NCBI GenBank assembly: GCA_913056185.1
Contig: CAJXLV010000014.1
Span: 1 to 64,000 of the forward strand
Source: an uncultured Bacteroidota bacterium
GTDB lineage: Bacteria > Bacteroidota > Rhodothermia > Rhodothermales > Salinibacteraceae
Length of the DNA: 64,000 bases
Reading direction: 5' to 3'
The translations under genes were made by a program, and so were the position numbers. This document shows positions 1 to 64,000 of the stretch, piece by piece. Below the pieces are notes generated by a model. That model ran no database searches, was not told where the DNA came from, and was given only the letters and a program-made list of their open reading frames with translations. Position 1 is the stretch's first letter. Each line of letters begins with the position of its first letter.

Positions 1-357
1 AAGAAGTATCTCGGGCCGGACGCAAGTCCACTCCGAGTAGCTGGCGAGATGGCTTCGCCCACCGGGGTGCGGTATCGTCCGCACATGCGGTGTAAACCGC
101 AACGGTGTAACCCGGCGAGTTCGCGTAAGACCTCTTCCAAGAGGCAGGAATGCAGACCCGTGGGATAAGGGCAGAGAAGCCCGCAGGAGAATCTCCCGCG
201 CTTTGCCCCGGAGGCGTACTCTTCGAGCAGCCGGGGGAGAAGTCAAGCTTCTGTACGAGACGGGGCGGGCACGGGCAGGCAATCGCCCGGAGGGCATCCC
301 GGGGTAGCCGCGAACTGCACATCGCCGTTCTCCGGTCCGGTTCCCGCAGGGAGCGAC
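1..357. other. Hairpin-rich non-coding segment, possible group II intron remnant
   Basis: No convincing gene lies here; the only ORF (from 150) is Arg/Ser-rich and runs into the tamB 3' end. Read on the plus strand the segment is a chain of short local hairpins: GTGCGG/CCGCAC around 76-93, a GCGGT stem closed by a GTAA tetraloop around 97-111, and CCTCT/AGAGG around 131-144. The run of adjacent stems, a GNRA-type loop and a GGTGTAA repeat recalls domain I of bacterial group II introns from memory. No reverse transcriptase or domain V follows, so at most it is a fragment. It may equally be another structured RNA or chance. Confidence 0.3.
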
Positions 358-3300
358 TCAATAGGCATACTCAAAAAACAGGTCGAGCCGGAGCGACTCC
401 TGACTGCTCCGGGAGCGCAGCTGCAGAACGTCGGTCAACTGGTACTCCAGCGTCACGTCGGGGATGTAAGCGGTGGACTGCACGCCCGTCTGGGCCGAAG
501 AGGTAAGGACCGGCTGTTCGATGGAAGCGAAGAAGCGGGGGGTGAGGTAGCGGCCCACCGTAAGGTACGAAGCGCCCTCCGTGCGCACCTCCAGCCGCAC
601 CACGTCGAGCCCCAGCTCGCTCGCGGCCAGGTTCTCCACAAAATTGGACGCCTGTCCCAGCGCCACCTGCGTGGCCAGGCTGCCCCCTTCTGAGTCGCCG
701 CTAAAAAGGGCGTCGGCCGGCCGGCCCGTGGCGAGGTACGACAAGATATTGCGCGTGTCCATGGGGGGCTCCGACGAGAGCGTGGGCGAGAGGGTATCCG
801 GGCGCCCCGAGAGGGACAGCGTAATCTGGACCTCCGATTCCTGCGAACCTTGCGCCCGCTGTTCGTACACGGCGGTCAGATCCAGGTACGGCATTGCCGG
901 GTCCCCGTTAAAGGTGAGCGTTCCCTGTGTAATCTGGAACTCCTGCCCAAACTGCCGCAGCGTACTTCGGGCTTCCACCACCTCAATGCTACCGAAGACC
1001 TGCGCGTCTGCGTCGGCTGTCTTCTCCACATCCAGGTCCCCCGTGAACTGTACATTCATCTCGGGGTTGCTCGTCGACCGCAGCCAGGTGTCGCTCTCGA
1101 TCTGCACACCAAGGTCCAGGGCGAGCGCCTGGTAGGCATCGAAGGTGGTGGTATCTGCTGCGCTGAGGCGGAGCCCGAAGCGTTCCTCAAGGGTCAACTG
1201 GTCTTGTGCGCTCAGCGAGACGGGGGCCATGGCCGTACCGCCCTGGGCCAAGGCCTCGGCGTAAAACACATCCGCACGCTGGACCTGCACATTGCCTGTC
1301 AGCACTGGGCGGCGCACAGTGCCCCGGAGCGTCATGCGGCCGTCCACCACCGCGCGGCGGTAGGCCGCGGTGTTAATGGCGAGAAGGTTGGACGCGGTCA
1401 GGGAGAGGTCGTACTCGCCAACTGTGAGCTCCGGAAGCGTAATCAGCCCGTCCGCCCGCAGAATGCCGTCGTTGTCGGTACGGAGACGGGCGTCTTCGAG
1501 CACGAGACGGTTGTCCGATAGTTGCAGGCGGGCGGCCCCGTCGCGGTAGGTAGTTTGGAGGGCGGGCAGATACGCGCCGCCCCCTGAGAGGGACACCGAG
1601 CCGGAGAGGTTGGGGGCGCCGCGCGTGCCCCGAATGGCAACGTCGGCGGTGAGCATGCCGCGCACCGAGCGGAGGGTCGCGGGGTCGAAAAAGGGGTCGA
1701 TCCAGTCGACGGGGAGGCGGTCGGTGGTGGCGTTGAGGCGGACAGGGGCGCTGGCAAGGTCGACGGGCGTGGAGGCCTGGAGCCGTAGATCCGTCGGCAC
1801 TGCGCCGTTCACGACGAGTGCGCGGCCGTTCGTGTGCGTGAATTGGCCGTCCAGGCGGGCTCGCAGGTCGTCGTAGCCGGCAGACAGGCGAAGGGTGCCG
1901 ACCTCGCGGCCCTCGGATTGAAGCTGAAGCCGGAGGTTGCTGTTGAGCGTAGGAGCGGCGGCGGTGCCCCGGAGCTGGGCCTCTGCCGTCACGGTGCCGG
2001 TGAGGTCGCCAAGCCCCAGCAGTGGCGTAATGCCCTCCAGCCGCACCCCCGAAAGAGACGCCTCGAGGTGTTGTGTGCCGGTCGGCGCCACCACGCCATC
2101 GAGCCGCATCCGTTGCGCACCGCTTGTCAGACGGAGGTCGTCCACGCGGTAGGCGTCGCCCACGGTAAAGGCCGTGGTCTCGTGCAGCGTCCACAGATCC
2201 GGCCCCAACTGTGCCTGGAGGGCGCGTAGCCGAATTTTGACCGGGAGAGTGGCAGGGGTCACCATCGCGTTCAGCTCTATCCGGTGCGTCTCGTCAAGAC
2301 GGAGAGTCGTGGCGACAGACGCCGTGGTGCCGTCGTAGGTGGCGTCCAGCTGCGTGCGGCTGGCCGTAAGGCCGACGGCAGACAGGTACCCGGCCTCCCC
2401 CTGTACGGCCAGCTGGTCCAAGAGCTGCGAGGTGCCGCGTTGTCCCCGAAATGTGGCCGAGACGTCGCTCAGACGAATGTCGTTGTACAGGAGCCCGTTC
2501 AGCGCCAGCGTTCCGTCAAACCGCTGCGTCCGCCCGGTCCCGTAAACATGTGCACGGGCGGTGGCGCTTCGCAGCTGCAGCCGGGGCGTCCCGAGCAGAG
2601 GCCGGAGGGGGGCCGCATCGGCAACCGTCACCTGCACGTCGAAGTCGGACGTCCCCGCCCCCGGCGTCAGCGCAAGGGGGCCGTGTCCGCGCAGCGTGCC
2701 GGCGTTGGAGCGGAGCGCAAGCGTATCGGCGCGGAAAAGGCCGCGGTCGAAGCGGCCGGCGACGGACACTGTATCGAGGCGGAGCGAGCCGACGCGTGCA
2801 GAGGTGGCCGCAATCCGGGCCGAGGCAGTGAGCGTGCGGGGCGTGGTGCCGCGCCCGTCTACCGACCAGCGGACGGCCTGCAGGCGCGCCCGGAGCGAGT
2901 CGAGCCCAGCGAGCGCACTTACGTCCACGGAGTCTGCACGACCGCGAAACGCATAGGTGGGCTGCGCGCTGAGGCTGTCGAGGTGCCCGCGGAATTGCAC
3001 CGTTCCCCCGCTCCCGGTTGCATACCCGCGGGTCTGAAGCCGCCCGTCGGCCGCCACAACCGACAAGCGCCCCTTCGAAACCTCGGCCTGGTTGATGGTA
3101 GAGCCCTTGAGGGCGAGTCCTGCGTCGAGGCGCAGGCTCGGTCCTTGCGTCCCGCGCCCTGTGAGGCGAAGCGTGCCGGACGCGCCGGTGGAAAGGCCGG
3201 GGAGGCCCGCGAGGGCGCCCACGTCCAGGTTCTCAAACGTGCCCTCGGAGAGCCGGTAGGTGGGCGTTGGGCCGAAGGGGCGAGCCGTGAGCGCGAGGTC

Positions 3301-5529
3301 CATCCCGCCCTCAGGGGTGCTGAGCGCAAGGGTCGACCGCACTGTGCGATCCCGCACCGCAGCGTCCAGCGTGGCCTCAGAAATCCGCTGGCGGTTCAGG
3401 CGCGAGTCGTCCAGTGTGAGGCGCACGGTTGCCTGGAGGGCGGCCGGCGTGGTGCCGCGCAGCTGGCCCGAGAGCGTGCCCTGCAGGGCACTCGACTGGG
3501 TCGTGTCTCCCAGAAACGGTCCAATGTCGAACGCTCGGAACCGGGCCTCCGTGAGCGCTACGGACGGCACGTCGGCGAACGGCTGTCCGCGGGCCGACAG
3601 CGTCCACTGGCTTCCGTTCAGCGTGGCGGAGGCCTCCGTGCGCGCCTGCCCGTCGGACAGGGTGGTGCGGGCGGTGAACGACGACAGGCGGTGGGGGCCG
3701 TACTGGGCGTCCTGCACGGCAAGCAGGCCCTGCGCCTCCGTGGCCGTCGCCGAAAACCCCTGCCCACTGCCCGTGAGGGTGGCCGAGACCCGGCTCGCGG
3801 TCGTATCCCCCAGCAGGGCCGCCACGTCCACGCCCTCCAGGCGCCCCGTTTCCAGCGCAAACCGCTCCGTGCCGTCGAGGGCCGCGTGCCCGGCGAGCCG
3901 CATCCGGCCGGTTGGGAAGCGGAGCGTGGCGTCAGCGTCCAGGCGGTCGGGGGCGAGGGTGCCCGACACCCGCCCGGACGCAATGGGCTGGGCATTCAGC
4001 CGCGCGTCCGAGAGCGTCGCGTCCACGGCGTAGCGGGCCGTGTCCGTCGCCATCGATCGCCCCGTAATCTGCACAGTGGACGTGAGGCGGCCCTCCACCC
4101 CCGCGTTCGGCGCCAGGGCGGCCAGCGACAGGTCGCGCACCCGGGCGGTCAGGTCCATCGACGGAGCCGCGTCGAACGGGCGCGCCGTGCCGTCCACTGC
4201 CAGGGCCACCTCGTTGACGGTGCCGGCCAGGGCCACCGAGGCAGTGCCCGCCTCCACTGCCGACCGCAGCGTGAGGGCCGAGGCCTGCACGCCGTAGAGG
4301 CGGCTGGTGTCCACCTGCGCGGTGACGGTGCCGTTCAGGGCGTCGAGCGCAGGGCCTTCGAGCGCGCCCTGCAGGGTTGCCGTTAGGGACGGGGCGGCGT
4401 CTGGGGGGCCGAGCAGGCTGGTCGAAAAGTCGCGCAGGGTAGCGTCCACGGCGTAGTGGAGCGGAGGCGCCCCGGGCGGCCTTTGGAGGCGGGGAGTGGC
4501 GGTTGCCGTGGCTGCGAGGCGCCCCCCACGGCGTCCCTCCGCGGTGGCGCGCAGTGTGAGGCGCTGGCCGGAGCCGGTGAGGCGGGCATCGAGCGCGAGC
4601 GCCTCGTCCGGGTCTACGGCGAGTGCGGGCACAAACGCCGAGAGGTCTCCCAGCACCAGTGGATCAGCCTGCAGGGACAGGGCCACGTCGTTGAGCGTGT
4701 CGTGGGGGCCCAGCGGGAGGCGGGCAGTGCCGCGGCCCGCCACGTCGCTCCGCGGAGAAGTGAGCCGGAGCGTGTCCAGGTCCAGCCGGCGATCCGAGAG
4801 GGCTGCGCGCGCCGCCAGCCGGAGGGTCGACGTATCGGCCGGGAGGTGCGCCCGCAGGCCGAGGGTGTCGAGGCGTCCTTCAAGCGTGGGGCCGAGCCGG
4901 AGGGCCCGGGCGCGCACGCGGAGGTCCCGAATGTGGGCAGTGGAGTCGCGCCCCCCGGCGTAAAACTGCGCCGCAAACCGGCCCTCCGCCACCCGCACCC
5001 GATCAATCCGGATCGGTCGTCCCGCGCTCGTATCGTCCGGGGCCGTGGTCGTGTTGCCCGCGAGGGCCCGCGCCCAATCCCAGGTCGAGTCGGCCGCCTG
5101 CCGCAGGGTGAGCGACGGGCCGTGCACGGAGATGGCCGACAGGTGCAGGCGTCCGCGCAGCAGGGCGCCCAGACGGTACGACACCGCGAGCGTATCGACG
5201 TGTGCCATCGACACGGCGGTGCCCGTTGCGCTGTCGGGGCGGGTGAGCGACACGCCGGTGAGGCGCAGCGAGCGGACCCAGGAGCCGGAGGCCCGCTCTA
5301 CGGTCAGGGTCGTGTTGGGGACCGGGTTGGCCTGCCGGGCCAGCAACTGCGCCGCCGCAGTCGCCCCCGTCTCCGTCTGCAGCACGAGCAGGAGGAGGCC
5401 TGTGCCCAGCAGAAGCGCCCCCACCAGCCCGCCGAGCCCCCACGCTGCCCACCGGGCCCAGCGCCGCAGGCGCGACGGGGGAGGCGCGTCGGGCAATGAG
5501 GAACCGGAAGGGACAGGGCCAGAAGACAC
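358..5529 (-). CDS. tamB: TamB-type translocation and assembly module protein
   Basis: A 1723-residue AsmA/TamB-like protein that spans the envelope from an N-terminal inner-membrane anchor (hydrophobic stretch about residues 28-50) to the outer membrane. The long middle is monotonous beta-rich sequence with recurring 'D..L..S..G..G' patterns, expected of the hydrophobic beta-groove thought to move lipids or assist outer-membrane protein assembly. The last roughly 350 residues look like the conserved TamB domain (DUF490), and the chain ends in an aromatic residue, as in the family. It starts only 39 bp downstream of the TamA-like gene, so the two are probably co-transcribed. E. coli TamB is about 1260 residues, so this one is long, as in many Bacteroidota-like genomes. 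Function is by family; the client is unknown. Confidence 0.88.
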   Translation of the reverse strand: MSSGPVPSGSSLPDAPPPSRLRRWARWAAWGLGGLVGALLLGTGLLLLVLQTETGATAAAQLLARQANPVPNTTLTVERASGSWVRSLRLTGVSLTRPDSATGTAVSMAHVDTLAVSYRLGALLRGRLHLSAISVHGPSLTLRQAADSTWDWARALAGNTTTAPDDTSAGRPIRIDRVRVAEGRFAAQFYAGGRDSTAHIRDLRVRARALRLGPTLEGRLDTLGLRAHLPADTSTLRLAARAALSDRRLDLDTLRLTSPRSDVAGRGTARLPLGPHDTLNDVALSLQADPLVLGDLSAFVPALAVDPDEALALDARLTGSGQRLTLRATAEGRRGGRLAATATATPRLQRPPGAPPLHYAVDATLRDFSTSLLGPPDAAPSLTATLQGALEGPALDALNGTVTAQVDTSRLYGVQASALTLRSAVEAGTASVALAGTVNEVALAVDGTARPFDAAPSMDLTARVRDLSLAALAPNAGVEGRLTSTVQITGRSMATDTARYAVDATLSDARLNAQPIASGRVSGTLAPDRLDADATLRFPTGRMRLAGHAALDGTERFALETGRLEGVDVAALLGDTTASRVSATLTGSGQGFSATATEAQGLLAVQDAQYGPHRLSSFTARTTLSDGQARTEASATLNGSQWTLSARGQPFADVPSVALTEARFRAFDIGPFLGDTTQSSALQGTLSGQLRGTTPAALQATVRLTLDDSRLNRQRISEATLDAAVRDRTVRSTLALSTPEGGMDLALTARPFGPTPTYRLSEGTFENLDVGALAGLPGLSTGASGTLRLTGRGTQGPSLRLDAGLALKGSTINQAEVSKGRLSVVAADGRLQTRGYATGSGGTVQFRGHLDSLSAQPTYAFRGRADSVDVSALAGLDSLRARLQAVRWSVDGRGTTPRTLTASARIAATSARVGSLRLDTVSVAGRFDRGLFRADTLALRSNAGTLRGHGPLALTPGAGTSDFDVQVTVADAAPLRPLLGTPRLQLRSATARAHVYGTGRTQRFDGTLALNGLLYNDIRLSDVSATFRGQRGTSQLLDQLAVQGEAGYLSAVGLTASRTQLDATYDGTTASVATTLRLDETHRIELNAMVTPATLPVKIRLRALQAQLGPDLWTLHETTAFTVGDAYRVDDLRLTSGAQRMRLDGVVAPTGTQHLEASLSGVRLEGITPLLGLGDLTGTVTAEAQLRGTAAAPTLNSNLRLQLQSEGREVGTLRLSAGYDDLRARLDGQFTHTNGRALVVNGAVPTDLRLQASTPVDLASAPVRLNATTDRLPVDWIDPFFDPATLRSVRGMLTADVAIRGTRGAPNLSGSVSLSGGGAYLPALQTTYRDGAARLQLSDNRLVLEDARLRTDNDGILRADGLITLPELTVGEYDLSLTASNLLAINTAAYRRAVVDGRMTLRGTVRRPVLTGNVQVQRADVFYAEALAQGGTAMAPVSLSAQDQLTLEERFGLRLSAADTTTFDAYQALALDLGVQIESDTWLRSTSNPEMNVQFTGDLDVEKTADADAQVFGSIEVVEARSTLRQFGQEFQITQGTLTFNGDPAMPYLDLTAVYEQRAQGSQESEVQITLSLSGRPDTLSPTLSSEPPMDTRNILSYLATGRPADALFSGDSEGGSLATQVALGQASNFVENLAASELGLDVVRLEVRTEGASYLTVGRYLTPRFFASIEQPVLTSSAQTGVQSTAYIPDVTLEYQLTDVLQLRSRSSQESLRLDLFFEYAY

Positions 5530-5568
5530 AGCACAGGGGGCGTAGGAAGCAGAACGCGCAGGAGACGA

Positions 5569-7854
5569 TCAGAACGACCGCCCGATGCCGAAATGAAGCC
5601 GGAAGCGCCGGAGGCCCCGGGTGTCGACCTCCGAGAGGGGGCGCGGCGGATCGTTGGTGACAGCGCGCCCCACGTCGCCCGCCGAACGCAGGTCCAGGGC
5701 GTCGGGCGTCAGCTTGTAGGCCAGGTCGATGCGCAGAAAGCCGAACGGCGTCCGGTAGCGGAGCCCGGCGCCGGTCCCGATCAGCAGTTGCGAAGCCTCC
5801 GTGCCCACCGGCGTTCCGTCCGGCCCTGGCACCACCCCCGAGAGGCCCGGCGGCGGCGTCAGGTCCAGTTCGCCGGGGCTCAGCCAGGCGGCATCGAGGA
5901 AGGCAGCTGTGCGCCAGCTCGGCCCGAGGCCGGGAAGCGGGAAGCGCGCCTCCAGGCTGGCCCCGATCTTGGTGCGGGCCCCGAGGGGGCGATACACGAA
6001 TCCGTCGTCAATCAGGGGCGATTCCCGGAGCACCTTTCCGCCCGCAAGGCGCGAGGACCATCCGCGCACGTCGCTTCCGCCGCCCGCGTACAGGAGGTAG
6101 TCCGAAAAGCGATTCTGGTAGACGCGATTGCGTTGAAGGGCGGCATCGGACGGGTTGGGGGGCAGCGTAAGGTTGTCTCGGCTTTCGTCAAACGGCCGGA
6201 GGGCGCCCACAAACGCACGACCGGCCAGCTCCACGTAGTTGGACAGCGGAAGGTACCCGCTCAGCTCCGCCCCCAGTTCCACAAACTCGACCCCGGATTC
6301 GAAGAAGTAGCCCCCGACCTGCACCGTGGGCCGAAAGATGTACCCCTGGCTGGGATTGATAAAATCGTCGGCGTCCCCGAACGTCCCGTTCAGCGTAAAC
6401 ACGCTTTTGTTAAACAGGTCGTCGCCCGTTTGCAGGGACGGGGCGGGAGAGACCGGCGTCGTGGGGGCCGTGCTCAGGTATTGCCGCGTACGAGCAAACG
6501 AGTGTCGCAGCGAAAGCGTTCGATAGGGCAAGAGGTCGTACACGAGAGACGAGTTGAGGCCGTACTGCCGCTCGTTCAGATCGAGAGGCCGGTCCGGGTT
6601 GGGGGCGAGGGCCGGGTTCAAGCGCTCTTGGGCAAAGGGGGAGAGCGAGCCGGAGAGGTCTTCCGAAAAGAGGTATGGCTGCCGGAGCGTGACCGAGGCA
6701 CGGAACGTGCGGCGTAGCTCCTGGGACGAGGAGCGGGTTAGAAACCCCGGGAGGAATGCCGGCGGATTTTCGGGGAGTCCGGTCTCGGCCGTCACACTTG
6801 CGATGAACGTGCGCGCATCGCCATAGAAATTCCGATGCCGCCAGCTGCCCTCCGCCGTCGCCCCCGATTGCGTATCGTACCCGATCTGTCCGGAGAGGGC
6901 TCGGAGATTGGTCTCGCGAACCCGGTAGCGGATGCGCACGGTGCTGTCGCGAGGCTGTGTGGGCACGTCGGCCAGGGCCACGCGGAAAAGGTTGAGGTCG
7001 AACAGTTTTCGCTGGCCCTCCGTGATGGCGGCGGCGGAGAACCGGTCGCCCACGGCAAAGGGCAGTTCGCGGAGAATGACCGATCGGTCCACCGCAGCAT
7101 TGCCCTCTACGTCCACCGCAGACACCACCGTTTCGGGCCCGGCGTCCACCAGAAAGCGGAGGTCGGCCGCGTACCGGGCCGTGTCCACCGCCGCCTTCGA
7201 CTGCACCTGCGCGAACGCGAAGCCCCGATTGCGGAGCCAGGACTGTACCTGTTCGGCAAGCTGGGTGCGCTTGAACTCGGTGTACCGGCCCTGGGCCTGC
7301 AGGGTGGAGCGACGGTAGCGCATCCAGTCGTCCCGAACCGCCGGGGCCAAGGTGTTCGCAAGCGGAGCTGTGCCGTCGGCATTGAGGAACGCCGTGTCGC
7401 GAATATTGAGGGACGGGCCCTCGCGGATGCGAAAAATCACATGGATCCGGTTGTGCGTTGAGTCGAGTTGAGACGCGGGATAATCAATATCCGGCGTGGG
7501 AAACCCATTCTGGCGGTAGAACTGGCGCAGGCGCACCACATCTTTTTGGAGCGTGACGGGGCTAAACAGCACCTGCCGCTCTGAGAGGCCGGGAAGGAAC
7601 GAAAATGTGTTGCGGAGGCGTCCCCAGAAGCCCGGGGCATCTGTCGCAATCTGTTCGCGGAGGCGGTCGGTCGTGAAGGTTTGCGAATCGACGAACCGGA
7701 AGGAAAGGGCCTGCACGGTCGTGCGCTCGTTGACGTAGCGGAGCGGAGCCTGCGCCCGGGTGGGGCCCGCCCCGGCCCCGCTGCCGACGAGGAGCACCCC
7801 CAACAAGACAGCCGCATGGCGCCAGGCGGGGGAGAAGACAGACGAGCGTGCCAT
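5569..7854 (-). CDS. tamA: TamA/BamA-like Omp85 outer-membrane assembly protein
   Basis: A 761-residue Omp85-superfamily protein. I chose the ATG at 7854 because it gives a signal peptide (residues 1-36, ending in a TRAQA site); the frame stays open to 7977, but the extra 41 residues are Arg/Pro-rich. Roughly residues 40-350 carry POTRA-type repeats with GxV/GN motifs, followed by a 16-strand-type beta-barrel ending in ...FGIGRSF, a classic C-terminal aromatic insertion signal. The next gene is tamB, so this is more likely the TamA partner than the essential BamA. BamA itself or a generic surface-antigen (D15) protein cannot be excluded. The gene upstream encodes a YihY membrane protein. Confidence 0.85.
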   Translation of the reverse strand: MARSSVFSPAWRHAAVLLGVLLVGSGAGAGPTRAQAPLRYVNERTTVQALSFRFVDSQTFTTDRLREQIATDAPGFWGRLRNTFSFLPGLSERQVLFSPVTLQKDVVRLRQFYRQNGFPTPDIDYPASQLDSTHNRIHVIFRIREGPSLNIRDTAFLNADGTAPLANTLAPAVRDDWMRYRRSTLQAQGRYTEFKRTQLAEQVQSWLRNRGFAFAQVQSKAAVDTARYAADLRFLVDAGPETVVSAVDVEGNAAVDRSVILRELPFAVGDRFSAAAITEGQRKLFDLNLFRVALADVPTQPRDSTVRIRYRVRETNLRALSGQIGYDTQSGATAEGSWRHRNFYGDARTFIASVTAETGLPENPPAFLPGFLTRSSSQELRRTFRASVTLRQPYLFSEDLSGSLSPFAQERLNPALAPNPDRPLDLNERQYGLNSSLVYDLLPYRTLSLRHSFARTRQYLSTAPTTPVSPAPSLQTGDDLFNKSVFTLNGTFGDADDFINPSQGYIFRPTVQVGGYFFESGVEFVELGAELSGYLPLSNYVELAGRAFVGALRPFDESRDNLTLPPNPSDAALQRNRVYQNRFSDYLLYAGGGSDVRGWSSRLAGGKVLRESPLIDDGFVYRPLGARTKIGASLEARFPLPGLGPSWRTAAFLDAAWLSPGELDLTPPPGLSGVVPGPDGTPVGTEASQLLIGTGAGLRYRTPFGFLRIDLAYKLTPDALDLRSAGDVGRAVTNDPPRPLSEVDTRGLRRFRLHFGIGRSF

Positions 7855-7973
7855 GGACACGGAGGCGTGAAGAGTAGTGAGAGAGACCGTGCGGAGCGGC
7901 AGAGGCGTCCTGTGGACACGGCCGCCGTGCGCACTGCCGGGCAGGCACCGTCCGCGGCAAGGGGGGCGCGCCC

Positions 7974-9029
7974 TCACAGCGCAGAGGGCGAAGAAAAAGG
8001 CCTCGACGCGTCCGGGGACGACTCGTCGGGCGAGGAGGAGCGATCGGCAGGAGGGCCGTCCCCCGCATCCTGCGTCAGGGCGCGTAGCTCAGGGGCCAGG
8101 TCGGTGCCCGGCAGTTGCCCGGCCGTCACGTGTCGATGTTCGCGCAGAGACGCCACGATGGCGCCAATCATGAGCACCACGCCAGAAAAGTACACCCAGA
8201 ACACGAATGCCACAATCAGCCCAAAGGTGCTGCCCAGCGCCTCCGTGCCGGTGCCGTAGCCCACGTACGTCGCGTAATAGGTGAATACCTGCTTGGCCGT
8301 TTCCCACAGCAGGGCCGCGATCACCGCTCCTGCCAGCGCGCTCTGTGGGCGTGGCGGCGGCTTGGGCACCAGGTAGTACAGCTGGAAGAACATGGCCGTT
8401 GTGAGAAGGAGGGGCAAAAGTAGACCTGTGGCCCACACCGCACGTTCCCACAGCCACTGCGCCCACCACTCCGGCCCAATGATCTGTCCGATGAGTACAT
8501 CGTTGACAAATGGAGGCAGGGACACCGACAGGCCCACGGTGAGCAAAAAAAGGCCGCCGACCTGGATCACCATCCGAATGTCGAAGAGGTAGCCCCGCAG
8601 GAGCGAGCGCTGTTGGTGCCACGTCTGCTCAAACGCATTGCTCACTGCGATGCGCAAGGTGATAAACAGCGACATGGCCGAAAGGAACAGCCCAAGGCCC
8701 CCAATGCCCACGATGGTGGCACTGGCATTTTGGAGCTGTGTCAGAAAGTCAATCAACTGCTGGCTCTGACTGCCCGGCAGCAATTCCCGGATGAACCGCG
8801 TCACGGCCGCAAATGCATCCTCCCCCTGCAAGATGCGTCCGATAATGCCGGTGGCCAGGATCACGATGGGCACGATGGTCACAAGCGCCTTAAACGCGAT
8901 GGCCTGTGCCCACAGAAAGACATTCTTTTCCGACAGCTCCAGGTACAGCCCGATGCTGTAGTACTTGAGGCCCGTCCACAGCCCCGCCAGGGTGCGTTGA
9001 AGGGGATAGGGAAGCTCAAGCCGATTCAT
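7974..9029 (-). CDS. YihY/virulence factor BrkB family membrane protein
   Basis: A 351-residue polytopic inner-membrane protein of the YihY/BrkB family, once annotated as ribonuclease BN. The ATG at 9029 starts a short amphipathic N-terminus, then about six membrane segments including the family-typical stretch around 'KALVTIVPIVI' and, near residue 265, 'STFGLIVAFVFWVYFSGVVLM'-like sequence (partial quote). The last 50 residues are a hydrophilic, Ser/Asp-rich cytoplasmic tail. The frame is open to 9599 but upstream sequence is not protein-like. No nuclease residues are visible, and the RNase BN name is known to be wrong for this family; the substrate is unknown. It lies 119 bp upstream of tamA in a same-strand run of envelope genes. 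Confidence 0.85.
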   Translation of the reverse strand: MNRLELPYPLQRTLAGLWTGLKYYSIGLYLELSEKNVFLWAQAIAFKALVTIVPIVILATGIIGRILQGEDAFAAVTRFIRELLPGSQSQQLIDFLTQLQNASATIVGIGGLGLFLSAMSLFITLRIAVSNAFEQTWHQQRSLLRGYLFDIRMVIQVGGLFLLTVGLSVSLPPFVNDVLIGQIIGPEWWAQWLWERAVWATGLLLPLLLTTAMFFQLYYLVPKPPPRPQSALAGAVIAALLWETAKQVFTYYATYVGYGTGTEALGSTFGLIVAFVFWVYFSGVVLMIGAIVASLREHRHVTAGQLPGTDLAPELRALTQDAGDGPPADRSSSPDESSPDASRPFSSPSAL

Positions 9030-9121
9030 AGAGGCCGGGACAGGGTGCTGGGGAGGACCAGACAGGTACGGCCATTGTACCTTTTGCGGCGGGGCGGTGA
9101 TTCCTGTGCGCCGAGGGAGGA

Positions 9122-11239
9122 TCAGTCGAAGATGGGCCAGAACACCCCAAACCGGAATTGCTGCGGGGGCAGTGGATACACGGGAACGACAAACGTCCCG
9201 GGCTGCAGCCCCGTCCCGGCCTGTATGTGTTGAACGGTGAAGAAGAGCGTAGCCCCCTGCAGCCGCACCTCCGCGTGCAGGTCGATCGTGCCGCTGGGCC
9301 CGACGGTGGAAGGCGCGCCGGTGCCCGGCACGGGCGTCTGCAGGGGGGGCACCACGAGACGCCCGGTGCGGGGGTGCAGCCATCGGCTGTGCATCGCGCC
9401 CCAGCCGCGGGCCTGCACGTACAGGTCCGTACGGAGGTCGGTAAAAAGCACGAACCGCGCCCCCACCCGCGCCTGTCCGTACACGGACGGGAGGGTACGC
9501 GCGAGGCGTTCGTGCAGCACAGAGGCGTCGGCAGTGAGGGTAGAGAGGAGGGTGCCTCGGCCCGTGGCATACAGTCCCCGGCGCGCGTCGCGCCGCCAAC
9601 CGCCCGCCGCCGTAAGGCCCACACGGCGCACCGGCGTAGATGTGCGGCGCACCGTCACCGAGTCGGTGTACGCCGTCGCGTCCGCGCCCGCTGGCCGCGC
9701 CGCGTACAGGTCCACCGCGTTCCGAATCTGGTGGGCAAAGCCCGTAAGCTGGAGGTCGAACGTCTTCCAGTGGGTACGTGCCCCCACTGTGCCCGCCACC
9801 AGCGCGTCAGCGATGCCGCCTCGCTCAGCCTGCAGCGGGCGTACGCCTGGGAAGCCCGCCTCCTCAATCCACGCTCCGCGCTGGCCGGTGACGGTGAGTG
9901 AGGCCGAGAGCTGCACTGACCCCGTCTGCCGCTTCGTGCGGGCCGTCACGGACGGATACGTCTGCTGCGCAGTCAGGTGACCGCCGGCCGCCACGGCCAG
10001 ATGGGTTGCGCCCAGGCGAAGAGAATCCCGGAGGCCGATGTGCAAGGCCCCGCGTGGCGCCCCGAGCGTCGACGGCACATTGCTCCGATCGACCGTCCAG
10101 AGACGGCCCTGCACAGTGCCCGTGAGGGTGTGGCGCCCCACCGTCCCCGATTGTTGCATCCGGGCGTGCCCACCTTGCAGCCGGGTGCTCCAGGTCGTAT
10201 CCCGCACTGCATCGCGGACATCGAACGTGTGGGTCGTCCAGCGCGCGGAGAGCTGCGTGGGACGCAGACGTCCGGGCAGCAGCGGCGCCTGTAGGCGGAG
10301 GGACAGGTCATTGCGGATGGTCGTGCGCCGGTTTTGAGGGGTGCGCACATCGGCGCGGGCCAGGGGCAGGTTGTAGAGGCTGGTGAACCGGCTCGTGCGA
10401 GGCTCGGCGCCGCCATGGGCCCCAATGCGGTAGCGCGTGGCGCGGTTGGCAATTTCCACGAGCCAATCGTTGGTGCGGTAGCGGAGCCGTCCCCAGATGC
10501 GACGCTCGGTTCGCAAGGCGCTGCCGTCGTACACCCCATCGGCCTTGCGCCCACCATAGCCGAGGGTAAGGTGGAGCAAGCCGGGCCGGCCGAAGAGGTC
10601 CAGTCGCCGCTTTTGAGAGTGGCCCACCTCCACGGCATGAAGGCCGCTGTTGCCAAAGCGGTACCGAATCTCGGTAATGGGCCGTCGCGACGGATACGCA
10701 CGCCAGGCCGTGTGCACGCCTACAGCCCCCCCTGCCGGATCCGGCCCAAGGCGCGGCCGCCGTAGGAACGACGGTGGCAGCAGCTCGAAGCGGGCACGCC
10801 CCGTCAGCGGATCGTTGAACGAGCGCCCGTCGAGCCGCAAGTGGACGCGGTGCGGTGCCAGCCCCCGCGGGCTCCACCCGTGGGGCCAGCCGTACTCGCC
10901 CAGATCGTAGAGGAAGCCGCCGACCCGGTCGGACAGCAGTGTCGCGATGCTGACGTGGGGCCGTCGCCCGGGAATCGAATCGGTGGCGGTGCGGCCTTGC
11001 AGGGGCGACGCGAGGGCGTATGGCCGAAGGCGGGGGTCGGCGTCCGCGGACGCAGGCGCGCGCCGAACAGTGTCGGCACGGGGGCGCTCAAGCGAGTCGG
11101 GAGGAGCCGTGCGGGTCGTGTCTACTTGTGCGCCCGCCGGCCATGCCACAAGCACCAGCCCGAGCCCTGCAAGCAGGGCCACGCGACAGCGGCACGAGGA
11201 GGGCGGAGTGAGCAGCAAGAAACAGAAGGGAAGGGGCAT
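9122..11239 (-). CDS. TonB-receptor-like outer-membrane beta-barrel protein
   Basis: A 705-residue predicted outer-membrane protein. The ATG at 11239 was chosen because it starts a signal peptide (residues 1-38, ending WPAGAQ). After a low-complexity linker, residues about 70-150 have a plug-like pattern (a short LLSDRVGGF segment, then a ...HLRLDGRSFNDPLTG... strand pair). The rest alternates polar and hydrophobic residues as in a barrel and ends ...GVFWPIFD. No carboxypeptidase-like domain or clear TonB box was seen, so it may be a porin-like relative rather than an active TonB-dependent receptor. It sits between the deoxynucleoside kinase and yihY on the same strand. The ligand is unknown. 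Confidence 0.6.
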   Translation of the reverse strand: MPLPFCFLLLTPPSSCRCRVALLAGLGLVLVAWPAGAQVDTTRTAPPDSLERPRADTVRRAPASADADPRLRPYALASPLQGRTATDSIPGRRPHVSIATLLSDRVGGFLYDLGEYGWPHGWSPRGLAPHRVHLRLDGRSFNDPLTGRARFELLPPSFLRRPRLGPDPAGGAVGVHTAWRAYPSRRPITEIRYRFGNSGLHAVEVGHSQKRRLDLFGRPGLLHLTLGYGGRKADGVYDGSALRTERRIWGRLRYRTNDWLVEIANRATRYRIGAHGGAEPRTSRFTSLYNLPLARADVRTPQNRRTTIRNDLSLRLQAPLLPGRLRPTQLSARWTTHTFDVRDAVRDTTWSTRLQGGHARMQQSGTVGRHTLTGTVQGRLWTVDRSNVPSTLGAPRGALHIGLRDSLRLGATHLAVAAGGHLTAQQTYPSVTARTKRQTGSVQLSASLTVTGQRGAWIEEAGFPGVRPLQAERGGIADALVAGTVGARTHWKTFDLQLTGFAHQIRNAVDLYAARPAGADATAYTDSVTVRRTSTPVRRVGLTAAGGWRRDARRGLYATGRGTLLSTLTADASVLHERLARTLPSVYGQARVGARFVLFTDLRTDLYVQARGWGAMHSRWLHPRTGRLVVPPLQTPVPGTGAPSTVGPSGTIDLHAEVRLQGATLFFTVQHIQAGTGLQPGTFVVPVYPLPPQQFRFGVFWPIFD

Positions 11240-11407
11240 GGCCGCATCACGTCCAGGACGGCGGGTCGGGCAGGAAGGCGTGCGTCCCTCGTGCGCCCGT
11301 GGGGGCGGAGGGGCACCGTGGAAGGGCCGGGGGCGCCTCGTCTGGGGCCGCGCCGGAGAGAACGACTGCGTCCGCGAGGGCACAGGCCCACTCAGCGCCG
11401 CGGGCGC

Positions 11408-12067
11408 TCAATCGTCCGGAAAGAGCCCAAAAAGCCGACTTTCGATCTGGTTGAGCACGGCACGACGGTCGCCCTCTTCGCCCACAAAATCAACCTCATC
11501 CACATTCACAATCAGCTTGGGGCCGCGGTCGTAGTTCTCGATCCACTCTTCGTAGTGGCCCTGCAGGCGCTCCAGGTAGTCGATGCGGATGGTCGACTCA
11601 AATTCCCGCCCGCGCTGTTGGATGTGGTTGACCAGGGTGGGGACCGAGGCCTGCAGGTGAATCAGCAGAGACGGAGGCTCGAGGTGCGTCGTCATGATCG
11701 AAAAGAGGGACGTATAATTCCGGTAGTCCCGACCGCTCATGTGGCCCATTTCGTACAGGTTGCGAGCGAAGATGTGCGCATCTTCGTAGATGGAGCGGTC
11801 CTGCACCACGGACTGATCCATCTCTCCGATTCGCTGTAGCTGGTCGAATCGCTGAGAGAGGAAAAACACCTGCAGGTTAAAGGACCACCGGCGCATGTCG
11901 TTGTAAAAATCAGTGAGGTAGGGATTGTTGTCTACCTCTTCGTAGATGGTGTGCCAGCCGTAGTATTCGCCCAGAACCTTAGTCAGGGCAGTTTTTCCGG
12001 CACCAATGTTGCCAGAGATGGCGACATGCTTGGTAGAAGGGGAGTCCTGGTGGGGGGCGGCGGTCAT
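11408..12067 (-). CDS. Deoxynucleoside kinase (dAK/dGK type)
   Basis: A 219-residue kinase of the deoxynucleoside kinase family, which phosphorylates deoxynucleosides with ATP in the salvage pathway. The P-loop GNIGAGKT is at residues 19-26. It is followed by the family EEVDNNPYL segment (substrate base and sugar contacts) and a DRS motif within VVQDRSIYEDAHIF, the signature of this family rather than thymidine kinase. The C-terminal half contains an R-rich LID-like region (QQRGREFE). Length is normal. Substrate preference (dA, dG or dC) cannot be read from sequence alone. The next gene on this strand begins 169 bp away. Confidence 0.9.
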   Translation of the reverse strand: MTAAPHQDSPSTKHVAISGNIGAGKTALTKVLGEYYGWHTIYEEVDNNPYLTDFYNDMRRWSFNLQVFFLSQRFDQLQRIGEMDQSVVQDRSIYEDAHIFARNLYEMGHMSGRDYRNYTSLFSIMTTHLEPPSLLIHLQASVPTLVNHIQQRGREFESTIRIDYLERLQGHYEEWIENYDRGPKLIVNVDEVDFVGEEGDRRAVLNQIESRLFGLFPDD

Positions 12068-12175
12068 GGTGGGGGCAGTGGTGCACAGAGCAGCCGATCA
12101 CCCATCCAATCTATAGGGCTGGAGGGAGAGTCACAGAAGAACATGGATCTTTTTTTTGAGAAGACGCCGGACAGA

Positions 12176-12670
12176 TCAGACGGCTTGAATCTGAGCGATC
12201 TCCAGGCGAAAGGGGCCCGCCTGCTCGTCGGCAATCAAAAAGCCGAGGGTGCGGACCTGGTCGGGGGCGAATGGGGGAGCGTCCGCCACGTGCGAGCCGC
12301 GGCGGTACGCGGTGAGGGTGTCGAAGGGGACCGTTATCGGGGTCCAGTCCGCGGGCGGCTGCAGGGAGGCGCGGTAGCTGAGGGAGCCGCCTGCCTCCGT
12401 GTACATTGTGAGCCAGTAGTGCTTTCCGTCGCCGCGGAGGCGCAGCCGCAGGCCGTGTGCGCCGCGCAGGTCTTCGGTGAGCGCCGGGGCCCGCACCGAG
12501 CAGAAGCCGCCGCCTTGCTCCAGCGATACCTCGCCGGTAAAGGCGGCCCCGCCCTCGGTGGCGATGAACTGACTTTCGGAGACGCCGCCCATCACCGGAT
12601 CGTCGAGGCTGCGCCAGGCGGCGGCTGCGTCCGGGGCGGCAGTGAAGTCAAAAAGCGTGGAGGGAGGCAT
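12176..12670 (-). CDS. CIA30 family protein
   Basis: A 164-residue protein matching the complex I intermediate-associated protein 30 (CIA30) fold, a galactose-binding-like beta-sandwich. Recognisable features are the N-terminal 'W..L.DPVMGGVSES' segment near residue 20-35, a central 'LRLRGDGKHYWLTM' strand and 'W.PITVPFDTL' further on. In mitochondria CIA30 assists complex I assembly; bacterial members are mostly uncharacterised, so no process is claimed. An in-frame GTG at 12691 would add seven residues; I preferred the ATG at 12670. It lies between the kinase and an aldo/keto reductase on the same strand, with no obvious functional link. Confidence 0.8.
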   Translation of the reverse strand: MPPSTLFDFTAAPDAAAAWRSLDDPVMGGVSESQFIATEGGAAFTGEVSLEQGGGFCSVRAPALTEDLRGAHGLRLRLRGDGKHYWLTMYTEAGGSLSYRASLQPPADWTPITVPFDTLTAYRRGSHVADAPPFAPDQVRTLGFLIADEQAGPFRLEIAQIQAV

Positions 12671-12754
12671 CGGGGCGGAAGCACGTGGCACAGCGCGGGC
12701 GAAGCTGAGGGCGCAGGCGAGACCGGGGGGAAGGCGAGACCGGGGGCGGGCCTG

Positions 12755-13708
12755 CTACTCGTCCCAGAGTCCGGCCTGGGTGTACGGGCTCCCCTCGATG
12801 GTCCAGTCGGCCACCTGCAGGTAGCGGCGGTCCTTGTCGAGCGCGGCGATGGCCTCCATGTCTGCGTCCGTCAGGTCCAGGTCGGCGGCCGCCAGGTTGT
12901 CCTCGATGTGGCTCGGCGTGGTGGACTTCGGGATGACGACCGTGTCGCGGTGCAGGGCCCAGCTGATGAGCACCTGCGCGGGAGAGGCGTCGTGGCGTTC
13001 CGCGATTTCGTGGATCGTGGGGTCCTCCATCAGCACCGGCTCGTCGTCGGCCTTCATAGCCTCGGGGCGGTCGCCGGAGCCGAGGGGCGAGTACGCGGTG
13101 AGCGGGATGCCGTGCTCCTCGGCGAACGACAGCATCTCGGGCTGTTGGAGGTAAGGGTGCAGCTCAATCTGGTTCATCTCCGGCGTCACGTCCCCGATGT
13201 CGATCAGGTGCTGCAGCTTTGGGATGTTGAAATTGGAGACGCCGATGTGGCGCACCAGCCCCTCGGCCTTGAGTGCCTCCAGGGCCGCCCAGGTGTCGGC
13301 GAGGGGAATCGCGTCGAGCGACACAAACTCATCGGGCGTCTCCGGATAGTCGGTGCCGTGCGTGAAGGCGACGGGCCAGTGGATCAGGTAGAGGTCGAGG
13401 GTGTCAAGCTGGAGATCGGCGAGCGTTTGCTCCAGGGCGGGGCGGACGTGCTCCGGGGCGTGGGCGTCGTTCCAGAGCTTGGAGGTGATCCACACGTCGT
13501 CCCGGTCGGCCACGCCGGCCTCGAACGACTCGGTGAGGGCGTCCCCCACTTCGGCCTCGTTCTTGTAGATGGCCGCACAGTCGATATGTCGGTAGCCGAC
13601 CTCCAGCGCCGTTTTGACCGCCTCGTAGGCCTCGTTCGGGGCCGACTTCCACGTGCCGAGGCCGAGCATGGGCATTTCGTCGTCGTTGTCGAAGGAGAGG
13701 GTGCGCAT
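12755..13708 (-). CDS. Aldo/keto reductase
   Basis: A 317-residue NADPH-dependent oxidoreductase of the AKR superfamily ((alpha/beta)8 barrel). The catalytic tetrad is visible as D43, Y48, K77 and H110, within the segments GYRHIDCAAIY, ITSKLWN and YLIHWP. The C-terminal half has the usual cofactor-binding segments, including 'VIPKSTTPSHIEDNL' near residue 255-270. The ATG at 13708 begins directly with the 'LSFDNDDEMPMLGLGTW' family start, so the longer open frame to 13852 is not used. Likely substrates are aldehydes such as 2,5-diketo-gluconate or methylglyoxal-type compounds; the specific one cannot be told. It is separated by 100 bp from the next aminotransferase gene. Confidence 0.92.
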   Translation of the reverse strand: MRTLSFDNDDEMPMLGLGTWKSAPNEAYEAVKTALEVGYRHIDCAAIYKNEAEVGDALTESFEAGVADRDDVWITSKLWNDAHAPEHVRPALEQTLADLQLDTLDLYLIHWPVAFTHGTDYPETPDEFVSLDAIPLADTWAALEALKAEGLVRHIGVSNFNIPKLQHLIDIGDVTPEMNQIELHPYLQQPEMLSFAEEHGIPLTAYSPLGSGDRPEAMKADDEPVLMEDPTIHEIAERHDASPAQVLISWALHRDTVVIPKSTTPSHIEDNLAAADLDLTDADMEAIAALDKDRRYLQVADWTIEGSPYTQAGLWDE

Positions 13709-13808
13709 TGGGTGGAAGGAGGGCTGGAAGAGGAGAGGCGCGAAGAGGGGATGGGTGTGGAAGACGCCCGCCCGTCGAATGATCCCGGGAGGAACGGGGC
13801 CGCAGGCG

Positions 13809-14987
13809 CTACGGCTGGAGCGCGTCCGCAACGGCGGCCACCATCCGCTCAATTTCCTCGTCGGTGTTGTAGTAGTGCACCGAGGCGCGGATGAGGTCGG
13901 GGAGGGCGCGGGCCTCCGCGTCGAGGCGGGTGGAGTGGGGGGTGGAGACGGAGACGTTGACGTTCCGCTCCCGCAGCGCTGCCTTCAGATCCGCCGCGCC
14001 CGCCTGCTCGGTGCTAAACGTGGTGATGCCGCACCGGACGCGTCCCTGATCGTGCACCGTCACCCCGCCGAGGCGGTCCAGTTCGCGGCGCAGCGTGCGG
14101 GCGAGGTGCTGGTTGCGCTCGAAGATGGCGTCGAGGCCCCGGTCGAGCGCATAGTCGACGGCCACGCCGAGCGCCACCTGCCCAGCCACGTGATTCTCCC
14201 AGGTCTCGAAGCGCCGGGCATCCGGATGAATCTCGTACGCGTCGGGCGCCGTCCAGGTGGCGGCGTGCAGGTCGAGGAGCGGCGGCTCCAGGCGCTCGAT
14301 CCAGTCGCGCTGCACGTAGAGGAACCCGGTGCCCCGGGGCCCACGCAGGTACTTGCGCCCGGTGGCCGAGAGCATCGTGCACCCGATCTCATCCACCGGG
14401 AGGGGCATCTGCCCGGCGGACTGGCAGGCGTCGAGCAGGTAGGGCACGCCCGCCTCCGCGGCGATCTTGCCCACCTCGGCCGCCGGGTTCACGAGTCCCC
14501 CGTTCGTGGGCACGTGCGTGAGGGCGATGAGGGCCACGTGGTCGTCCATCATGGAGCGCAGCGCGGCGACGTCCACCTGTCCGCTCGCGTCGGAGGGGAC
14601 CACCTCCACCGCCGCCCCCGTCTGCTCGGCCACTTGCAGGCAGGCGATGTGATTGCTCGCGTAGGCGGCCCGGGAGGTGAGAATCCGGTCGCCCTCGGTG
14701 AACGGCATCGCGTAGAAGGCCATGTCCCAGGCCCGCGTCGCATTTTCGACCAGGGCCACCTCGTCGGCGTCGCACCCCAGCATACGGGCGATGGCGTTGT
14801 ACGTGTGCTGGAGGCGTTCCTCCGCCTCGGCCGCGGCCTCGTAGCCGCCAATCGCGGCCTCGCGTTTCAGGTGCTGCACCTGGGCGTCGAGCACCGGTTG
14901 CGGGGGCAGCGCGGCGCCGGCGTTGTTGAAGTGGAGGACCGTGTCGGTGCCGGGCGTATCGGCCCGGAGGCGATCGAGGTCGAGCAT
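13809..14987 (-). CDS. Class V aminotransferase (cysteine desulfurase-like)
   Basis: A 392-residue PLP enzyme of aminotransferase class V. The PLP lysine is K212 in SATGRKYLRGPRGTGF, and D187 in YLLDACQSAGQ pairs with the pyridine nitrogen. N21-A23 of HFNNAGAA is the family's substrate-binding N-terminus. This subgroup is often annotated as selenocysteine lyase/cysteine desulfurase or isopenicillin-N-epimerase-like. The catalytic Cys loop of a true IscS/SufS was not identified, so desulfurase activity is doubtful. The ATG at 14987 fits the family start; the same frame continues to 17321 only as antisense of metE. It is divergent from metE with a 213 bp shared upstream region. Confidence 0.88.
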   Translation of the reverse strand: MLDLDRLRADTPGTDTVLHFNNAGAALPPQPVLDAQVQHLKREAAIGGYEAAAEAEERLQHTYNAIARMLGCDADEVALVENATRAWDMAFYAMPFTEGDRILTSRAAYASNHIACLQVAEQTGAAVEVVPSDASGQVDVAALRSMMDDHVALIALTHVPTNGGLVNPAAEVGKIAAEAGVPYLLDACQSAGQMPLPVDEIGCTMLSATGRKYLRGPRGTGFLYVQRDWIERLEPPLLDLHAATWTAPDAYEIHPDARRFETWENHVAGQVALGVAVDYALDRGLDAIFERNQHLARTLRRELDRLGGVTVHDQGRVRCGITTFSTEQAGAADLKAALRERNVNVSVSTPHSTRLDAEARALPDLIRASVHYYNTDEEIERMVAAVADALQP

Positions 14988-15070
14988 CAGGTGGAGCGGG
15001 GAAAATCCGAAAGTACAGGGAACGGCAAAACAATAGAGACGGACGAACGATTCTTGAAACGGTTGCTCCT

Positions 15071-15091
15071 TCGTTTGCCTCGCGCAAACGA
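15071..15091. promoter_or_regulatory. Perfect dyad in the metE/aminotransferase divergent promoter region
   Basis: TCGTTTGC and GCAAACGA form a perfect 8-bp inverted repeat around a 5-bp spacer (CTCGC), 110 bp before metE and 84 bp before the divergent aminotransferase start. The size and symmetry suit a dimeric repressor or activator site. No B12-box or SAM-riboswitch sequence was seen in this region. The regulator is unknown. Confidence 0.4.
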
Positions 15092-15200
15092 CGAATGTGG
15101 ATGTTCTGGGAAATGAATGTGGCCCGGCTGGCAATTCAGGGCGATTGCATCCAGATTGTGCAACCGTGACACTTCTTTTCCACAACAGCTTCGCACGTCC

Positions 15201-17510
15201 ATGGCGACGGCAACAAATCTTGGTTTTCCCCGCATCGGTGCACACCGCGAGCTCAAGCGAGCCGTTGAGGGATACTGGAAAGGCAACCTGACACTCGATG
15301 AACTTCAAGACGCCGCCCAGGCCCTTCGCGCCTCCCACTGGTCCACCCAGCAGGATTTTGGGCTCGATGTAGTGCCCTCGAACGACTTCTCGTATTACGA
15401 CCAGGTGCTCGACACCTGTGCCATGGTCGGCGCGGTGCCCGAGCGCTTTCCCTGGGACGGCGAGACGGTCGACCTCGACACCTACTTTGCCATGGCGCGC
15501 GGCCTGCAGGAAAAAGACCTGGAGGGCGAAGGCTCCGGCGTGCAGGCGATGGAGATGACCAAGTGGTTCGACACGAACTACCACTACATCGTCCCCGAGT
15601 TTTCGCGCGACACGACATTCTCGCTCTCGTCCACGAAGGTCCTCGACGAGTACGAGGAGGCCAAGGCCCACGGCGTGGAGACGCGGCCGGTGCTCATTGG
15701 CCCGGTGTCGTTTCTGCTGCTGGGCAAGACGCAGGAAGACGACCTCGACGCCCTCGCCCTGCTCGACGACCTGCTCCCGGTCTACGCCGAGGTCCTGCAG
15801 GCGCTGGCCGACGCGGGTGCGGAGGCGGTGCAGCTCGACGAGCCGACCCTCGTCCTCGACCTCAGCGACGAGGAGCGCGCCGCCTTTGCCCAGGCGTACG
15901 AGGCCCTTGCCGACGCCGCTGACCTCGACCTGCATGTCGCCACCTACTTCGGCGGCCTGGAGGACAACCTGCCCACGGCCCTCGATCTGCCGATTGATGC
16001 CCTGCACCTCGACCTCGACCGCGGGGCGGGGCAGCTGCAGGCGGCCCTCGACCACGGCGTCCCCGACGACCTGGCGCTGTCGCTCGGCCTCATCGACGGG
16101 CGCAACGTGTGGCGGGCCGACCTCGACCGTCTGCTGGAGACGGTGCAGACGGCCGTCGACGCCCTTGGCACCGACCGCGTGCTGGTGGGGCCGTCCTGCT
16201 CGCTGCTGCACGTGCCGGTGGATCTCGACACCGAGCCGGCCCTCAGCGACGACATGAAGCGCTGGTTCGCCTTTGCCGCGCAGAAGGTGGAAGAGATTGT
16301 GGCCCTCGCTGAGCGCGTGGACGGCAACGAGGAGGCCACCGAGGCCCTCTTTGAGAAGAGCCGGGCGGCCCGCAAGGCCCGGGCACAGTCCGACTGGATC
16401 AACGACGACGGCGTGCAGGACCGTGTGGCGGGCATCGACGCCTCGATGACCGAGCGCGACGCGCCGCACGCTCAGCGCGCCCCGCTGCAGCGCGAGGCGC
16501 TCGACCTGCCCGTGCTGCCGACCACCACGATCGGCTCCTTCCCGCAGACCGACGACGTGCGCCGCATGCGGGCGCAGTACAAAAAAGAGGAGATCACGCA
16601 GGACGAGTACGAGGCCTTCATCGAAGAGCAGATCGCCGAGACGATTGCGGCGCAGGAAGAGATTGGCCTCGACGTGCTCGTTCACGGGGAGCCCGAGCGG
16701 GGCGACATGGTGGAGCACTTCGGCCGCCAGCTCGATGGCTTCCTCTTCACCGAAAACGGCTGGGTGCAGAGCTACGGCACCCGCTGCGTCCGCCCGCCCA
16801 TCATTGCCGGCGACGTGAGCCGCCCCGAGCCGATGACCACCCGCTGGCTCTCCTACGCCAACGACCAGACCGACCAGCCGGTGAAGGGCATGCTCACCGG
16901 GCCCGTCACGATGCTGCAGTGGTCGTTCGTGCGCGACGACCAGTCGCGCGCCGAGACGTGCCGCCAGATCGCGCTCGCCATCCGCGACGAGGTGGTCGAC
17001 CTCGAAGACGTGGGCGTGCAGGCCATCCAGATCGACGAGCCCGCCTTCCGCGAGGGCCTGCCCCTCCGCCAGCAGCAATGGGACACTTATCTTGACTGGG
17101 CCGTCGAATGCTTCCGGCTCGCCTCCAGTGGGGTGCGCAACGAGACGCAGATCCACACCCACATGTGCTACTCGGAGTTCAACGACATCATTGAGGCGAT
17201 TGCCGACATGGACGCCGACGTGATCTCCGTCGAGGCGTCCCGCTCCAAGATGGAGCTGCTCGACTCGTTCGATGCGTTCGACTACCCGAACGAGATCGGT
17301 CCGGGCGTCTACGACATCCATTCCCCGCGCGTCCCGAGCGTGGAAGAGATGGAGGGGCTCATTCGGAAGGCTCTTGATGTGCTCGACACGGAGCAGATGT
17401 GGGTCAATCCCGACTGTGGCCTGAAGACGCGCCGCTGGGTCGAGGTCCGTCCCGCCCTCGAAAACATGGTGCAGGCCGCCGAAAACGTACGCACGCCGGT
17501 GGCTGCGTAG
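15201..17510 (+). CDS. metE: Cobalamin-independent methionine synthase
   Basis: A 769-residue 5-methyltetrahydropteroyltriglutamate-homocysteine methyltransferase, catalysing the last step of methionine synthesis without B12. The N-terminal half starts NLGFPRIGAHRELK, the classic MetE start. The catalytic half begins near residue 435 with 'LPTTTIGSFPQT'. Zinc ligands expected of the family are visible as His and Cys of IHTHMCYSEF (about residue 652-654), a Glu in the following strand, and Cys of NPDCGLKTR (about 735). Length is normal (E. coli 753). The ATG at 15201 is preferred; the frame is open from 15117 without conserved sequence. The protein is highly acidic, fitting a halophile. It reads away from the aminotransferase gene. 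Confidence 0.96.
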   Translation: MATATNLGFPRIGAHRELKRAVEGYWKGNLTLDELQDAAQALRASHWSTQQDFGLDVVPSNDFSYYDQVLDTCAMVGAVPERFPWDGETVDLDTYFAMARGLQEKDLEGEGSGVQAMEMTKWFDTNYHYIVPEFSRDTTFSLSSTKVLDEYEEAKAHGVETRPVLIGPVSFLLLGKTQEDDLDALALLDDLLPVYAEVLQALADAGAEAVQLDEPTLVLDLSDEERAAFAQAYEALADAADLDLHVATYFGGLEDNLPTALDLPIDALHLDLDRGAGQLQAALDHGVPDDLALSLGLIDGRNVWRADLDRLLETVQTAVDALGTDRVLVGPSCSLLHVPVDLDTEPALSDDMKRWFAFAAQKVEEIVALAERVDGNEEATEALFEKSRAARKARAQSDWINDDGVQDRVAGIDASMTERDAPHAQRAPLQREALDLPVLPTTTIGSFPQTDDVRRMRAQYKKEEITQDEYEAFIEEQIAETIAAQEEIGLDVLVHGEPERGDMVEHFGRQLDGFLFTENGWVQSYGTRCVRPPIIAGDVSRPEPMTTRWLSYANDQTDQPVKGMLTGPVTMLQWSFVRDDQSRAETCRQIALAIRDEVVDLEDVGVQAIQIDEPAFREGLPLRQQQWDTYLDWAVECFRLASSGVRNETQIHTHMCYSEFNDIIEAIADMDADVISVEASRSKMELLDSFDAFDYPNEIGPGVYDIHSPRVPSVEEMEGLIRKALDVLDTEQMWVNPDCGLKTRRWVEVRPALENMVQAAENVRTPVAA

Positions 17511-17568
17511 ATGCAGGCTGAAATCCCCCCGGACGCATGCGGGACGGACGGCTCCGGAGGCGTCGGAG

Positions 17569-17600
17569 CGGTTCGTCCCGTATCCGGTTCGTCCCGTATC
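17569..17600. repeat. Two perfect 16-bp tandem copies
   Basis: CGGTTCGTCCCGTATC occurs twice head to tail between the convergent metE and dehydratase genes, with degenerate similar sequence continuing to about 17637. It is preceded by a small GCTCCG/CGGAGC hairpin (17551-17569) with no T-tract. No function can be assigned. Confidence 0.8.
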
Positions 17601-17639
17601 TGGGTGGGGACTGGTCGATTCCGTACGGGGCTGGTTCGT

Positions 17640-18629
17640 CTATGCCAGGTCGTGCGCCACAAACAGTTCTCCGGCGCGCCCCAGGTCTACATTTCCGCCG
17701 CTCACCACGATGCCCACCCGGCGTCCCTGCCCCGGCACGGCGCCACTGAGTAGCGCCGCGAGGCCCAGTGCCCCGGTCGGCTCCACGATCATTTTCATCC
17801 GCTCCCACGCCACATGCATGGCGCGGACGAGCGCCGCGTCCGAGACAGTGACCATGTCGTCCACATGCTCCAACACGAGCGGAAATGTCACGTCGCCGAG
17901 GTACGGCGTGCGGGCCCCGTCGGCCACCGTATCGGGAGCCGTGACGGTTTGAAGCGTGCCCGAATGGAACGAGCGCGTGGCGTCGTCGCCCGCCTCCGGC
18001 TCTACGCCGATGACCCTGCACGTGGGGGCGTGGTGCCGGGCTGCCAGGGCGCAGCCGGAGAGCAGCCCGCCGCCCCCACAGCACACAAGCAGCACATCGA
18101 GATCGTCTACCTGTTGGAATAGCTCGTCGCCCACGGTGCCTTGTCCCGCCACCACGTCCGGGTGGTCGTAGGGCGGAACGAGTGTGAGGCCCCGCTCTTC
18201 GGCCAGGCGGTGCCCCAACGCCTCGCGCACGGTCTCCTCGGGGTCGTACGTCACCACCTCTGCACCGTAGCCCCGGGTTGCGCGGAGCTTCACCTGCGGG
18301 GCGTCCTCCGGCATCACAATCGTGGCGTCGACCCCCAGCAGGCGCCCGGCCAGCGCCACCGCCTGCGCGTGATTGCCCGAGGAGTACGTCACCACGCCTC
18401 GCGCCTGCGCCTCGGGCGAAAGCTGGGCCACCGCGTTGTACCCGCCCCGAATCTTGAAGGCGCCGGTGCGCTGAAAATTTTCGCACTTCAGGTGCACATC
18501 GGCATCGGTCCGGGCATTGATGGTGCGTGAGGTCATCACAGGCGTCCGGTGAACAATCCCGGCGAGGCGGTCGGCGGCGTCGGATACATCGCTGTACGTG
18601 ACGGCCGGGGCGGAGGGCGAAGAGGGCAC
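17640..18629 (-). CDS. Threonine/serine dehydratase family PLP enzyme
   Basis: A 329-residue fold-type II PLP enzyme. The Schiff-base lysine is K59 in ENFQRTGAFKIRGG; SSGNHAQAVA (about 83-92) binds the cofactor phosphate region and CCGGGGLLSG (about 183-192) is the glycine loop. It lacks the C-terminal ACT-like regulatory domain of biosynthetic IlvA, so it belongs with the short catabolic threonine dehydratases, serine racemases and threo-3-hydroxyaspartate dehydratases, which cannot be separated by eye. The reaction would be ammonia release from threonine or serine to give a 2-oxo acid. It is convergent with metE and divergent from the TIM-barrel gene at 18837. Confidence 0.9.
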   Translation of the reverse strand: MPSSPSAPAVTYSDVSDAADRLAGIVHRTPVMTSRTINARTDADVHLKCENFQRTGAFKIRGGYNAVAQLSPEAQARGVVTYSSGNHAQAVALAGRLLGVDATIVMPEDAPQVKLRATRGYGAEVVTYDPEETVREALGHRLAEERGLTLVPPYDHPDVVAGQGTVGDELFQQVDDLDVLLVCCGGGGLLSGCALAARHHAPTCRVIGVEPEAGDDATRSFHSGTLQTVTAPDTVADGARTPYLGDVTFPLVLEHVDDMVTVSDAALVRAMHVAWERMKMIVEPTGALGLAALLSGAVPGQGRRVGIVVSGGNVDLGRAGELFVAHDLA

Positions 18630-18836
18630 GGCAACAGGTTGAAAGAGGAACTAACTGCGGAAATGGCCAACGAGGGCACAGAACGGGACGTTTCCGCGCC
18701 TGCTCAGCAGACGTCAGCGGGGCGGCCGTGGCCCGGCGGGCCCACCGGTGTGCAACTGCGCCGGGGCCTGAGGAGGAACACCCCCTTCTGCGTCCGATAG
18801 GGGAGGCCCAGCCCCCCTGAAAAGCGCCCTTGCCCC

Positions 18837-19637
18837 ATGGTCCCCGTCTGGCTTACCGATACCGTAACGAGCGACCTCAACCGCGCGCTCCACTACACCC
18901 AGCTCTGGGGGCTGCACGGCATGGAGCTGCGCACTGTAGGCGGGCCAGACGACCGCATTCCGTTTGTGAATGAGAAGCAGATCCGCGAGCAGATGGAGGG
19001 GACGGAGCTTCTGCTGGCGAGCGTGGTGCCCAGCATGTTTGAAGGACCGGTGAGCGACCGCGCTGCCTGGATGAACGACCTGCTTCAATTTGAGGACACC
19101 CTCAAGCTGTGTCGGCGTGTTGGGTGTCCCCGCATCACCGTAAGTCCCTTCGCCGCTGAGCCGGGCGTTTCTCTTGCGCCCATCGCCGAAGCCCTGCAGC
19201 AGGCCGGGGAGAAGGCTGCAGAATACGACCTTCTCCTTGCCGTGCGCAACGGCCCCGAAACCGCGTGCCCCACCGGCCAGGCCCTGGCGGATCTGCTCTC
19301 GCGCGTGGACGCCCCCAATGTCCGCGCCGCGTGGAACCCCGTAGGCGCCCTGCGGGCGGGGGAAACCCCGAGCATAGGCCTCACTGCACTGGCAGGATTG
19401 GTCACGCTCGTCCGGTGCAGCGATGGGGAGGTACAGGACGGTCGCTGGGTCGACACCCCTCTCGGAGAAGGAGCGGTTGGGTGGACGGGACAACTGGAGC
19501 AGCTGGCCGCCCACGGCTTCCAGGGACCCATCAGCCTCGAGGTATACTTGGAGCCCCGCCCCAAGCATGGCCTGCGGAGTGCCACGACCCTGATCCGAAT
19601 GATTCGGGATGTCCGGGCCCGTGCCGCCCACCCGTAG
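18837..19637 (+). CDS. Sugar phosphate isomerase/epimerase-like TIM-barrel protein
   Basis: A 266-residue protein resembling the xylose-isomerase-like/AP-endonuclease-2 TIM-barrel family. Supporting segments are 'LWGLHGMELRT' near residue 23-33, a run of beta-alpha units, 'NPVGALRAGETP' near 172 and 'GFQGPISLEVYLEPRPKHG' near 228-246, whose Glu is a typical metal-binding position. Several usual metal ligands are not obvious, so it may be a divergent or non-catalytic member. The start at 18837 fits the TIM-barrel N-terminus. The gene is 82 bp upstream of gatC. The substrate is unknown. Confidence 0.7.
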   Translation: MVPVWLTDTVTSDLNRALHYTQLWGLHGMELRTVGGPDDRIPFVNEKQIREQMEGTELLLASVVPSMFEGPVSDRAAWMNDLLQFEDTLKLCRRVGCPRITVSPFAAEPGVSLAPIAEALQQAGEKAAEYDLLLAVRNGPETACPTGQALADLLSRVDAPNVRAAWNPVGALRAGETPSIGLTALAGLVTLVRCSDGEVQDGRWVDTPLGEGAVGWTGQLEQLAAHGFQGPISLEVYLEPRPKHGLRSATTLIRMIRDVRARAAHP

Positions 19638-19719
19638 GCCAGAACCTCCACGACCCCCAGCACATTGAAGGTATGATTCGCTTAAACGCTCGTCGATCGT
19701 TTCCCCACCTGCCTGCCCC

Positions 19720-20007
19720 ATGTCTGTGACCCGCGAGGACGTTCGCCATGTCGCCCAGCTGGCCCGCCTTCAATTCTCGGACGAGGAGGAGGCACAGATG
19801 GCGAATGAGCTGAGCCATATTCTCGACTACGTGGACAAGCTCGACGAACTCGACACCGCCGGCGTCCCCCCGATGTCACACGTCTTGGATGTGACCAATG
19901 TCTTTCGCGCCGACGAGGTGAAGGCGACCATCGACCGTGCCTCCGCCCTGGAACTTGCCCCCAACGCCGACAACGAATACTTTCGCGTGCCGAAGGTGGT
20001 CGACTGA
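19720..20007 (+). CDS. gatC: Asp-tRNA(Asn)/Glu-tRNA(Gln) amidotransferase subunit C
   Basis: A 95-residue GatC, the small subunit that stabilises the GatA-GatB interface of the amidotransferase converting Glu-tRNA(Gln) or Asp-tRNA(Asn) to the amidated form. Typical features are 'DVRHVAQLARLQFSDEE' at residues 7-23, 'LSHILDYVDKLDELDT' at 31-46, the 'GVPPMSHV' turn and a C-terminal 'NADNEYFRVPKVVD'. Length matches the family. gatA and gatB are not in this window, so the complex is encoded at separate loci, as is common. The next gene is a MarR regulator 157 bp downstream. Confidence 0.95.
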   Translation: MSVTREDVRHVAQLARLQFSDEEEAQMANELSHILDYVDKLDELDTAGVPPMSHVLDVTNVFRADEVKATIDRASALELAPNADNEYFRVPKVVD

Positions 20008-20123
20008 GGTTGTTGACGAAAGGCACCGTGGTACCCGATGGGGAAACGCACCACTGCGGAGCGCCCCGCGTGAGAATGCTGTAACGCTGCCCCACGTGTG
20101 GATCTCCGTCGGGCCAGTTGTGT

Positions 20124-20131
20124 GTTGTAAC
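20124..20131 (+). promoter_or_regulatory. Possible operator half-site upstream of the MarR gene
   Basis: GTTGTAAC lies 33 bp before the MarR start and resembles the GTTGCAAC palindrome found before the next gene (20663). A MarR protein often represses its own promoter, so this could be its binding site. Support is only the similarity and the location. Confidence 0.25.
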
Positions 20132-20164
20132 ATCGGAAATCGGACGCGAACGTTCCCTCCGTGA

Positions 20165-20650
20165 GTGACAGTGAGCCATTTGTTGCGGGATCACATTCAA
20201 CAGACTGCGCCCTTTGAGGGGCCTGCGCAAGAGGCCATGCTGAACCTCTTCGTTGCGTCGGCACACGTACGGCGGCGGGTAGAGCAGGCCTGTCACGAAC
20301 ACGGCCTGCAGTTCAATCACCACAACGTGCTCCGGATTTTGCGCGGTGTGCATCCGGAGGGACACCCGCGGTGTGACATCATAGAGCGCATGCTCGATCC
20401 TTCACCGGACGTCACGCGCCTGATCGATAAACTCGTGGACCGGAACCTGGTCCGGCGTTCCCGAAGCCCGGAAGACCGACGCGTCACCCTGCACACAATC
20501 ACCGAGGAGGGACTCGCCCTTCTCCAGGACCTCGACCCAAAAATTCGAGCCGTGCAGCAGTGGTTCGATGAACGAGTGTCCGACCGTGACCTTCAGCACC
20601 TGTCCCGCATCTGTGAGGGCATCTACGCCGACTACGACCTCACGCGCTGA
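20165..20650 (+). CDS. MarR family winged-helix transcriptional regulator
   Basis: A 161-residue DNA-binding regulator. Residues about 50-110 form the winged helix-turn-helix: 'HNVLRILRGVHPEGHPRCDIIERM' (recognition region, quoted in part) then 'VTRLIDKLVDRNLVRRSRSPEDRRV', where the D-R-R wing and 'LV.R.L' pattern are the MarR signature. Flanking helices would form the dimer interface. The start is a GTG at 20165. MarR proteins usually sense small phenolic, oxidative or lipophilic signals and repress neighbouring genes. The SnoaL-like gene 136 bp downstream, with a palindromic site before it, is the likely local target. The ligand is unknown. Confidence 0.88.
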   Translation: MTVSHLLRDHIQQTAPFEGPAQEAMLNLFVASAHVRRRVEQACHEHGLQFNHHNVLRILRGVHPEGHPRCDIIERMLDPSPDVTRLIDKLVDRNLVRRSRSPEDRRVTLHTITEEGLALLQDLDPKIRAVQQWFDERVSDRDLQHLSRICEGIYADYDLTR

Positions 20651-20662
20651 CTTGACTTGTCT

Positions 20663-20685
20663 GTTGCAACGTGCATTGTTGCGAC
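20663..20685 (+). promoter_or_regulatory. Paired GTTGCAAC/GTTGCGAC motif
   Basis: A perfect 8-bp palindrome GTTGCAAC (20663-20670) is followed seven bases later by the near copy GTTGCGAC (20678-20685), about 100 bp before the SnoaL-like start and just after the marR stop. The 15-bp centre-to-centre spacing is compatible with two dimers on nearby helix faces. It is inferred to be a MarR-family operator. Confidence 0.35.
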
Positions 20686-20786
20686 GAAAATCCTCTGTCC
20701 ACAAGGAGTTCCAGTGGGCAGAGACGCCCCTCCGCTTCGCGGGGGCCTTTCAGTTTACACATCTTCATCCACAACCCCTACACGCC

Positions 20787-21146
20787 ATGAGCGACCTGAA
20801 TGCACGCGATCAAGAGCTGAACGACATGATTCTGCAGGGAGAGATCCTTGAGGCCTTCGACAAGTTCTACGCCGACGACGTGGTGATGGAAGAGGAGGAC
20901 AAGCGCCGGGAAGGCAAAGCGGCCAACCGAGAGTACGAAGAGCAGTTTGTGGGCGCGCTGGAGGAGTTTCACTCCGCGGAAATTAAGGCCCGGGGCATCG
21001 ACGAGGACAACAACGTGACGTTCTCCGAGTGGGAAAACCACATGACGCTTGAGGGAGTGGGCCGCGTCGAGCAGAAGCAGGTGGCCGTGCGCACCTGGAA
21101 CGACGAGGGACAGATCACCCACGAGAAGTTTTACAAGATTGGGTAG
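20787..21146 (+). CDS. SnoaL-like/NTF2-fold small protein
   Basis: A 119-residue acidic protein of NTF2-like (SnoaL polyketide cyclase-like) pattern. The helical N-terminus 'QGEILEAFDKFYADDVVMEEED' (quoted in part, residues about 17-38) leads into an alpha+beta cone ending 'AVRTWNDEGQITHEKFYKIG', the common end of this fold. Members range from isomerases and cyclases to binding proteins; no catalytic residues can be assigned. It follows the MarR gene on the same strand and is closed by a strong terminator, so it probably forms a two-gene unit responding to that regulator. The ATG at 20787 fits; the frame is open further upstream without conserved sequence. Confidence 0.8.
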   Translation: MSDLNARDQELNDMILQGEILEAFDKFYADDVVMEEEDKRREGKAANREYEEQFVGALEEFHSAEIKARGIDEDNNVTFSEWENHMTLEGVGRVEQKQVAVRTWNDEGQITHEKFYKIG

Positions 21147-21253
21147 GAGGAAGCGCACGCGTCTTCGCAGTTCTGTGAAGGCCTGCTGCCCGTGAACGTA
21201 CGTGGGCCATTCCCGGCGGCGGAGAGCCCTGCCGCTTGGGGGCGCCCGCCACA

Positions 21254-21288
21254 AAAAGCCCCGAGGTCGTTTTGGCCTCGGGGCTTTT
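21254..21288. terminator. Strong bidirectional intrinsic terminator
   Basis: AAAAGCCCCGAGG and CCTCGGGGCTTTT form a perfect 13-bp stem with a 9-nt loop. The A-tract and T-tract flanks make it work on both strands. It lies between the SnoaL-like gene and the convergent galT, and should end both transcripts. Confidence 0.9.
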
Positions 21289-21367
21289 CTCATTCAGGAC
21301 GTTTTGGGCTGCTTAGGCTCCCGGCAGTGCCGTGGAAGTGAGGCGCCGGTGGGCGAGAAGGCCTCGG

Positions 21368-22441
21368 CTACGCGTCGTTTCGGAGGACGGCAGCGTCGCG
21401 CTCAGGAATGGAGGGGTTGATGCGCTCGCCCGTGGCCTGTTCGTAGCCGGCCAAGATGGTAGTGCGGGGCCGGATCCGAAGGCTCCAGTGCAGATGGGGC
21501 GAATTGGGGTCGTAGTCGAGAGCCGTGCGAACGAACAGATTATAGTCGGGATTGTCGAGCCGGGTGCGCAGACGCCCCAGAACGCTGCGGAGCGTCTCGG
21601 CGAGGGCCCGGCGCCGCGGGGGCGTCAGGCGGCCAAACTCGGGGGTGTGCTCGCGGGGAACGATCCACAATTCGTAGGGCACCTTGGCGGCAAATGGGAC
21701 GAAGGCGACGAAGTGGTCGTTCGTGCGCACGAGTCGCGCCTCGGCGTCCAGTTCCGCCTCCACCATGGCGCAGTAGGGACACCGCCCGAGCTCGTTGTAG
21801 CGCGCCTTGGCGGCCTGCTCCTCCTGCTGAATCAGCGGTGGGGGAACGTCGGGCGCGATGAGCTGGCTGTGGGGATGGGCGATGGAGGCCCCGGCGCTGG
21901 CACCGTGGTTGCGGAAGAGAAACGGAAAGAGGCCGCTGTCGTCCTGGCGAACGGCGCGGTACCGTTCCAGATAGGTGCGGAGCACCGCATCCACCTGCAC
22001 CACCGGCATTGTGGCCAGGGGTTGGTGGTGGTACGGGGTTTCGATGAGAACCTCCTGCGTCCCGCGGCTGGCCCGCGACTGGTACAGCCCACCCGCGCTG
22101 GCAGACGAGGAGGGCGGTGGGCAGTCGGGCGCCAGGGCCGGGTACTTGTTTGGCACCACGCGTGTGCGCCAGGCCCCGGGTGCTGCATCCGCATCCGTCC
22201 ACTCCCAGCGGATGGAGGGCAGCATGTCTTCGTGGCCGGGACAGAACGGGCAGCCCTCTACGGGGCCTTCCGGGGCGTCTTGTACGGCGTCTGCCGCGGT
22301 GTCTGCCGCGGCGTCCACAGGCGCCTCTGTGTCACGGGTGGACGTCGTACGCTGAGGGCGCCCGCTCCGGGACGGCGCAAACGTGACCCACTGGTTTGTG
22401 AGACGGTCCCGGCGTGTCTCGGGGGAGGAACGGGCAGTCAT
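21368..22441 (-). CDS. galT: Galactose-1-phosphate uridylyltransferase
   Basis: A 357-residue HIT-superfamily transferase of the Leloir pathway, exchanging UMP between UDP-glucose and galactose-1-phosphate. The zinc-site CPFC is at residues 64-67 and the catalytic HPHSQ at 189-193 (H191 is expected to carry the UMP). A later 'HLHWSLRIRPR' stretch near the end matches the family. The ATG at 22441 gives the usual 'RLTNQWVTFAPSR' start. Odd feature: an Ala/Asp/Pro-rich insertion at about residues 39-62 between the N-terminus and the CPFC motif, probably a disordered halophilic loop. No galK or galE is adjacent. It could also act as an ADP-sugar or related nucleotidyltransferase. Confidence 0.92.
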   Translation of the reverse strand: MTARSSPETRRDRLTNQWVTFAPSRSGRPQRTTSTRDTEAPVDAAADTAADAVQDAPEGPVEGCPFCPGHEDMLPSIRWEWTDADAAPGAWRTRVVPNKYPALAPDCPPPSSSASAGGLYQSRASRGTQEVLIETPYHHQPLATMPVVQVDAVLRTYLERYRAVRQDDSGLFPFLFRNHGASAGASIAHPHSQLIAPDVPPPLIQQEEQAAKARYNELGRCPYCAMVEAELDAEARLVRTNDHFVAFVPFAAKVPYELWIVPREHTPEFGRLTPPRRRALAETLRSVLGRLRTRLDNPDYNLFVRTALDYDPNSPHLHWSLRIRPRTTILAGYEQATGERINPSIPERDAAVLRNDA

Positions 22442-22778
22442 ACAACGGGGAGAGGGATGGGAGAGAGACGGAAGTCCGAAACAAAGCAACGCGCTTGCGT
22501 TCCGTCTTTTCCGCATCGCGCCTGGAGCGCATCGCGTTTCGATTAATCGAGACCTACAGGCAGGCGGAGAGCGATCGTCTCCAGCGGGCGGAACGCGACC
22601 GCGTTTGCGCACATGGGCAACACCTCCTATATTCCAACGGCGCTGTACAAAAACTCCTCACACTGCGGGGGTTTTATCCGTAGCACGGGCAACAAGGGAA
22701 ACGTTGCGGGATCACAGCGCACACACGCAATCGAACACCTTCACTGGCTGCTCTCTGTCGTGCCACCACGTAGGATTT
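22442..22778. promoter_or_regulatory. 337-bp divergent upstream region of galT and the AGCS symporter
   Basis: No gene seen. It contains one weak hairpin (22650-22657 pairing with 22668-22675; AAAAC-TCC with GGGGGTTTT, one G-U pair, 10-nt loop) roughly 100 bp before the symporter start. The hairpin ends in TTTT and could act as a leader attenuator. No known riboswitch was recognised. Confidence 0.3.
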
Positions 22779-24530
22779 ATGGAAGACGTCGTTCAGTTTC
22801 TTAACGATCTGGTTTGGACCTACGGCATTCCCCTGGGGGGAGGCCAATACATTCCGTGGGTGGTGCTGCTCTTGCTTGGGGCCGGCATCTACTTTACGGT
22901 GCGCCTGTCGTTCGTCCAAATTCGGCAGTTTGCGCACGGCGTGGCGGTCACGTCGGGCACGTACGACGACCCCGACGACCCGGGCGACGTATCGCACTTT
23001 CAGGCGCTCACGACAGCCCTATCCGCCACGCTCGGCATCGGAAACATTGCGGGAGCGGCCCTGGCAATCCACATCGGCGGGCCCGGCGCGCTCTTTTGGA
23101 TGTGGGTGACGGGCATTCTGGGCATGGCCACCAAGTACAGCGAGGTCACCCTCGCACAGTTCTACCGCAACGTGGACGAGCCCACCGAGGAGGAGCGCGG
23201 CACATGGCAGCAGACGTGGAAGGGCACCGTGGCGGGCGGGCCCATGTTCTACATCGAGAAGGGGCTGGGGGACAATTGGAAGCCGCTGGCCATTTTCTTC
23301 GCCGTCATGCTGATGATCACGTCGTTCCTAACCGGAAACGCCGTGCAGGCCAACACCGTGGCCGACGTCATGAACGCCGAGTTCGGCATCGCCGTCTGGC
23401 TCTCCGGGGCGGTGCTGGCGGCCATCATTGCCCTGGTGATTCTTGGGGGGGTAACCGCCATCGGGCGCGTGACGGGGGTGCTCGTGCCCGTCATGGCGGC
23501 ACTCTACGTGATCGGGGCCCTGTTCGTGCTGGCATTCAACTACACCGAGATCCTGCCCACGCTCGGCAGCGTCTTTACCAACGCCTTCAACCCGTCGGCC
23601 GGGGTGGCGGGCACAGGCGCAGGGGCCTTCTTACTGACCTTCCAGTACGGCGTACAGCGCGGGCTCTTCTCCAACGAGGCCGGCATGGGCTCGGCGCCCA
23701 TCGCGCACTCCGCGGCCAAGACCAACGAGCCGGCGTCCGAGGGCGTGGTGGCGCTCCTGGAGCCGTTCATCGACACCATCACCGTCGTCACCCTCACGTG
23801 CCTGGCCATCCTGGTGAGCGGCGCCTGGGGGAATCCCATTCCGACTGCGTTCGATCTTGATTCGGGGAGTGTGGAGTACCGCGTGCAGGGAGAGGGCGGC
23901 ATCTTTCCCGATGCGGAGGTGCCGGAGGAACTGCGCATCGAGGACGGAGAGCAGCAGGCGGAGGCCGGGGACCCGCAGTTTGCGTGGCGCCAGGCCGTGG
24001 TCGGAAGCCGCTTTTACACCGGGTGCGCAGGAGAGTGTGAGGAGGACAGCGATCTGCAGCAGCCCTTTACAGGGACGCTGTACCCGCAAGAGGGAATGGC
24101 AGTGTCCGATGACGGGACTGAGTACGAGGTCCTCTACGGGCAGGGCGTGCGCAGCGGGGCGCCCCTCACGCGGCTCGCCTTTGAGCGCGGCCTCTCGCCG
24201 TTGGGCGACTGGGGCGGCTACATTGTGATTCTGAGCGTTCTGCTCTTTGCCATCTCCACCTCCATCTCGTGGAGCTACTACGGCGACCGGTGCGCCTACT
24301 ACCTGTTTGGGGACCGGGCCATCTTGCCCTACAAGGTGGTGTTCGTGCTCATGAACTTTACAGGCGCCGTTACGGCGCTCACCACCATCTGGACCATCGG
24401 GGACATTGCGCTGGGGATTGTGATTGTGCCCAATCTGATTGGGGTCATTCTGCTTACGGACAAGATCAAGGACGTGACCGATGACTACCTGACGCGCAAG
24501 CCTTGGCTGAGTGTGTCCCAGGATGAGTAG
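22779..24530 (+). CDS. Alanine/glycine:cation symporter (AGCS family)
   Basis: A 583-residue secondary transporter driven by Na+ (or H+), importing alanine or glycine. The N-terminus carries 'GIYFTVRLSFVQIRQF' near residue 40 and 'TALSATLGIGNIAGAALAI' near 80, which are AGCS hallmarks; 'QYGVQRGLFSNEAGMGSAPIAHS' (partial) near 290 is the other. About 11 membrane segments are visible. Odd feature: an acidic, hydrophilic insert of about 120 residues (roughly 350-470), with a CAGEC pair, splits the last part of the membrane domain. This makes the protein longer than typical members (about 450-500). The start at 22779 begins the conserved N-terminus. upp follows 63 bp downstream. Confidence 0.9.
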   Translation: MEDVVQFLNDLVWTYGIPLGGGQYIPWVVLLLLGAGIYFTVRLSFVQIRQFAHGVAVTSGTYDDPDDPGDVSHFQALTTALSATLGIGNIAGAALAIHIGGPGALFWMWVTGILGMATKYSEVTLAQFYRNVDEPTEEERGTWQQTWKGTVAGGPMFYIEKGLGDNWKPLAIFFAVMLMITSFLTGNAVQANTVADVMNAEFGIAVWLSGAVLAAIIALVILGGVTAIGRVTGVLVPVMAALYVIGALFVLAFNYTEILPTLGSVFTNAFNPSAGVAGTGAGAFLLTFQYGVQRGLFSNEAGMGSAPIAHSAAKTNEPASEGVVALLEPFIDTITVVTLTCLAILVSGAWGNPIPTAFDLDSGSVEYRVQGEGGIFPDAEVPEELRIEDGEQQAEAGDPQFAWRQAVVGSRFYTGCAGECEEDSDLQQPFTGTLYPQEGMAVSDDGTEYEVLYGQGVRSGAPLTRLAFERGLSPLGDWGGYIVILSVLLFAISTSISWSYYGDRCAYYLFGDRAILPYKVVFVLMNFTGAVTALTTIWTIGDIALGIVIVPNLIGVILLTDKIKDVTDDYLTRKPWLSVSQDE

Positions 24531-24593
24531 TGCCGGTGCGCCCCCCCGCCGCACGTGTTGTCCTGCTCTGCCGCACTGATGCATGGAGCTGCT

Positions 24594-25223
24594 ATGGATA
24601 CCTTGACTGTTGTGGACCACCCGTTGCTGAAGCGCGACCTGACGGTGCTGCGTCGCGACGAGACGCCGCACGGCCAGTTCCGAAAGACCGTCTCCGACGC
24701 CGCGGCCATCCTCGCCTACGAGGCGATGCGCGACATCGACCTGCGAGAGACGGACATCGAGACCCCGCTGGAGCCGACCACGGGCTACGAGATTGAGGAG
24801 GATGTGATGGTGGTGCCCATCATGCGGGCGGGGCTGGGGATGGTGGACGGATTTGTGCGGTATGTGCCGGAGGCGCGGGTGGGCCACCTCGGGATGCAGC
24901 GCGACGAGGAGACGTACAGTCCCGTGGACTACTACAGCAACATTCCCGCGGGCATCGAGTCGGCGCATGTGTTCGTGGTGGATCCGATGCTGGCGACGGG
25001 GGGCAGCGCCAGCTTTGCCATCAGTCACTTGAAGGCGCACGGGGGCAAGAACGTTACCTTCGCGTGCCTGGTGGCGGCTCCGGAGGGGGTCACGGCCTTG
25101 CGCGAGGAGCATCCGGACGTGCCGGTGGTGACGGCAGTGCTGGACCGTGAGCTCGACGAGAACGCGTTCATCCGCCCGGGCCTGGGCGATGCGGGGGACC
25201 GCATCTTTGGAACGAGATCCTGA
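24594..25223 (+). CDS. upp: Uracil phosphoribosyltransferase
   Basis: A 209-residue salvage enzyme making UMP from uracil and PRPP. The PRPP loop VVDPMLATGGSA is at residues 128-139. 'VPIMRAGLGM' at 74-83, and the C-terminal 'DRELDENAFIRPGLGDAGDR', which binds uracil, are the family signatures. Length is normal. The ATG at 24594 matches the family N-terminus. It lies between two transporters, 19 bp before the NhaC-type antiporter, so the two may share a transcript. Confidence 0.96.
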   Translation: MDTLTVVDHPLLKRDLTVLRRDETPHGQFRKTVSDAAAILAYEAMRDIDLRETDIETPLEPTTGYEIEEDVMVVPIMRAGLGMVDGFVRYVPEARVGHLGMQRDEETYSPVDYYSNIPAGIESAHVFVVDPMLATGGSASFAISHLKAHGGKNVTFACLVAAPEGVTALREEHPDVPVVTAVLDRELDENAFIRPGLGDAGDRIFGTRS

Positions 25224-25242
25224 TTGAGGACGATGCCGTCCG

Positions 25243-27201
25243 ATGATTGCTTTTGCTTCGCTGCCCCGCACGCTCCTCGCTGGTTTTGTGGCACTGTTGT
25301 GCGTTGTCCCTCCGGCGACGGGCCAGGGCGGTGCGGGCATTGGGCTCCCCGATCCCGTGCTTACGGGCATTGAGTTTTCGGTGACCGTCCCGGGGGATTC
25401 GTCGTTGGCGGCGTCGGGGGCTCCGGTGCTAAGGGTGGGGGACGAGACGGTGCCGCTCACGTACACCGAGGACGCGGGCGAATGGACGGCCGAGGGCGTG
25501 ACCGCCGCGGCGAGCGGGGCAGTGTCCGTGGAGCTTGTGGCAGGCGCGCAGGTGCTCCGGTCCACAACCACGCGGGCACTCCCGGGATGGCTGTCCCTCC
25601 TGCCGCCGTTGCTGGCCATCGGCATGGCGCTTCTGTACCGGCGGGTGGTCCCGGCGCTGTTTTTGGGGGTGTGGGTAGGGGCGGTCCTCGCCATCAGCAT
25701 CACCCCCTGGGGCGTCTTCAAAGGACTGCTCGACACGTTTGCCGTCTATGTGCTTGAGGCCATGGCGACCTCGAGCCACGTGTCTATCATTCTCTTTTCG
25801 CTGATGATCGGGGGGATGGTGGGCATCATCTCCAAGAACGGAGGCACGCTCGGTATTGTGGAGCGCCTGACCGGGTTCGCCAGCACCTCCAAGCGGGGGC
25901 AGGTGGTAACGGGGGTGCTTGGGGTCAGTATTTTCTTCGATGATTACGCCAACACGCTCATCGTGGGCAACACGATGCGGCCGGTGACCGATCGCCTGCG
26001 CATCTCCCGCGAAAAGCTGGCGTACATCGTCGACTCAACAGCGGCTCCCATTGCGACCCTGGCGCTGGTGACGACCTGGATTGGGTATCAGGTGGGGCTG
26101 TTGGGAACGGCCATCGAGAACATCGAGGGCTTTTCGCAAGGGGCCTACTCGGTCTTTCTGAGCTCGATTCCCTATAACTTTTACCCGCTGCTGGCTCTCT
26201 TCTTCGTGTTTCTGGTGGCGTCCCTGGGCCTTGATTTTGGGCCGATGCGGGAGGCGGAGCAGCGGGCCCGCCGGACGGGCCGGGTGCTGGGGGACGGCGC
26301 GAGTGTGGACGAGGCCGCCGCGGAAGGGGATGAACTGAAGCCCCCGGAGGAAACGCCTTTCCGGGCGCGCAACGCGGTGGTCCCTATCCTTGTGCTGGTG
26401 GGCGGGGTGCTGGTGGGCCTGTACGCGACGGGGGTGCAGGCGGTGGGGATGGAGGCGCCGCTCAGTGACATCATTGGAGAGGCCGACTCGTACACGGCGC
26501 TCATGTGGGGCTCGTTGATGGGGGTGCTGGTGGCCGCGGCGCTCTCCATCGGGCAGGGCATCCTGGATCTGGAGCAGACCGTGGAGGCGTGGTACGAAGG
26601 GCTCAAGTCGATGCTCTTCGCGATGATTATTCTCGTGCTTGCCTGGGCCCTGTCCGACATCACTGATGTGCTGCACACGGCCGACTATCTCGTCTCTGTC
26701 CTGGGAGAGGCGCTGCCGCCTGGCGTGGTCCCGGCCATCATCTTCGTGCTCGCGGCCGCTACGGCCTTCGCGACGGGGTCGAGCTGGGGCACCATGGGCA
26801 TCCTCATGCCGCTCGTGGTGCCGCTGGTGTGGGCAGTGCTTGTTCAGAACGGAATGGACGCCCCGGCACATTACCACATCCTGTATTCGTCCGTCTCCTG
26901 TGTGCTTGCTGGATCGGTGTGGGGCGACCACTGCTCTCCCATTTCGGACACCACCATTCTCTCGTCGATGGCCAGCGGATGTGACCACATCGAACACGTG
27001 CGCACCCAGCTTCCGTATGCCCTAAGCGTGGGCGCTGCGGCGATCTTGCTGGGCACGCTGCCCGCGGGCTTTGGGATGCCGTGGTGGGTGGGGCTTTTGC
27101 TGGGGGCGGCTGTGCTCCTGGCCCTGCTGATGGCGGTGGGGACGCCGGTCGAAACGACGGATCCGCCGCTTGAGGAAGCGCGTGAGCCGACGGAGGCGTA
27201 G
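25243..27201 (+). CDS. NhaC-family Na+/H+ antiporter with N-terminal extracytoplasmic domain
   Basis: A 652-residue transporter. Residues 1-28 form a signal peptide (ending ATGQG), followed by about 80 beta-rich residues before the first membrane segment near 117. This is an unusual extracytoplasmic domain ahead of the NhaC-type core. The core has 'MIGGMVGIISKNGGTLGIV', 'FFDDYANTLIVGNTMRPVTDRL' (partial) with its acidic pair, and 'SSWGTMGILMPLVVPL', all typical of the family; a late 'GDHCSPISDTTILSS' loop is also conserved. About 11-12 membrane segments. It would export Na+ in exchange for H+, fitting a halophile. The gene overlaps nothing; upp is 19 bp upstream. Confidence 0.9.
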   Translation: MIAFASLPRTLLAGFVALLCVVPPATGQGGAGIGLPDPVLTGIEFSVTVPGDSSLAASGAPVLRVGDETVPLTYTEDAGEWTAEGVTAAASGAVSVELVAGAQVLRSTTTRALPGWLSLLPPLLAIGMALLYRRVVPALFLGVWVGAVLAISITPWGVFKGLLDTFAVYVLEAMATSSHVSIILFSLMIGGMVGIISKNGGTLGIVERLTGFASTSKRGQVVTGVLGVSIFFDDYANTLIVGNTMRPVTDRLRISREKLAYIVDSTAAPIATLALVTTWIGYQVGLLGTAIENIEGFSQGAYSVFLSSIPYNFYPLLALFFVFLVASLGLDFGPMREAEQRARRTGRVLGDGASVDEAAAEGDELKPPEETPFRARNAVVPILVLVGGVLVGLYATGVQAVGMEAPLSDIIGEADSYTALMWGSLMGVLVAAALSIGQGILDLEQTVEAWYEGLKSMLFAMIILVLAWALSDITDVLHTADYLVSVLGEALPPGVVPAIIFVLAAATAFATGSSWGTMGILMPLVVPLVWAVLVQNGMDAPAHYHILYSSVSCVLAGSVWGDHCSPISDTTILSSMASGCDHIEHVRTQLPYALSVGAAAILLGTLPAGFGMPWWVGLLLGAAVLLALLMAVGTPVETTDPPLEEAREPTEA

Positions 27202-27281
27202 CGGCCGCCGAAGATCTGCGCAGAATCCTCCCCGCAGGCTGCCATTTTCATCCATACTGCATACATCTGTTCTGTATCTCT

Positions 27282-27626
27282 ATGCTTCTTGACGCTGACG
27301 ACCGCCCCTGGGGACGCTGGGAAGAGTACCTGAACGAGCCCGGCTATCGGGTGAAGCGCATCATTGTACATCCGGGAGAGCGCCTCTCGCTGCAAAAGCA
27401 TGAGCACCGCACGGAGCACTGGGTGGTGGTCCGGGGGACGGGCGTATTCACGCGCAATGATGAGCAGATCGAGGTGGCGAAGGGCGACACGTGCTTCATC
27501 GATATAGGGGATATGCACCGGATTGAGAACGACGGCGAGGAGCCTCTCGTCTTTATCGAGACGCAGATGGGGCTGTGTGTGGAGGACGACATCATCCGGC
27601 TGGAAGACGACTACGGACGGCAGTAG
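27282..27626 (+). CDS. Cupin, mannose-6-phosphate isomerase type II-like
   Basis: A 114-residue single-domain cupin. H40, H42 and H46 in LQKHEHRTEHW and H79 in IGDMHRIEN are at the metal-ligand positions of the fold. The 'PGERLSLQKHEHRTEHW' block is nearly identical to the C-terminal isomerase half of ManC/AlgA-type enzymes. It lacks the N-terminal nucleotidyltransferase domain, so it may be a free-standing isomerase or a small-molecule-binding cupin. It starts at an ATG with AT-rich upstream sequence, a likely promoter. It is followed by def 91 bp downstream. Confidence 0.85.
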   Translation: MLLDADDRPWGRWEEYLNEPGYRVKRIIVHPGERLSLQKHEHRTEHWVVVRGTGVFTRNDEQIEVAKGDTCFIDIGDMHRIENDGEEPLVFIETQMGLCVEDDIIRLEDDYGRQ

Positions 27627-27717
27627 CGCGGTGGGCGCGCGGCACGGGTCGGCACTTCTGGGCGGGCACGTGCGTTGGCTACGGTGTTCGCATCGCTACT
27701 CGCAATAGTCCTTGCTC

Positions 27718-28305
27718 ATGGTACTGCCCATTTACGTCTACGGTCACGACGCCCTGCGAGACGACACGGAGCGGGTGTCGGAGAACAGCGAGGCCCTGCA
27801 GTCGCTCATCGACGACATGATTGAGACGATGTACAACGCCTCCGGCATTGGCCTGGCGGCCCCGCAGGTCGGGCGCAGCGAACGCCTCTTCGTCGTAGAC
27901 CTGACTCCGATGGCCGACGAGATGGCGAAGGCGGGCGAGCCGCTCCCGCCCCAGCCAATGGTGTGCATCAATCCGGAACTCGTCGCCGAGAGCGACGCAA
28001 CGAGCGATATGGAAGAAGGCTGTCTTTCCATTCCGGACGTGCGGGAGGCGGTCTCTCGCCCGGAGCGAATCCGCCTTCGCTACCGCGACCGCGCGTTTGA
28101 AAAGCAGGAGATCGAGGCCGGGCATATGCTGGCACGCGTCCTGCAGCACGAGCGTGATCACCTCGACGGCGTGCTGTTCACTGATTATCTCAGCAGCTTT
28201 CGCAAGCGCTTGCTCCGGCGCCCCCTCCGCGCCATGGTGCGGGGCACGGTGACGGCGGACTATCCGCTGGTGACGAAGGATGGAGAGCGGGTGCCTGCAC
28301 AGTAG
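27718..28305 (+). CDS. def: Peptide deformylase
   Basis: A 195-residue metalloprotease that removes the formyl group from nascent polypeptides. All three motifs are present: GIGLAAPQVG at residues 43-52, EGCLSIP (C102) and QHERDHLDG with H144, E145 and H148 as the metal site. The third motif reads QHERDH where most have QHExDH, so it is intact. I chose ATG 27718; a TTG six bases upstream would add two residues. Gene order around def is unusual (cupin before, an ABC ATPase after, no fmt), so it is not in the common def-fmt operon. Confidence 0.95.
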   Translation: MVLPIYVYGHDALRDDTERVSENSEALQSLIDDMIETMYNASGIGLAAPQVGRSERLFVVDLTPMADEMAKAGEPLPPQPMVCINPELVAESDATSDMEEGCLSIPDVREAVSRPERIRLRYRDRAFEKQEIEAGHMLARVLQHERDHLDGVLFTDYLSSFRKRLLRRPLRAMVRGTVTADYPLVTKDGERVPAQ

Positions 28306-28406
28306 CCCCGGCCGGTTCCGCCGCGGTGTGGGGGGGAGGGGCACGCAGGGGCGGCGGTCGGATGCGTTTGGGACTCATGTGCACCAGTCTTTGGTTGTCC
28401 AGGCTC

Positions 28407-29207
28407 ATGCTCGTCGTCGACTCCCTTGAGGTTTCGCTGGGCGGCCACACTGTACTGCAGCAGGTGGGCTTCACGGCCGCGGCGGGCGAATGGGTGGGCA
28501 TCGTGGGGCCGAATGGAGCAGGAAAGACTACGCTTCTGCGCGCCCTTGGGGGGCATGTACCCGTAGAGGGGACAATCCGCCTGCGGGGCACGCTGCTCGA
28601 CGGCATGACGGCTTCGGAGCGGGCCCGCACCATTGCGTTTGTGCGCCAGGCGCGGTCGCTCGCCTTTGACTTTACGGTCGAAGAGTTTGTGCTGCTCGGC
28701 CGTGCCCCGCACCGAGGGTGGCTGCAGGCATACCGGGCCGAGGATCGGGAGCGTGTTCGTGCGGCACTGCGCCGGGTGGACCTGCACACGTTTGCCGACC
28801 GGTCGGTGCTTTCGCTCAGTGGCGGGGAGATGCAGCGTGTCTTTCTGGCGCAGGCCCTGGTGCAGGACGCCGATCTGCTGCTGCTCGACGAGCCGACGGC
28901 CCACCTGGACGTGCAGTATCAGTTTTCGTTTTTGGAGCAGGTACAGGCCCAGGCGGCGGCAGGGCGCACGGTGCTCGCGGTGGGGCACGATCTGGAGCAG
29001 GCCGCCCGCTACGCCGATCGCCTTCTGCTGCTCGATGAGGGCACGCTCCGTGCTGCCGGGCCGCCCGAGGCGGTGCTTACCCCTGCCCGCATTGCGGACG
29101 TCTTTGGGGTGCGCGCAGAGCTGAGCCGACGCGCGGACGGTACGCTTCGCATCGACTATCACGGGGCCGTGTCGTCCCGGGGCGAGCCGGCAGGCGCGCC
29201 TTCGTGA
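28407..29207 (+). CDS. FecCD/BtuD-type ABC transporter ATP-binding protein
   Basis: A 266-residue ATPase subunit of the HmuV/BtuD/FecE class, energising import of haem, cobalamin or ferric siderophores. Walker A GPNGAGKTT at residues 34-42, Q-loop at Q81, signature LSGGE at 137-141, Walker B LLLLDEPT at 157-164 and the H-loop GHD near 195 are intact. No permease or binding-protein gene lies nearby; the next gene is a cobalamin adenosyltransferase, which favours B12 uptake, but haem is equally possible. The ATG at 28407 is preferred over in-frame starts at 28362 and 28326 because the family start aligns there. Confidence 0.85.
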   Translation: MLVVDSLEVSLGGHTVLQQVGFTAAAGEWVGIVGPNGAGKTTLLRALGGHVPVEGTIRLRGTLLDGMTASERARTIAFVRQARSLAFDFTVEEFVLLGRAPHRGWLQAYRAEDRERVRAALRRVDLHTFADRSVLSLSGGEMQRVFLAQALVQDADLLLLDEPTAHLDVQYQFSFLEQVQAQAAAGRTVLAVGHDLEQAARYADRLLLLDEGTLRAAGPPEAVLTPARIADVFGVRAELSRRADGTLRIDYHGAVSSRGEPAGAPS

Positions 29208-29447
29208 GCCCGCGCGGCCCGCAAGTAGCGCAGGAGTCCCCGTCGCTTGCTCCCGGGAAGGCTCGGTCCATTCCCCCGCGTCTGTAGTCCGGCTGTTAGA
29301 GTATTGAGGATGCGCGAAGGAGCAGTACCCCTTCCGGCTTTGGCCGGGGGAGAAGGCAACAGGTCGGAAACGCACTTCGTCGCTGGGCGTGTCAACGCTC
29401 GCACGCAGTTTGCAGTCTCTCTTTGCCCCCCCCGCCTTCTTTTTTTG

Positions 29448-30044
29448 ATGAGCAAAACGATCTATACCGGAACGGGCGACGACGGCACCACCTCCCTCTT
29501 TGGGGGAGAGCGCGTGGCCAAAGGCAACCCGCGCATCGACGCGTACGGCACAGTGGATGAGGCCAACTCCACCGTTGGCCTGGCCCGCGCCCACCTGCGG
29601 GGCGAGCCGGGGGAAGAGACGCTGGACCCCGTGCTGGGCGACCTGCAAGATGAGCTCTTTGTGCTGGGGGCCGACCTTGCAACCCCGATCGATGCCAAGC
29701 CGGTGGTGGAGCGCATCGAAGCGGCACACGTAGAGGCGCTGGAGGCCCGCATCGACCGGTTTGATGCCGAGCTCCCGTCGCTCGACCGCTTCATCTTGCC
29801 GGGCGGCACGCCGGCCGGGGCCTCGCTCCACGCGGCCCGTACCGTGTGCCGCCGTGCCGAACGCCACACCGTGGAGGCGCGGGCCGCTACCCCAATTAAC
29901 GAACAGGCGATGGTTTACCTCAACCGCCTGTCCGATTTGCTGTTTGTGCTGGCGCGGTGGGCCAATCACCAGGCGGGCGTGCAAGAAGATGCCTGGAAGC
30001 CGAGCCCTGCGGATGCCGACGACGCGCCTTCCACGGACGCGTAG
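29448..30044 (+). CDS. Cob(I)alamin adenosyltransferase, PduO type
   Basis: A 198-residue ATP:cob(I)alamin adenosyltransferase making adenosylcobalamin. The N-terminal 'TYTGTGDDGTTSLFGGERV'-like start (read as YTGTGDDGTTSLF) is the ATP-binding P-loop of the family. 'DAYGTVDEANS' follows, then 'GGTPAGASLHAARTVCRRAER' near residue 123-143, which carries the conserved Arg and Glu, and 'YLNRLSDLLFVLAR'. Length fits. Start: the ATG at 29448, after a T-rich stretch. It lies 240 bp downstream of the BtuD/HmuV-like ATPase, suggesting a corrinoid handling pair. The genome also uses B12-free metE. Confidence 0.92.
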   Translation: MSKTIYTGTGDDGTTSLFGGERVAKGNPRIDAYGTVDEANSTVGLARAHLRGEPGEETLDPVLGDLQDELFVLGADLATPIDAKPVVERIEAAHVEALEARIDRFDAELPSLDRFILPGGTPAGASLHAARTVCRRAERHTVEARAATPINEQAMVYLNRLSDLLFVLARWANHQAGVQEDAWKPSPADADDAPSTDA

Positions 30045-30090
30045 GGGCGGCAAACACGAAGGTGTGGGGGGCTGCGTGAGGGGCGCACTG

Positions 30091-30116
30091 CCTCGGATCC
30101 ATTGGGCGATCCGAGG
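30091..30116. terminator. Strong hairpin after the adenosyltransferase, no T-tract
   Basis: CCTCGGATC and GATCCGAGG form a perfect 9-bp stem with an 8-nt loop, 47 bp after the adenosyltransferase stop. There is no T-tract, so it may be a rho-assisted terminator or a processing site. Confidence 0.4.
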
Positions 30117-30264
30117 ACGGGCGGGCAGCGAGACTCCTGACAGGAAGCTTTGGCCCCGGTGCTGAAGCAGCGCCCTCACGCCCCCACTGTGTCCGCCGCG
30201 CAGCGTCTCAGTTACTTGGGCGAGATGTGTGCCCTCCGTCGCCGTTCATGCCTGTTTGTGCGTT

Positions 30265-31584
30265 ATGCTGTCTCTTCTCCTTCGTCTCGCTTCCGTCCTG
30301 GCCCTGACGGTGGGGCTTAGTGGTTGCAACCTGGGGTCGACCGCCGCTCCTACGTCGTCGGAGCCGCCTGCTGTCTCCGAGGCGGCACCGACGGATCGCT
30401 TTGGAATGCAGGTCGCCCGGTACAGGGTGGAGAGGGGAACGGTGAGACGAGGAGAGACCTTCTCCAACCTTCTGGATTCGTACGGGCTGGAGTACCAAAC
30501 CATCCTTGCCCTGGCGGAGGCTGCGAAGCCAGCATTCGAGGTGCAGGACCTGCGCTTTGGTCGGCCGTATCGGGTGTACATCAATCCCTGGTTGCAGCAG
30601 CCTGCGTACGTGGTGTACTCGATGAGTGAAACGCGCTACGTGGTCTTTGACGTGCGTCGGCCCAGCCGGAGCGCTGTGCGCACGCGCGAAGTGACGCGTA
30701 CCTGGGAGCGCATCGAAGGGAGGGTGCAGGGGTCGCTCTACCAGTCTCTCGTCCAGAACGGCGGTCCCCCCCTGCTGGCCCTGCGCCTCTCGGAAGTGTT
30801 TGCGTGGCAGATCGATTTCTTTCGGCTGCAGGCCAACGATACGTTTCAGCTTGTCTACGAGCGCCGCACCATCGACGGAGAGGAAGCACAGCCCGGTGCG
30901 ATTGTGGCGGCCCGGGTGCGGCACCGCGGAAAAGACTACTACGCCTTTCGGTTCGAGTCCGCGGCGTCTGAGGCAGACTACTACAATCGCGAGGGGGAGA
31001 GTCTCCGCCGACAGCTGCTGAAGGCGCCGCTGCAGTACTCCCGCATCAGTTCCGGCTTCACCAATCGCCGGTTTCATCCCATTCTAAAAGAGTATCGCCC
31101 ACACCGTGGCACCGACTACGCCGCGCCGCGCGGCACGCCGGTGCGGTCGGTGGGGAGCGGTGTGGTGCAGTTTGCCGGGTACGACGGACCCAATGGCAAC
31201 TACGTCAAGATTCGCCACAACGGCACGTACGCCTCCGGCTACCTGCACCTTGCGAGCATTGCCGTGGCGCCCGGGGAGCAGGTGAGCCAGGGCGAGCGCA
31301 TCGGCACGGTGGGGAGCACGGGACGTTCCACGGGCCCTCACCTGGACTACCGACTGTGGAAGCACGGCACGCCTGTCAATCCGTATACCCTGGAGCTTCC
31401 CCCGTCCCAGCCGGTGCCGCTTCTGTACCGCGAGGCGTTCAAACGGACTGTCGCTGCGCTGCTGCCTCGCCTCCAATCGCGCGCCTCACCGGTGTTTGCG
31501 TCGTCGCGGACGGCCCCGGGCCTGGCCACGGCGCCGCGGCACGGGTCCCCACTTGCCTCGTTTTCAACCCGTGGCCTGCGTTAG
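30265..31584 (+). CDS. M23 family zinc metallopeptidase lipoprotein
   Basis: A 439-residue predicted lipoprotein peptidase acting on peptidoglycan cross-links in the envelope. Residues 1-21 end in the lipobox LSGC (C21). The C-terminal M23/LytM domain has zinc ligands H280 and D284 (HRGTDYAAP) and H359 (GPHLDYR), with H328 in YLHLAS as the other active-site histidine, so it should be active. The middle (about 40-270) includes an 'RRGETFSNLL' segment resembling an opacity-associated LysM-like unit. I chose ATG 30265 over the GTG at 30229 because it gives a clean signal. It is followed by an asparaginase gene 8 bp downstream. Confidence 0.9.
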   Translation: MLSLLLRLASVLALTVGLSGCNLGSTAAPTSSEPPAVSEAAPTDRFGMQVARYRVERGTVRRGETFSNLLDSYGLEYQTILALAEAAKPAFEVQDLRFGRPYRVYINPWLQQPAYVVYSMSETRYVVFDVRRPSRSAVRTREVTRTWERIEGRVQGSLYQSLVQNGGPPLLALRLSEVFAWQIDFFRLQANDTFQLVYERRTIDGEEAQPGAIVAARVRHRGKDYYAFRFESAASEADYYNREGESLRRQLLKAPLQYSRISSGFTNRRFHPILKEYRPHRGTDYAAPRGTPVRSVGSGVVQFAGYDGPNGNYVKIRHNGTYASGYLHLASIAVAPGEQVSQGERIGTVGSTGRSTGPHLDYRLWKHGTPVNPYTLELPPSQPVPLLYREAFKRTVAALLPRLQSRASPVFASSRTAPGLATAPRHGSPLASFSTRGLR

Positions 31585-31592
31585 TCCTGCCG

Positions 31593-32588
31593 ATGGAGTG
31601 CGCACTTCGAAGTCATTCAGTAACGGTTCCGGGGCCGCTTTTGCTGGTGCACGGCGGCGCATGGGCCATTCCGGACGCGAGCCTTTTTGCGCACGCGGAT
31701 GGGCTGCGGCACGTACTGGCGACGGGGCGGGCGCGGCTGGGCAGGGGACAGGCTGCATTGCGGCTCGTCACGGGGACTGCCGCGGCGCTGGAGGCCCACG
31801 GAGCGTTCAACGCGGGATACGGGGCCATGCTGAACCAAGACGGCGAGGCGGAGCTGGACGCCGGGGTGATGCAGGGGGCCACGCTGGCGTACGGGGCCGT
31901 CCTGGCGACGCGTCGCCTGGCGCATCCGGTGCAGGTGGCGCGCCGACTGCTGACGGAGGGCAACGGCCGCGTGCGGATGCTGGCGGGGGACGGGGCGGAG
32001 CGGTTTGCGGAGGCCCAGGGCATGGGCCTCGTGCCCAACGAGGCCCTCATCTGCCCGCGCGAGCAGCGTCGCTACGAGCGGCTGCGGGACCAGGCGGACG
32101 CCGAGCATCCCAGTCATTCGTTCCTTCCAGGTGCGGAGACGCCTGGTGGGGGCGACACGGTGGGAGCTGTGGCCCGCGATGCGAACGGCCGCCTCGCCGC
32201 CGCCACCTCTACGGGCGGTACGCCTTTCAAGCCACCAGGGCGCGTGGGCGACGCGCCGCTGCCGGGTGCAGGCTTTTACGCCGACGAAGACGTGGCGGTG
32301 AGTGCCACGGGCTGGGGCGAGGCCATTGCGGCCACGGGGCTCGCCCGCGACGTGCGAATGCATGTGCGCAGCGGGGCTGCAGCCGAGGCGGCAGCGCGGC
32401 GCGCCCTCACGCGCATGCACGACCGCGTCCAGTCGCCGGACGGGGCCGGGGCCACGGGGGGCTGCATCGTCGTCACGCCCACCGATGCCGCCTACGCCTT
32501 TACGACGCCCCGCATGGCCCGGGGATGGACCGCCCCCGCGGCGGACACCGCACACTGGGCCGTGGAGCCGACTACCACACCACATTGA
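31593..32588 (+). CDS. Isoaspartyl peptidase/L-asparaginase (Ntn hydrolase)
   Basis: A 331-residue type-2 asparaginase-like precursor that self-cleaves into alpha and beta chains. The nucleophile is T189 in GGGDTVGAVARD, the usual cleavage site, and 'STGGTPFKPPGRVGDAPLPGAGFYAD' (residues about 206-231, quoted in part) is the substrate-binding signature. 'AFNAGYGAMLNQDG' near 71-84 is the conserved N-terminal element. It would hydrolyse isoaspartyl dipeptides or asparagine. Start: ATG at 31593, 8 bp after the M23 gene, so co-transcription is likely. Its last codons overlap the end of the convergent TonB receptor gene by 17 bp. Confidence 0.93.
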   Translation: MECALRSHSVTVPGPLLLVHGGAWAIPDASLFAHADGLRHVLATGRARLGRGQAALRLVTGTAAALEAHGAFNAGYGAMLNQDGEAELDAGVMQGATLAYGAVLATRRLAHPVQVARRLLTEGNGRVRMLAGDGAERFAEAQGMGLVPNEALICPREQRRYERLRDQADAEHPSHSFLPGAETPGGGDTVGAVARDANGRLAAATSTGGTPFKPPGRVGDAPLPGAGFYADEDVAVSATGWGEAIAATGLARDVRMHVRSGAAAEAAARRALTRMHDRVQSPDGAGATGGCIVVTPTDAAYAFTTPRMARGWTAPAADTAHWAVEPTTTPH

Positions 32589-34626
32589 GCCCCGCAGACA
32601 CCGACCGGTCCGGGGCGGGCTCGTAGTAGCGCCCCCCGAAGGCATTGACCACCACGGAGCCTGCGTACCGCTCGTCCAGCACATTCTGCAGGGCCACAAA
32701 CGGCTTCACCGTCGCGCCGCCAAGGGGGAGTCCCTTGTGCCCCACGTTTAGGTTTACCAGCACGTAGCGAGGGGCGGTGGCGGTGTTGGCATCGTTGGTG
32801 AAGTAGCGGGGCACGCCCTGTCCCGAAAGCCGCCCCCACCATCCGTCGTGGGACACCTCGGTGTGCAGGTACAGCCGCCGACTGGGAATGCCCGGCACGC
32901 GGTTGCCAGTGATCGACGAGTCCTCGGCCGCGTCGATCACAAACCGGGTGCCCGTGTAGCGGGCCGCCACCTCCAGGCCGGGCGCGGCTTGCCACGTGAG
33001 ACTGGCCTCAATGCCGTCGTGGGTATTGGCCGCGAGGTTGTCGTAGACCTCACGCCCGGAGGCGTCCTCGTACGCAGAGATGAGGTCGTCAACCTCCAGG
33101 CGGTAGAGAGACACGTCAAACTGAAGGCGAGCGCCGGGCACCACGCCCCGGGCGCCCACCTCAAAGCCCCGCGTGCGCTGCGGCTCCACCTGCTGGTTGA
33201 AGCCCCCGCCTCCGCCCGGACGGTTGGAGAGCTCGGAGGCGGTGGGCGTCTCGAACGCCGTGCTGTACTGCGCAAAGAGCTGGGCCGGGCCGGCATCGAA
33301 GGACACTCCGAGAGTCGGGCTGACCGACGAGAACGTGCGGGTGCCAGACTGATCGCCGTCGCGGGGGAGTCGATCGTCGGCCTCAAATCTCGTCTGGTCG
33401 ATCCGGAGCCCCCCCGTGAGCGCGATTCGTTCGGTGGCCGCGAAGCGGAGGTACCCGAACGCCGATCCACTGCGCACCGTCTCCAGTTGCTCCAGGCCGG
33501 TGTTGCCGGCAGGAGTCCCCTGTGCCGACGTAGAATCGAACTCGATGCGGTCGTCGGACTGGAGTGCAGCATCCACGCCCAGTCCGCCTTGCACCCGGCC
33601 CTCGGTGCGCCGGAGCGTGAAGCGCGTGCCCCCGCTCCAGCGCGTGTAGCGAATAAAGGCGTAGTTGAGGGGATTGTCGAGCGCCCGGCGCAGGCCGTAG
33701 GCCGTGCCGGAGAGCGTGGCGCCCCCGAGGTCGTGGTCGAGAGTGGCGCCGAGTTGCACCTGCGAGCTTTCCTTGCCCGCGTTCACCGCCACAAAGGCTG
33801 GGCGGGCCTGGGCCGGGTCGCGTTCAAACTGCGCGCGGGTAAGGCTGCTGGGGTTCTCCGTGTCCTGCTGATCGGCCGCCAGCGTGAGGCGCAGGTGGGT
33901 GTCGGGGCCGAGCGAGCGGCGTGCCGTGCCGCCTGCGCGGAGGCGATAGCCCTGGCTGTGATCGCGGTAGCCGGCCTGGCGCTGGCCAGAGGCGTATCCG
34001 TGAAGGGACCAGCCGCCGAGGCGCCCGCCGCCTTCGATCAGTCCCTGCCACCGCCCGTGGCTGCCGCCCTGCACGCGAACACGGGTGGGGGGCGGGCCCG
34101 CACCCGTCGACGATGAGAGGAAGAGCACCCCTCCGCTCCCGTTGCCCCAAAACACAGCGGACGGGGACCGAACAAGCTCCACCTGCCGCACCACCGCAGG
34201 GTCCACCACGTCCAGAAACGCCTGTCCGTCGGGCAGCGTGAGTGGAATGCCGTCGTAGAGCACCTGCACGCCGCGCACGCCAAAGTTGGAGCGATAGCCC
34301 ACGCCGCGCACGCTGATGCGTTCGCCAAGGGCAAAGTGATGCCGGTCGTTCACCCAGATGCCGGGCAGGGGGCGCAGCACATCATCGAGGGAGGCGGACG
34401 GGGTGAGGGCGAGCGCGGTGGGCGAGCGCGACTGTACGGTGACCGAGAACGGCGCATCGGCCAGCGTCTCTGCAGCACGTGTGGCCTCGATGGTAAGCTC
34501 GGGCAGACGGATCCGATCGTCCGAGGCCGTGGTGTCGGGAGCTGTGGTGGTCGGGGTTTGGGCGTGAAGGGGCAGCGTGGGAAGAAGAAGGAGGGTGCAC
34601 AGAACGCATGCACGCAAACCGGTCAT
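32572..34626 (-). CDS. TonB-dependent receptor
   Basis: A 684-residue outer-membrane receptor. A signal peptide (residues 1-23, ending PLHAQ) is followed by a short linker and a TonB-box-like 'LPELTIEATRA' near 39-50. The plug domain includes 'DVLRPLPGIWVNDRHHFALGERISVRG', 'GVRGVQVLYDGIPLTLPDGQ' and 'VELVRSPSAVFWGNGSGGVLFL' (partial quotes), and the 22-strand barrel ends ...NVVW. It likely imports iron chelates or cobalamin, but no ligand can be read. The gene overlaps the convergent asparaginase end by 17 bp and lies upstream, on the same strand, of nothing else but follows the SpoIID-like gene by about 43 bp, so the two could be co-transcribed. Confidence 0.9.
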   Translation of the reverse strand: MTGLRACVLCTLLLLPTLPLHAQTPTTTAPDTTASDDRIRLPELTIEATRAAETLADAPFSVTVQSRSPTALALTPSASLDDVLRPLPGIWVNDRHHFALGERISVRGVGYRSNFGVRGVQVLYDGIPLTLPDGQAFLDVVDPAVVRQVELVRSPSAVFWGNGSGGVLFLSSSTGAGPPPTRVRVQGGSHGRWQGLIEGGGRLGGWSLHGYASGQRQAGYRDHSQGYRLRAGGTARRSLGPDTHLRLTLAADQQDTENPSSLTRAQFERDPAQARPAFVAVNAGKESSQVQLGATLDHDLGGATLSGTAYGLRRALDNPLNYAFIRYTRWSGGTRFTLRRTEGRVQGGLGVDAALQSDDRIEFDSTSAQGTPAGNTGLEQLETVRSGSAFGYLRFAATERIALTGGLRIDQTRFEADDRLPRDGDQSGTRTFSSVSPTLGVSFDAGPAQLFAQYSTAFETPTASELSNRPGGGGGFNQQVEPQRTRGFEVGARGVVPGARLQFDVSLYRLEVDDLISAYEDASGREVYDNLAANTHDGIEASLTWQAAPGLEVAARYTGTRFVIDAAEDSSITGNRVPGIPSRRLYLHTEVSHDGWWGRLSGQGVPRYFTNDANTATAPRYVLVNLNVGHKGLPLGGATVKPFVALQNVLDERYAGSVVVNAFGGRYYEPAPDRSVSAGLNVVW

Positions 34627-34669
34627 GCTGAGAAGGCGGGATAAGAAGAAAGACAGCGGGCCGGGCGCG

Positions 34670-35992
34670 TTACCACCCAATGCGAGAAGAGGGAGGAGCC
34701 TCGGGAGGCGGGTCTTCGGCGAGGGCGGGAGGCGTGGTCACGCCATCCAGAGAGCGAATTTGGGTTCCCGGGTAGTAAAACGAAAGGATCTCCCGGTAGC
34801 TTTTGCCTTGTGTGGCCATTGTATGGGCGCCCCACTGGTTGAGGCCCACTCCGTGGCCGTGGCCGCGGCCCTCGAACACGTATGCGTCGCCCTCGCGTCG
34901 CGCGTCGAACCATGTACTCTTGAGGGGGGTGCCGTCCACACGAGCGTTTACGGTGGCCCGAAACGTTCCGGCCTCGATCTCCGGCCGGGTGTCGTCGGCC
35001 CGAAGCAGTTCGATGGTGCGCAGGCGGCCGCTTGGGGTGCGCTCGCCGAGCAAGAAGCCATTCACCGAGGCCCCCTGTTGCAGCGAGAGGGCCTGCAGGA
35101 GGGCACGCCGGTTCACGCGGGCGGTCCACCGATGCTTAGGCGAGGGTCGGTCGTACGGGTCGTCCTTGCCGCGGAGGTAGGGGAGCGGGTCGCTGCCCGT
35201 CCACACATCTTCGTTGTTGGCAGTATGCCCGCCGCTCGACGAGAAATAGACGGCCTGGATGGGGGTGCCGTCGTGGGTGAGAATTTCGCCCCGGGTGGCC
35301 TGCGCGGCGTTCCGAGACGCCTCGGTGATGGCGCGCCGCCCCTTGTAGACCTGCGAGGCCGTGCCGTCCACGTGGTCGTAGTTGTTCGCGGAAGGGGTGG
35401 AAGAAAAGAGGGCGTAGGTGCGGGCCGCCACTGCCATGGCACGGGCACCCGCTCCGCCGTCGAGTCCGTATTCACTGGCCACCACGCTGGCGACATATTC
35501 GGAGAGCGGGACGCGGTTGATAAGTTGCAGGCCGGAAGAATCCCGACGGATATGAAGGCGGCCAGCGTAGGTGCGGGACGTTCCCGGTGGGATCTTGAGG
35601 GTCCACGTGGCGTTGCGGGCCGGAGCAAGGTGCAGGGCACCAGCGTAGAGGGTAGCGTTGTCGTGCGCCGCAAACACGTCACGGGGGCGGTGCCCCAGAG
35701 TCAGGGTTTCGTTGGGAGAGAGACGCAGGGGCAGCGTTTCGGTATCGGGCAAGAGTACTGCAAGGGTGCCCTGTTGTGCCGTGACCCGGGCGGAGGAGAG
35801 ATCGGTGGTGTGGTGGAGCCGGACGTCCACCCAGTTGGCGAGGTCGGCAGGGGAGGCGGGCTGGGCCGATGTGTCCGCCACGAATGCCAGGGCACTGCCC
35901 AAAAAAACACTTCCTCCGATCGCCACGGCCGAGAGGCGTCTCCAGTGCTGGAAGATGGCAGAAACCGCACGGAGAAAAACACGCCAGCGCAT
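34670..35992 (-). CDS. SpoIID/LytB-domain protein
   Basis: A 440-residue exported protein with an N-terminal signal or anchor (about residues 20-40). The SpoIID domain follows: 'INRVPLSEYVASVVASEYG' near 157-175, 'AMAVAARTYALF' near 184-195, 'YFSSSGGHTANNEDVW' near 249-264, and near the end 'GRGHGHGVGLNQWGAHTMA' around 381-399, the most conserved block. In sporulating bacteria SpoIID is a lytic transglycosylase; in this non-sporulating Gram-negative context it is likely an amidase-enhancing or glycan-cleaving cell-wall protein. The start at 35992 is an ATG facing the divergent TatD gene, 148 bp away. The product is clear; the physiological role is inferred. Confidence 0.9.
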   Translation of the reverse strand: MRWRVFLRAVSAIFQHWRRLSAVAIGGSVFLGSALAFVADTSAQPASPADLANWVDVRLHHTTDLSSARVTAQQGTLAVLLPDTETLPLRLSPNETLTLGHRPRDVFAAHDNATLYAGALHLAPARNATWTLKIPPGTSRTYAGRLHIRRDSSGLQLINRVPLSEYVASVVASEYGLDGGAGARAMAVAARTYALFSSTPSANNYDHVDGTASQVYKGRRAITEASRNAAQATRGEILTHDGTPIQAVYFSSSGGHTANNEDVWTGSDPLPYLRGKDDPYDRPSPKHRWTARVNRRALLQALSLQQGASVNGFLLGERTPSGRLRTIELLRADDTRPEIEAGTFRATVNARVDGTPLKSTWFDARREGDAYVFEGRGHGHGVGLNQWGAHTMATQGKSYREILSFYYPGTQIRSLDGVTTPPALAEDPPPEAPPSSRIGW

Positions 35993-36140
35993 GGTCCGTG
36001 TAGAAGGATTCGGAGTATGGGTTTGGGCTCAAGAACGTACCCGTGGAAGAAGGACCGAGTCCTACGCCGTGAAATGGGGCACACGTTCCCGTCCCGGTGC
36101 AGCGTCGATCATTGGTTGTTTTCCAGGCGTCTCTTTTTGC

Positions 36141-36929
36141 ATGCTCGTTGACACCCACGCGCACCTCTACCTCGATTCCTTTGACGACGACCGCCAGGCG
36201 GCGCTCCAGCGCGCCCACGACGCCGGGGTGGACACCATCGTGATGCCCGCCATCGACACGGCGTCGATCCAGCAGGCGGTGGATCTGTGTGCGCAGCACG
36301 ACGGCCTCTACGCCATGACGGGCCTGCACCCCTCCGAAACGGAGGGCGCGACGGGGGCCGACTTCGAGACCGTTAAGGACTGGTGCGACCACCCGTCGAT
36401 TGTGGCGGTGGGGGAGAGTGGGCTCGACTACTACTGGGACCGCTCGTTCGACGACCGACAGCAGGATTTTTTCCGGCGCCACATTCGCCTTGCCATCGCA
36501 GCCGACCTGCCGCTCGTCATCCACAACCGGGAGGCGACGGCCGACATCCTCGACATTCTGGCGGAGGAGCGCGAGCGCACCGACCACCCCGAGAAGATGC
36601 GGGGCATCCTGCACTGCTACGTCGACCCGCCCGCGGTGGCCGAGCGGGCCTGGGACCTCGGGTTTTACGTGGGCGTCGGCGGCATCATGACCTTCTCCAA
36701 CAGCGAGGTGGACGAGTACGTCGCCGAGGTGCCGCTGGAGCACATCGTGGTGGAGACGGACAGCCCCTACCTTGCCCCCGAGCCCAACCGCGGCGACCGC
36801 AACGAGCCGGCCTACGTGCGCCACGTCGTGGAGCGCCTCGCCGCGGTGAAGGACGTGCCGCTGCAGACGGTGGCGGAAACCACGACCCGCAACGCCCGCG
36901 ACATCTACGACCTTGAGGAGGGGGAGTAG
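36141..36929 (+). CDS. TatD family metal-dependent hydrolase
   Basis: A 262-residue TIM-barrel deoxyribonuclease-like hydrolase. Metal ligands are seen as H6 and H8 in DTHAHLY, the conserved Glu in AVGESGLDYYWD (about residue 92), a His in LPLVIHNREA (about 130), a His in GILHCY (about 156), and the Asp of ETDSPYLAPEPNRG (about 205). All are intact. TatD proteins are 3'-5' exonucleases in DNA repair and RNA quality control; they are not needed for Tat export despite the name. Start: ATG 36141. Downstream is the dnaK terminator (convergent). Confidence 0.93.
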   Translation: MLVDTHAHLYLDSFDDDRQAALQRAHDAGVDTIVMPAIDTASIQQAVDLCAQHDGLYAMTGLHPSETEGATGADFETVKDWCDHPSIVAVGESGLDYYWDRSFDDRQQDFFRRHIRLAIAADLPLVIHNREATADILDILAEERERTDHPEKMRGILHCYVDPPAVAERAWDLGFYVGVGGIMTFSNSEVDEYVAEVPLEHIVVETDSPYLAPEPNRGDRNEPAYVRHVVERLAAVKDVPLQTVAETTTRNARDIYDLEEGE

Positions 36930-37004
36930 GCCCATAGCCGAGGGCAAACGGGCGCCGTCGGCCGTGCACGGGCCCGAGACGGCACACACGTGCGAGCACA
37001 AGAA

Positions 37005-37045
37005 GAACAAACAAAAACACCCCGACCGGGAGCGTCCGGTCGGGG
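37005..37045 (-). terminator. Intrinsic terminator of dnaK
   Basis: On the minus strand, CCCCGACCGG and CCGGTCGGGG (37020-37045) make a perfect 10-bp stem with a 6-nt loop, followed by a T-rich run (GTTTTTGTTTG, 37019 downwards). It lies 65 bp past the dnaK stop, and may also serve TatD from the other strand. Confidence 0.88.
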
Positions 37046-37109
37046 CGCGAAAGGCCGTCGGCGTCCGCAGAGCGGGGCCGACGGGGCACTGTAGAAGCGG
37101 GCGAGTGCG

Positions 37110-39113
37110 CTACTCCTCGTCGCCTTCGTCGACGACTTCGTAGTCGGCATCCTGCACGTCCTCGTCCTCAGACGTGCCATTGCCTCCCGGGCTTGCGCCG
37201 GCCGCTGCGCCTGCGCCGGCCGCACCGGCACCGGCCGCACCCGCACCGGCGGGCCCGGCGCCTCCGGGGCCGCCAGCGGCAGCGCCCTGCTGAGCCTGCT
37301 GCTGCTGCGCGTCGCGGATTTCCTGCCCCGCGGCCGACCACGCCTCGTTCAAGGCGTCGAGCGCATCCTCGAGCGCCGTGATGTTCTCGTCCGCACTGGC
37401 CGTCTCGAGCTGGTCGTTCAGCGTCTCCAGCGCATCCTCGAGGTCGGAGCGCTTGTCGTCAGGGAGCTTGTCGCCGTACTCCTCCAGGCCCTGCTCCACG
37501 GAGTACGCCATGGAGTTCGCCTCGTTGATCGTCTCGGCGCGCTCCTTGCGCTTCTCATCTTCCTCGGCGTGCTTCTCCGCCTCCTCCTTCATCTTCTCAA
37601 TCTCCTCGTCGGTCAGGCCGCTGGAGGCTTCCACGCGGATGGACTGCTCCTTGCCGGTGTCCTTGTCGACGGCCGAGACGTTGAGGATGCCGTTCGCATC
37701 GATGTCGAACGTCACCTCAATCTGCGGCGTGCCGCGCGGGGCCGGCGGAATGCCGTCCAGGTGGAACTTCCCAAGGGTGCGGTTGTCTTTGGCCATCTCG
37801 CGGTCGCCCTGCAGGACATGCACCTCCACCGAGGTCTGGTTGTCGGCGGCCGTGGAGAACACCTCGCTCTCCTTGGTCGGGATGGTCGTGTTTTCCTCGA
37901 TGAGCGTGGTCATCACGCCGCCGAGGGTTTCGATGCCGAGGTTCAGCGGCGTCACGTCCAGCAGCAGCACGTCGTCCACGTCGCCGCTGAGCACACCGCC
38001 CTGCACCGCTGCGCCAAGCGATACCACCTCGTCCGGGTTTACGGACTTGTTGGCCTGCCGGCCGAAGAAGTCCTCGACGGTCTCCTGCACAAGCGGCACG
38101 CGCGTGGAGCCGCCCACGAGGATGACCTCGTCCACCTCGTTTTTCGAGTGGCCCGCATCGTTGAGGGCCTTCTCCATCTGCGGCACAGTCTTCTCCACGA
38201 GGTCCCCGATCAGGTTCTCGAACGTGGCCCGCGTGATGTCCATGTTCAGGTGCTGCGGCCCCTCGTCCGTCGCCGTAATGAACGGCAGGTTGATCGTCGT
38301 GGTCTTGGCGCTGGAGAGCTCAATCTTGGCCTTCTCCGCGGCCTCCTTCAGGCGCTGCAGCGCCATCGGGTCGTTGCGGAGATTCACGCCGCTGTCCTGC
38401 TCAAACTGATCCGCGATGTGGTCGATGAGGCGCTTGTCGAAGTTGTCGCCCCCGAGGTGCGTGTCGCCATACGTGGCGTTCACCTCAAAGACCCCGTCGC
38501 CGAGCTCCAGGATGGACACATCGAAGGTGCCGCCGCCGAGGTCATACACGGCCACCACTTGGTCGCTCTCGTCATCGAGGCCGTAGGCGAGGGACGCCGC
38601 GGTCGGCTCGTTAATGATGCGCTGCACGTTGAGGCCCGCGACCTCGCCCGCCTCCTTCGTGGCCTTGCGCTGCGCGTCGTTGAAGTATGCCGGGACGGTG
38701 ATCACCGCGTCGGTGACCTCCTGGCCCAGGTACTCCTCGGCGGTCTGCTTCAGCTTCTGCAGCACCACGGCCGAAATCTCCTGCGGGGTGTACTGCCGAT
38801 CGTCAATCTGGACGCGCGCCGTGTCGTTGTCACCCCGGACGATCTGGTACGGCACTTCTTCAATCTCGTCCTCCACCTCATTGTAAAAGCGGCCCATAAA
38901 CCGCTTGATCGAGGACACGGTGCGCTCGGGATTGGTGATCGCCTGCCGCTTGGCGGGGGCGCCCACGAGCCGCTCCCCATCGTCTTTGTAGGCTACGACG
39001 GACGGCGTGGTGCGCGAGCCTTCTGCGTTTTCGATGACTTGGGGCTCCTCGCCCTCCATCACCGCCACGACGGAGTTCGTCGTGCCAAGGTCAATTCCGA
39101 TAACTTTACCCAT
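37110..39113 (-). CDS. dnaK: Hsp70 chaperone DnaK
   Basis: A 667-residue Hsp70. It starts [20 protein letters not shown], the ATPase phosphate-1 motif, and has '[19 protein letters not shown]', '[13 protein letters not shown]' and the substrate-binding region '[18 protein letters not shown]'. The alpha-helical lid is followed by a tail of Gly-Ala-Pro repeats (around residues 605-645, GAGAAGAGAA type) and an acidic end of the form ...[19 protein letters not shown]. The GA-rich tail is longer than in E. coli. The gene stands alone here: grpE and dnaJ are not adjacent. No CIRCE element was seen upstream. A large antisense ORF over it is a known artefact. Confidence 0.97.
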
Positions 39114-39471
39114 GAGTTCTGTCTCTGCGTTGATTCGAAGCGTCTCGAGATGTCCATAGTACAGGGGGGAGAGAGTGCCGATCAGGTCGGCGGGCTCCGC
39201 CAGCTACATTGCCGTGTGGGAGTATCTCTCAAGAACAGTGCCGCGGTCGCATCCTGAAGAAAGCTGCGCCACAATGACAGGTCGGCGCGTGTCAACGCGG
39301 ACCTCCCCCCCTGGCGCCCCGCCACGAGTGGCGCAGTCTGCGGTCGAGCCTGCAATCTTTGCAGGCGCCCCCCGCGTGTGCAACCCCGCCCCGCGTCGTC
39401 CGTGCAAATTTCTGCCAATACCGTTGAGAGCCCGGGACATACCGAGTGCTTGTGGCTACTACAGTATCACC
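39114..39471. promoter_or_regulatory. 358-bp divergent region between dnaK and pgsA, with two dyads
   Basis: No gene seen. It contains GCCTGCAA-TCT-TTGCAGGC (39348-39366), a perfect 8-bp dyad, and GCCAC-GA-GTGGC (39321-39332). Both could be operators or structured leader elements for pgsA. No CIRCE (TTAGCACTC) or known heat-shock box was found for dnaK. Confidence 0.35.
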
Positions 39472-40077
39472 ATGTACACCTCCGCGGTCCTCCGCCACAT
39501 CCCAAACGTGCTGACGGTCGGGCGCATTCTGGTGACGCCGCTGCTGCTTCTGCTGCTGTCGGTGCCGAGCCAGGCCGGCCAGATGAGTGCGGTGTGTCTA
39601 TTTGTGCTGGCGTCGCTGTCGGACTACTACGACGGGGTGCTGGCCCGTCGGCTCGGCGTCCGGTCGCGCCTGGGGCAGTATCTGGATCCGCTGGCCGACA
39701 AGGTGCTGGTCCTTGGCACGTTTATCGCGCTGGCCCTGGAGGCGCCGGACTTGGTGCCCTGGTGGGCGGTGGCGGCGATTGCGCTGCGGGACGTCGCGGT
39801 CACGGGCCTCCGCTCCTGGGCCGAAGCCCACGGCCGAACGCTCCACACCTACCGCGTGGCGAAGGCAAAGACCATGATCCAGGTCGTCTTTCTGTTTGGC
39901 GTGCTCGTGCTTCGCGCAGCTACGTACCTCTCCCCGCCATTCCGGGACGGGGCGGAGTGGATCCTCTACGACAGCGGCCTCCCCGGGCTGGCCCTCATCG
40001 GGGTCGTAGGCTTTACGCTGGCCACCGGGGCGCTCTACCTGGTGGCGCCCGTCGAAGAAAATGTGGATCTGGAGTAG
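39472..40077 (+). CDS. pgsA: CDP-diacylglycerol-glycerol-3-phosphate 3-phosphatidyltransferase
   Basis: A 201-residue integral membrane enzyme making phosphatidylglycerophosphate from CDP-diacylglycerol and glycerol-3-phosphate. The CDP-alcohol phosphotransferase motif is complete: D51, D54, G55, A58, R59, G68, D72 and D76 within SDYYDGVLARRLGVRSRLGQ and the following LDPLAD. Several hydrophobic helices are visible. The short protein and 'HIPNVLTVGRIL' start fit PgsA. The start at 39472 is ATG. pyrE begins 118 bp downstream on the same strand. A paralogue using another alcohol (for example PssA-type) is less likely. Confidence 0.9.
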   Translation: MYTSAVLRHIPNVLTVGRILVTPLLLLLLSVPSQAGQMSAVCLFVLASLSDYYDGVLARRLGVRSRLGQYLDPLADKVLVLGTFIALALEAPDLVPWWAVAAIALRDVAVTGLRSWAEAHGRTLHTYRVAKAKTMIQVVFLFGVLVLRAATYLSPPFRDGAEWILYDSGLPGLALIGVVGFTLATGALYLVAPVEENVDLE

Positions 40078-40195
40078 CAGCGATCCGGACGGGGAGCAAT
40101 CGACCGCCGTCGCGCTGTCTCCGGAGGCGCTGCTGGGGGCGGCGATCCGTCGCACGCTTCCGGGCCGACTTCCTTCTGCATCCTTCGCTGTTCTC

Positions 40196-40864
40196 ATGCC
40201 CGTTCCGTCTTCCTCTTCCGCACGCCCGGCCCGGCGGCTGGCCCACGCGCTCCTGGAGATTGGGGCCGTGTCGCTTCGTCCGCACGAGCCGTTTGCGTGG
40301 TCCTCGGGCCTGCGGGCGCCGATTTACTGCGACAATCGCCGCACGCTCGCCCACCCGCGGGTGCGCACGCTCATCGCAGATGCGTTCGCGGAGGCCGTGC
40401 GGGCACAGGGCGGAGACACGCCCACCGTGGCGGGCACGGCGACGGCCGGAATTCCGCACGCGGCCTGGCTGGCCGAGCGGCTGGACGCGCCCATGGCCTA
40501 CGTGCGCTCCGCGGCGAAGGCCCACGGGCAGGGGCGGCGCATTGAAGGGGCCCGGCTGTCGTCCGGCAAGGCGGCGGTGGTGGTGGAAGACCTCCTGTCC
40601 ACGGGCGGATCGGCGCTGGAGGCGGTGTCGGCGGTGCGGGAGACGGGCGCCGCCGTCCAGGGCGTGCTCGCCATTTTCTCGTATGGGCTGGACGCGGCCG
40701 ACGCGGCCTTTGCGAAGGCCGGCGTAGAGCGCCACGTGCTCACCACGTTCCCCACCCTTTTGGAGGTGGCGCACCGCGACCATGGCCTCTCGGACGAAGC
40801 CCGGGCCTTGCTCGAGGACTGGCGCGCCGACCCGGAGGCGTGGTCGCGTGCACACGGGGCGTAA
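40196..40864 (+). CDS. pyrE: Orotate phosphoribosyltransferase
   Basis: A 222-residue type I phosphoribosyltransferase converting orotate and PRPP to OMP in pyrimidine synthesis. The PRPP signature is VVVEDLLSTGGSA (about residues 125-137), preceded by 'FAWSSGLRAPIYCDNRRTL' at about 32-50 and 'GTATAGIPHAAWLAERL' near 81, the usual OPRTase pattern. The lysine-containing 'YVRSAAKAHGQGRRIEG' loop (about 100-116) is the flexible catalytic loop. Start: ATG 40196, after the pgsA stop at 40077. Length is normal. Confidence 0.95.
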   Translation: MPVPSSSSARPARRLAHALLEIGAVSLRPHEPFAWSSGLRAPIYCDNRRTLAHPRVRTLIADAFAEAVRAQGGDTPTVAGTATAGIPHAAWLAERLDAPMAYVRSAAKAHGQGRRIEGARLSSGKAAVVVEDLLSTGGSALEAVSAVRETGAAVQGVLAIFSYGLDAADAAFAKAGVERHVLTTFPTLLEVAHRDHGLSDEARALLEDWRADPEAWSRAHGA

Positions 40865-41005
40865 GGGCGGGCGCCCGCAGGCCCGATCAGTGCCTCCATG
40901 CAGGCATGCTCGTGCGGAAAATGCGTGCTGCGCACGGCGTGCCGAGGTCCTCCCACGTCCTCCACATCCTCGACGATCAATCCCCACCCAGGACACGGCA
41001 CCATC

Positions 41006-42241
41006 ATGAAAGCAGAGCTTCTTACCATTGGGGACGAACTCCTCATCGGGCAGACCACCAACACCAACGCGGCGTGGCTGGGGCGGCGCCTGAGCGCGCT
41101 CGGCGTGCGCGTGGGCCGCACCGTCACGGTCAGCGACACGCGGGCGGCCATTCAGCAGGCGCTGGACCGGGCGTACGCGGAGGCGCGGCTTGTGGTGTGC
41201 ACCGGCGGGCTGGGCCCGACGCACGACGACATCACGCGAGAGGTCGTCGGGGCGTACTTCGATGCGCCGCTGGAGACCAACGAGGACCTGCTCGCCCGCG
41301 TCCGCCGCTACTACACGCGGCGTGGCCGCGACATGCCGGACACGGCTCCCCGCCTCGCCCAGGTGCCGGACGGCTTTGAGCCCCTCGAAAACCCGGTGGG
41401 AGCGGCCGTGGGGCTGTGGCACGAGGCCGACGACGGACGGCTAATTGCGCTTCTGCCGGGCATCCCGGACGAGATGACCTCCATTTTTGACGCGTCGGTG
41501 GAGCCCCGCCTGGAGGCGCAGCCCGGCATCGGGGAGGTGCACCACCGGACGCTCGTAACGGCTGGCATCGCGGAGACGCAACTGCAGGAGCGCCTCGGCG
41601 ACCTGTCCGACGCCCTGGGCCCCGACGTGCACCTGGCCTACCTGCCGTCCACCAGCGGCGTGCGCCTCCGCCTCTCGGCCGACGCGACGGAGACCGACGC
41701 CCAGGCCCGCCTCGATGCGGTAGAGGCGGTCCTCCGCGAGCGGGCCGGGCGCTTCATTATTGGGACGGGCGACGTGACGCTCGAAGACGTGCTGGGCGAC
41801 CTGCTCCGAGCGCACAACGCGACCCTTGCCGCAGCCGAAAGTGCGACGGGGGGCCTCATTGGGCACCGACTCACGAGCGTGTCCGGCTCGTCGGACTACT
41901 TTCTGGGAGGCATTGTCGCCTACGCCAATGCGGTGAAGCAGGACGTGCTGGGGGTGGAGGGGGCGGCGCTTCGTGCCCACGGGGCCGTGAGCGAAGCGGT
42001 GGCGAAACAGATGGCGGCGGGCGCTCGCGCGGTGGTGGGCGCCACGCACGGCATTTCTACCACCGGCATCGCGGGGCCTACGGGGGGCACGGAGGAGAAG
42101 CCCGTGGGCACGGTGTGGGTGGGCTATGCGGACGCGGACGGGGCGCGGGCCCGGCGCTTCCAGTTTGTAGAAGACCGCGCCCTCAATAAAAAGCTTTTTG
42201 CCTCGGCAGCCCTGGAGCAGGCCCGTCGCAGCCTGGTGTAG
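41006..42241 (+). CDS. cinA: CinA: competence/damage-inducible protein with nicotinamide-nucleotide amidase domain
   Basis: A 411-residue two-domain protein. Residues 1 to about 165 are the MoCF_biosynth-like (COG1058) domain: 'MKAELLTIGDELLIGQTTNTNAAWL', 'VVCTGGLGPTHDDITREVV' (partial). Residues about 255-411 are the PncC amidase domain: 'TLAAAESATGGLIGHRLTSVSGSS' (partial), 'GISTTGIAGPTGGTEEKPVGTVWVG' (partial). It recycles pyridine nucleotides by deamidating NMN and hydrolysing ADP-ribose-type substrates. Start: ATG 41006 chosen by family alignment; the frame is open from 40898. It ends 17 bp before the convergent Nudix gene. In some bacteria cinA is linked to recA; that is not the case here. 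Confidence 0.93.
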   Translation: MKAELLTIGDELLIGQTTNTNAAWLGRRLSALGVRVGRTVTVSDTRAAIQQALDRAYAEARLVVCTGGLGPTHDDITREVVGAYFDAPLETNEDLLARVRRYYTRRGRDMPDTAPRLAQVPDGFEPLENPVGAAVGLWHEADDGRLIALLPGIPDEMTSIFDASVEPRLEAQPGIGEVHHRTLVTAGIAETQLQERLGDLSDALGPDVHLAYLPSTSGVRLRLSADATETDAQARLDAVEAVLRERAGRFIIGTGDVTLEDVLGDLLRAHNATLAAAESATGGLIGHRLTSVSGSSDYFLGGIVAYANAVKQDVLGVEGAALRAHGAVSEAVAKQMAAGARAVVGATHGISTTGIAGPTGGTEEKPVGTVWVGYADADGARARRFQFVEDRALNKKLFASAALEQARRSLV

Positions 42242-42258
42242 CGCGGACGCGGATGTGA

Positions 42259-42720
42259 TCATGGGTCCGAGGGACGGACGATCCACTCGGGCGGAATGCC
42301 GGTGCGGAGCTGCTGGTCGGCAATGTGGAGGAGGCGCTGCTGCTCGGGCCAGGAGAGGCGGGCCGCGGCCTCCTGAGCCGGCAGCCAGGCAAAGGTGTCG
42401 TGCTCCTCGTTTAGCACTGGATCGGACGGCAGGGCGGCGGCAAATGCTGGAATGAGGTTGATGCGATCGGCCTGCCATTCGTAGAAGGCGTTCACCGAGG
42501 GGAGGGTCCAGAGCCGGAGCGGGGCGTGCCCGGTTTCTTCGGTGACCTCTCGTTGGGCCGCGGCCCAGGCGGCTTCGCCGTCCTCGATCTTTCCCCCTAC
42601 CATGCGCCACTGCCCTGCGTACTCGGTGCCTGGAGCCCGGCGGAAGAGCAAAAACTCGGGGTTGCCGGAGGTTGTGCGGTAGGGGTAGACGTCGACGACG
42701 CGGATGGCTGTGTGTGGCAT
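42259..42720 (-). CDS. Nudix hydrolase
   Basis: A 153-residue pyrophosphohydrolase. The Nudix box spans residues 43-65: G43, E49, R57, E58, E61, E62 in GKIEDGE...REVTEETG, so the metal site is complete. The N-terminal strand and 'RRAPGTEYAGQWRMVGG' resemble dATP pyrophosphohydrolases of the NudB class; an alternative is a dihydroneopterin triphosphate pyrophosphatase. Convergent with cinA (17 bp gap). It has a palindrome 38 bp upstream of its ATG, a candidate regulatory site. Confidence 0.88.
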   Translation of the reverse strand: MPHTAIRVVDVYPYRTTSGNPEFLLFRRAPGTEYAGQWRMVGGKIEDGEAAWAAAQREVTEETGHAPLRLWTLPSVNAFYEWQADRINLIPAFAAALPSDPVLNEEHDTFAWLPAQEAAARLSWPEQQRLLHIADQQLRTGIPPEWIVRPSDP

Positions 42721-42757
42721 GGGCCGCGGGGCAGGCGGGGCGAAGTAGATCCGAAGA

Positions 42758-42769
42758 AATACATGTATT
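42758..42769. promoter_or_regulatory. Perfect 12-bp palindrome AATACATGTATT
   Basis: The motif is AT-rich in a GC-rich chromosome and lies 38 bp upstream of the Nudix ATG on the minus strand. It suits a dimeric transcription factor site or part of a core promoter. The regulator is unknown. Confidence 0.35.
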
Positions 42770-42957
42770 CAAGCGTCATCCTGAGCGACCGACGACCAGG
42801 GCGCGGAGGGGGCGGGCCCGCAGGGGCCTCCCCGCCCTTCTTCCGAGAGATTCCCCCCAGGAGCACTTGCTACGCAGCGCCTCGGCTCCGCTTCGTACCC
42901 CGGAAGGAGGGCCTCGCTGGCGCTCAGAGCGCTCCGCCCGTCATGACGTTATGGGGG
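42770..42957. repeat. Possible dispersed intergenic repeat
   Basis: The left end reads GCGTCATCCTGAGCGACCGA, close to the GTCATCCTGAGCG end of widespread intergenic repeats; the right end (about 42922-42955) reads CGCTCAGAGCGC then CGTCATGACG, a loose inverted match. GC-rich arms lie between. One copy only is present here, so this rests on resemblance. Confidence 0.35.
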
Positions 42958-43099
42958 CGCGTTCATACCGGGGAGCGCAGGAACCGTCCGAACGTCCGCC
43001 ATGATTGCAGTTCTCTGAAAGAGCGGGGGCACGGGCCGGCAATCACACATCTCGTTGATACGAACACTCCGTGCCCCACACCCATGTCCCACAACACGA

Positions 43100-43111
43100 G
43101 TTGATATCGAC
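43100..43111. promoter_or_regulatory. Imperfect palindrome GTTGATATCGAC
   Basis: Ten of twelve positions are symmetric. It lies about 130 bp upstream of the first gene of the putative metal locus and could be a Zur/Fur-type or other operator. It does not match the canonical Fur box, so the call is tentative. Confidence 0.22.
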
Positions 43112-43240
43112 GGCGACAAGCGCAATGTCGCGACGCCCGAAAGATGAGCGCATGTGCATGTGTGGTCGTGCTCACCCGAGGAACCAGGGGACACGTGCGG
43201 CGATTGTTCCCGCGCACTTATGCCAACGTCCCCCTGAGCC

Positions 43241-43621
43241 ATGTCTCAGCGCCGTCCTCTTTTGGCCCGCCTCCTGCTTCTGGCGTTTGTCGTCGGGAGC
43301 GTAGTGGGCCCGGTTTTTCACCGGGTGGACCACGCGGAGGCACAAGAGAGGAAGCAAAGCAATGCGGCGTGCCATGCGTCCGAGGTCCACAACGCCGACA
43401 CGGCCGTCTGGACGGGGGCGACCAAGGACGGCATCGTGCCGGAGTGCGTGCTGTGTACGACGCGCCTTCTGGTGCTGCCGCCGGTGCCGGTGCGCCCCGC
43501 TTCGCCTCGCGTCGCAGGGACCGAGGGGCGCCGTCCAGGGCCGGACCGCATCGCGACTCTGGCCGTCTCCCACCAATTCATCCGAGGGCCTCCGGGGGCG
43601 TCGGAGGCCCGTCTGGCGTAG
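43241..43621 (+). CDS. Small exported His/Cys protein (DUF2946-like)
   Basis: A 126-residue protein with an N-terminal hydrophobic signal (residues about 8-24). Potential metal ligands are H27 and H31 (HRVDH), C44-H45, H50, and a C69-x-x-C72 pair (CVLC). After that it becomes hydrophobic then Arg/Pro-rich. The His-rich start, CxxC and small size recall DUF2946-type proteins encoded beside metal TonB receptors, but identity is uncertain. The next gene is a ZnuD-like TonB receptor 191 bp downstream on the same strand, supporting a periplasmic metal-binding role. The C-terminal third looks low-complexity and could be degenerate. Confidence 0.6.
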   Translation: MSQRRPLLARLLLLAFVVGSVVGPVFHRVDHAEAQERKQSNAACHASEVHNADTAVWTGATKDGIVPECVLCTTRLLVLPPVPVRPASPRVAGTEGRRPGPDRIATLAVSHQFIRGPPGASEARLA

Positions 43622-43812
43622 CCGCCGTGTTGCCGTCCGCCGCGGACCGCTGCTGAACCGGTCGCCCACGATCCACTGCGTGGGCGCGCAGCCGTAGCCC
43701 CGGCGGCCCTCCGTGCGACCGCTGCGCGGACTGGGTCTCTGCCTCTTTTCTCTCCCCGTAGCAAGCCGGGGACCCCGCTCCGCGTCGTTGCACCACACCC
43801 CTTCTGTCCCTC

Positions 43813-46221
43813 ATGACTCTTCGTACGGTTCTTTCGAGCCTTCTTCTTCTCATTGCGTTTTCTGTAACGATCGCCTCGGCCCAGCAGTCTGGCCGCGGCG
43901 TGGTCGCTGGTACTGTAACGGGCCCGGACGGCGCGCCCCTGCCGGGCGTGCAGGTCGTCGACCCGGCCTTCCAGCGCGGCACTACCACCGGCGCCGACGG
44001 CCAGTACCGCCTCGACAACCTGCCTCTCGGCGAGCACACCCTCGAATTTCGCTTCGTCGGCTACCAGACCGCCGTCCGCACCGTGACGCTCGAAGCCGGC
44101 GAGACGGCGACCGTCGACGTGTCGCTCCAGACCCGTGTGCTGGAGACGCAGGGCGTCACGATTACCGGCACCGCCCGCGCCCGCAGTACGCTCCGCGCGC
44201 CGCAAGACGTGGACGTGATGGATGCGCAGGACCTCCAGGGCACCAGCAGCGCCGCACTCGGCGAATTGCTGCAGGAAAACGTGGACGGCGTGTCGTCCGT
44301 CCAGACGGGCTCGCAGGCGGGCAAGCCGGTGCTTCGGGGCCTGAGCGGAAACCGGGTCGTGCTGTTGAAGGACGGCATCGCGCAGGAGTACTACCAGTTC
44401 GGCGTCCGTCACTTTCCCACCACCAACGCCAGCGAAGCCGAGCGCGTAGAGGTGGTACGCGGGGCCAGCAGCATCCTCTACGGCTCCGACGCCCTGGGCG
44501 GGGCCATCAACGTCATCAGCAAGCCCGCCCCCACCACCGGTGTCGACGAATTCGAGGTCAACGGGTCCGCGTCCACCCAGTACTTTACCAACAACAACGA
44601 GCGGGCGGTCTCTCTCGACCTGAGCGCGGCGCAGGGGAACGTGGGCTGGCGCGTAGGGGCCGAGCGCCGCATCGCCGATAACTACCACACGCCCGACGCT
44701 TCTCCCTTCTCGGAAACGGGGAAGGGAGGCACCTACGGCGACCCGCGCTACACCGGCGAGGTGCCCTTCACCAATTTCGAGCAGTGGAGCACCTACGGAC
44801 AGGTGGGCCTGCAGGGCGCGTTCGGGACGCTCCAGCTCTACGGCGACTACTGGTCGAACGCCCACAACTTCCTTCTTCCCGCGGGCGGCACGCCGGGACA
44901 GACGCCGTTCCCGGCCGCCGGCCTCGGCCAGAACCTGGCGCACAGCAACGTCGCGTTGAAGGGCAACATCGTCGCCGATGGCTTCGTGTTCAAGCCGCGC
45001 CTGAGCTGGCAGCGCTCCATCCGACAGTCGGGCGCGCCGGGCACCAACCTGGGCGATATTCGCGACGACGGCGGGCTGGGGGGCTTCGACTACCCGCTCG
45101 ACCTCAAGACCGACATCTACACCGGGCGCCTGGAGGTGGCGCATCCCTCGATCGGCAATCTCAGCGGCACGATTGGGGCGGAGGTGCAGCACCAGGACGC
45201 CGACACGCGCGGCCCGGCCGAGCTGCAGCCCTCGGCCCGCACGTGGAATACCGGCGTCTTCTTCTTTGAGGACCTGGACCTCGACCCGGTGACGCTCTCG
45301 TTCGGGAGCCGGCTGGACGTGCGCACGGTGGAGGCGGTGTCCAACGACCGCACCACTGATTCCGACCAGCTGGACAACACGTACACCACCCTTTCGGGGG
45401 CCGTGGGGGCCAGCTACGCGTTCGGCGACGGGATCGCGATCGCGACGAACCTGAGCTCCGGCTTCCGCGCGCCCTCCATCTTCGAGCTCTACGCGAGCGG
45501 TGTGCACGGCGGCGTGGCGGCCTTTCAGGTCGGCAACCCGGATCTGGACCCGGAGCGCTCCTACAGCGCCGATCTGTCGCTGCGCGTGCGGCGCGACCGC
45601 CTCACCGCCGAGGTGACCGGCTACGTCAATGCCATCCAGAATTACATCTACCTGGAGAATACGGGTGAGAAGGGCCCCAATGGGAATCTTCCGAAATTTG
45701 CCGCCGACCAGACCGACGCCCTGATCCCGGGCATCGAGGCGACGGTCGAGACGAGCCCGCTGCCGTGGCTGCAGGTGGGCGGCTCCGCCGCGGTGCTCGA
45801 CGGCACCGGCGACGGCCTGGGGGCGGACGGGGGCGACGGCGAGCTTCCGCTGCTGCCGTCCAACACCGTCAGTGGCTTTGTGCGCTGGGTTCCCGCCGAC
45901 ACGGGTCCCCTCAGCAACTCGCAGGTGGAGCTCTCGCTGAAGCGGTCGCTTGAGAAGGACGCTGCCGGCCGGTTCGAGCCCTTCTCCCAGTTCGACGAAG
46001 GCTTTGGCCCGCCGTTCGGCACGGCCTCGACGCGCGCCTACAGCGTCGTCAACGTGGAGGCCCGCACCACGCTGGCGCTGGGCCTGGGCGCGCCCCTCAC
46101 CGTCTCGGTCGGCGTGGACAACCTGCTCGACGAGACGTACCGCGACTTCCTGGACACGTACAAGGGGTATGCACTCTCGCCAGGGCGGGACGTGCAGTTC
46201 AGCCTGTCGACCTCCTTTTAA
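43813..46221 (+). CDS. TonB-dependent receptor, ZnuD-like
   Basis: An 802-residue outer-membrane receptor. Signal peptide 1-24 (ending IASAQ); residues about 27-107 are a carboxypeptidase-like regulatory domain (GTVTGPDGAPLPGVQV); the plug follows about 110-235 with 'KPVLRGLSGNRVVLLKDGI' and 'EVVRGASSILYGSDALGGAINVIS' (partial); the rest is a barrel ending in Phe. The segment 'LYASGVHGGVAAFQVGNPDLDPE' (about 555-577, quoted in part) resembles the ZnuD-type zinc receptors' ...H-G...F..GNP.L.PE block. Neighbours (CobW GTPase, ZIP-like carrier) fit zinc or another divalent metal. The ligand is inferred, not shown. Confidence 0.85.
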   Translation: MTLRTVLSSLLLLIAFSVTIASAQQSGRGVVAGTVTGPDGAPLPGVQVVDPAFQRGTTTGADGQYRLDNLPLGEHTLEFRFVGYQTAVRTVTLEAGETATVDVSLQTRVLETQGVTITGTARARSTLRAPQDVDVMDAQDLQGTSSAALGELLQENVDGVSSVQTGSQAGKPVLRGLSGNRVVLLKDGIAQEYYQFGVRHFPTTNASEAERVEVVRGASSILYGSDALGGAINVISKPAPTTGVDEFEVNGSASTQYFTNNNERAVSLDLSAAQGNVGWRVGAERRIADNYHTPDASPFSETGKGGTYGDPRYTGEVPFTNFEQWSTYGQVGLQGAFGTLQLYGDYWSNAHNFLLPAGGTPGQTPFPAAGLGQNLAHSNVALKGNIVADGFVFKPRLSWQRSIRQSGAPGTNLGDIRDDGGLGGFDYPLDLKTDIYTGRLEVAHPSIGNLSGTIGAEVQHQDADTRGPAELQPSARTWNTGVFFFEDLDLDPVTLSFGSRLDVRTVEAVSNDRTTDSDQLDNTYTTLSGAVGASYAFGDGIAIATNLSSGFRAPSIFELYASGVHGGVAAFQVGNPDLDPERSYSADLSLRVRRDRLTAEVTGYVNAIQNYIYLENTGEKGPNGNLPKFAADQTDALIPGIEATVETSPLPWLQVGGSAAVLDGTGDGLGADGGDGELPLLPSNTVSGFVRWVPADTGPLSNSQVELSLKRSLEKDAAGRFEPFSQFDEGFGPPFGTASTRAYSVVNVEARTTLALGLGAPLTVSVGVDNLLDETYRDFLDTYKGYALSPGRDVQFSLSTSF

Positions 46222-46392
46222 AGCGCCTGCGGGCCGGACGAAGAGCAGGGGCGCAGTGGAGGCCGCGCTGCCCCCTGCCCGTCCCGCTCCCACGATGAAT
46301 CCTCAACGTGGCCTCTCCGGGGCATCGGGGAGCCTCTCATTATTCTCAACGTACTCCTCACTCATTCCACTACGATTGCACTGAACACCGCA

Positions 46393-46857
46393 ATGACTGT
46401 ACTCTCGCACGTTCCCAAGTCCGTCTGTTCCCTTCTCACAGTCCTCGCGCTCTCCGTCGCGCTGGGCGCCTTCCTCCCAACCCCCTCCCACGCACAGGAG
46501 GCCGAAAAGACCGTCGTCGTACACATCGGACAATACTCCAACGACCTCCACTCGGCCACGATGGGCGTGAGCCTGGCCCATAAGATGCAAGAGGCCGGCG
46601 CGCAGGTCACCATCTTTGTCGACCGCGAAGCCGTACGGATGGGCGAGCAGGGGCAGCCGCTCCTCACCTACGGCGATTCGGATCTCGATACGCTGCTGTC
46701 GAACTACCTCGACGGCGGCGGCTCGGTGCTCGTGTGCCCACACTGCGCGGAGCTCGGCGGCGTCGAGCCTTCCGAGCTGCGGGACGGCTTCGAGATGGGC
46801 ACGCAAGAGTCCATTACCGAACTGTTCATGAACGCCGACACGGTGGTGGACTACTGA
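46393..46857 (+). CDS. Exported DsrE-like protein with CPHC motif
   Basis: A 154-residue protein with a signal peptide (residues 1-34, ending SHAQ) and a DsrE/DsrF-like domain: 'VVVHIGQYSNDLHSATMGVSLAHKMQEAGAQVTIF' (quoted in part, about 41-76), 'GQPLLTYGDSDLDTLLSNYLDGGGSVLVCPHCAELGG' (partial). The C115-x-x-C118 pair sits where DsrE proteins have their sulfur- or metal-binding cysteine. Most family members are cytoplasmic sulfur-transfer proteins; export is unusual. It follows the TonB receptor by 171 bp. A role in binding or delivering metal or sulfur in the periplasm is inferred. Confidence 0.75.
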   Translation: MTVLSHVPKSVCSLLTVLALSVALGAFLPTPSHAQEAEKTVVVHIGQYSNDLHSATMGVSLAHKMQEAGAQVTIFVDREAVRMGEQGQPLLTYGDSDLDTLLSNYLDGGGSVLVCPHCAELGGVEPSELRDGFEMGTQESITELFMNADTVVDY

Positions 46858-46887
46858 GAGAACTTAAGCAGACCGCCGGCAGCACAA

Positions 46888-46929
46888 CGGACGCCTGAAC
46901 GCGTCCGCGGTCCTCAATCCGGGATTGAG
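46888..46929. promoter_or_regulatory. Two adjacent perfect dyads between DsrE-like and bicupin genes
   Basis: CGGACGC/GCGTCCG (46888-46907, 6-nt loop) is followed by CTCAATCC-G-GGATTGAG (46913-46929). The first could be a terminator stem without a T-tract; the second, nearly spacer-free, looks like an operator 93 bp before the bicupin start. Confidence 0.4.
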
Positions 46930-47021
46930 AGTCGGAGCGGGCGGCCCATCGCCCAGGCTGTTGGCGCGACTATCGTTGTGTAGACCTTCGATCTCTTTTC
47001 GACACACACCAGCGAGACCCC

Positions 47022-47666
47022 ATGACTCCTCCAGACCAGAGTATTTCTCGTCCTGCGAGCGACCACGTGACAACGGTGCACCGGACCCCGTACGCGGTTG
47101 TGCGTCGGGTCGATCTCCCGGCAGGAGCGGGCCTTCCGGAGCACGAAGGCGGTCCGCGGGTCATCTACTCCCTCCGCCCGTACACGATGCGGTTCGAGGC
47201 CGAGGGGCAATCGTCCGAACGGCACTTTGAGGCCGGGGACGTCCACTTCCACGCGGAAGGGCCGCACGCGGTGCAGAACACGGGCGACCAGCCGGCCGCC
47301 TTCCTTGCCTTTGTGCGCACCGACGGCTCCCTGCCCGCCGGGGCTCCGGACGAGGACCTTGGCGACGCCGCCGCGTCCCTTCCCGACGGCGCCTCCCACG
47401 AGGTTGTGCTCGAAAACGATCGTGTGCTGGTGCGCCGAGTGGCGCTGGAGCCGGGCGCGTCGATCCCGCCGCACGACGCCCCGCCCCCGCGCATCGTCTA
47501 CGCCCTCACGAACTACACCCTCACGATTGGAGACCCGGAGGACGACACCCGAGAGGAGCGGTCGTTTGCGGAGGGGGACCTGCACGACCAGGGGCCGGGC
47601 CGGGAGCGGGTGGAGAACACCGGCGACACCCGGGCGGCGTACCTGGTGGTCGCCTTCAAGCAGTAG
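47022..47666 (+). CDS. Bicupin domain protein
   Basis: A 214-residue cytoplasmic protein (no signal) with two cupin repeats. The first has potential metal ligands H41 (PEHEGG), H75, H77 ([12 protein letters not shown]) and H82. The second has H151 (PPHDAPP) and H188 (DLHDQGPG) but lacks the final His, where 'RVEN' replaces 'AVQN'-type sequence, so only the first half may bind metal. Repeats share the '[11 protein letters not shown]' / '[11 protein letters not shown]' strand pair. No substrate is evident. It lies between the DsrE-like and CobW genes on one strand, so a metal-handling or signalling role is inferred from context only. Confidence 0.8.
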
Positions 47667-47724
47667 ATTTCGTGCCCCAAAGGCCCTTCGTCGTTCTTGC
47701 TGCCAGTTTCTATTCGTGTTTGTA

Positions 47725-48930
47725 ATGCCCGATAAGCTTCCCGTCACCGTTCTGTCCGGCTACCTCGGCGCTGGCAAGACGACACTCCTCCAGCACATTC
47801 TTCACAACGCCGAGGACAAGCGCATTGCCGTCATTGTGAACGACATGGCCGAGGTCAACATCGACGCCTCGCTCGTCGAGGAACAGTCCGACCTCGTCCA
47901 GACCGAAGAGAGCCTGGTGGAGATGTCGAACGGCTGTATCTGCTGTACGATGCGGGAGGACCTGCTCACCGAGGTCAAGGAACTGGCCGACGACGGCCGG
48001 TTCGACCATCTGGTGATTGAGTCGAGCGGCATCTCGGAGCCAATGCCGGTGGCCGTGACGTTCGACCTGTCCGACGAGTTTGGGCACACCCTCTCCGAGA
48101 TTGCGAAAATCGACACGATGGTGACGGTCGTGGATGCGCACCGGTTCACCGAGGACTTCAACTCGACCGATCTGCTCGCGGATCGGGGGCAAGAGACCGG
48201 GCCGGACGACGAGCGGACCCTGGTCGATCTGCTGGTCGATCAAGTTGAGTTTGCAAACGTCATCCTGATCAACAAGACGGACCTCGTCTCCGACGAGCAG
48301 GTCCAGTTTTTAAAGAATGTGCTCCGGACGCTCAATCCGGAGGCAACGCTCATCCCGACCCAGCACTCGGAGGTCGATCTGGGCGCGATCATGGGCACGG
48401 GGGCGTTCGATTTTGAGGCCGCTCAGAACATGCCGGGGTGGGTCAAGGAACTGGACGGCGAGCACGTGCCGGAAACCGAGGAGTACGGCATCACAAGCTT
48501 TACGTACCAGGCACGGGCGCCCTTTCATCCCCGGCGCTTCTGGGACTTTTTCCAGGGGCCGTGGCCCGGCGTCATTCGGGCGAAGGGATTCTTCTGGCTC
48601 GCCACGCGCAGCGCTCTGGTCGGCGAGCTGTCGCAGGCGGGACGGATGCGAGACCAGCGCCCCACCGGCTACTGGTGGGCGGCCCTTCCCGAGCATCGAT
48701 GGCCGGACGCTTCACGGCAGCAAGAGCGTATCCTCGACCGCTGGGATGACACCTATGGGGATCGGCGGCAGGAACTTGTCTTCATTGGCGTCGACGTCGA
48801 CGAAGCCGATCTGCGCCGGCGACTTGATGGGTGCCTGATGACAGAGGTGGAGATCGATGCGTATCATGAGGCTCCGTCGTCTCTTTCCGATCCCTTCCCC
48901 GACTGGGCGGTGGAGCAGTCCGCCCGGTAG
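47725..48930 (+). CDS. CobW-like GTP-binding metal chaperone
   Basis: A 401-residue G3E GTPase of the CobW/ZNG1/YciC class. Walker A GYLGAGKT is at residues 12-19; the metal-binding CxCC motif is C71-I-C73-C74 (NGCICC); '[10 protein letters not shown]' near 97-106 is the switch-type element and NKTD the guanine motif (about 180). A CobW C-terminal domain follows from about 255 ([14 protein letters not shown]...). No long His-rich loop is present. These proteins deliver zinc (or cobalt) to client enzymes under metal limitation. Start: ATG 47725. It is part of the same-strand run with the ZIP-like gene 86 bp later. Confidence 0.9.
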
Positions 48931-49016
48931 GGGGGCAATCGTCTGTCGTTTTTGGTGTCGCTGGGGGCTCGGCCTCTTTTTTGGATTTCACAAGTGCACG
49001 GAACTCAATCACTGCC

Positions 49017-49910
49017 ATGACTTCGCTGCTGTCGCGTTTGAAGAATCGAGAGGACTCCGTAGGGGAAACGATGGCCCTGCTGACGGGAGGGGGCGGGATG
49101 GTTGTCCTGACTGCCGTCGGGCTGGCGGCCTCCCTGACCAAGCTGCTTGCCATCGCCTGGGTAGCGTTTGGGGCGATGATGGTGGGAGCCTGGATGGGCG
49201 CCCGGTCCGAGGAGGGAGCCTCCGCCGCGACGAAGCAACGGGGCGTGGGGCTGGTCTGGGCCTACGGGCTGTCCAGCGGGGCGATGATCACGAGCGCAAC
49301 CCTGTTTCTCGTCCCGAATGCAATTTCTCACCACGCGGCCCTCGGCGGACTCGGCATCGCGGTCGGCATCGTCGGCGGGTTTTCGATCCACACGCTGCAC
49401 GCCGGGTCGGGGCACACGGGCGGTGCGGCGCGCTCCGTGACCTGGGAGTTGACGCTGCACGCGCTTGGGGCCGGCCTGGTCATCGGGGCCGTCTACGCCG
49501 CAATGCCGGCGCTGGGGTCCACGCTCGGCCTCGCCATCGTGTCGCACAAGGCACCGGCAGGCTACGCGGCGGCCCGTCGGCTGCGCCGGCACGGCCGGTC
49601 GGTGTTGCCGCTGCTGCTTCCGGCCGCGGCCGTGGGCCTCACCGCCCTGCCCGTGGGCCTCGCCGATCCGCCGACGCTGAATGGCCTCCACGCCCTCGTG
49701 TTTGGGGGCGCCACCGGCCTTTTCCTGCACGTGGCCCTCGACTTTCTTCCTCGGTGTGAGTGGCGGCACGGGCTGCACCCGGGCGCGGCAGGCGGCTCCG
49801 GCGATCGGGGTGGGGCGGCAGGGGGGCACGCCCACCGGCTGCGCTGGCGGGCAATAGGGAGCACGCTCCTGGGGGGCGCGGTGGTCGTCGCAGCGTGGGC
49901 CCTGCTGTAG
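49017..49910 (+). CDS. ZIP-like divalent metal transporter
   Basis: A 297-residue polytopic protein with about 7-8 membrane segments. H148 in LTLHALGAGLVIG and H177 in AIVSHKAPAGYAAA occupy the positions of the ZIP transport-site histidines on segments 4 and 5. The second motif reads HKAPAG where many have HEIPHE or HNIPEG, so ion choice may differ. A His-containing loop (HHAALGG, HTLHAGSGH at about 105-133) could sense metal. The ATG at 49017 is preferred over a TTG at 48981. Context (CobW, TonB receptor) suggests zinc uptake across the inner membrane. Export or another cation cannot be excluded. Confidence 0.75.
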   Translation: MTSLLSRLKNREDSVGETMALLTGGGGMVVLTAVGLAASLTKLLAIAWVAFGAMMVGAWMGARSEEGASAATKQRGVGLVWAYGLSSGAMITSATLFLVPNAISHHAALGGLGIAVGIVGGFSIHTLHAGSGHTGGAARSVTWELTLHALGAGLVIGAVYAAMPALGSTLGLAIVSHKAPAGYAAARRLRRHGRSVLPLLLPAAAVGLTALPVGLADPPTLNGLHALVFGGATGLFLHVALDFLPRCEWRHGLHPGAAGGSGDRGGAAGGHAHRLRWRAIGSTLLGGAVVVAAWALL

Positions 49911-50017
49911 GGGCTGCTGGGGCAGGCGCCCCGGCCGCTCGCCTGCATGCCCGAACGGTTTGCCTCCGCAGGCGTTGGTGGAGTGTCGTCTTTTGGACTG
50001 TCCACCTGCGTCTGCCT

Positions 50018-51268
50018 GTGCCCACCTCCGCCCGCACCGACCTGCCACTGCCTCTGCGAGGCACTGAGCCTGGCTCGTTCACGCACCGCACCATCGCCGA
50101 GCGCTGGCCGCGCATTGCGGGGCGGGTGATCGACGAGAACGCGTTCCCGGCGCCGGTCAACGCGCGCCTTCAGGCGCTCCGTGAGGCCCTCCCCGAGGGA
50201 TCCATCCGACCGCTCACGGACGAGGGCGCCCCCGACGCGGCGCTCTGGGCCGAGTGGGTGGCGCCGCACCAGGGAAAGGGGTGGCTGGAGGCGCCGTGGT
50301 TTTTTGGGGAGACCTACTTCTACCGCCGTCTCCTGGAGGCCACTGGCTACTTTCAAGACGGCTCCACTCGGCAGCAGGACCCGTTCACGTACCAGAAGGA
50401 GGCAGGCCTCGCGGAGGCGGCCGACGACATTGAGGCGCTGGCGGAGGGGCGCGCTGCCGCCCGGGCGCAGGAGGAGGCCTCACGAACGACGCTCCAAGGG
50501 CTCTTCCGGGCGGCGCTCTGGGGCAACCAGGCCGATCTCAGCATGTGGGCGGCGGGCGAAGACGGCCCCAACCACCAGGGCACGGACCGCGCGGAGGAGC
50601 ACCTGCTTGTGGACGATAGCGCCGCGGCGCTCGACCATCTGCTCGCGCTGGAGCCCCCCACCCGCGTCGATCTCTGGGCCGACAACGCGGGCTTCGAGCT
50701 CGTGTCCGACCTCGCGCTCATCGACGGCCTGTTGGATACGGAGGCGGTGACGCAGGTGGTGGTGCACCTGAAAGGCCACCCCACGTTCGTCTCCGATGCG
50801 CTCGTCGACGACGTACACGCGACCCTCGACTGCCTCACCACGCCGCACACCGACGCCGTGCGCGCCCTGGCCGAGCGGCTGCAGGCGGCGCTTGCGGACG
50901 GGCGCCTTCGCCTCCGCGACGCGTGGGTGTGGACCTCGCCGCTCCGGGCCCGCGAATTGCCCGCCCACACCCGCGCCGAGCTTGCGCGCGCCGATCTGCT
51001 CATCAGCAAGGGCGACGCCAACTACCGCCGCCTGCTGGGCGACCGGCAGTGGAACTTTGCGACGCCGTTTGCGGAGGCCCTCGCGCCCCTGCCGGTGCCG
51101 GTGCTTGCGCTGCGCACCCTCAAGGCCGAGGTGGCGGCGGGCCTCCCGGCCGCGCAGGTGCGGCGCCTCAACGATGCCGAGCCGGATTGGGCCGTGAATG
51201 GGCGCTGGGGGGGCATCCAGTACGCGCCCGCCGTGCCGGACGCCCGCCGGCCCACTGCCGCCCCGTGA
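50018..51268 (+). CDS. DUF89/ARMT1-type damage-control phosphatase
   Basis: A 416-residue protein of the DUF89 metal-dependent phosphatase family (human ARMT1 relative). Signature residues are D222-N223 in WADNAGFELVSDLALIDGLL (the nucleophile and metal site), the 'WFFGETYFYRRLLEATGYF' block near 95-113, and K331-G-D333 in LISKGDANYRR. It likely hydrolyses harmful phosphometabolites such as fructose-1-phosphate or related compounds. Start: a GTG at 50018; no in-frame ATG gives a better family start. It follows the ZIP-like gene by 107 bp and precedes yhbY by 52 bp. Confidence 0.85.
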   Translation: MPTSARTDLPLPLRGTEPGSFTHRTIAERWPRIAGRVIDENAFPAPVNARLQALREALPEGSIRPLTDEGAPDAALWAEWVAPHQGKGWLEAPWFFGETYFYRRLLEATGYFQDGSTRQQDPFTYQKEAGLAEAADDIEALAEGRAAARAQEEASRTTLQGLFRAALWGNQADLSMWAAGEDGPNHQGTDRAEEHLLVDDSAAALDHLLALEPPTRVDLWADNAGFELVSDLALIDGLLDTEAVTQVVVHLKGHPTFVSDALVDDVHATLDCLTTPHTDAVRALAERLQAALADGRLRLRDAWVWTSPLRARELPAHTRAELARADLLISKGDANYRRLLGDRQWNFATPFAEALAPLPVPVLALRTLKAEVAAGLPAAQVRRLNDAEPDWAVNGRWGGIQYAPAVPDARRPTAAP

Positions 51269-51320
51269 GGCCCCACGTTTCCATTTCGTTCGCTCCCTCT
51301 TTCGCGACTCCCACGCCCCG

Positions 51321-51641
51321 ATGCCCGACCGACTGACCTCCCGCCAGCGCGCCCACCTCCGCAGCCGTGCGCACGACCAGGATCCCCTCATTCACATCGG
51401 CAAGGAGGGGCTCACCGAGGCCGTGCAGGCGGCCATCGCGGAGGCCTTCAACACCCGCGAACTGCTCACTCTCCGTGTGCTGGACAATGCCCCGAACGAC
51501 GTGCGTCCCGTGGCGGAGGCGGCGGCCGAGGGGCTCGACGACGCCCAGGTCGTGCATACGCTCGGCCACACGGCGCTCCTGTACCGCCCGCACCCCGAGG
51601 AGCCGGAGATTACGCTTCCGGACGCTGGGCCGGAGGCGTGA
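51321..51641 (+). CDS. yhbY: YhbY-type CRM-domain RNA-binding protein
   Basis: A 106-residue protein. 'LTSRQRAHLRSRAHDQDPLIHIGKEGLTEAVQ' (quoted in part, residues 5-36) is the YhbY/CRM-domain start, with the GKEG loop that contacts RNA, followed by 'ELLTLRVLDNA' and 'HTLGHTALLYRP'. YhbY associates with pre-50S ribosomal subunits. The 22-residue C-terminal extension is acidic. Start: ATG 51321. It stands after the DUF89 gene without obvious functional link. Confidence 0.93.
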   Translation: MPDRLTSRQRAHLRSRAHDQDPLIHIGKEGLTEAVQAAIAEAFNTRELLTLRVLDNAPNDVRPVAEAAAEGLDDAQVVHTLGHTALLYRPHPEEPEITLPDAGPEA

Positions 51642-51872
51642 GACGCCCCGCTTCGTTTGGGCATGGCGGTGTATTCTGCGTTTCGTATTGCGTACTTCCA
51701 GTACGGGGCCGAGCGCTGGACGACTTGTAGAACCCCCGATCCCGCAGGAATACGGGACGGGCTCCCGGCGGCACTTGAGGCAGGCTTTTCGTCGGCAAGG
51801 CGTCGCCGCCCCCGCACGCGCCCCAAAGAGTGTAGACTTCCCACCTCAACGGGCTGATTGCTCGGTGGACGG

Positions 51873-52790
51873 TCACGAGGATTGGAGATGGGTTTTCCAG
51901 TACCGCCGGAGGCCCAGCGCCGCCATCCAGCTGGGGTTGGCCCGTTCGTAGCGCGCCCACGCCGCATCGTCCACCCCGTCGGCAGCCGCCCGGTCGCGCA
52001 TCCACGCCGTGGCCGCCTCGCGCAGGGCCGTCTCGTCGTCGGCGCGTGGGGGCACCGTGTCGGCGGTCCAGGCCTCAGCGGCGTCGAGGGCCCGCGCCAG
52101 CCGGTCGAGGTGGGCAGAGGCGTCGTCGTAGACGCCAAAGTGCGTGGGCGCGAGCCGGGCCTTGTCGCGGCGGTCGACGGCCGTGCGGAGCCGCGCGAGG
52201 CTGTCCCGCCAGGCCCCCAGGTCAATTTCGGGCGGGGCGAGGGGAAGCGCCACGTGCGTCTCGCCGGGAATGCGCACCCCGCCCACATCGCCCGTAAAGC
52301 ACACGTCCCCCACAACGTAGCTCAGGTGGTGGGAGGCGTGGCCCGGCGTGTCGAGCGCGAGGGCCTCGCGGTCGCCCAGCGGAACGGAATCCTCGTCGTC
52401 GAGCGCCACCAGCTGGTCACGGGGCACCGGACGCATCTCGCCCCAGAGGCGGTCCATCTCGTCGCCGTAGATGCGCGCAGCGCTCGTCAGGAGCCGTTCG
52501 GGATCGGCGAGGTGCGGCACGCCGATGCGGTGGGCGTAGATGGTGGCGCCGTGCTCGGCCAGGTGCCCGGCGGCCCCGGCGTGGTCGAGGTGAATGTGGG
52601 TAAGCAGCACCGCCGAGATGTCGGCCGGGGTGAGGCCGTGCTCGGCGAGGCGCGCCTGCAGCATGGGGAACGTTGTGCCGGGCCCCGTCTCGATGAGCGC
52701 CGCCCCGTCGTCGTGCCGCAGCAGGTACGCGGCGATGGTGCCCGGCTGGTCCTGAAAGTGGAGATCGAGCGTGTGGAGGCGGTCGCGCAT
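51873..52790 (-). CDS. MBL-fold metallo-hydrolase
   Basis: A 305-residue metallo-beta-lactamase-fold hydrolase. The HxHxDH motif is H65, H67, D69, H70 in LLTHIHLDHAGAAGH. A later His (APGHASHHLSY near 164) and Asp/His pairs complete the two-metal site. The N-terminus 'AAYLLRHDDGAALIETGPG' fits glyoxalase-II-like relatives with a C-terminal helical extension (about 230-305). Likely a thioesterase- or lactonase-type hydrolase, substrate unknown. The ATG at 52790 is preferred over a GTG at 52832. The gene lies 68 bp after the IMPase-type gene on the same strand. Confidence 0.88.
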   Translation of the reverse strand: MRDRLHTLDLHFQDQPGTIAAYLLRHDDGAALIETGPGTTFPMLQARLAEHGLTPADISAVLLTHIHLDHAGAAGHLAEHGATIYAHRIGVPHLADPERLLTSAARIYGDEMDRLWGEMRPVPRDQLVALDDEDSVPLGDREALALDTPGHASHHLSYVVGDVCFTGDVGGVRIPGETHVALPLAPPEIDLGAWRDSLARLRTAVDRRDKARLAPTHFGVYDDASAHLDRLARALDAAEAWTADTVPPRADDETALREAATAWMRDRAAADGVDDAAWARYERANPSWMAALGLRRYWKTHLQSS

Positions 52791-52858
52791 GGGGGAGGGA
52801 CGCAGTTTGTATTCGGGCGTTTTGACTTTCACCCTTCAGTCCCACAAGAGATTCGGGG

Positions 52859-53662
52859 CTACTGGGGCTGGAGGCGCGTGCGAATGTCTTTGAGGAGCGC
52901 CTCGCTGCCGGCCGTCACGAGGCTGCCGCCGAACACCACGTCGTCGGCGCCGGGGGAGAGGGGCGCAGCCACGCCGCCGGCCTCCCGCACGCAGGGCACG
53001 AGCGCCGCCACGTCCCACGGGCGCATGAGGGTATCGATGGCCGCATGGGTGCGGCCCCGCGCCACGAGGGCGTGCTGCAGGCAGTCCGTCACGAACCGGA
53101 ACTTGCCCGCCTGCCGCACCACGTCCGTAAGGCGGTAGGGCGTCTGGTCGTCCGCGGCGGTCACATCGGAGCTGTGGAGGGCCGTGCTGGTGACGGTGGC
53201 GTCGCGCAGCGCGTCGACCGGGTCCACCGCAACAGTCGTCTCCGTATCCGCCGTGCGGAAGTAACAGCCCCCGCCCCGCGCCGCGTACACCGTTTCGCGG
53301 ATGGCGGGAAAGTGGATCACGCCCACGACCGGCTCGCCGTCGTCCAGCAGCGCCACGAGGGTGCCGAAGAGGGGCACGCCAATCGTGAAGCCCGCCGTGC
53401 CGTCCACCGGATCGAGGACCCATCGGTAGCGGGCATCGTCCGGGCCGCTCTCGCCGAACTCCTCTCCGAGCACAGCGTGGTTGGGGCGGGCGTCCGCCAG
53501 GCGCTCCCGCATTGCGCGTTCGGCCACGCGGTCGGCCTCAGTCACCTCCGTGCCGTCGGGCTTGCGGGTGACGCTAACGGTGCGAAAGCGGGGCAGGATT
53601 TCGGCTTCTGCGGTGCGGGCCAGGTCGAGGGCCAGGTCGAGCTCGGTGGAGAGGGGCGGCAT
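52859..53662 (-). CDS. Inositol monophosphatase-family phosphatase (histidinol-phosphatase-like)
   Basis: A 267-residue Mg2+-dependent phosphatase. Metal ligands are E67-E68 in LGEEFGES and D84, D87 in WVLDPVDGTAGF, which is the family signature. 'MRPWDVAALVPCVREAGG' near 216-233 carries the third Asp. The 'DPVDGTAGFTIGVPLFGT' run is typical of HisN/inositol-monophosphatase-like proteins acting on histidinol phosphate; inositol-1-phosphate or 3'-phosphoadenosine 5'-phosphate cannot be excluded. Start: ATG 53662. It is between rnc and the MBL gene on the same strand. Confidence 0.9.
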   Translation of the reverse strand: MPPLSTELDLALDLARTAEAEILPRFRTVSVTRKPDGTEVTEADRVAERAMRERLADARPNHAVLGEEFGESGPDDARYRWVLDPVDGTAGFTIGVPLFGTLVALLDDGEPVVGVIHFPAIRETVYAARGGGCYFRTADTETTVAVDPVDALRDATVTSTALHSSDVTAADDQTPYRLTDVVRQAGKFRFVTDCLQHALVARGRTHAAIDTLMRPWDVAALVPCVREAGGVAAPLSPGADDVVFGGSLVTAGSEALLKDIRTRLQPQ

Positions 53663-53692
53663 GGAACGCGGAGGGATGAGAACAAAGAGGAC

Positions 53693-54421
53693 TTACGTGT
53701 GCGCCGCGCGTCGTTGCTCGAGGGTGCGGCGGGCGGCCTCTTGCTCGGCCGCCTGCTTGTTGCCGGCGGTGCCCTGCCCGTACGATGCATCGCCCACCCG
53801 GACCTCCACGGTAAACGTTTTGTCGTGGCTGGGGCCGGTCTCCCGCACCACGTGGTACGTAGGCTGCGGGCGGCCCTCGGCCTGCAGGGCTTCGAGGAGC
53901 CGGCTCTTGTAGTTTTCGTCCTGGGTCGCCAGGGTCATCAGGTCGAACGGGGCCACCACCTGATCGTGGATGAACGCCCGCGCCGCTGCGTAGCCCAGGT
54001 CGCGGTACACCGCCCCCACGAGCGCCTCAAACGCATCGGCCAGGATGCTGGGATTGTCGCGCCCCTGGTTCTGCGCGGCGTTTGTGCTCATCAGGAGGCG
54101 GGCGCCCAGGTCCATCCGGCGGGCGTAGGCGGCCAGGGGCTGCTCGCTCACCAGGCGGGCGCGGAGCCGCGTGAGCGTGCCCTCGTCCTCGTCCGGAAGG
54201 CGTTCGTACAGCACCTCGCTGATGAACACATCCAACAGGGCGTCCCCCAAAAACTCCAGTCGCTCGTTGGAGGCAACCGGCCGATCCGGGTACACGCGCA
54301 GCAGCGAGCGGTGCGTCAGCGCGCGCCGGTAGATCGATACATCGTCGACCGAGCGACCGAGCAGGGATTCCACCGCGTCGCGAGACACACGGGCCTCGGG
54401 CGGAAGCGAAGCGTTGCTCAT
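53693..54421 (-). CDS. rnc: Ribonuclease III
   Basis: A 242-residue endoribonuclease that cuts double-stranded RNA, including rRNA precursors. The signature NERLEFLGDALLD spans 52-64 (E56, D60). D129 and E132 lie in ADAFEALVGA and complete the metal site. The C-terminal dsRNA-binding domain runs from about residue 165, ending 'GTAGNKQAAEQEAARRTLEQ'. ATG 54421 is preferred; the open frame to 54460 has no conserved sequence. It is divergent from the aldehyde dehydrogenase. In many bacteria rnc is near acpP or fabF; that is not so here. Confidence 0.95.
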   Translation of the reverse strand: MSNASLPPEARVSRDAVESLLGRSVDDVSIYRRALTHRSLLRVYPDRPVASNERLEFLGDALLDVFISEVLYERLPDEDEGTLTRLRARLVSEQPLAAYARRMDLGARLLMSTNAAQNQGRDNPSILADAFEALVGAVYRDLGYAAARAFIHDQVVAPFDLMTLATQDENYKSRLLEALQAEGRPQPTYHVVRETGPSHDKTFTVEVRVGDASYGQGTAGNKQAAEQEAARRTLEQRRAAHT

Positions 54422-54491
54422 AGAGACACAGGCGAGCACGAACAAACAAAGGCGCTGCACTGCAACGCACGGGACGGACGCAGGATCTGAG

Positions 54492-54536
54492 GACTCGACG
54501 AAGATCCACTCGACAGAGATTCACTCGACGACGATC
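54492..54536. repeat. Three imperfect 15-bp tandem copies in the rnc/aldehyde dehydrogenase intergenic region
   Basis: GACTCGACGAAGATC, CACTCGACAGAGATT and CACTCGACGACGATC are adjacent, with a degraded fourth copy to 54551. The 270-bp region otherwise shows nothing. Effects on either promoter are unknown. Confidence 0.7.
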
Positions 54537-54691
54537 CAGTTGTCGAAGCCCCAGGGGCGAGAATGCGAGCGTGAAACCAGGGAGAGGGGGGCGCAGGGCG
54601 GTGCGGACAGGATCACCCCTCAGAAGGCATCGTGCAATCAGTGTCCCTCGCGCACATCCCCATCTCTTCCGCGACAGATTTCTTCGTCCTC

Positions 54692-56059
54692 ATGCCCCTG
54701 ACGTCCACGAACCCCGCCACCGGCGCCGTTCTCAACGAGTACCCGCTCCACACGCCCGACGAGGTGGAGCAGCGCTTGTCCCGGGCCGCCACCGGCTTCG
54801 CCGCCAACCGAGCCCGCGCCGTGTCGGGCCGTGCCCAGCGGCTGCGCCGGGCGGCCGACCGGCTCGAACAGGACGCCGAACGGTACGGGGCGCTCATGAC
54901 GGAGGAAATGGGCAAGCCCCTCGCGCAGGCCACCGCCGAGGCCGAGAAGTGCGCCTGGGTGTGCCGGTACTACGCGGACCACGGGGCTGACTTCCTGGCC
55001 GACGAGCCCGTCGACACGGAGGCTGCGACCAGCTACGTGGCGTACGAGCCGCTCGGCCCCATTCTGGCGGTGATGCCGTGGAATTATCCGTTCTGGCAGC
55101 TTTTCCGCTTTGGGGCGCCTGCCCTCATGGCCGGGAACGCGATACTGCTCAAACACGCCCCCAACGTCTCCGGCTGTGCCGCGGCGATCGAGGCGCTCCT
55201 GCGCGACGCCGGCTTTGTGGACCATGAACTGCAGGTGCTGCGGGTGGCGGAAGACACCGTCGGCGATGTGCTGGCGGACCGGCGCGTGCGGGGGGCCACC
55301 CTCACCGGCAGTGTGGCCGCGGGGCAGGCCGTGGCGCAGCAGGCTGCCGCACACGCAAAGCCGACCGTCCTGGAGCTGGGCGGCTCCGATCCGTTCATCG
55401 TCTGCGCCGACGCCGCTCTCGACCGCGCCGCCGAGGTGGGCTGCACGGCGCGCATGCAAAACAACGGGCAGAGCTGCATCGCGGCCAAGCGGTTCATTGT
55501 GGAGCGGCCGGTGCTGCAGCCCTTTACCGAGCGCCTCATCGACGCGGTGGAGGCGCTCACGGTGGGCGACCCCGCGGATTCGCAGACGGACATCGGCCCC
55601 CTGGCGCGGGCAGACCTCCGCGCCGAGGTGCACGACCAGGTGGAGCGCGCCATCGGAGACGGGGCAGTGGCGCTCGCGGGCGGCCACACGCTGGAGCGCG
55701 ACGGCTTTTTCTACGCCCCCACTGTGCTTTCGGAAGTGACGCCGGGCACCGTCGCCTTCAACGAAGAAATCTTTGGACCCGTGGCCTCCATCGTCGCGGC
55801 CGACGACCCGGAGCACGCCGTGGCCCTCGCCAACGACACGCGGTTCGGGCTCGGGGGCAGCATCTTTACCGAGGACCTGGAAAAGGGCGAGCGCATGGCC
55901 CGCGCGCTCGACGTGGGCTGCGCGTTCGTCAACGAAATGACGAAGAGCGACCCGCGCCTCCCCTTTGGCGGCATCAAGGACAGCGGCTACGGCCGGGAGC
56001 TCTCCCACCACGGCCTCCACGAATTCGTAAACGCCAAGACCGTGTGGGTCAACGCGTAA
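54692..56059 (+). CDS. Aldehyde dehydrogenase (succinate-semialdehyde dehydrogenase-like)
   Basis: A 455-residue NAD(P)+-dependent dehydrogenase. The fold markers are present: N131 in PWNYPFWQ, 'GATLTGSVAAG' near 201-211, catalytic base E228 in ELGGSDPFIV and nucleophile C262 in NNGQSCIAAKR. 'EEIFGPV' and 'PFGGIKDSGYGRELS' follow in the C-terminal half. The start 'STNPATGAVLNEYPLHT' is typical of succinate-semialdehyde dehydrogenases (GabD/YneI type), which make succinate in the GABA or 4-aminobutyrate route. Other aliphatic aldehydes are possible. Start: ATG 54692. Convergent with the OmpA/PKD gene, 14 bp apart. Confidence 0.9.
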   Translation: MPLTSTNPATGAVLNEYPLHTPDEVEQRLSRAATGFAANRARAVSGRAQRLRRAADRLEQDAERYGALMTEEMGKPLAQATAEAEKCAWVCRYYADHGADFLADEPVDTEAATSYVAYEPLGPILAVMPWNYPFWQLFRFGAPALMAGNAILLKHAPNVSGCAAAIEALLRDAGFVDHELQVLRVAEDTVGDVLADRRVRGATLTGSVAAGQAVAQQAAAHAKPTVLELGGSDPFIVCADAALDRAAEVGCTARMQNNGQSCIAAKRFIVERPVLQPFTERLIDAVEALTVGDPADSQTDIGPLARADLRAEVHDQVERAIGDGAVALAGGHTLERDGFFYAPTVLSEVTPGTVAFNEEIFGPVASIVAADDPEHAVALANDTRFGLGGSIFTEDLEKGERMARALDVGCAFVNEMTKSDPRLPFGGIKDSGYGRELSHHGLHEFVNAKTVWVNA

Positions 56060-56073
56060 GCGCCGCCGCGGCG

Positions 56074-57651
56074 CTACTCCGCACCGTCTGCGGGCTGGGG
56101 CAGAGAATCGGCCCGGCGGTACTGGCGAGATGCGCCCTTCTTCGTCGTGACGCTCTCCACGGCGCCCTGGCCCTCTGCTTCTATGCGACGGGCGGGCACG
56201 CCCTGGTCCTCGTAGAAGCGGGCCACCGCCGCGGCACGGTCCGCCGACAGGGCCTCCGGGCGCGGCTCTCCGGGCGCGGCAAAGGCCTCCACGCGGACGC
56301 GCAGGCCTGGGCACTGGGCAAGCACCTCGGCGTTTTCCTGCAGGCGGGCCTGCGCCTCGTCGGTTAGCATGCTCGTCCCCGGGTCGAAGTAGGCCGCGTT
56401 GAACTCGCGGAGGGTGGTGCAGACCGCCGGACGGGCGCGCTCCACCTGAACGGTCACCGTGCGGGCATCCGTCCCGGCATCGTTCGAGGCCTGCAGGCGC
56501 GCCGTGTAGGTCCCGGGCTCCTCATACGTGTGCGTGGGGGCGGTGCCGGTGGCGGTGCCTCCGTCGCCGAAGCGCCACTCGCGGGCTACAGGCGTGTCGC
56601 CCTGCACGTCGCTCTCGAAGCGCACCGTCGCCCCCGCATCGACGGGGTTCGGCGTCGCCGTAACCGACGCGATCTGGGCCGGCTGGGGCGGCGGGGTGAC
56701 GTCGATGGAGGCCGAGCGGCGGTCCGTTCCCGCGTCGTTGCGGGCCGTAACGGTGACGGTGTATGTGCCCGGGCGGTTGTACACATGGTCGGCCGTGATG
56801 CCCGCCCCCGTGGTGCCGTCCCCAAAATCCCAGCGGAGAGAGAGCGGCGTGTCCGCCTCCTCGTCGTTGAGTGATGCCGCAACGGTGACCGGGCGGCCGG
56901 TGCGGGCGGTCGCAGGCACATCGAGCGAGAGCACCTGCGGCGGCACGGGCGTCGTGAGGCTCACCTTGAGGCCAAAGCCGAGCAGCTGATTCACCGAGTC
57001 GAAGGGCCCGGTGGAGCTGCCCGCAGGGTCGTTGGTCTTTGTGGTCACGCGGCCCGGCCGGTCGCCGAGGTCCGCCGCGCCGTCGATGGCGTCGTCGGGC
57101 AGGGTAAAGTTGAACCGCGACTCCACGTAGAACGCGACAGCATTGGTGAGCGGAATCGTCGCGCCCCCGCCCACCGACGGGCCGTACCCCAGGCGCGTGG
57201 GGGGATCGTCGCCCCCAAAGGTCACGTTGGCGCCAAGATCGAGATAGAAAGACACAGCCGACTCGCGGGGCGTGCCGAACGTGTAGCGGCCCGAGAGGCG
57301 CGGCGTGTAGCGCCACGAATCCTCGACCGGCCCGGCGTACCCGACGGTCGGGTAGTTGCCGCCCTGAAAGCCAACCGCGAGGCCCCAGTTGGGAGACCAC
57401 TGGTAGCCCAGCTCACCGTCAAACAAGAAGGGCGCTCCCGAACCCCGGCTGAACTCCTGAAAATCGAGCGGGTGCCCGGTGTTTTGAATCGGAAAGTCGC
57501 CGGTGTAATCGGAGAGCCCCACGCCCACTTTTCCATAAAAGCCCTCGTGGACGCTCCCCGTTCCGTTCGTTTGCGCCCAGGCGGGAGGGCCAGCCCCGAC
57601 GGCAGCCACAAGGAGGAGAAGGCAGAGCGATCGGGCAATCGGGCGAGGCAT
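56074..57651 (-). CDS. OmpA-type outer-membrane protein with PKD domains
   Basis: A 525-residue envelope protein. Signal peptide 1-27 (ending PPAWAQ); residues about 35-235 form an 8-strand-type barrel. Two PKD domains follow, marked by 'LRWDFGDGTTGAG...YNRPGTYTVTVTARNDAG' and 'WRFGDGGTATG...YEEPGTYTARLQASNDAG' (short quotes joined). The C-terminal part (about 410-510) is OmpA-like, with 'FDPGTSMLTDEAQARLQENAEVL' and 'RVRVEAFAAPGE' (partial), the peptidoglycan-binding region. It would anchor the outer membrane to the wall. The order barrel-PKD-OmpA is less common than OmpA alone. Start: ATG 57651. Confidence 0.85.
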   Translation of the reverse strand: MPRPIARSLCLLLLVAAVGAGPPAWAQTNGTGSVHEGFYGKVGVGLSDYTGDFPIQNTGHPLDFQEFSRGSGAPFLFDGELGYQWSPNWGLAVGFQGGNYPTVGYAGPVEDSWRYTPRLSGRYTFGTPRESAVSFYLDLGANVTFGGDDPPTRLGYGPSVGGGATIPLTNAVAFYVESRFNFTLPDDAIDGAADLGDRPGRVTTKTNDPAGSSTGPFDSVNQLLGFGLKVSLTTPVPPQVLSLDVPATARTGRPVTVAASLNDEEADTPLSLRWDFGDGTTGAGITADHVYNRPGTYTVTVTARNDAGTDRRSASIDVTPPPQPAQIASVTATPNPVDAGATVRFESDVQGDTPVAREWRFGDGGTATGTAPTHTYEEPGTYTARLQASNDAGTDARTVTVQVERARPAVCTTLREFNAAYFDPGTSMLTDEAQARLQENAEVLAQCPGLRVRVEAFAAPGEPRPEALSADRAAAVARFYEDQGVPARRIEAEGQGAVESVTTKKGASRQYRRADSLPQPADGAE

Positions 57652-57926
57652 GGGGAGCAAAAAGCAAAGGAGCAGCACGTCCGGAAGCGCCGTACCGACA
57701 AAATCGATGGTGGAATTTCAACCGGGACAGCATGATACGGTGAGTGGCGCCGGTTGCAGGGAAAGAGCCTGCGAAGATCGCGTCCTCTTTCTGTGCGCGG
57801 TCTCATCGCCATCGGCACGCAGATCACAGGTGTTGCGAGGGATCGTCGGGGATGAACCCTACCGGTTGACTGCCGTTAGGGGAAGGCTATTAACCCATTT
57901 CGACACGGCAGCCCCAGAGGCGACGC

Positions 57927-59000
57927 ATGCTCGATCACGTCCTTGCGCTGATTCAAGACAACGATCACTTTTTCATTACCACGCACCTGGGGGCAGACGG
58001 CGATGCCCTTGGGTCGCAGTTGGCCCTGGGACGATTCCTGGAGCAGATGGGCAAGACGGTGGCGATGGTGAACAGCGACGAGCATGATTACACCCTCGAC
58101 TGGATGCCGGGCGCCGAACACGTAGAGGTGTACGACGGTGATTTGGCGCAGCAGCAGGCCCTGGCCGAGGCCGACGTGGCCTTCGTGCTCGATACCAACG
58201 ATGAGGAGCGGATCGGAAGGGTGGGAACGCTGGTGAAGGAGGCTACGGCCACCACCGTCCTCATTGATCATCACCTCAACCCTGAACAGTGGTTCGACGT
58301 CCTGTTCGTCCGTGATACCGCAGCCGCCACCGGCGAGCTGGTTTACGAGATTATCGACGGCCTCGACCCTGGCCTGTTGGACGAGGCCGTGGCGACGGCG
58401 CTCTACACGGCCATTGTAACCGACACCGGTTCCTTTCGGTACAGCAGCGTAACGCCGGGCCTGCACCGCACCATCGCCGAGATTTTGGAACGCGGCGGCA
58501 TCGAGCCCGCGCCCATCCATGAGACGATCTACGACCGCAAGTCGATGCCGGGGCTGCGCCTGCTCGGCCGCATGCTCAACCGCATTCGCCTGCGCCACAA
58601 CGACCAGCTCGGGTACTCCGTGGTCACGCAGCGAATGGTGGAGGACACCGGCGCCAGTTGGGACGACAAGCAGGGATTCGTAAACTATGTCCTCTCGATC
58701 GAAGGCGTAAAGGCCGCGCTCTTGTTCTCGGAGACGGACGACGGGGCGAAGATCAGTTTCCGCTCGGAGGCGGACGTGCGGGTCGACGAATGGGCGCGTC
58801 ACTTCGGCGGCGGGGGGCACCGCAACGCTGCCGGGGCGTATGTGAAACGTCCTACCCTCGAAAAGACCATCGAAGATGTGGTGGCCGCAGCCCCAAACTA
58901 CATCGAATTTGCACCGCGTCACGCTCCGGGTGACGCCCTTTCGCCGGAGGATCAATCGTACCTGGAAACGCTGCTTGATGGGGCATCCGATTCTGAATGA
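57927..59000 (+). CDS. DHH-family phosphoesterase (NrnA-like oligoribonuclease/pAp phosphatase)
   Basis: A 357-residue bifunctional nanoRNase/3'-phosphoadenosine 5'-phosphate phosphatase. The DHH domain is seen as 'HLGADGDALGSQL' (residues 20-32), 'VLDTNDEERIGRV' and 'LIDHHLNPEQW' near 112-122 with its Mn2+-binding D-H-H. The DHHA1 domain has 'FGGGGHRNAAGAYVK' near 291-305. It removes short RNA oligomers and recycles pAp. Start: ATG 57927, after an AT-richer upstream stretch. The next gene, pdxA, is 273 bp downstream. Confidence 0.92.
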   Translation: MLDHVLALIQDNDHFFITTHLGADGDALGSQLALGRFLEQMGKTVAMVNSDEHDYTLDWMPGAEHVEVYDGDLAQQQALAEADVAFVLDTNDEERIGRVGTLVKEATATTVLIDHHLNPEQWFDVLFVRDTAAATGELVYEIIDGLDPGLLDEAVATALYTAIVTDTGSFRYSSVTPGLHRTIAEILERGGIEPAPIHETIYDRKSMPGLRLLGRMLNRIRLRHNDQLGYSVVTQRMVEDTGASWDDKQGFVNYVLSIEGVKAALLFSETDDGAKISFRSEADVRVDEWARHFGGGGHRNAAGAYVKRPTLEKTIEDVVAAAPNYIEFAPRHAPGDALSPEDQSYLETLLDGASDSE

Positions 59001-59052
59001 CGCGGAGCGGACGGCCCTCCTCGCTGCGTACGACGCCGAGGCGCGGTTGGGG

Positions 59053-59213
59053 AGAACGGGAACGACCCCGAGCGGTCCGTTTTTCCATGCATGGCACTGC
59101 GGTGTTTAGGCCCATGCCCAAAATGCCCGCGAGAGACGCGGGGGAGTCCTGTCCCTCCGTTCCTCGCGACCCTTCCCCGACGACTGTCGGGATCCCCGTG
59201 AGGCCCTTACGGG
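59053..59213 (+). terminator. Hairpins between nrnA-like gene and pdxA
   Basis: A GACC/GGTC-centred stem (about 59062-59078) is followed by CGTTTTT, a weak intrinsic terminator after the DHH gene. Further on, CCCGTGAG-GCC-CTTACGGG (59195-59213) is an 8-bp stem with one G-U pair, 60 bp before pdxA, possibly a leader structure. Confidence 0.4.
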
Positions 59214-59273
59214 ACGAGTTGAGGCAGGGCCTCTTCGCTTCTTTCACATTCTCTGGAACCGGACTGCACTCCT

Positions 59274-60344
59274 ATGCGCATCCAGCGACCCACATTCCAG
59301 CGCCCCGAACCGCCTGCCCCGAACGGAGCGCCCACCCGGGTGGCCATCACGTTGGGCGACCCCAACGGCATTGGTCCAGAAGTGGTGCTCAAGAGCCTGC
59401 ACGACCCCGGCCTGATGCCCTCCATGACGCCGGTCCTCATCGGTTCGGCCCACGTCTTGCGTGTGCACGCCGATGTGCTGGGCTTTTCGGACCTCGACAT
59501 CCACGTGGTGGACGCGGTGCCGGAGGAGGTGCCCCACGGCGATGTGGCGGTGCTCGATGTGGCCACCTCCCCGGAGCCGCCGGTCATGTTTGGGGCGGCG
59601 ACGCCGGAGGGCGGGCGTCTGGCCATGCGCGCGGTTGAGCGTGCAGTGGAGGCCTGTCAAGAAGGCGCGGTGGAGGCGATGATGACGGCGCCCATCTCGA
59701 AGGAGGCGGTCCGAAAGGGCGGGTACGACGTTCCCGGACACACTGAGTTCATCGCGGAGATGACGGGCAGTGCGCGCCCCACGATGATGATGGTGGCAGG
59801 GGGGCTGCGCGTGGGCCTGGTAACGAGCCACATCCCGCTGTCCGAGGTCCCAACGGCCGTCACCCAGGACGCCATTCTCGACAAGCTCCACGTTCTGGAG
59901 GCGTCCCTGCGCCACGATTTTGCCATTGACGACCCCAAGATCGCAGTTTTCGGCCTCAATCCGCACGCGGGGGAGGGCGGGGCGTTTGGGGCGGAGGAGG
60001 ATGAAGTCATTGCCCCGGCGCTCCGGCAGGCACGGCAGGACGGCATCACGGTGGAGGGGCCGGTCGCGGCGGACGGCTTCTTTGGGACACAGCTCGACGC
60101 GGATTTCGACGCGGCCCTGGCAATGTACCACGATCAGGGACTGGTCCCCTTCAAGGCGCTTGCCTTTGATCATGGGGTGAACTTTACGGCGGGCCTGCCC
60201 ATCGTGCGCACGTCGCCCGATCACGGCACGGCCTACGGCATTGCGGGGAAGGGCATGGCGCTCCCCGGCAGCACCCGCAATGCGCTGGAGGTGGCGGTGG
60301 CGGTCGCCCGGCACCGCACGCAGCGGGCCGAGCCGACTGGGTAG
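59274..60344 (+). CDS. pdxA: 4-hydroxythreonine-4-phosphate dehydrogenase
   Basis: A 356-residue NAD+-dependent enzyme of the DXP-dependent pyridoxal-5'-phosphate pathway. Characteristic parts are 'VAITLGDPNGIGPEVVLK' (residues 23-40), 'MTAPISKEAVRKGGYDVPGHTEF' (partial) near 137, 'GLNPHAGEGGAFGAEEDE' near 227-244, 'YHDQGLVPFKAL' near 285 and 'FTAGLPIVRTSPDHGTAYGIAGKG' (partial) near 304-327. The metal-binding His are in 'GHTEF', 'NPHAGE' and 'MYHDQG'. Start: ATG 59274. pdxB-type partners are not nearby. The related terephthalate-type PdxA2 paralogue is less likely. Confidence 0.94.
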   Translation: MRIQRPTFQRPEPPAPNGAPTRVAITLGDPNGIGPEVVLKSLHDPGLMPSMTPVLIGSAHVLRVHADVLGFSDLDIHVVDAVPEEVPHGDVAVLDVATSPEPPVMFGAATPEGGRLAMRAVERAVEACQEGAVEAMMTAPISKEAVRKGGYDVPGHTEFIAEMTGSARPTMMMVAGGLRVGLVTSHIPLSEVPTAVTQDAILDKLHVLEASLRHDFAIDDPKIAVFGLNPHAGEGGAFGAEEDEVIAPALRQARQDGITVEGPVAADGFFGTQLDADFDAALAMYHDQGLVPFKALAFDHGVNFTAGLPIVRTSPDHGTAYGIAGKGMALPGSTRNALEVAVAVARHRTQRAEPTG

Positions 60345-60395
60345 GAATGCCCGGCCCGTCGTCTGTATCTGCTCTTGCCTTTCCGGCCCTGATTT

Positions 60396-61079
60396 GTGAT
60401 TGACTTCGACAATGTCTCGGTCTCGTACGCCTCGGCTCGCGGGGGCGATCGGGAGGTTCTCGAAGAGGTGTCTTTTCACCTGGACCGCTCGGAGAAGGCC
60501 TATCTTGTAGGGCCCACGGGCAGTGGCAAGAGTACCATCCTGCGGCTGCTGTACATGGACCTCTTCCCCGATCAAGGACGGGTTCGGATTGGCGACTATG
60601 TGTCCCATCGCATCTCGGACGCTGACATCCCGTACCTGCGGCGCTCCATCGGGGTGGTGTTTCAAGACTTTCAGCTGCTCCCGGACCGGAGCGTCTATGA
60701 AAATGTGGCCTTTGCGCTCTATGCCACCGGCACCCCGCGAGCTACCATTGAGGAGCGTGTCACGAAGGCGCTGGGCCGCGTGGGGCTGACCCACACCCGC
60801 CGCAGCCATCCCCACGAGTTGTCCGGCGGAGAGCAGCAGCGCGTGGTCATTGCCCGTGCCATCGTGAACGATCCGTGGGTGTTGCTCGCAGATGAACCGA
60901 CCGGCAACCTCGACCCCGCCGTGGCTGACGACATTCACGAGCTCCTTCTCGATCTGCACCGGCAGGGGATGACGCTTCTGGTCGCAACGCACGACCACCG
61001 CCTCGTCAAAAAGTATCCGGCCCGTACGCTCGCCCTCATGAACCGCCAAGTGGTGGAGATTGACCCCCAAACGCTCTGA
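60396..61079 (+). CDS. ftsE: Cell-division ATP-binding protein FtsE
   Basis: A 227-residue ABC ATPase. It begins [22 protein letters not shown], the FtsE start, from a GTG at 60396. Walker A is GPTGSGKST (39-47), and it has the Q-loop '[22 protein letters not shown]' (partial), the signature ELSGGEQQR and Walker [13 protein letters not shown]. FtsE partners FtsX to activate peptidoglycan hydrolases at the septum. FtsX is not adjacent; the next gene is an unrecognised membrane protein, 158 bp downstream, that lacks an evident FtsX pattern. A LolD- or MacB-type ATPase is a lesser alternative. Confidence 0.88.
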
Positions 61080-61237
61080 AGAACACGGATTCCCCCTCGG
61101 GCCGTGGGGCGGAAGCGGGAGGGCTCCGGGAAGCCCCCGAAACGTAACGATCGCAAAACAAATGTTGCGCTGGAAAAATTCCCGCGGCGCCGGGTGTATC
61201 CTCGTCCCATCGTCCCTTCCGGAAGTGCTGCCTTCCC

Positions 61238-62215
61238 ATGCACATCCTTCGTTCCTTCCTGCGCGCCAGCAGCCGGGCCTTCGATGCGTTCGAAGAGTGG
61301 TGGGAAGGGGCGACGGCGCGTCGCCTCATCGCCATGGTGCTGGTGGGCGGTTTTGTGGCGTCGCTCCTGGTAATCGAGGCAAACCGGCTGGGGTGGTTTC
61401 CAGCGTCGCTCACCGGAAGCCTCTCGACGAACCACTTTAAGGCGATTGATATTGCCTTTACGCTGTTCCTGGTGGTAGAGCTGGTGGGACTGGTGGTGGG
61501 GCTTGCGACCAGCGTCGCGGACACGGCGGGAAAGCAGTTCGAGGTGTTTTCGCTGATTCTCATCCGGCGGTCGTTCAAGGAACTGGTGAAGTTTGAGGAA
61601 GAGCCCATCCAGTGGAGCTTTGAGGCGGGGCGAGAAGCAGTCCAGTTCCTGGTGGTCGACGCCACGGCGGCCCTGCTTATCTTTCTGACGCTGGGCCTCT
61701 TCTACCAGCTGCAACGGCATGAACCCATTACGGAGACGGAGGGAGAGGCGTATTACTTCGTGGCGCAGAAAAAGCTGGTGGCCAATGGGCTGCTCCTGGT
61801 TCTCTTTGGCCTCGGCATCTACGCCGTTGTCCAGCCCTTGATGGGAGAAGAGCCCATTCCGTTCTTCAACACCTTTTACACGATCCTGATTTTCAGTGAC
61901 GTGCTGGTGGTGCTCATCTCGCTGCGCTACAGTGCCACGTACCACGTGGTGTTCCGGAACTCCGGCTTTGCGGCGGCCACGGTGATGATTCGGCTGGCCC
62001 TGTCGGGGCCGCGGTACCTGGGGGCGGCCCTCGGGGTGGGCGCGGCACTGTTTAACCTTGGGGTGGCGGCGGCCTACAGCTACGTCGCGCCCGCCGCGCA
62101 GTCGTCCACCGAGCGCAACGTAGAGCGAAAGCGCCTGCACGCCGACCGGTCGGCGGTCCCGCACGCGACGGAGGAGGCCCCACCGACGACCGACCCCCCG
62201 CCGCCCCCTGCATAA
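61238..62215 (+). CDS. Unrecognised polytopic membrane protein
   Basis: A 325-residue protein I do not recognise. Hydrophobic segments lie at about residues 30-48, 68-88, 135-155, 180-200, 212-228 and 245-285, giving roughly six membrane spans, with a cytoplasmic-looking C-terminal tail rich in Arg, Pro and Thr (about 290-325). One short motif, 'FEVFSLILIRRSFKELVKFEE', joins spans 2 and 3. The pattern loosely recalls voltage-sensor-like ion channels but no selectivity filter was seen. It follows ftsE on the same strand without clear link. The Pro-rich end may be disordered. Confidence 0.75.
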   Translation: MHILRSFLRASSRAFDAFEEWWEGATARRLIAMVLVGGFVASLLVIEANRLGWFPASLTGSLSTNHFKAIDIAFTLFLVVELVGLVVGLATSVADTAGKQFEVFSLILIRRSFKELVKFEEEPIQWSFEAGREAVQFLVVDATAALLIFLTLGLFYQLQRHEPITETEGEAYYFVAQKKLVANGLLLVLFGLGIYAVVQPLMGEEPIPFFNTFYTILIFSDVLVVLISLRYSATYHVVFRNSGFAAATVMIRLALSGPRYLGAALGVGAALFNLGVAAAYSYVAPAAQSSTERNVERKRLHADRSAVPHATEEAPPTTDPPPPPA

Positions 62216-62254
62216 GGGGGCGCAGCGCGGATGCGCCGCGGCATGGGGCGAGGC

Positions 62255-62776
62255 CTACGACTCTGCGTCTGAAAAGTCGCGGTGCCCAAAGTAGTGCAGC
62301 ACGTACTTGATCTTTGACGCCTTGGCGGGCCCGAAGCCGGGCAGTTTCTGCAGGCGCTTCTCGAGGGTGTCCAGGTCGGCCCCGTCGTTCCAGAGGTTGG
62401 CGGCGTTGCCGTCGTACTCCTCGGCAATCTGTGCGGCCACTTTCTGCGTGTTTTCCGCCATCTTGTTCACAAAGCGGTGCACGGCTGGCGACTCCGCGAA
62501 GTGCTCCTGGAAGGCCGCGAAGTCCATCTCGGCGATTTTTGCCATATCGAGGTGCCCGAGGCGGTCCTTGAGGCGGAGGGGACCGGTGAAGGCCGATTCG
62601 GCACGAACCCGCTGGTCGTAGAGCAGGCCGAGGAGGGCGGCGTTGGGGTCCTCGCGCAGGCGGTCGTCGTCCTCAATGTCACCCGTGAGGGTGCCTTCTT
62701 CCTTAAAGCGGTCCATCATGCGGACGAGACCGCCGGAGAGGTCGCTGTAGTCGATGTGGTGGATGTTGATGGCCAT
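62255..62776 (-). CDS. HhH-GPD family protein (TIGR03252-like)
   Basis: A 173-residue protein of the HhH-GPD DNA glycosylase-like type. The helix-hairpin-helix 'LEKRLQKLPGFGPAKASKIKYVL' (partial) is at about 140-161. An upstream helical domain carries 'RLKDRLGHLDMAKIAEMDFAAFQEHF' (partial) and 'PAVHRFVNKMA', as in a group of uncharacterised HhH-GPD proteins of Actinobacteria and others. The Asp that catalyses base removal in MutY/Nth follows the hairpin after a Gly/Pro-rich loop; here the chain ends about 12 residues past it, so catalysis is doubtful. ATG 62776 is preferred; the frame continues to 62827. Confidence 0.75.
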   Translation of the reverse strand: MAINIHHIDYSDLSGGLVRMMDRFKEEGTLTGDIEDDDRLREDPNAALLGLLYDQRVRAESAFTGPLRLKDRLGHLDMAKIAEMDFAAFQEHFAESPAVHRFVNKMAENTQKVAAQIAEEYDGNAANLWNDGADLDTLEKRLQKLPGFGPAKASKIKYVLHYFGHRDFSDAES

Positions 62777-63033
62777 GGGGGACAGGAAGGGCAGAGAGTG
62801 TGAAAAGAGACGAAATGAAGGTAACACAGCGCGCGCGGCGCCCCAAATCGCTACCGAAAAGATCGTTAGAGTATTCGGGGAGTGCGGGAGGGCTGTGAAC
62901 CTCCCGGTTTCACGGAGCGGGCGTTCCTTGGGGAATACACAGATCCTCTCGCTGGGCCTATTCTCTCACCGGGCGTGGCGGAGCAATGTGCGTCTCTTGC
63001 GGCTTAGTCCTCCGCGCTTCAGCGGGGGGGAGG

Positions 63034-64000
63034 TCAATCATGGAGCCAGTGGGCGGCGTCCTCGGCAAAGTAGGTGAGGATGACGTCCGCCCCGGCGCGG
63101 CGGATGCCGGTGAGGGCCTCCATCGCGCAGGCCCTGCGGTCCAGCCAGCCGTTTTGGGCGGCGGCGGTGATCATGGCGTACTCGCCGCTTACGTTGTAGG
63201 CGGCCACCGGCACGTCGCTGTGCTGTTTGACCCGGTGGATGACGTCGAGGTAGGGGAGGGCGGGCTTCACCATGACCATATCGGCGCCCTCCTCCAGGTC
63301 CAGCATCAACTCGCGCACCGCCTCCTCGCCGTTGGCCGGGTCCATCTGGTAGGTGTCCTTGGTCTCGGGAATGTCGTGGTCGGGGGGAGCGTCGTGCTTC
63401 GGGGCCGAGTCGAGCGCGTCGCGGAAGGGGCCGTAGTAGGACGAGGAGTACTTGGCGGTGTAGGAGAGGAGGGCCGTGTCCGTGTGCCCGGCGTCGTCGA
63501 GCGCCGCGCGAAGCCGGCCCACGCGCCCATCCATCATGTCGGAGGGCGCCACGATGTCGGCGCCGGCCTCGGCGTGCAGCACGGCCATCCGGCGCATCAC
63601 GTCGATGGTGGCGTCGTTGTCGATGGCTCCGTCGCGCACGATCCCGTCGTGTCCGTCGCTGTTGTAGGGGTCGAGGGCCGTGTCGGTGATCACCATCAAC
63701 TCCGGCACGGCGTCTTTGAGGGCGCGGACCGCGTTCGGGTAGAGGTGGTCGGGGGCGAGCGCGTGCGCGGCGTCCGGGGTTTTCAGGGAGTCGGGGAGGG
63801 CCGGGAAGAGGGCGACGGCCGGGAGGCCCAGGTCGTGCAGCGTCGTGGCCTTGTCCACGAGTCGGTCGATGGTGTGGCGGTGCGTGCCCGGCATGGACGA
63901 GACTTCTTCCCGGTCGTTCTCGCCGGCCATCACGAACAGGGGCGCGATCAGGTTGTCCGTCGACAGCCGCGTTTCGCGGGCCATGCGGCGGATGTTCTCG
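63034..64000 (-). CDS. hemB: Delta-aminolevulinic acid dehydratase (partial)
   Basis: The 5' end lies beyond the window; about 322 residues are present. HemB condenses two 5-aminolevulinate molecules to porphobilinogen. Active-site lysines are in SYTAKYSSSYYGPF and VMVKPALPYLD. The metal loop reads 'TDTALDPYNSDGHDG', where zinc enzymes have three cysteines, so this is the magnesium/monovalent-cation type, without the zinc site. The nearest in-frame ATG to the edge would be at 63984, but the preceding codons (R-R-I-N-E on this strand) match the usual 'RRMARETRL' context and are probably coding. Downstream, between 62777 and 63033, no gene is seen. Confidence 0.95.
   Translation of the reverse strand, partial: ENIRRMARETRLSTDNLIAPLFVMAGENDREEVSSMPGTHRHTIDRLVDKATTLHDLGLPAVALFPALPDSLKTPDAAHALAPDHLYPNAVRALKDAVPELMVITDTALDPYNSDGHDGIVRDGAIDNDATIDVMRRMAVLHAEAGADIVAPSDMMDGRVGRLRAALDDAGHTDTALLSYTAKYSSSYYGPFRDALDSAPKHDAPPDHDIPETKDTYQMDPANGEEAVRELMLDLEEGADMVMVKPALPYLDVIHRVKQHSDVPVAAYNVSGEYAMITAAAQNGWLDRRACAMEALTGIRRAGADVILTYFAEDAAHWLHD

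Follow-up and report, generated by a model that had tools for sequence, protein, structure and literature searches.

A putative zinc-scavenging locus headed by a candidate CruR-type leader ORF in an uncultured Salinibacteraceae bacterium

Do six neighbouring genes around a TonB receptor form one system, and which metal would they serve? The question is raised by a locus in a stretch of 64,000 nucleotides (the window) from an uncultured, salt-loving Salinibacteraceae bacterium resembling Salinibacter, a locus which an earlier note had read as a six-gene zinc acquisition and allocation locus. All six same-strand ORFs were present at the coordinates claimed, and the kinds of protein assigned to them held (Table 1). 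Zinc was the best-supported metal for the locus, while the six genes did not stand as a conserved unit. Gene anatomy, folds, the conservation of motif and spacing and recurrent linkage underlie the reading that we favour with slightly better than even confidence, namely a transcription unit for zinc scavenging that opens with a CruR-type leader ORF, by which the scavenging would be controlled.

Table 1. Features of the locus, with positions in the window
Feature	Position	Strand	Length	Basis
Upstream element ATGTGCATGTGTGGTCG..GAGGAACC	43152..43185	+		Phylogenetic footprint, six genus genomes
DUF2946-like ORF	43241-43621	+	126 aa	
RNA stem (predicted)	43721..43795	+		Single-strand folding, inside the gap before the receptor start
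TonB receptor	43813-46221	+	802 aa	
DsrE-fold protein	46393-46857	+	154 aa	
Perfect inverted repeat CTCAATCC-G-GGATTGAG	46913..46929	+		Read from sequence; before the cupin gene
Bicupin	47022-47666	+	214 aa	
ZigA-type GTPase	47725-48930	+	401 aa	
ZIP-fold membrane protein	49017-49910	+	297 aa	

Gene set of the locus and its conservation

The earlier note had held that a lack of co-conservation in relatives would argue for six unrelated neighbours, and taken literally the set was indeed not conserved. Only the DUF2946-like ORF and the receptor, which was found in 13/13 genus genomes, formed the core of the genus, with the ZigA, ZIP-like, DsrE and cupin genes variably present. In Salinibacter ruber DSM 13855 the leader ORF and receptor are accompanied by ZigA. 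A six-gene operon kept throughout Rhodothermota was rejected; what the locus shows is a mosaic around the receptor and not a single conserved six-gene system. The DsrE and bicupin genes were missing from all other members of the genus, but sister genera had them again 3' of this receptor: DsrE followed it directly in G159 and lay close by in G182, and the bicupin followed it in G159, G162 and G168. Because of this recurrence, the view of both as random neighbours was rejected. The gaps before DsrE (171 bp) and cupin (164 bp) leave room for separate promoters of the two genes.

The claim that no ABC or Zur gene is visible held for the window. In the rest of the genome one PF01297 ABC system adjoining a DtxR-family regulator gene, one Fur-family gene and two canonical ZIPs were identified. 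The PF01297 system was rejected as ZnuABC, because with a DtxR-family regulator alongside manganese is equally likely.

The first small ORF and non-coding elements

The first ORF had been described as a small exported His/Cys protein and taken for a structural part. Its signal peptide, Cys and conserved His were present, while its anatomy was that of a metal-sensing leader ORF; it is probably such a leader rather than a protein component. The layout was a signal peptide, CVLC, a 42-residue spacer and RGPP at the C-terminus. The ORF aligned with Pfam DUF2946 over the full length (1-117/117) at 20.2 bits, below the curated cut-off of 23.7, which was exceeded by its relative in G131 (25.0 bits). 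CxxC-42-RGPP occurred in 16 genomes of the family (13/13 of the genus and 3 others), where the spacer was exactly 42 residues long, with a mean identity of 29% and zero invariant columns. In other families the spacer was 42-45 residues; the spacing criterion for CruR/DUF2946 is 45 residues from CxxC to RAPP, within one or two. At the loci compared, 761 genes of 85-220 aa were predicted, of which none but DUF2946-like genes had both CxxC and R[AG]PP at the C-terminus.

The ORF might instead encode an ordinary exported metal-binding protein or a chaperone of the receptor system, with RGPP lying within a folded domain and not in an arrest peptide. The signal peptide and the conserved His plus Cys would suit such a role, and CutF has been conjectured in the literature to be a chaperone. 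This is improbable in our judgement, since the exact length of the spacer was kept while sequence similarity was nearly all lost, and CxxC and RGPP were the residues retained, a pattern shared with ribosome-arrest leaders.

Three other families also had CruR-like ORFs, ahead of ZigA itself, of TBDR-ZigA and of a Zrg/ZigA operon. The same ORF type directly headed ZigA in G131 and G034, with a 45-residue spacer and RAPP and with gaps to ZigA of 272 and 301 nt, respectively (191 nt from leader stop to receptor start in the window). It headed TBDR-x-ZigA-CobW in G175, again with RAPP, and LolD-FtsX-DUF3299-MerC-ZigA-ABC-2-cupin in G176. Upstream of the ZigA genes in four other genomes, a Zur-box-like palindrome (TGCAAYNNNRTTGCA) took the place of the leader ORF, and the two occurred together at none of the loci compared. 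A Zur box at the window locus was rejected, as the close variant TGCAACTNAGTTGCA was unmatched in the window with up to 3 mismatches.

The element ahead of the leader ORF is likely a promoter/operator region. Its core ATGNRCATRTGTGG occurred in 9/13 genus genomes and preceded the DUF2946-like ORF in 9/9, with one additional copy in one genome. A second mini-ORF (MCMCGR...) at this place was rejected and the element was read as a DNA signal, because the changes between species were not synonymous. The hairpin preceding the receptor gene is suggestive only: its folding z was -1.4 in the window, where 16/200 shuffles folded equally well, -2.1 to -4.2 in 6/7 relatives and -0.6 in the remaining one, and its outer pairs took two registers among species. 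An Rfam search of the region gave no credible match. In the CruR paper CruR responds to copper, and no riboswitch for copper or zinc is described.

Receptor, GTPase, accessory proteins and the metal

The ZnuD-like TonB receptor that had been claimed was confirmed as a TonB receptor of CTD-plug-barrel type. Among solved receptors its barrel matched ZnuD best (3.2e-12; heme receptor PhuR, 8.1e-9), and the copper receptors OprC and CrtA were not among the matches listed. H200 and H565 were invariant in 11 receptors and aligned with the ZnuD zinc ligands H100 and H499, there was no conserved Cys or Met across the 11, and His-rich loops were absent from the window receptor. In the high-affinity site of ZnuD (D99, H100, E340, H499), the position of D99 was occupied by R199 here and E340 was unaligned. 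Heme receptors clamp their ligand by the same His pair. Two conserved His cannot settle the metal of the receptor, because the copper receptor CrtA likewise has only two (literature on CrtA).

Import of heme or another metallophore, with the other genes as unrelated neighbours, is very unlikely. The NCBIfam heme subfamilies scored 168 bits and ZnuD (NF038289, curated cut-off 950) 144 bits, all well under cut-off, and the gene set is not fixed, which would agree with this explanation; but ZnuD was a better match to the barrel than heme receptors were, the linkage of ZigA, ZIP-like, DsrE and cupin genes to the receptor was repeated and non-random, and heme genes were not recognised beside it.

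The CobW/ZNG1-type GTPase with CxCC proved to be specifically ZigA-type. It carried a P-loop and CICC, together with the domains cobW (PF02492, 187 bits) and CobW_C (PF07683, 87 bits), and scored 593.5 bits with NF038288 (curated cut-off 600). In six genomes of the family (the window, G147, G156, G152, G167 and G168), the orthologue of the receptor had a ZigA-type gene beside it. In sister genomes the neighbours of receptor, DsrE, cupin and ZigA genes included a LolD-FtsX ABC with DUF3299, resembling the Zur-regulated zrgBCE (PMC9817125), and a DUF3526 ABC-2 set, resembling znuGHI, the ABC-2 system in the Caulobacter Zur regulon (PMC4176598). Of the path proposed from outer membrane to client enzyme, the part from receptor to GTPase was supported by the ZnuD-like barrel, the ZigA-type GTPase and these zinc-type neighbours, while the step by an inner-membrane carrier became doubtful, because the ZIP-like protein lacks the carboxylate metal centre.

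This protein kept the ZIP fold and lacked the canonical ZIP metal ligands. It had no Pfam or NCBIfam match, and a fold model was required because a profile search with its alignment against PDB sequences gave no match. The AlphaFold model (pLDDT 85.5) had BbZIP as its sole strong match (Z 18.6, next 7.4), and the first eight places among its structural matches were all taken by BbZIP entries. The equivalents of the binuclear-centre residues N178, E181, D208, E211 and E240 (alpha-4, -5, -6) were all substituted, the key sites reading H148-A-L-G-A152 and H177-K-A-P-A181. Across 50 homologues H148, H177, K178 and A181 were invariant, as were M54, M90, H125, H238 and C247. Such a carboxylate-less ZIP-fold family is common to Salinibacter and haloarchaea.

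The exported DsrE-like protein with CPHC was confirmed in its fold by Foldseek, with ten matches at E<=0.001, all of them DsrE/YchN folds except one designed cage, and YchN, DsrE and TusBCD at the top; the Pfam DsrE match was weak (19.6 bits, cut-off 22.7). For the bicupin, two cupin motifs were found by alignment, while its Cupin score of 23.8 was below the cut-off of 27.2 and its C-terminal His set was incomplete, with His replaced in the window copy and the N-terminal set intact. Its relatives were lipoproteins and the window copy had no signal. Both are probably metal-binding or thiol-handling proteins.

Small upstream DUF2946 ORFs of CruR/CutF type have been published (PMC9426467, PMC9973294), mostly for copper and in a few cases for nickel/cobalt, with zinc proven in none, so copper is the main rival. 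The locus would then serve copper acquisition in the manner of cruR-crtA: the leader would be a copper sensor, chelated copper would enter through the receptor and a soft metal would be handled by the ZIP-fold protein, with ZigA as a bystander or a helper under mixed-metal stress. In addition to the copper link of both leader families and the His pair of CrtA, the invariant Met, His and Cys of the ZIP-like protein in place of carboxylates would fit this, and the CPHC and cupin sites might bind copper. We regard it as unlikely, however: the barrel favours ZnuD over copper receptors, the neighbouring genes are Zrg-like and ZigA, leaders of the same type stand directly ahead of ZigA in G131 and G034, and PepSY_TM, PCuAC, Sco, CopC and other copper genes were not recognised beside these receptors.

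Proposed mechanism and known systems

In the zinc-scavenging unit that we infer, the genes would be co-transcribed, and the DUF2946-like peptide, during its translation and export, would sample the metal by its CxxC. By analogy with Bordetella CruR, when metal is scarce the C-terminal RGPP would cause a ribosomal pause and the downstream genes would be expressed; with sufficient metal the pause would be relieved and expression would drop. Relief of ribosome stalling by metal, together with Rho termination, is one of the criteria for a CruR-type ORF. The receptor, energised by TonB, would take in zinc or a small zinc complex, and the ZigA GTPase would hand zinc to client enzymes. The periplasmic DsrE protein with its CPHC and the bicupin may be optional accessories, which makes them candidate periplasmic components for zinc uptake in bacteria, and the ZIP-fold protein may be an optional membrane accessory, unable to use the standard ZIP carboxylate centre.

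A broader proposal, tentative and held at below even confidence, is that in Rhodothermales a CruR-type arrest-peptide leader was turned into a zinc sensor and replaced Zur at the ZnuD-like receptor, ZigA and Zrg-like ABC genes, so that zinc uptake would be under post-transcriptional control by a nascent chain. The CruR-type leader ahead of ZigA and ZnuD-like genes is a candidate for such a zinc-sensing chain, and would account for zinc control at a locus without a visible Zur-box-like palindrome. If true, this would be a new bacterial way of sensing zinc, by a leader type so far linked mainly to copper.

Among known systems, Vibrio ZrgABCDE and Caulobacter znuK-znuGHI are alike in that ZigA, DsrE or cupin genes of the sister genomes sit with LolD-FtsX-DUF3299 or DUF3526 ABC-2 genes, which are absent from the window locus. 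The ZIP-fold protein shares with BbZIP and the canonical ZIPs of the host the fold, the alpha-4 His and the alpha-2 Met, and differs in the replaced metal-centre ligands and the missing Pfam ZIP match. The GTPase resembles the zinc metallochaperone GTPase ZigA (COG0523) in its full-length NF038288 match, P-loop, CICC and zinc-type receptor alongside, though its score was 6.5 bits short of the curated cut-off. ZnuD of Neisseria (PMC4557270) is the best solved match of the receptor barrel, with the plug-apical and loop-6 His aligned, whereas the window receptor has Arg for D99, few loop His and an extra N-terminal carboxypeptidase-like domain. The cruR-bfrG(crtA)-bp2921 locus of Bordetella pertussis (PMC9426467, PMC12914433) likewise begins with a small DUF2946 ORF, exported and carrying CxxC and, at fixed spacing, R-x-PP at its C-terminus, followed by a long gap and a TonB receptor. 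Compared with it, the window has a slightly shorter spacer (42 against 45), RGPP for RAPP, ZigA, ZIP-like, DsrE and cupin genes downstream in place of PepSY_TM, and a receptor nearer to ZnuD than to CrtA.

Locus layout, receptor and ZigA-type GTPase

The locus was carried on contig 14 of a Salinibacter-like genome of 3.27 Mb, and its six ORFs were placed exactly where the earlier note had put them. The intergenic gaps were 191, 171, 164, 58 and 86 bp in order, and a single transcript over the six genes is possible as judged from these sizes. Gene anatomy and linkage were observed directly in the window and in comparison genomes, which were partly draft assemblies. The PF01297 system in locus L232 was the sole ZnuA-family system of the source genome, and it possibly serves manganese.

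Coordinates of the locus and of other features in the genomes compared
Feature	Genome or sequence	Position	Strand	Remarks
Six-gene locus	window	43241-49910	+	leader ORF, receptor, DsrE-like, bicupin, ZigA, ZIP-like
34-base conserved element	window			before leader ORF; kept across genus
Perfect 8-1-8 inverted repeat	window	46913-46929		between DsrE and cupin genes; adjoined by second hairpin GGACGC..GCGTCC
ARMT1-like damage-control phosphatase gene	window	50018-51268		immediately after six-gene locus
ABC ATPase gene, then cobalamin adenosyltransferase gene	window	28407-30041		
Second TonB receptor	window	32575-34626	-	near the ABC ATPase/cobalamin adenosyltransferase pair
L232 system	source genome (G000)	C7:83000-95000		PF01297 binding protein, ABC ATPase, two permeases, DtxR-family regulator
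Broken ZIP-like copy	G147	L056:4927-5749		after ZigA; in-frame stops and frame change
Genes for 111-112 aa protein	three Fodinibius genomes	L124:10799-11134, L125:10826-11164, L126:10811-11149		after ZIP-like gene
Gene for same protein type	S. altiplanensis	L058:5591-5929		upstream of MerC-like gene and ZigA
Different DsrE-like piece (CDRC), oxidoreductase fragment, small PHGDHVHY histidine-triad protein	S. altiplanensis	L081:14533-15867		behind same receptor; precedes COG0523 GTPase and ZIP-like gene
Two leader ORFs	G175	L075:463, L075:9935		second at head of a set (periplasmic binding protein-like gene, FecCD-like permease) that recurs after ZigA in G173

The receptor gene was present in all 13 genomes of the genus, and its product consisted of a carboxypeptidase-like N-terminal domain, a plug and a barrel. 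When the barrel alone was compared with all solved chains, the best match was ZnuD (3.2e-12), ahead of the heme receptor PhuR (8.1e-9), and the copper receptors OprC and CrtA were not among the matches listed. Zinc is bound in ZnuD by Asp99, His100, Glu340 and His499 (PMC4557270). H200 and H565 of the window receptor aligned with H100 and H499 and were invariant in 11 family receptors, while Asp99 was replaced by Arg; no Cys or Met was conserved across the 11. The aligned H200 and H565 support a metal-type ligand, but they do not fix zinc as the metal, since comparable His pairs serve in heme receptors and in CrtA.

The GTPase scored 593.5 bits against the ZigA model, 6.5 bits below its cut-off, which far exceeded its score with every other COG0523 model. 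ZigA-type GTPases existed in three of the 12 other genus genomes. The close type lay a few hundred bases to about 1 kb from the receptor orthologue in the window and in G147, G156, G152, G168 and G167; in G147 and G156 ZigA directly followed the receptor, with both proteins 86-89% identical to those of the window.

DsrE-like and bicupin genes

Both genes were absent from all 12 other genus genomes searched, and the DsrE/cupin pair was found again in other genera. The order was receptor-DsrE-cupin-LolD-FtsX-DUF3299-DUF2911 in G159 and receptor, one called ORF, DsrE and cupin in G182; DsrE-cupin stood at a contig end in G164, and a cupin directly followed the receptor orthologue in G162 and G168. 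The DsrE cluster of G168 contained a different TonB receptor, DUF3299, DUF2911, a COG0523 GTPase, alkaline phosphatase and LolD-FtsX. The DUF3299, FtsX and DUF2911 assignments were confirmed by Pfam. Thus the window locus is a mosaic of modules, each of which keeps company with one receptor. The six genes grouped in the earlier note were not conserved as a fixed set, but the DsrE/cupin part of the grouping held, recurring with the receptor in other genera.

The LolD-FtsX-DUF3299 sets beside DsrE/cupin have the same make-up as zrgE-zrgB-zrgC of Vibrio (DUF3299, ABC permease and ATPase), which zinc limitation induces 76- to 148-fold (PMC9817125). The DsrE fold of the window protein was confirmed, and neither CPHC nor two His residues varied among five orthologues. 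Compared with its relatives, the window cupin is without the lipoprotein signal and some of the C-terminal His residues, so this copy may be in decay or shifting to another role.

ZIP-like carrier

The carrier gave no match in Pfam or NCBIfam, and a 65% identical relative, at 25 bits, fell short of the cut-off of 35 for Pfam ZIP. Its model (pLDDT 85.5) matched BbZIP with Z of 14.8-18.6, the next fold reaching 7.4. BbZIP binds metal through M99, H177, N178, E181, Q207, D208, E211 and E240 (PMC9873690). Where the organism's own canonical ZIP has HNVPEG and QNFPEG, the aligned window protein showed HALGAG and HKAPAG. It was also missing the alpha-6 Glu; H148, H177, K178 and A181 were invariant in 50 homologues. 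Among the matches listed, homologues were nearly all haloarchaeal, plus Salinibacter and Fodinibius. Carotenoid genes (crtI, lycopene elongase, cruF) were common neighbours of the haloarchaeal copies, at about 25 of the 80 loci listed, and an SDR dehydrogenase gene often stood directly before the ZIP-like gene in L131 and about 25 other carotenoid-linked haloarchaeal loci. In the family, the gene directly followed the receptor in G155, G154 and QS_9_68_14 (L129), and G147, with its broken copy, had an intact paralogue elsewhere in the genome.

The 111-112 aa protein of Fodinibius and S. altiplanensis, with a ribbon-helix-helix-like start (MKRLNFTLD), a Cys zinc-ribbon-like end and no match in Pfam, is a candidate metal-responsive repressor.

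Proposed leader ORF and the metal of the locus

The first ORF product (126 residues) matched DUF2946 from end to end with 20.2 bits against a cut-off of 23.7. The DUF2946 ORF cruR of Bordetella stands at the head of a TonB-receptor operon; copper is sensed by the CxxC of its nascent chain, and ribosomes are arrested at a C-terminal RAPP, with the spacing conserved at 45 residues (PMC9426467). CutF is a related case (PMC9973294). The window ORF showed CVLC, 42 residues, RGPP and an 8-residue tail, and a pattern search of the fetched loci recovered this plan from each of the 13 genus genomes and also from G167, G182 and G162, always with 42 residues. Spacer identity was 39% within the genus (down to 19%) and 29% over the 16 genomes, with no invariant column, and the lengths before CxxC and of the tail were variable. 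Of the 761 genes predicted at the fetched loci with products of 85-220 aa, only the DUF2946-like ORFs had both CxxC and a C-terminal R[AG]PP. The core of the 34-base element was found in 9 of 13 genus genomes, in each case before the leader ORF; a single further copy occurred elsewhere in one genome. A structured stretch was predicted before the receptor start in several relatives (z to -4.2), and was weak in the window (z -1.4).

Because the characterised CruR/CutF cases are copper-linked, copper is the leading rival to zinc as the metal of the locus. Leader-plan ORFs were also found at ZigA genes. In G131 and G034 such an ORF headed ZigA directly, with a 45-residue spacer and RAPP, and one of the two exceeded the DUF2946 cut-off; in G175 it headed TBDR-x-ZigA-CobW, and in G176 it lay 254 bp before LolD-FtsX-DUF3299-FAD-MerC-ZigA-ABC-2(DUF3526)-cupin. 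The palindrome TGCAAY-N3-RTTGCA was located upstream of ZigA in four other genomes (G104, G112, G095 and G142); in 255 fetched loci it occurred at ZigA loci only and never alongside a leader ORF, so the two control modes seem, on small numbers, to replace each other. Even with up to three mismatches allowed, the closer form of the palindrome, TGCAACTNAGTTGCA, was absent from the window.

With zinc preferred as the metal, we infer that the leader ORF would sense metal, through stalling, and gate expression, the receptor would take up zinc or a zinc complex, and ZigA would hand zinc out. DsrE and bicupin would be optional partners in or near the periplasm, and the ZIP-fold protein would have some membrane role. 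The Zur regulon of Caulobacter holds a TonB receptor and an ABC-2 system (znuK, znuGHI), and includes DUF2946 genes, one of them heading a zinc-efflux operon (PMC4176598), which gives a precedent for DUF2946 near zinc genes.
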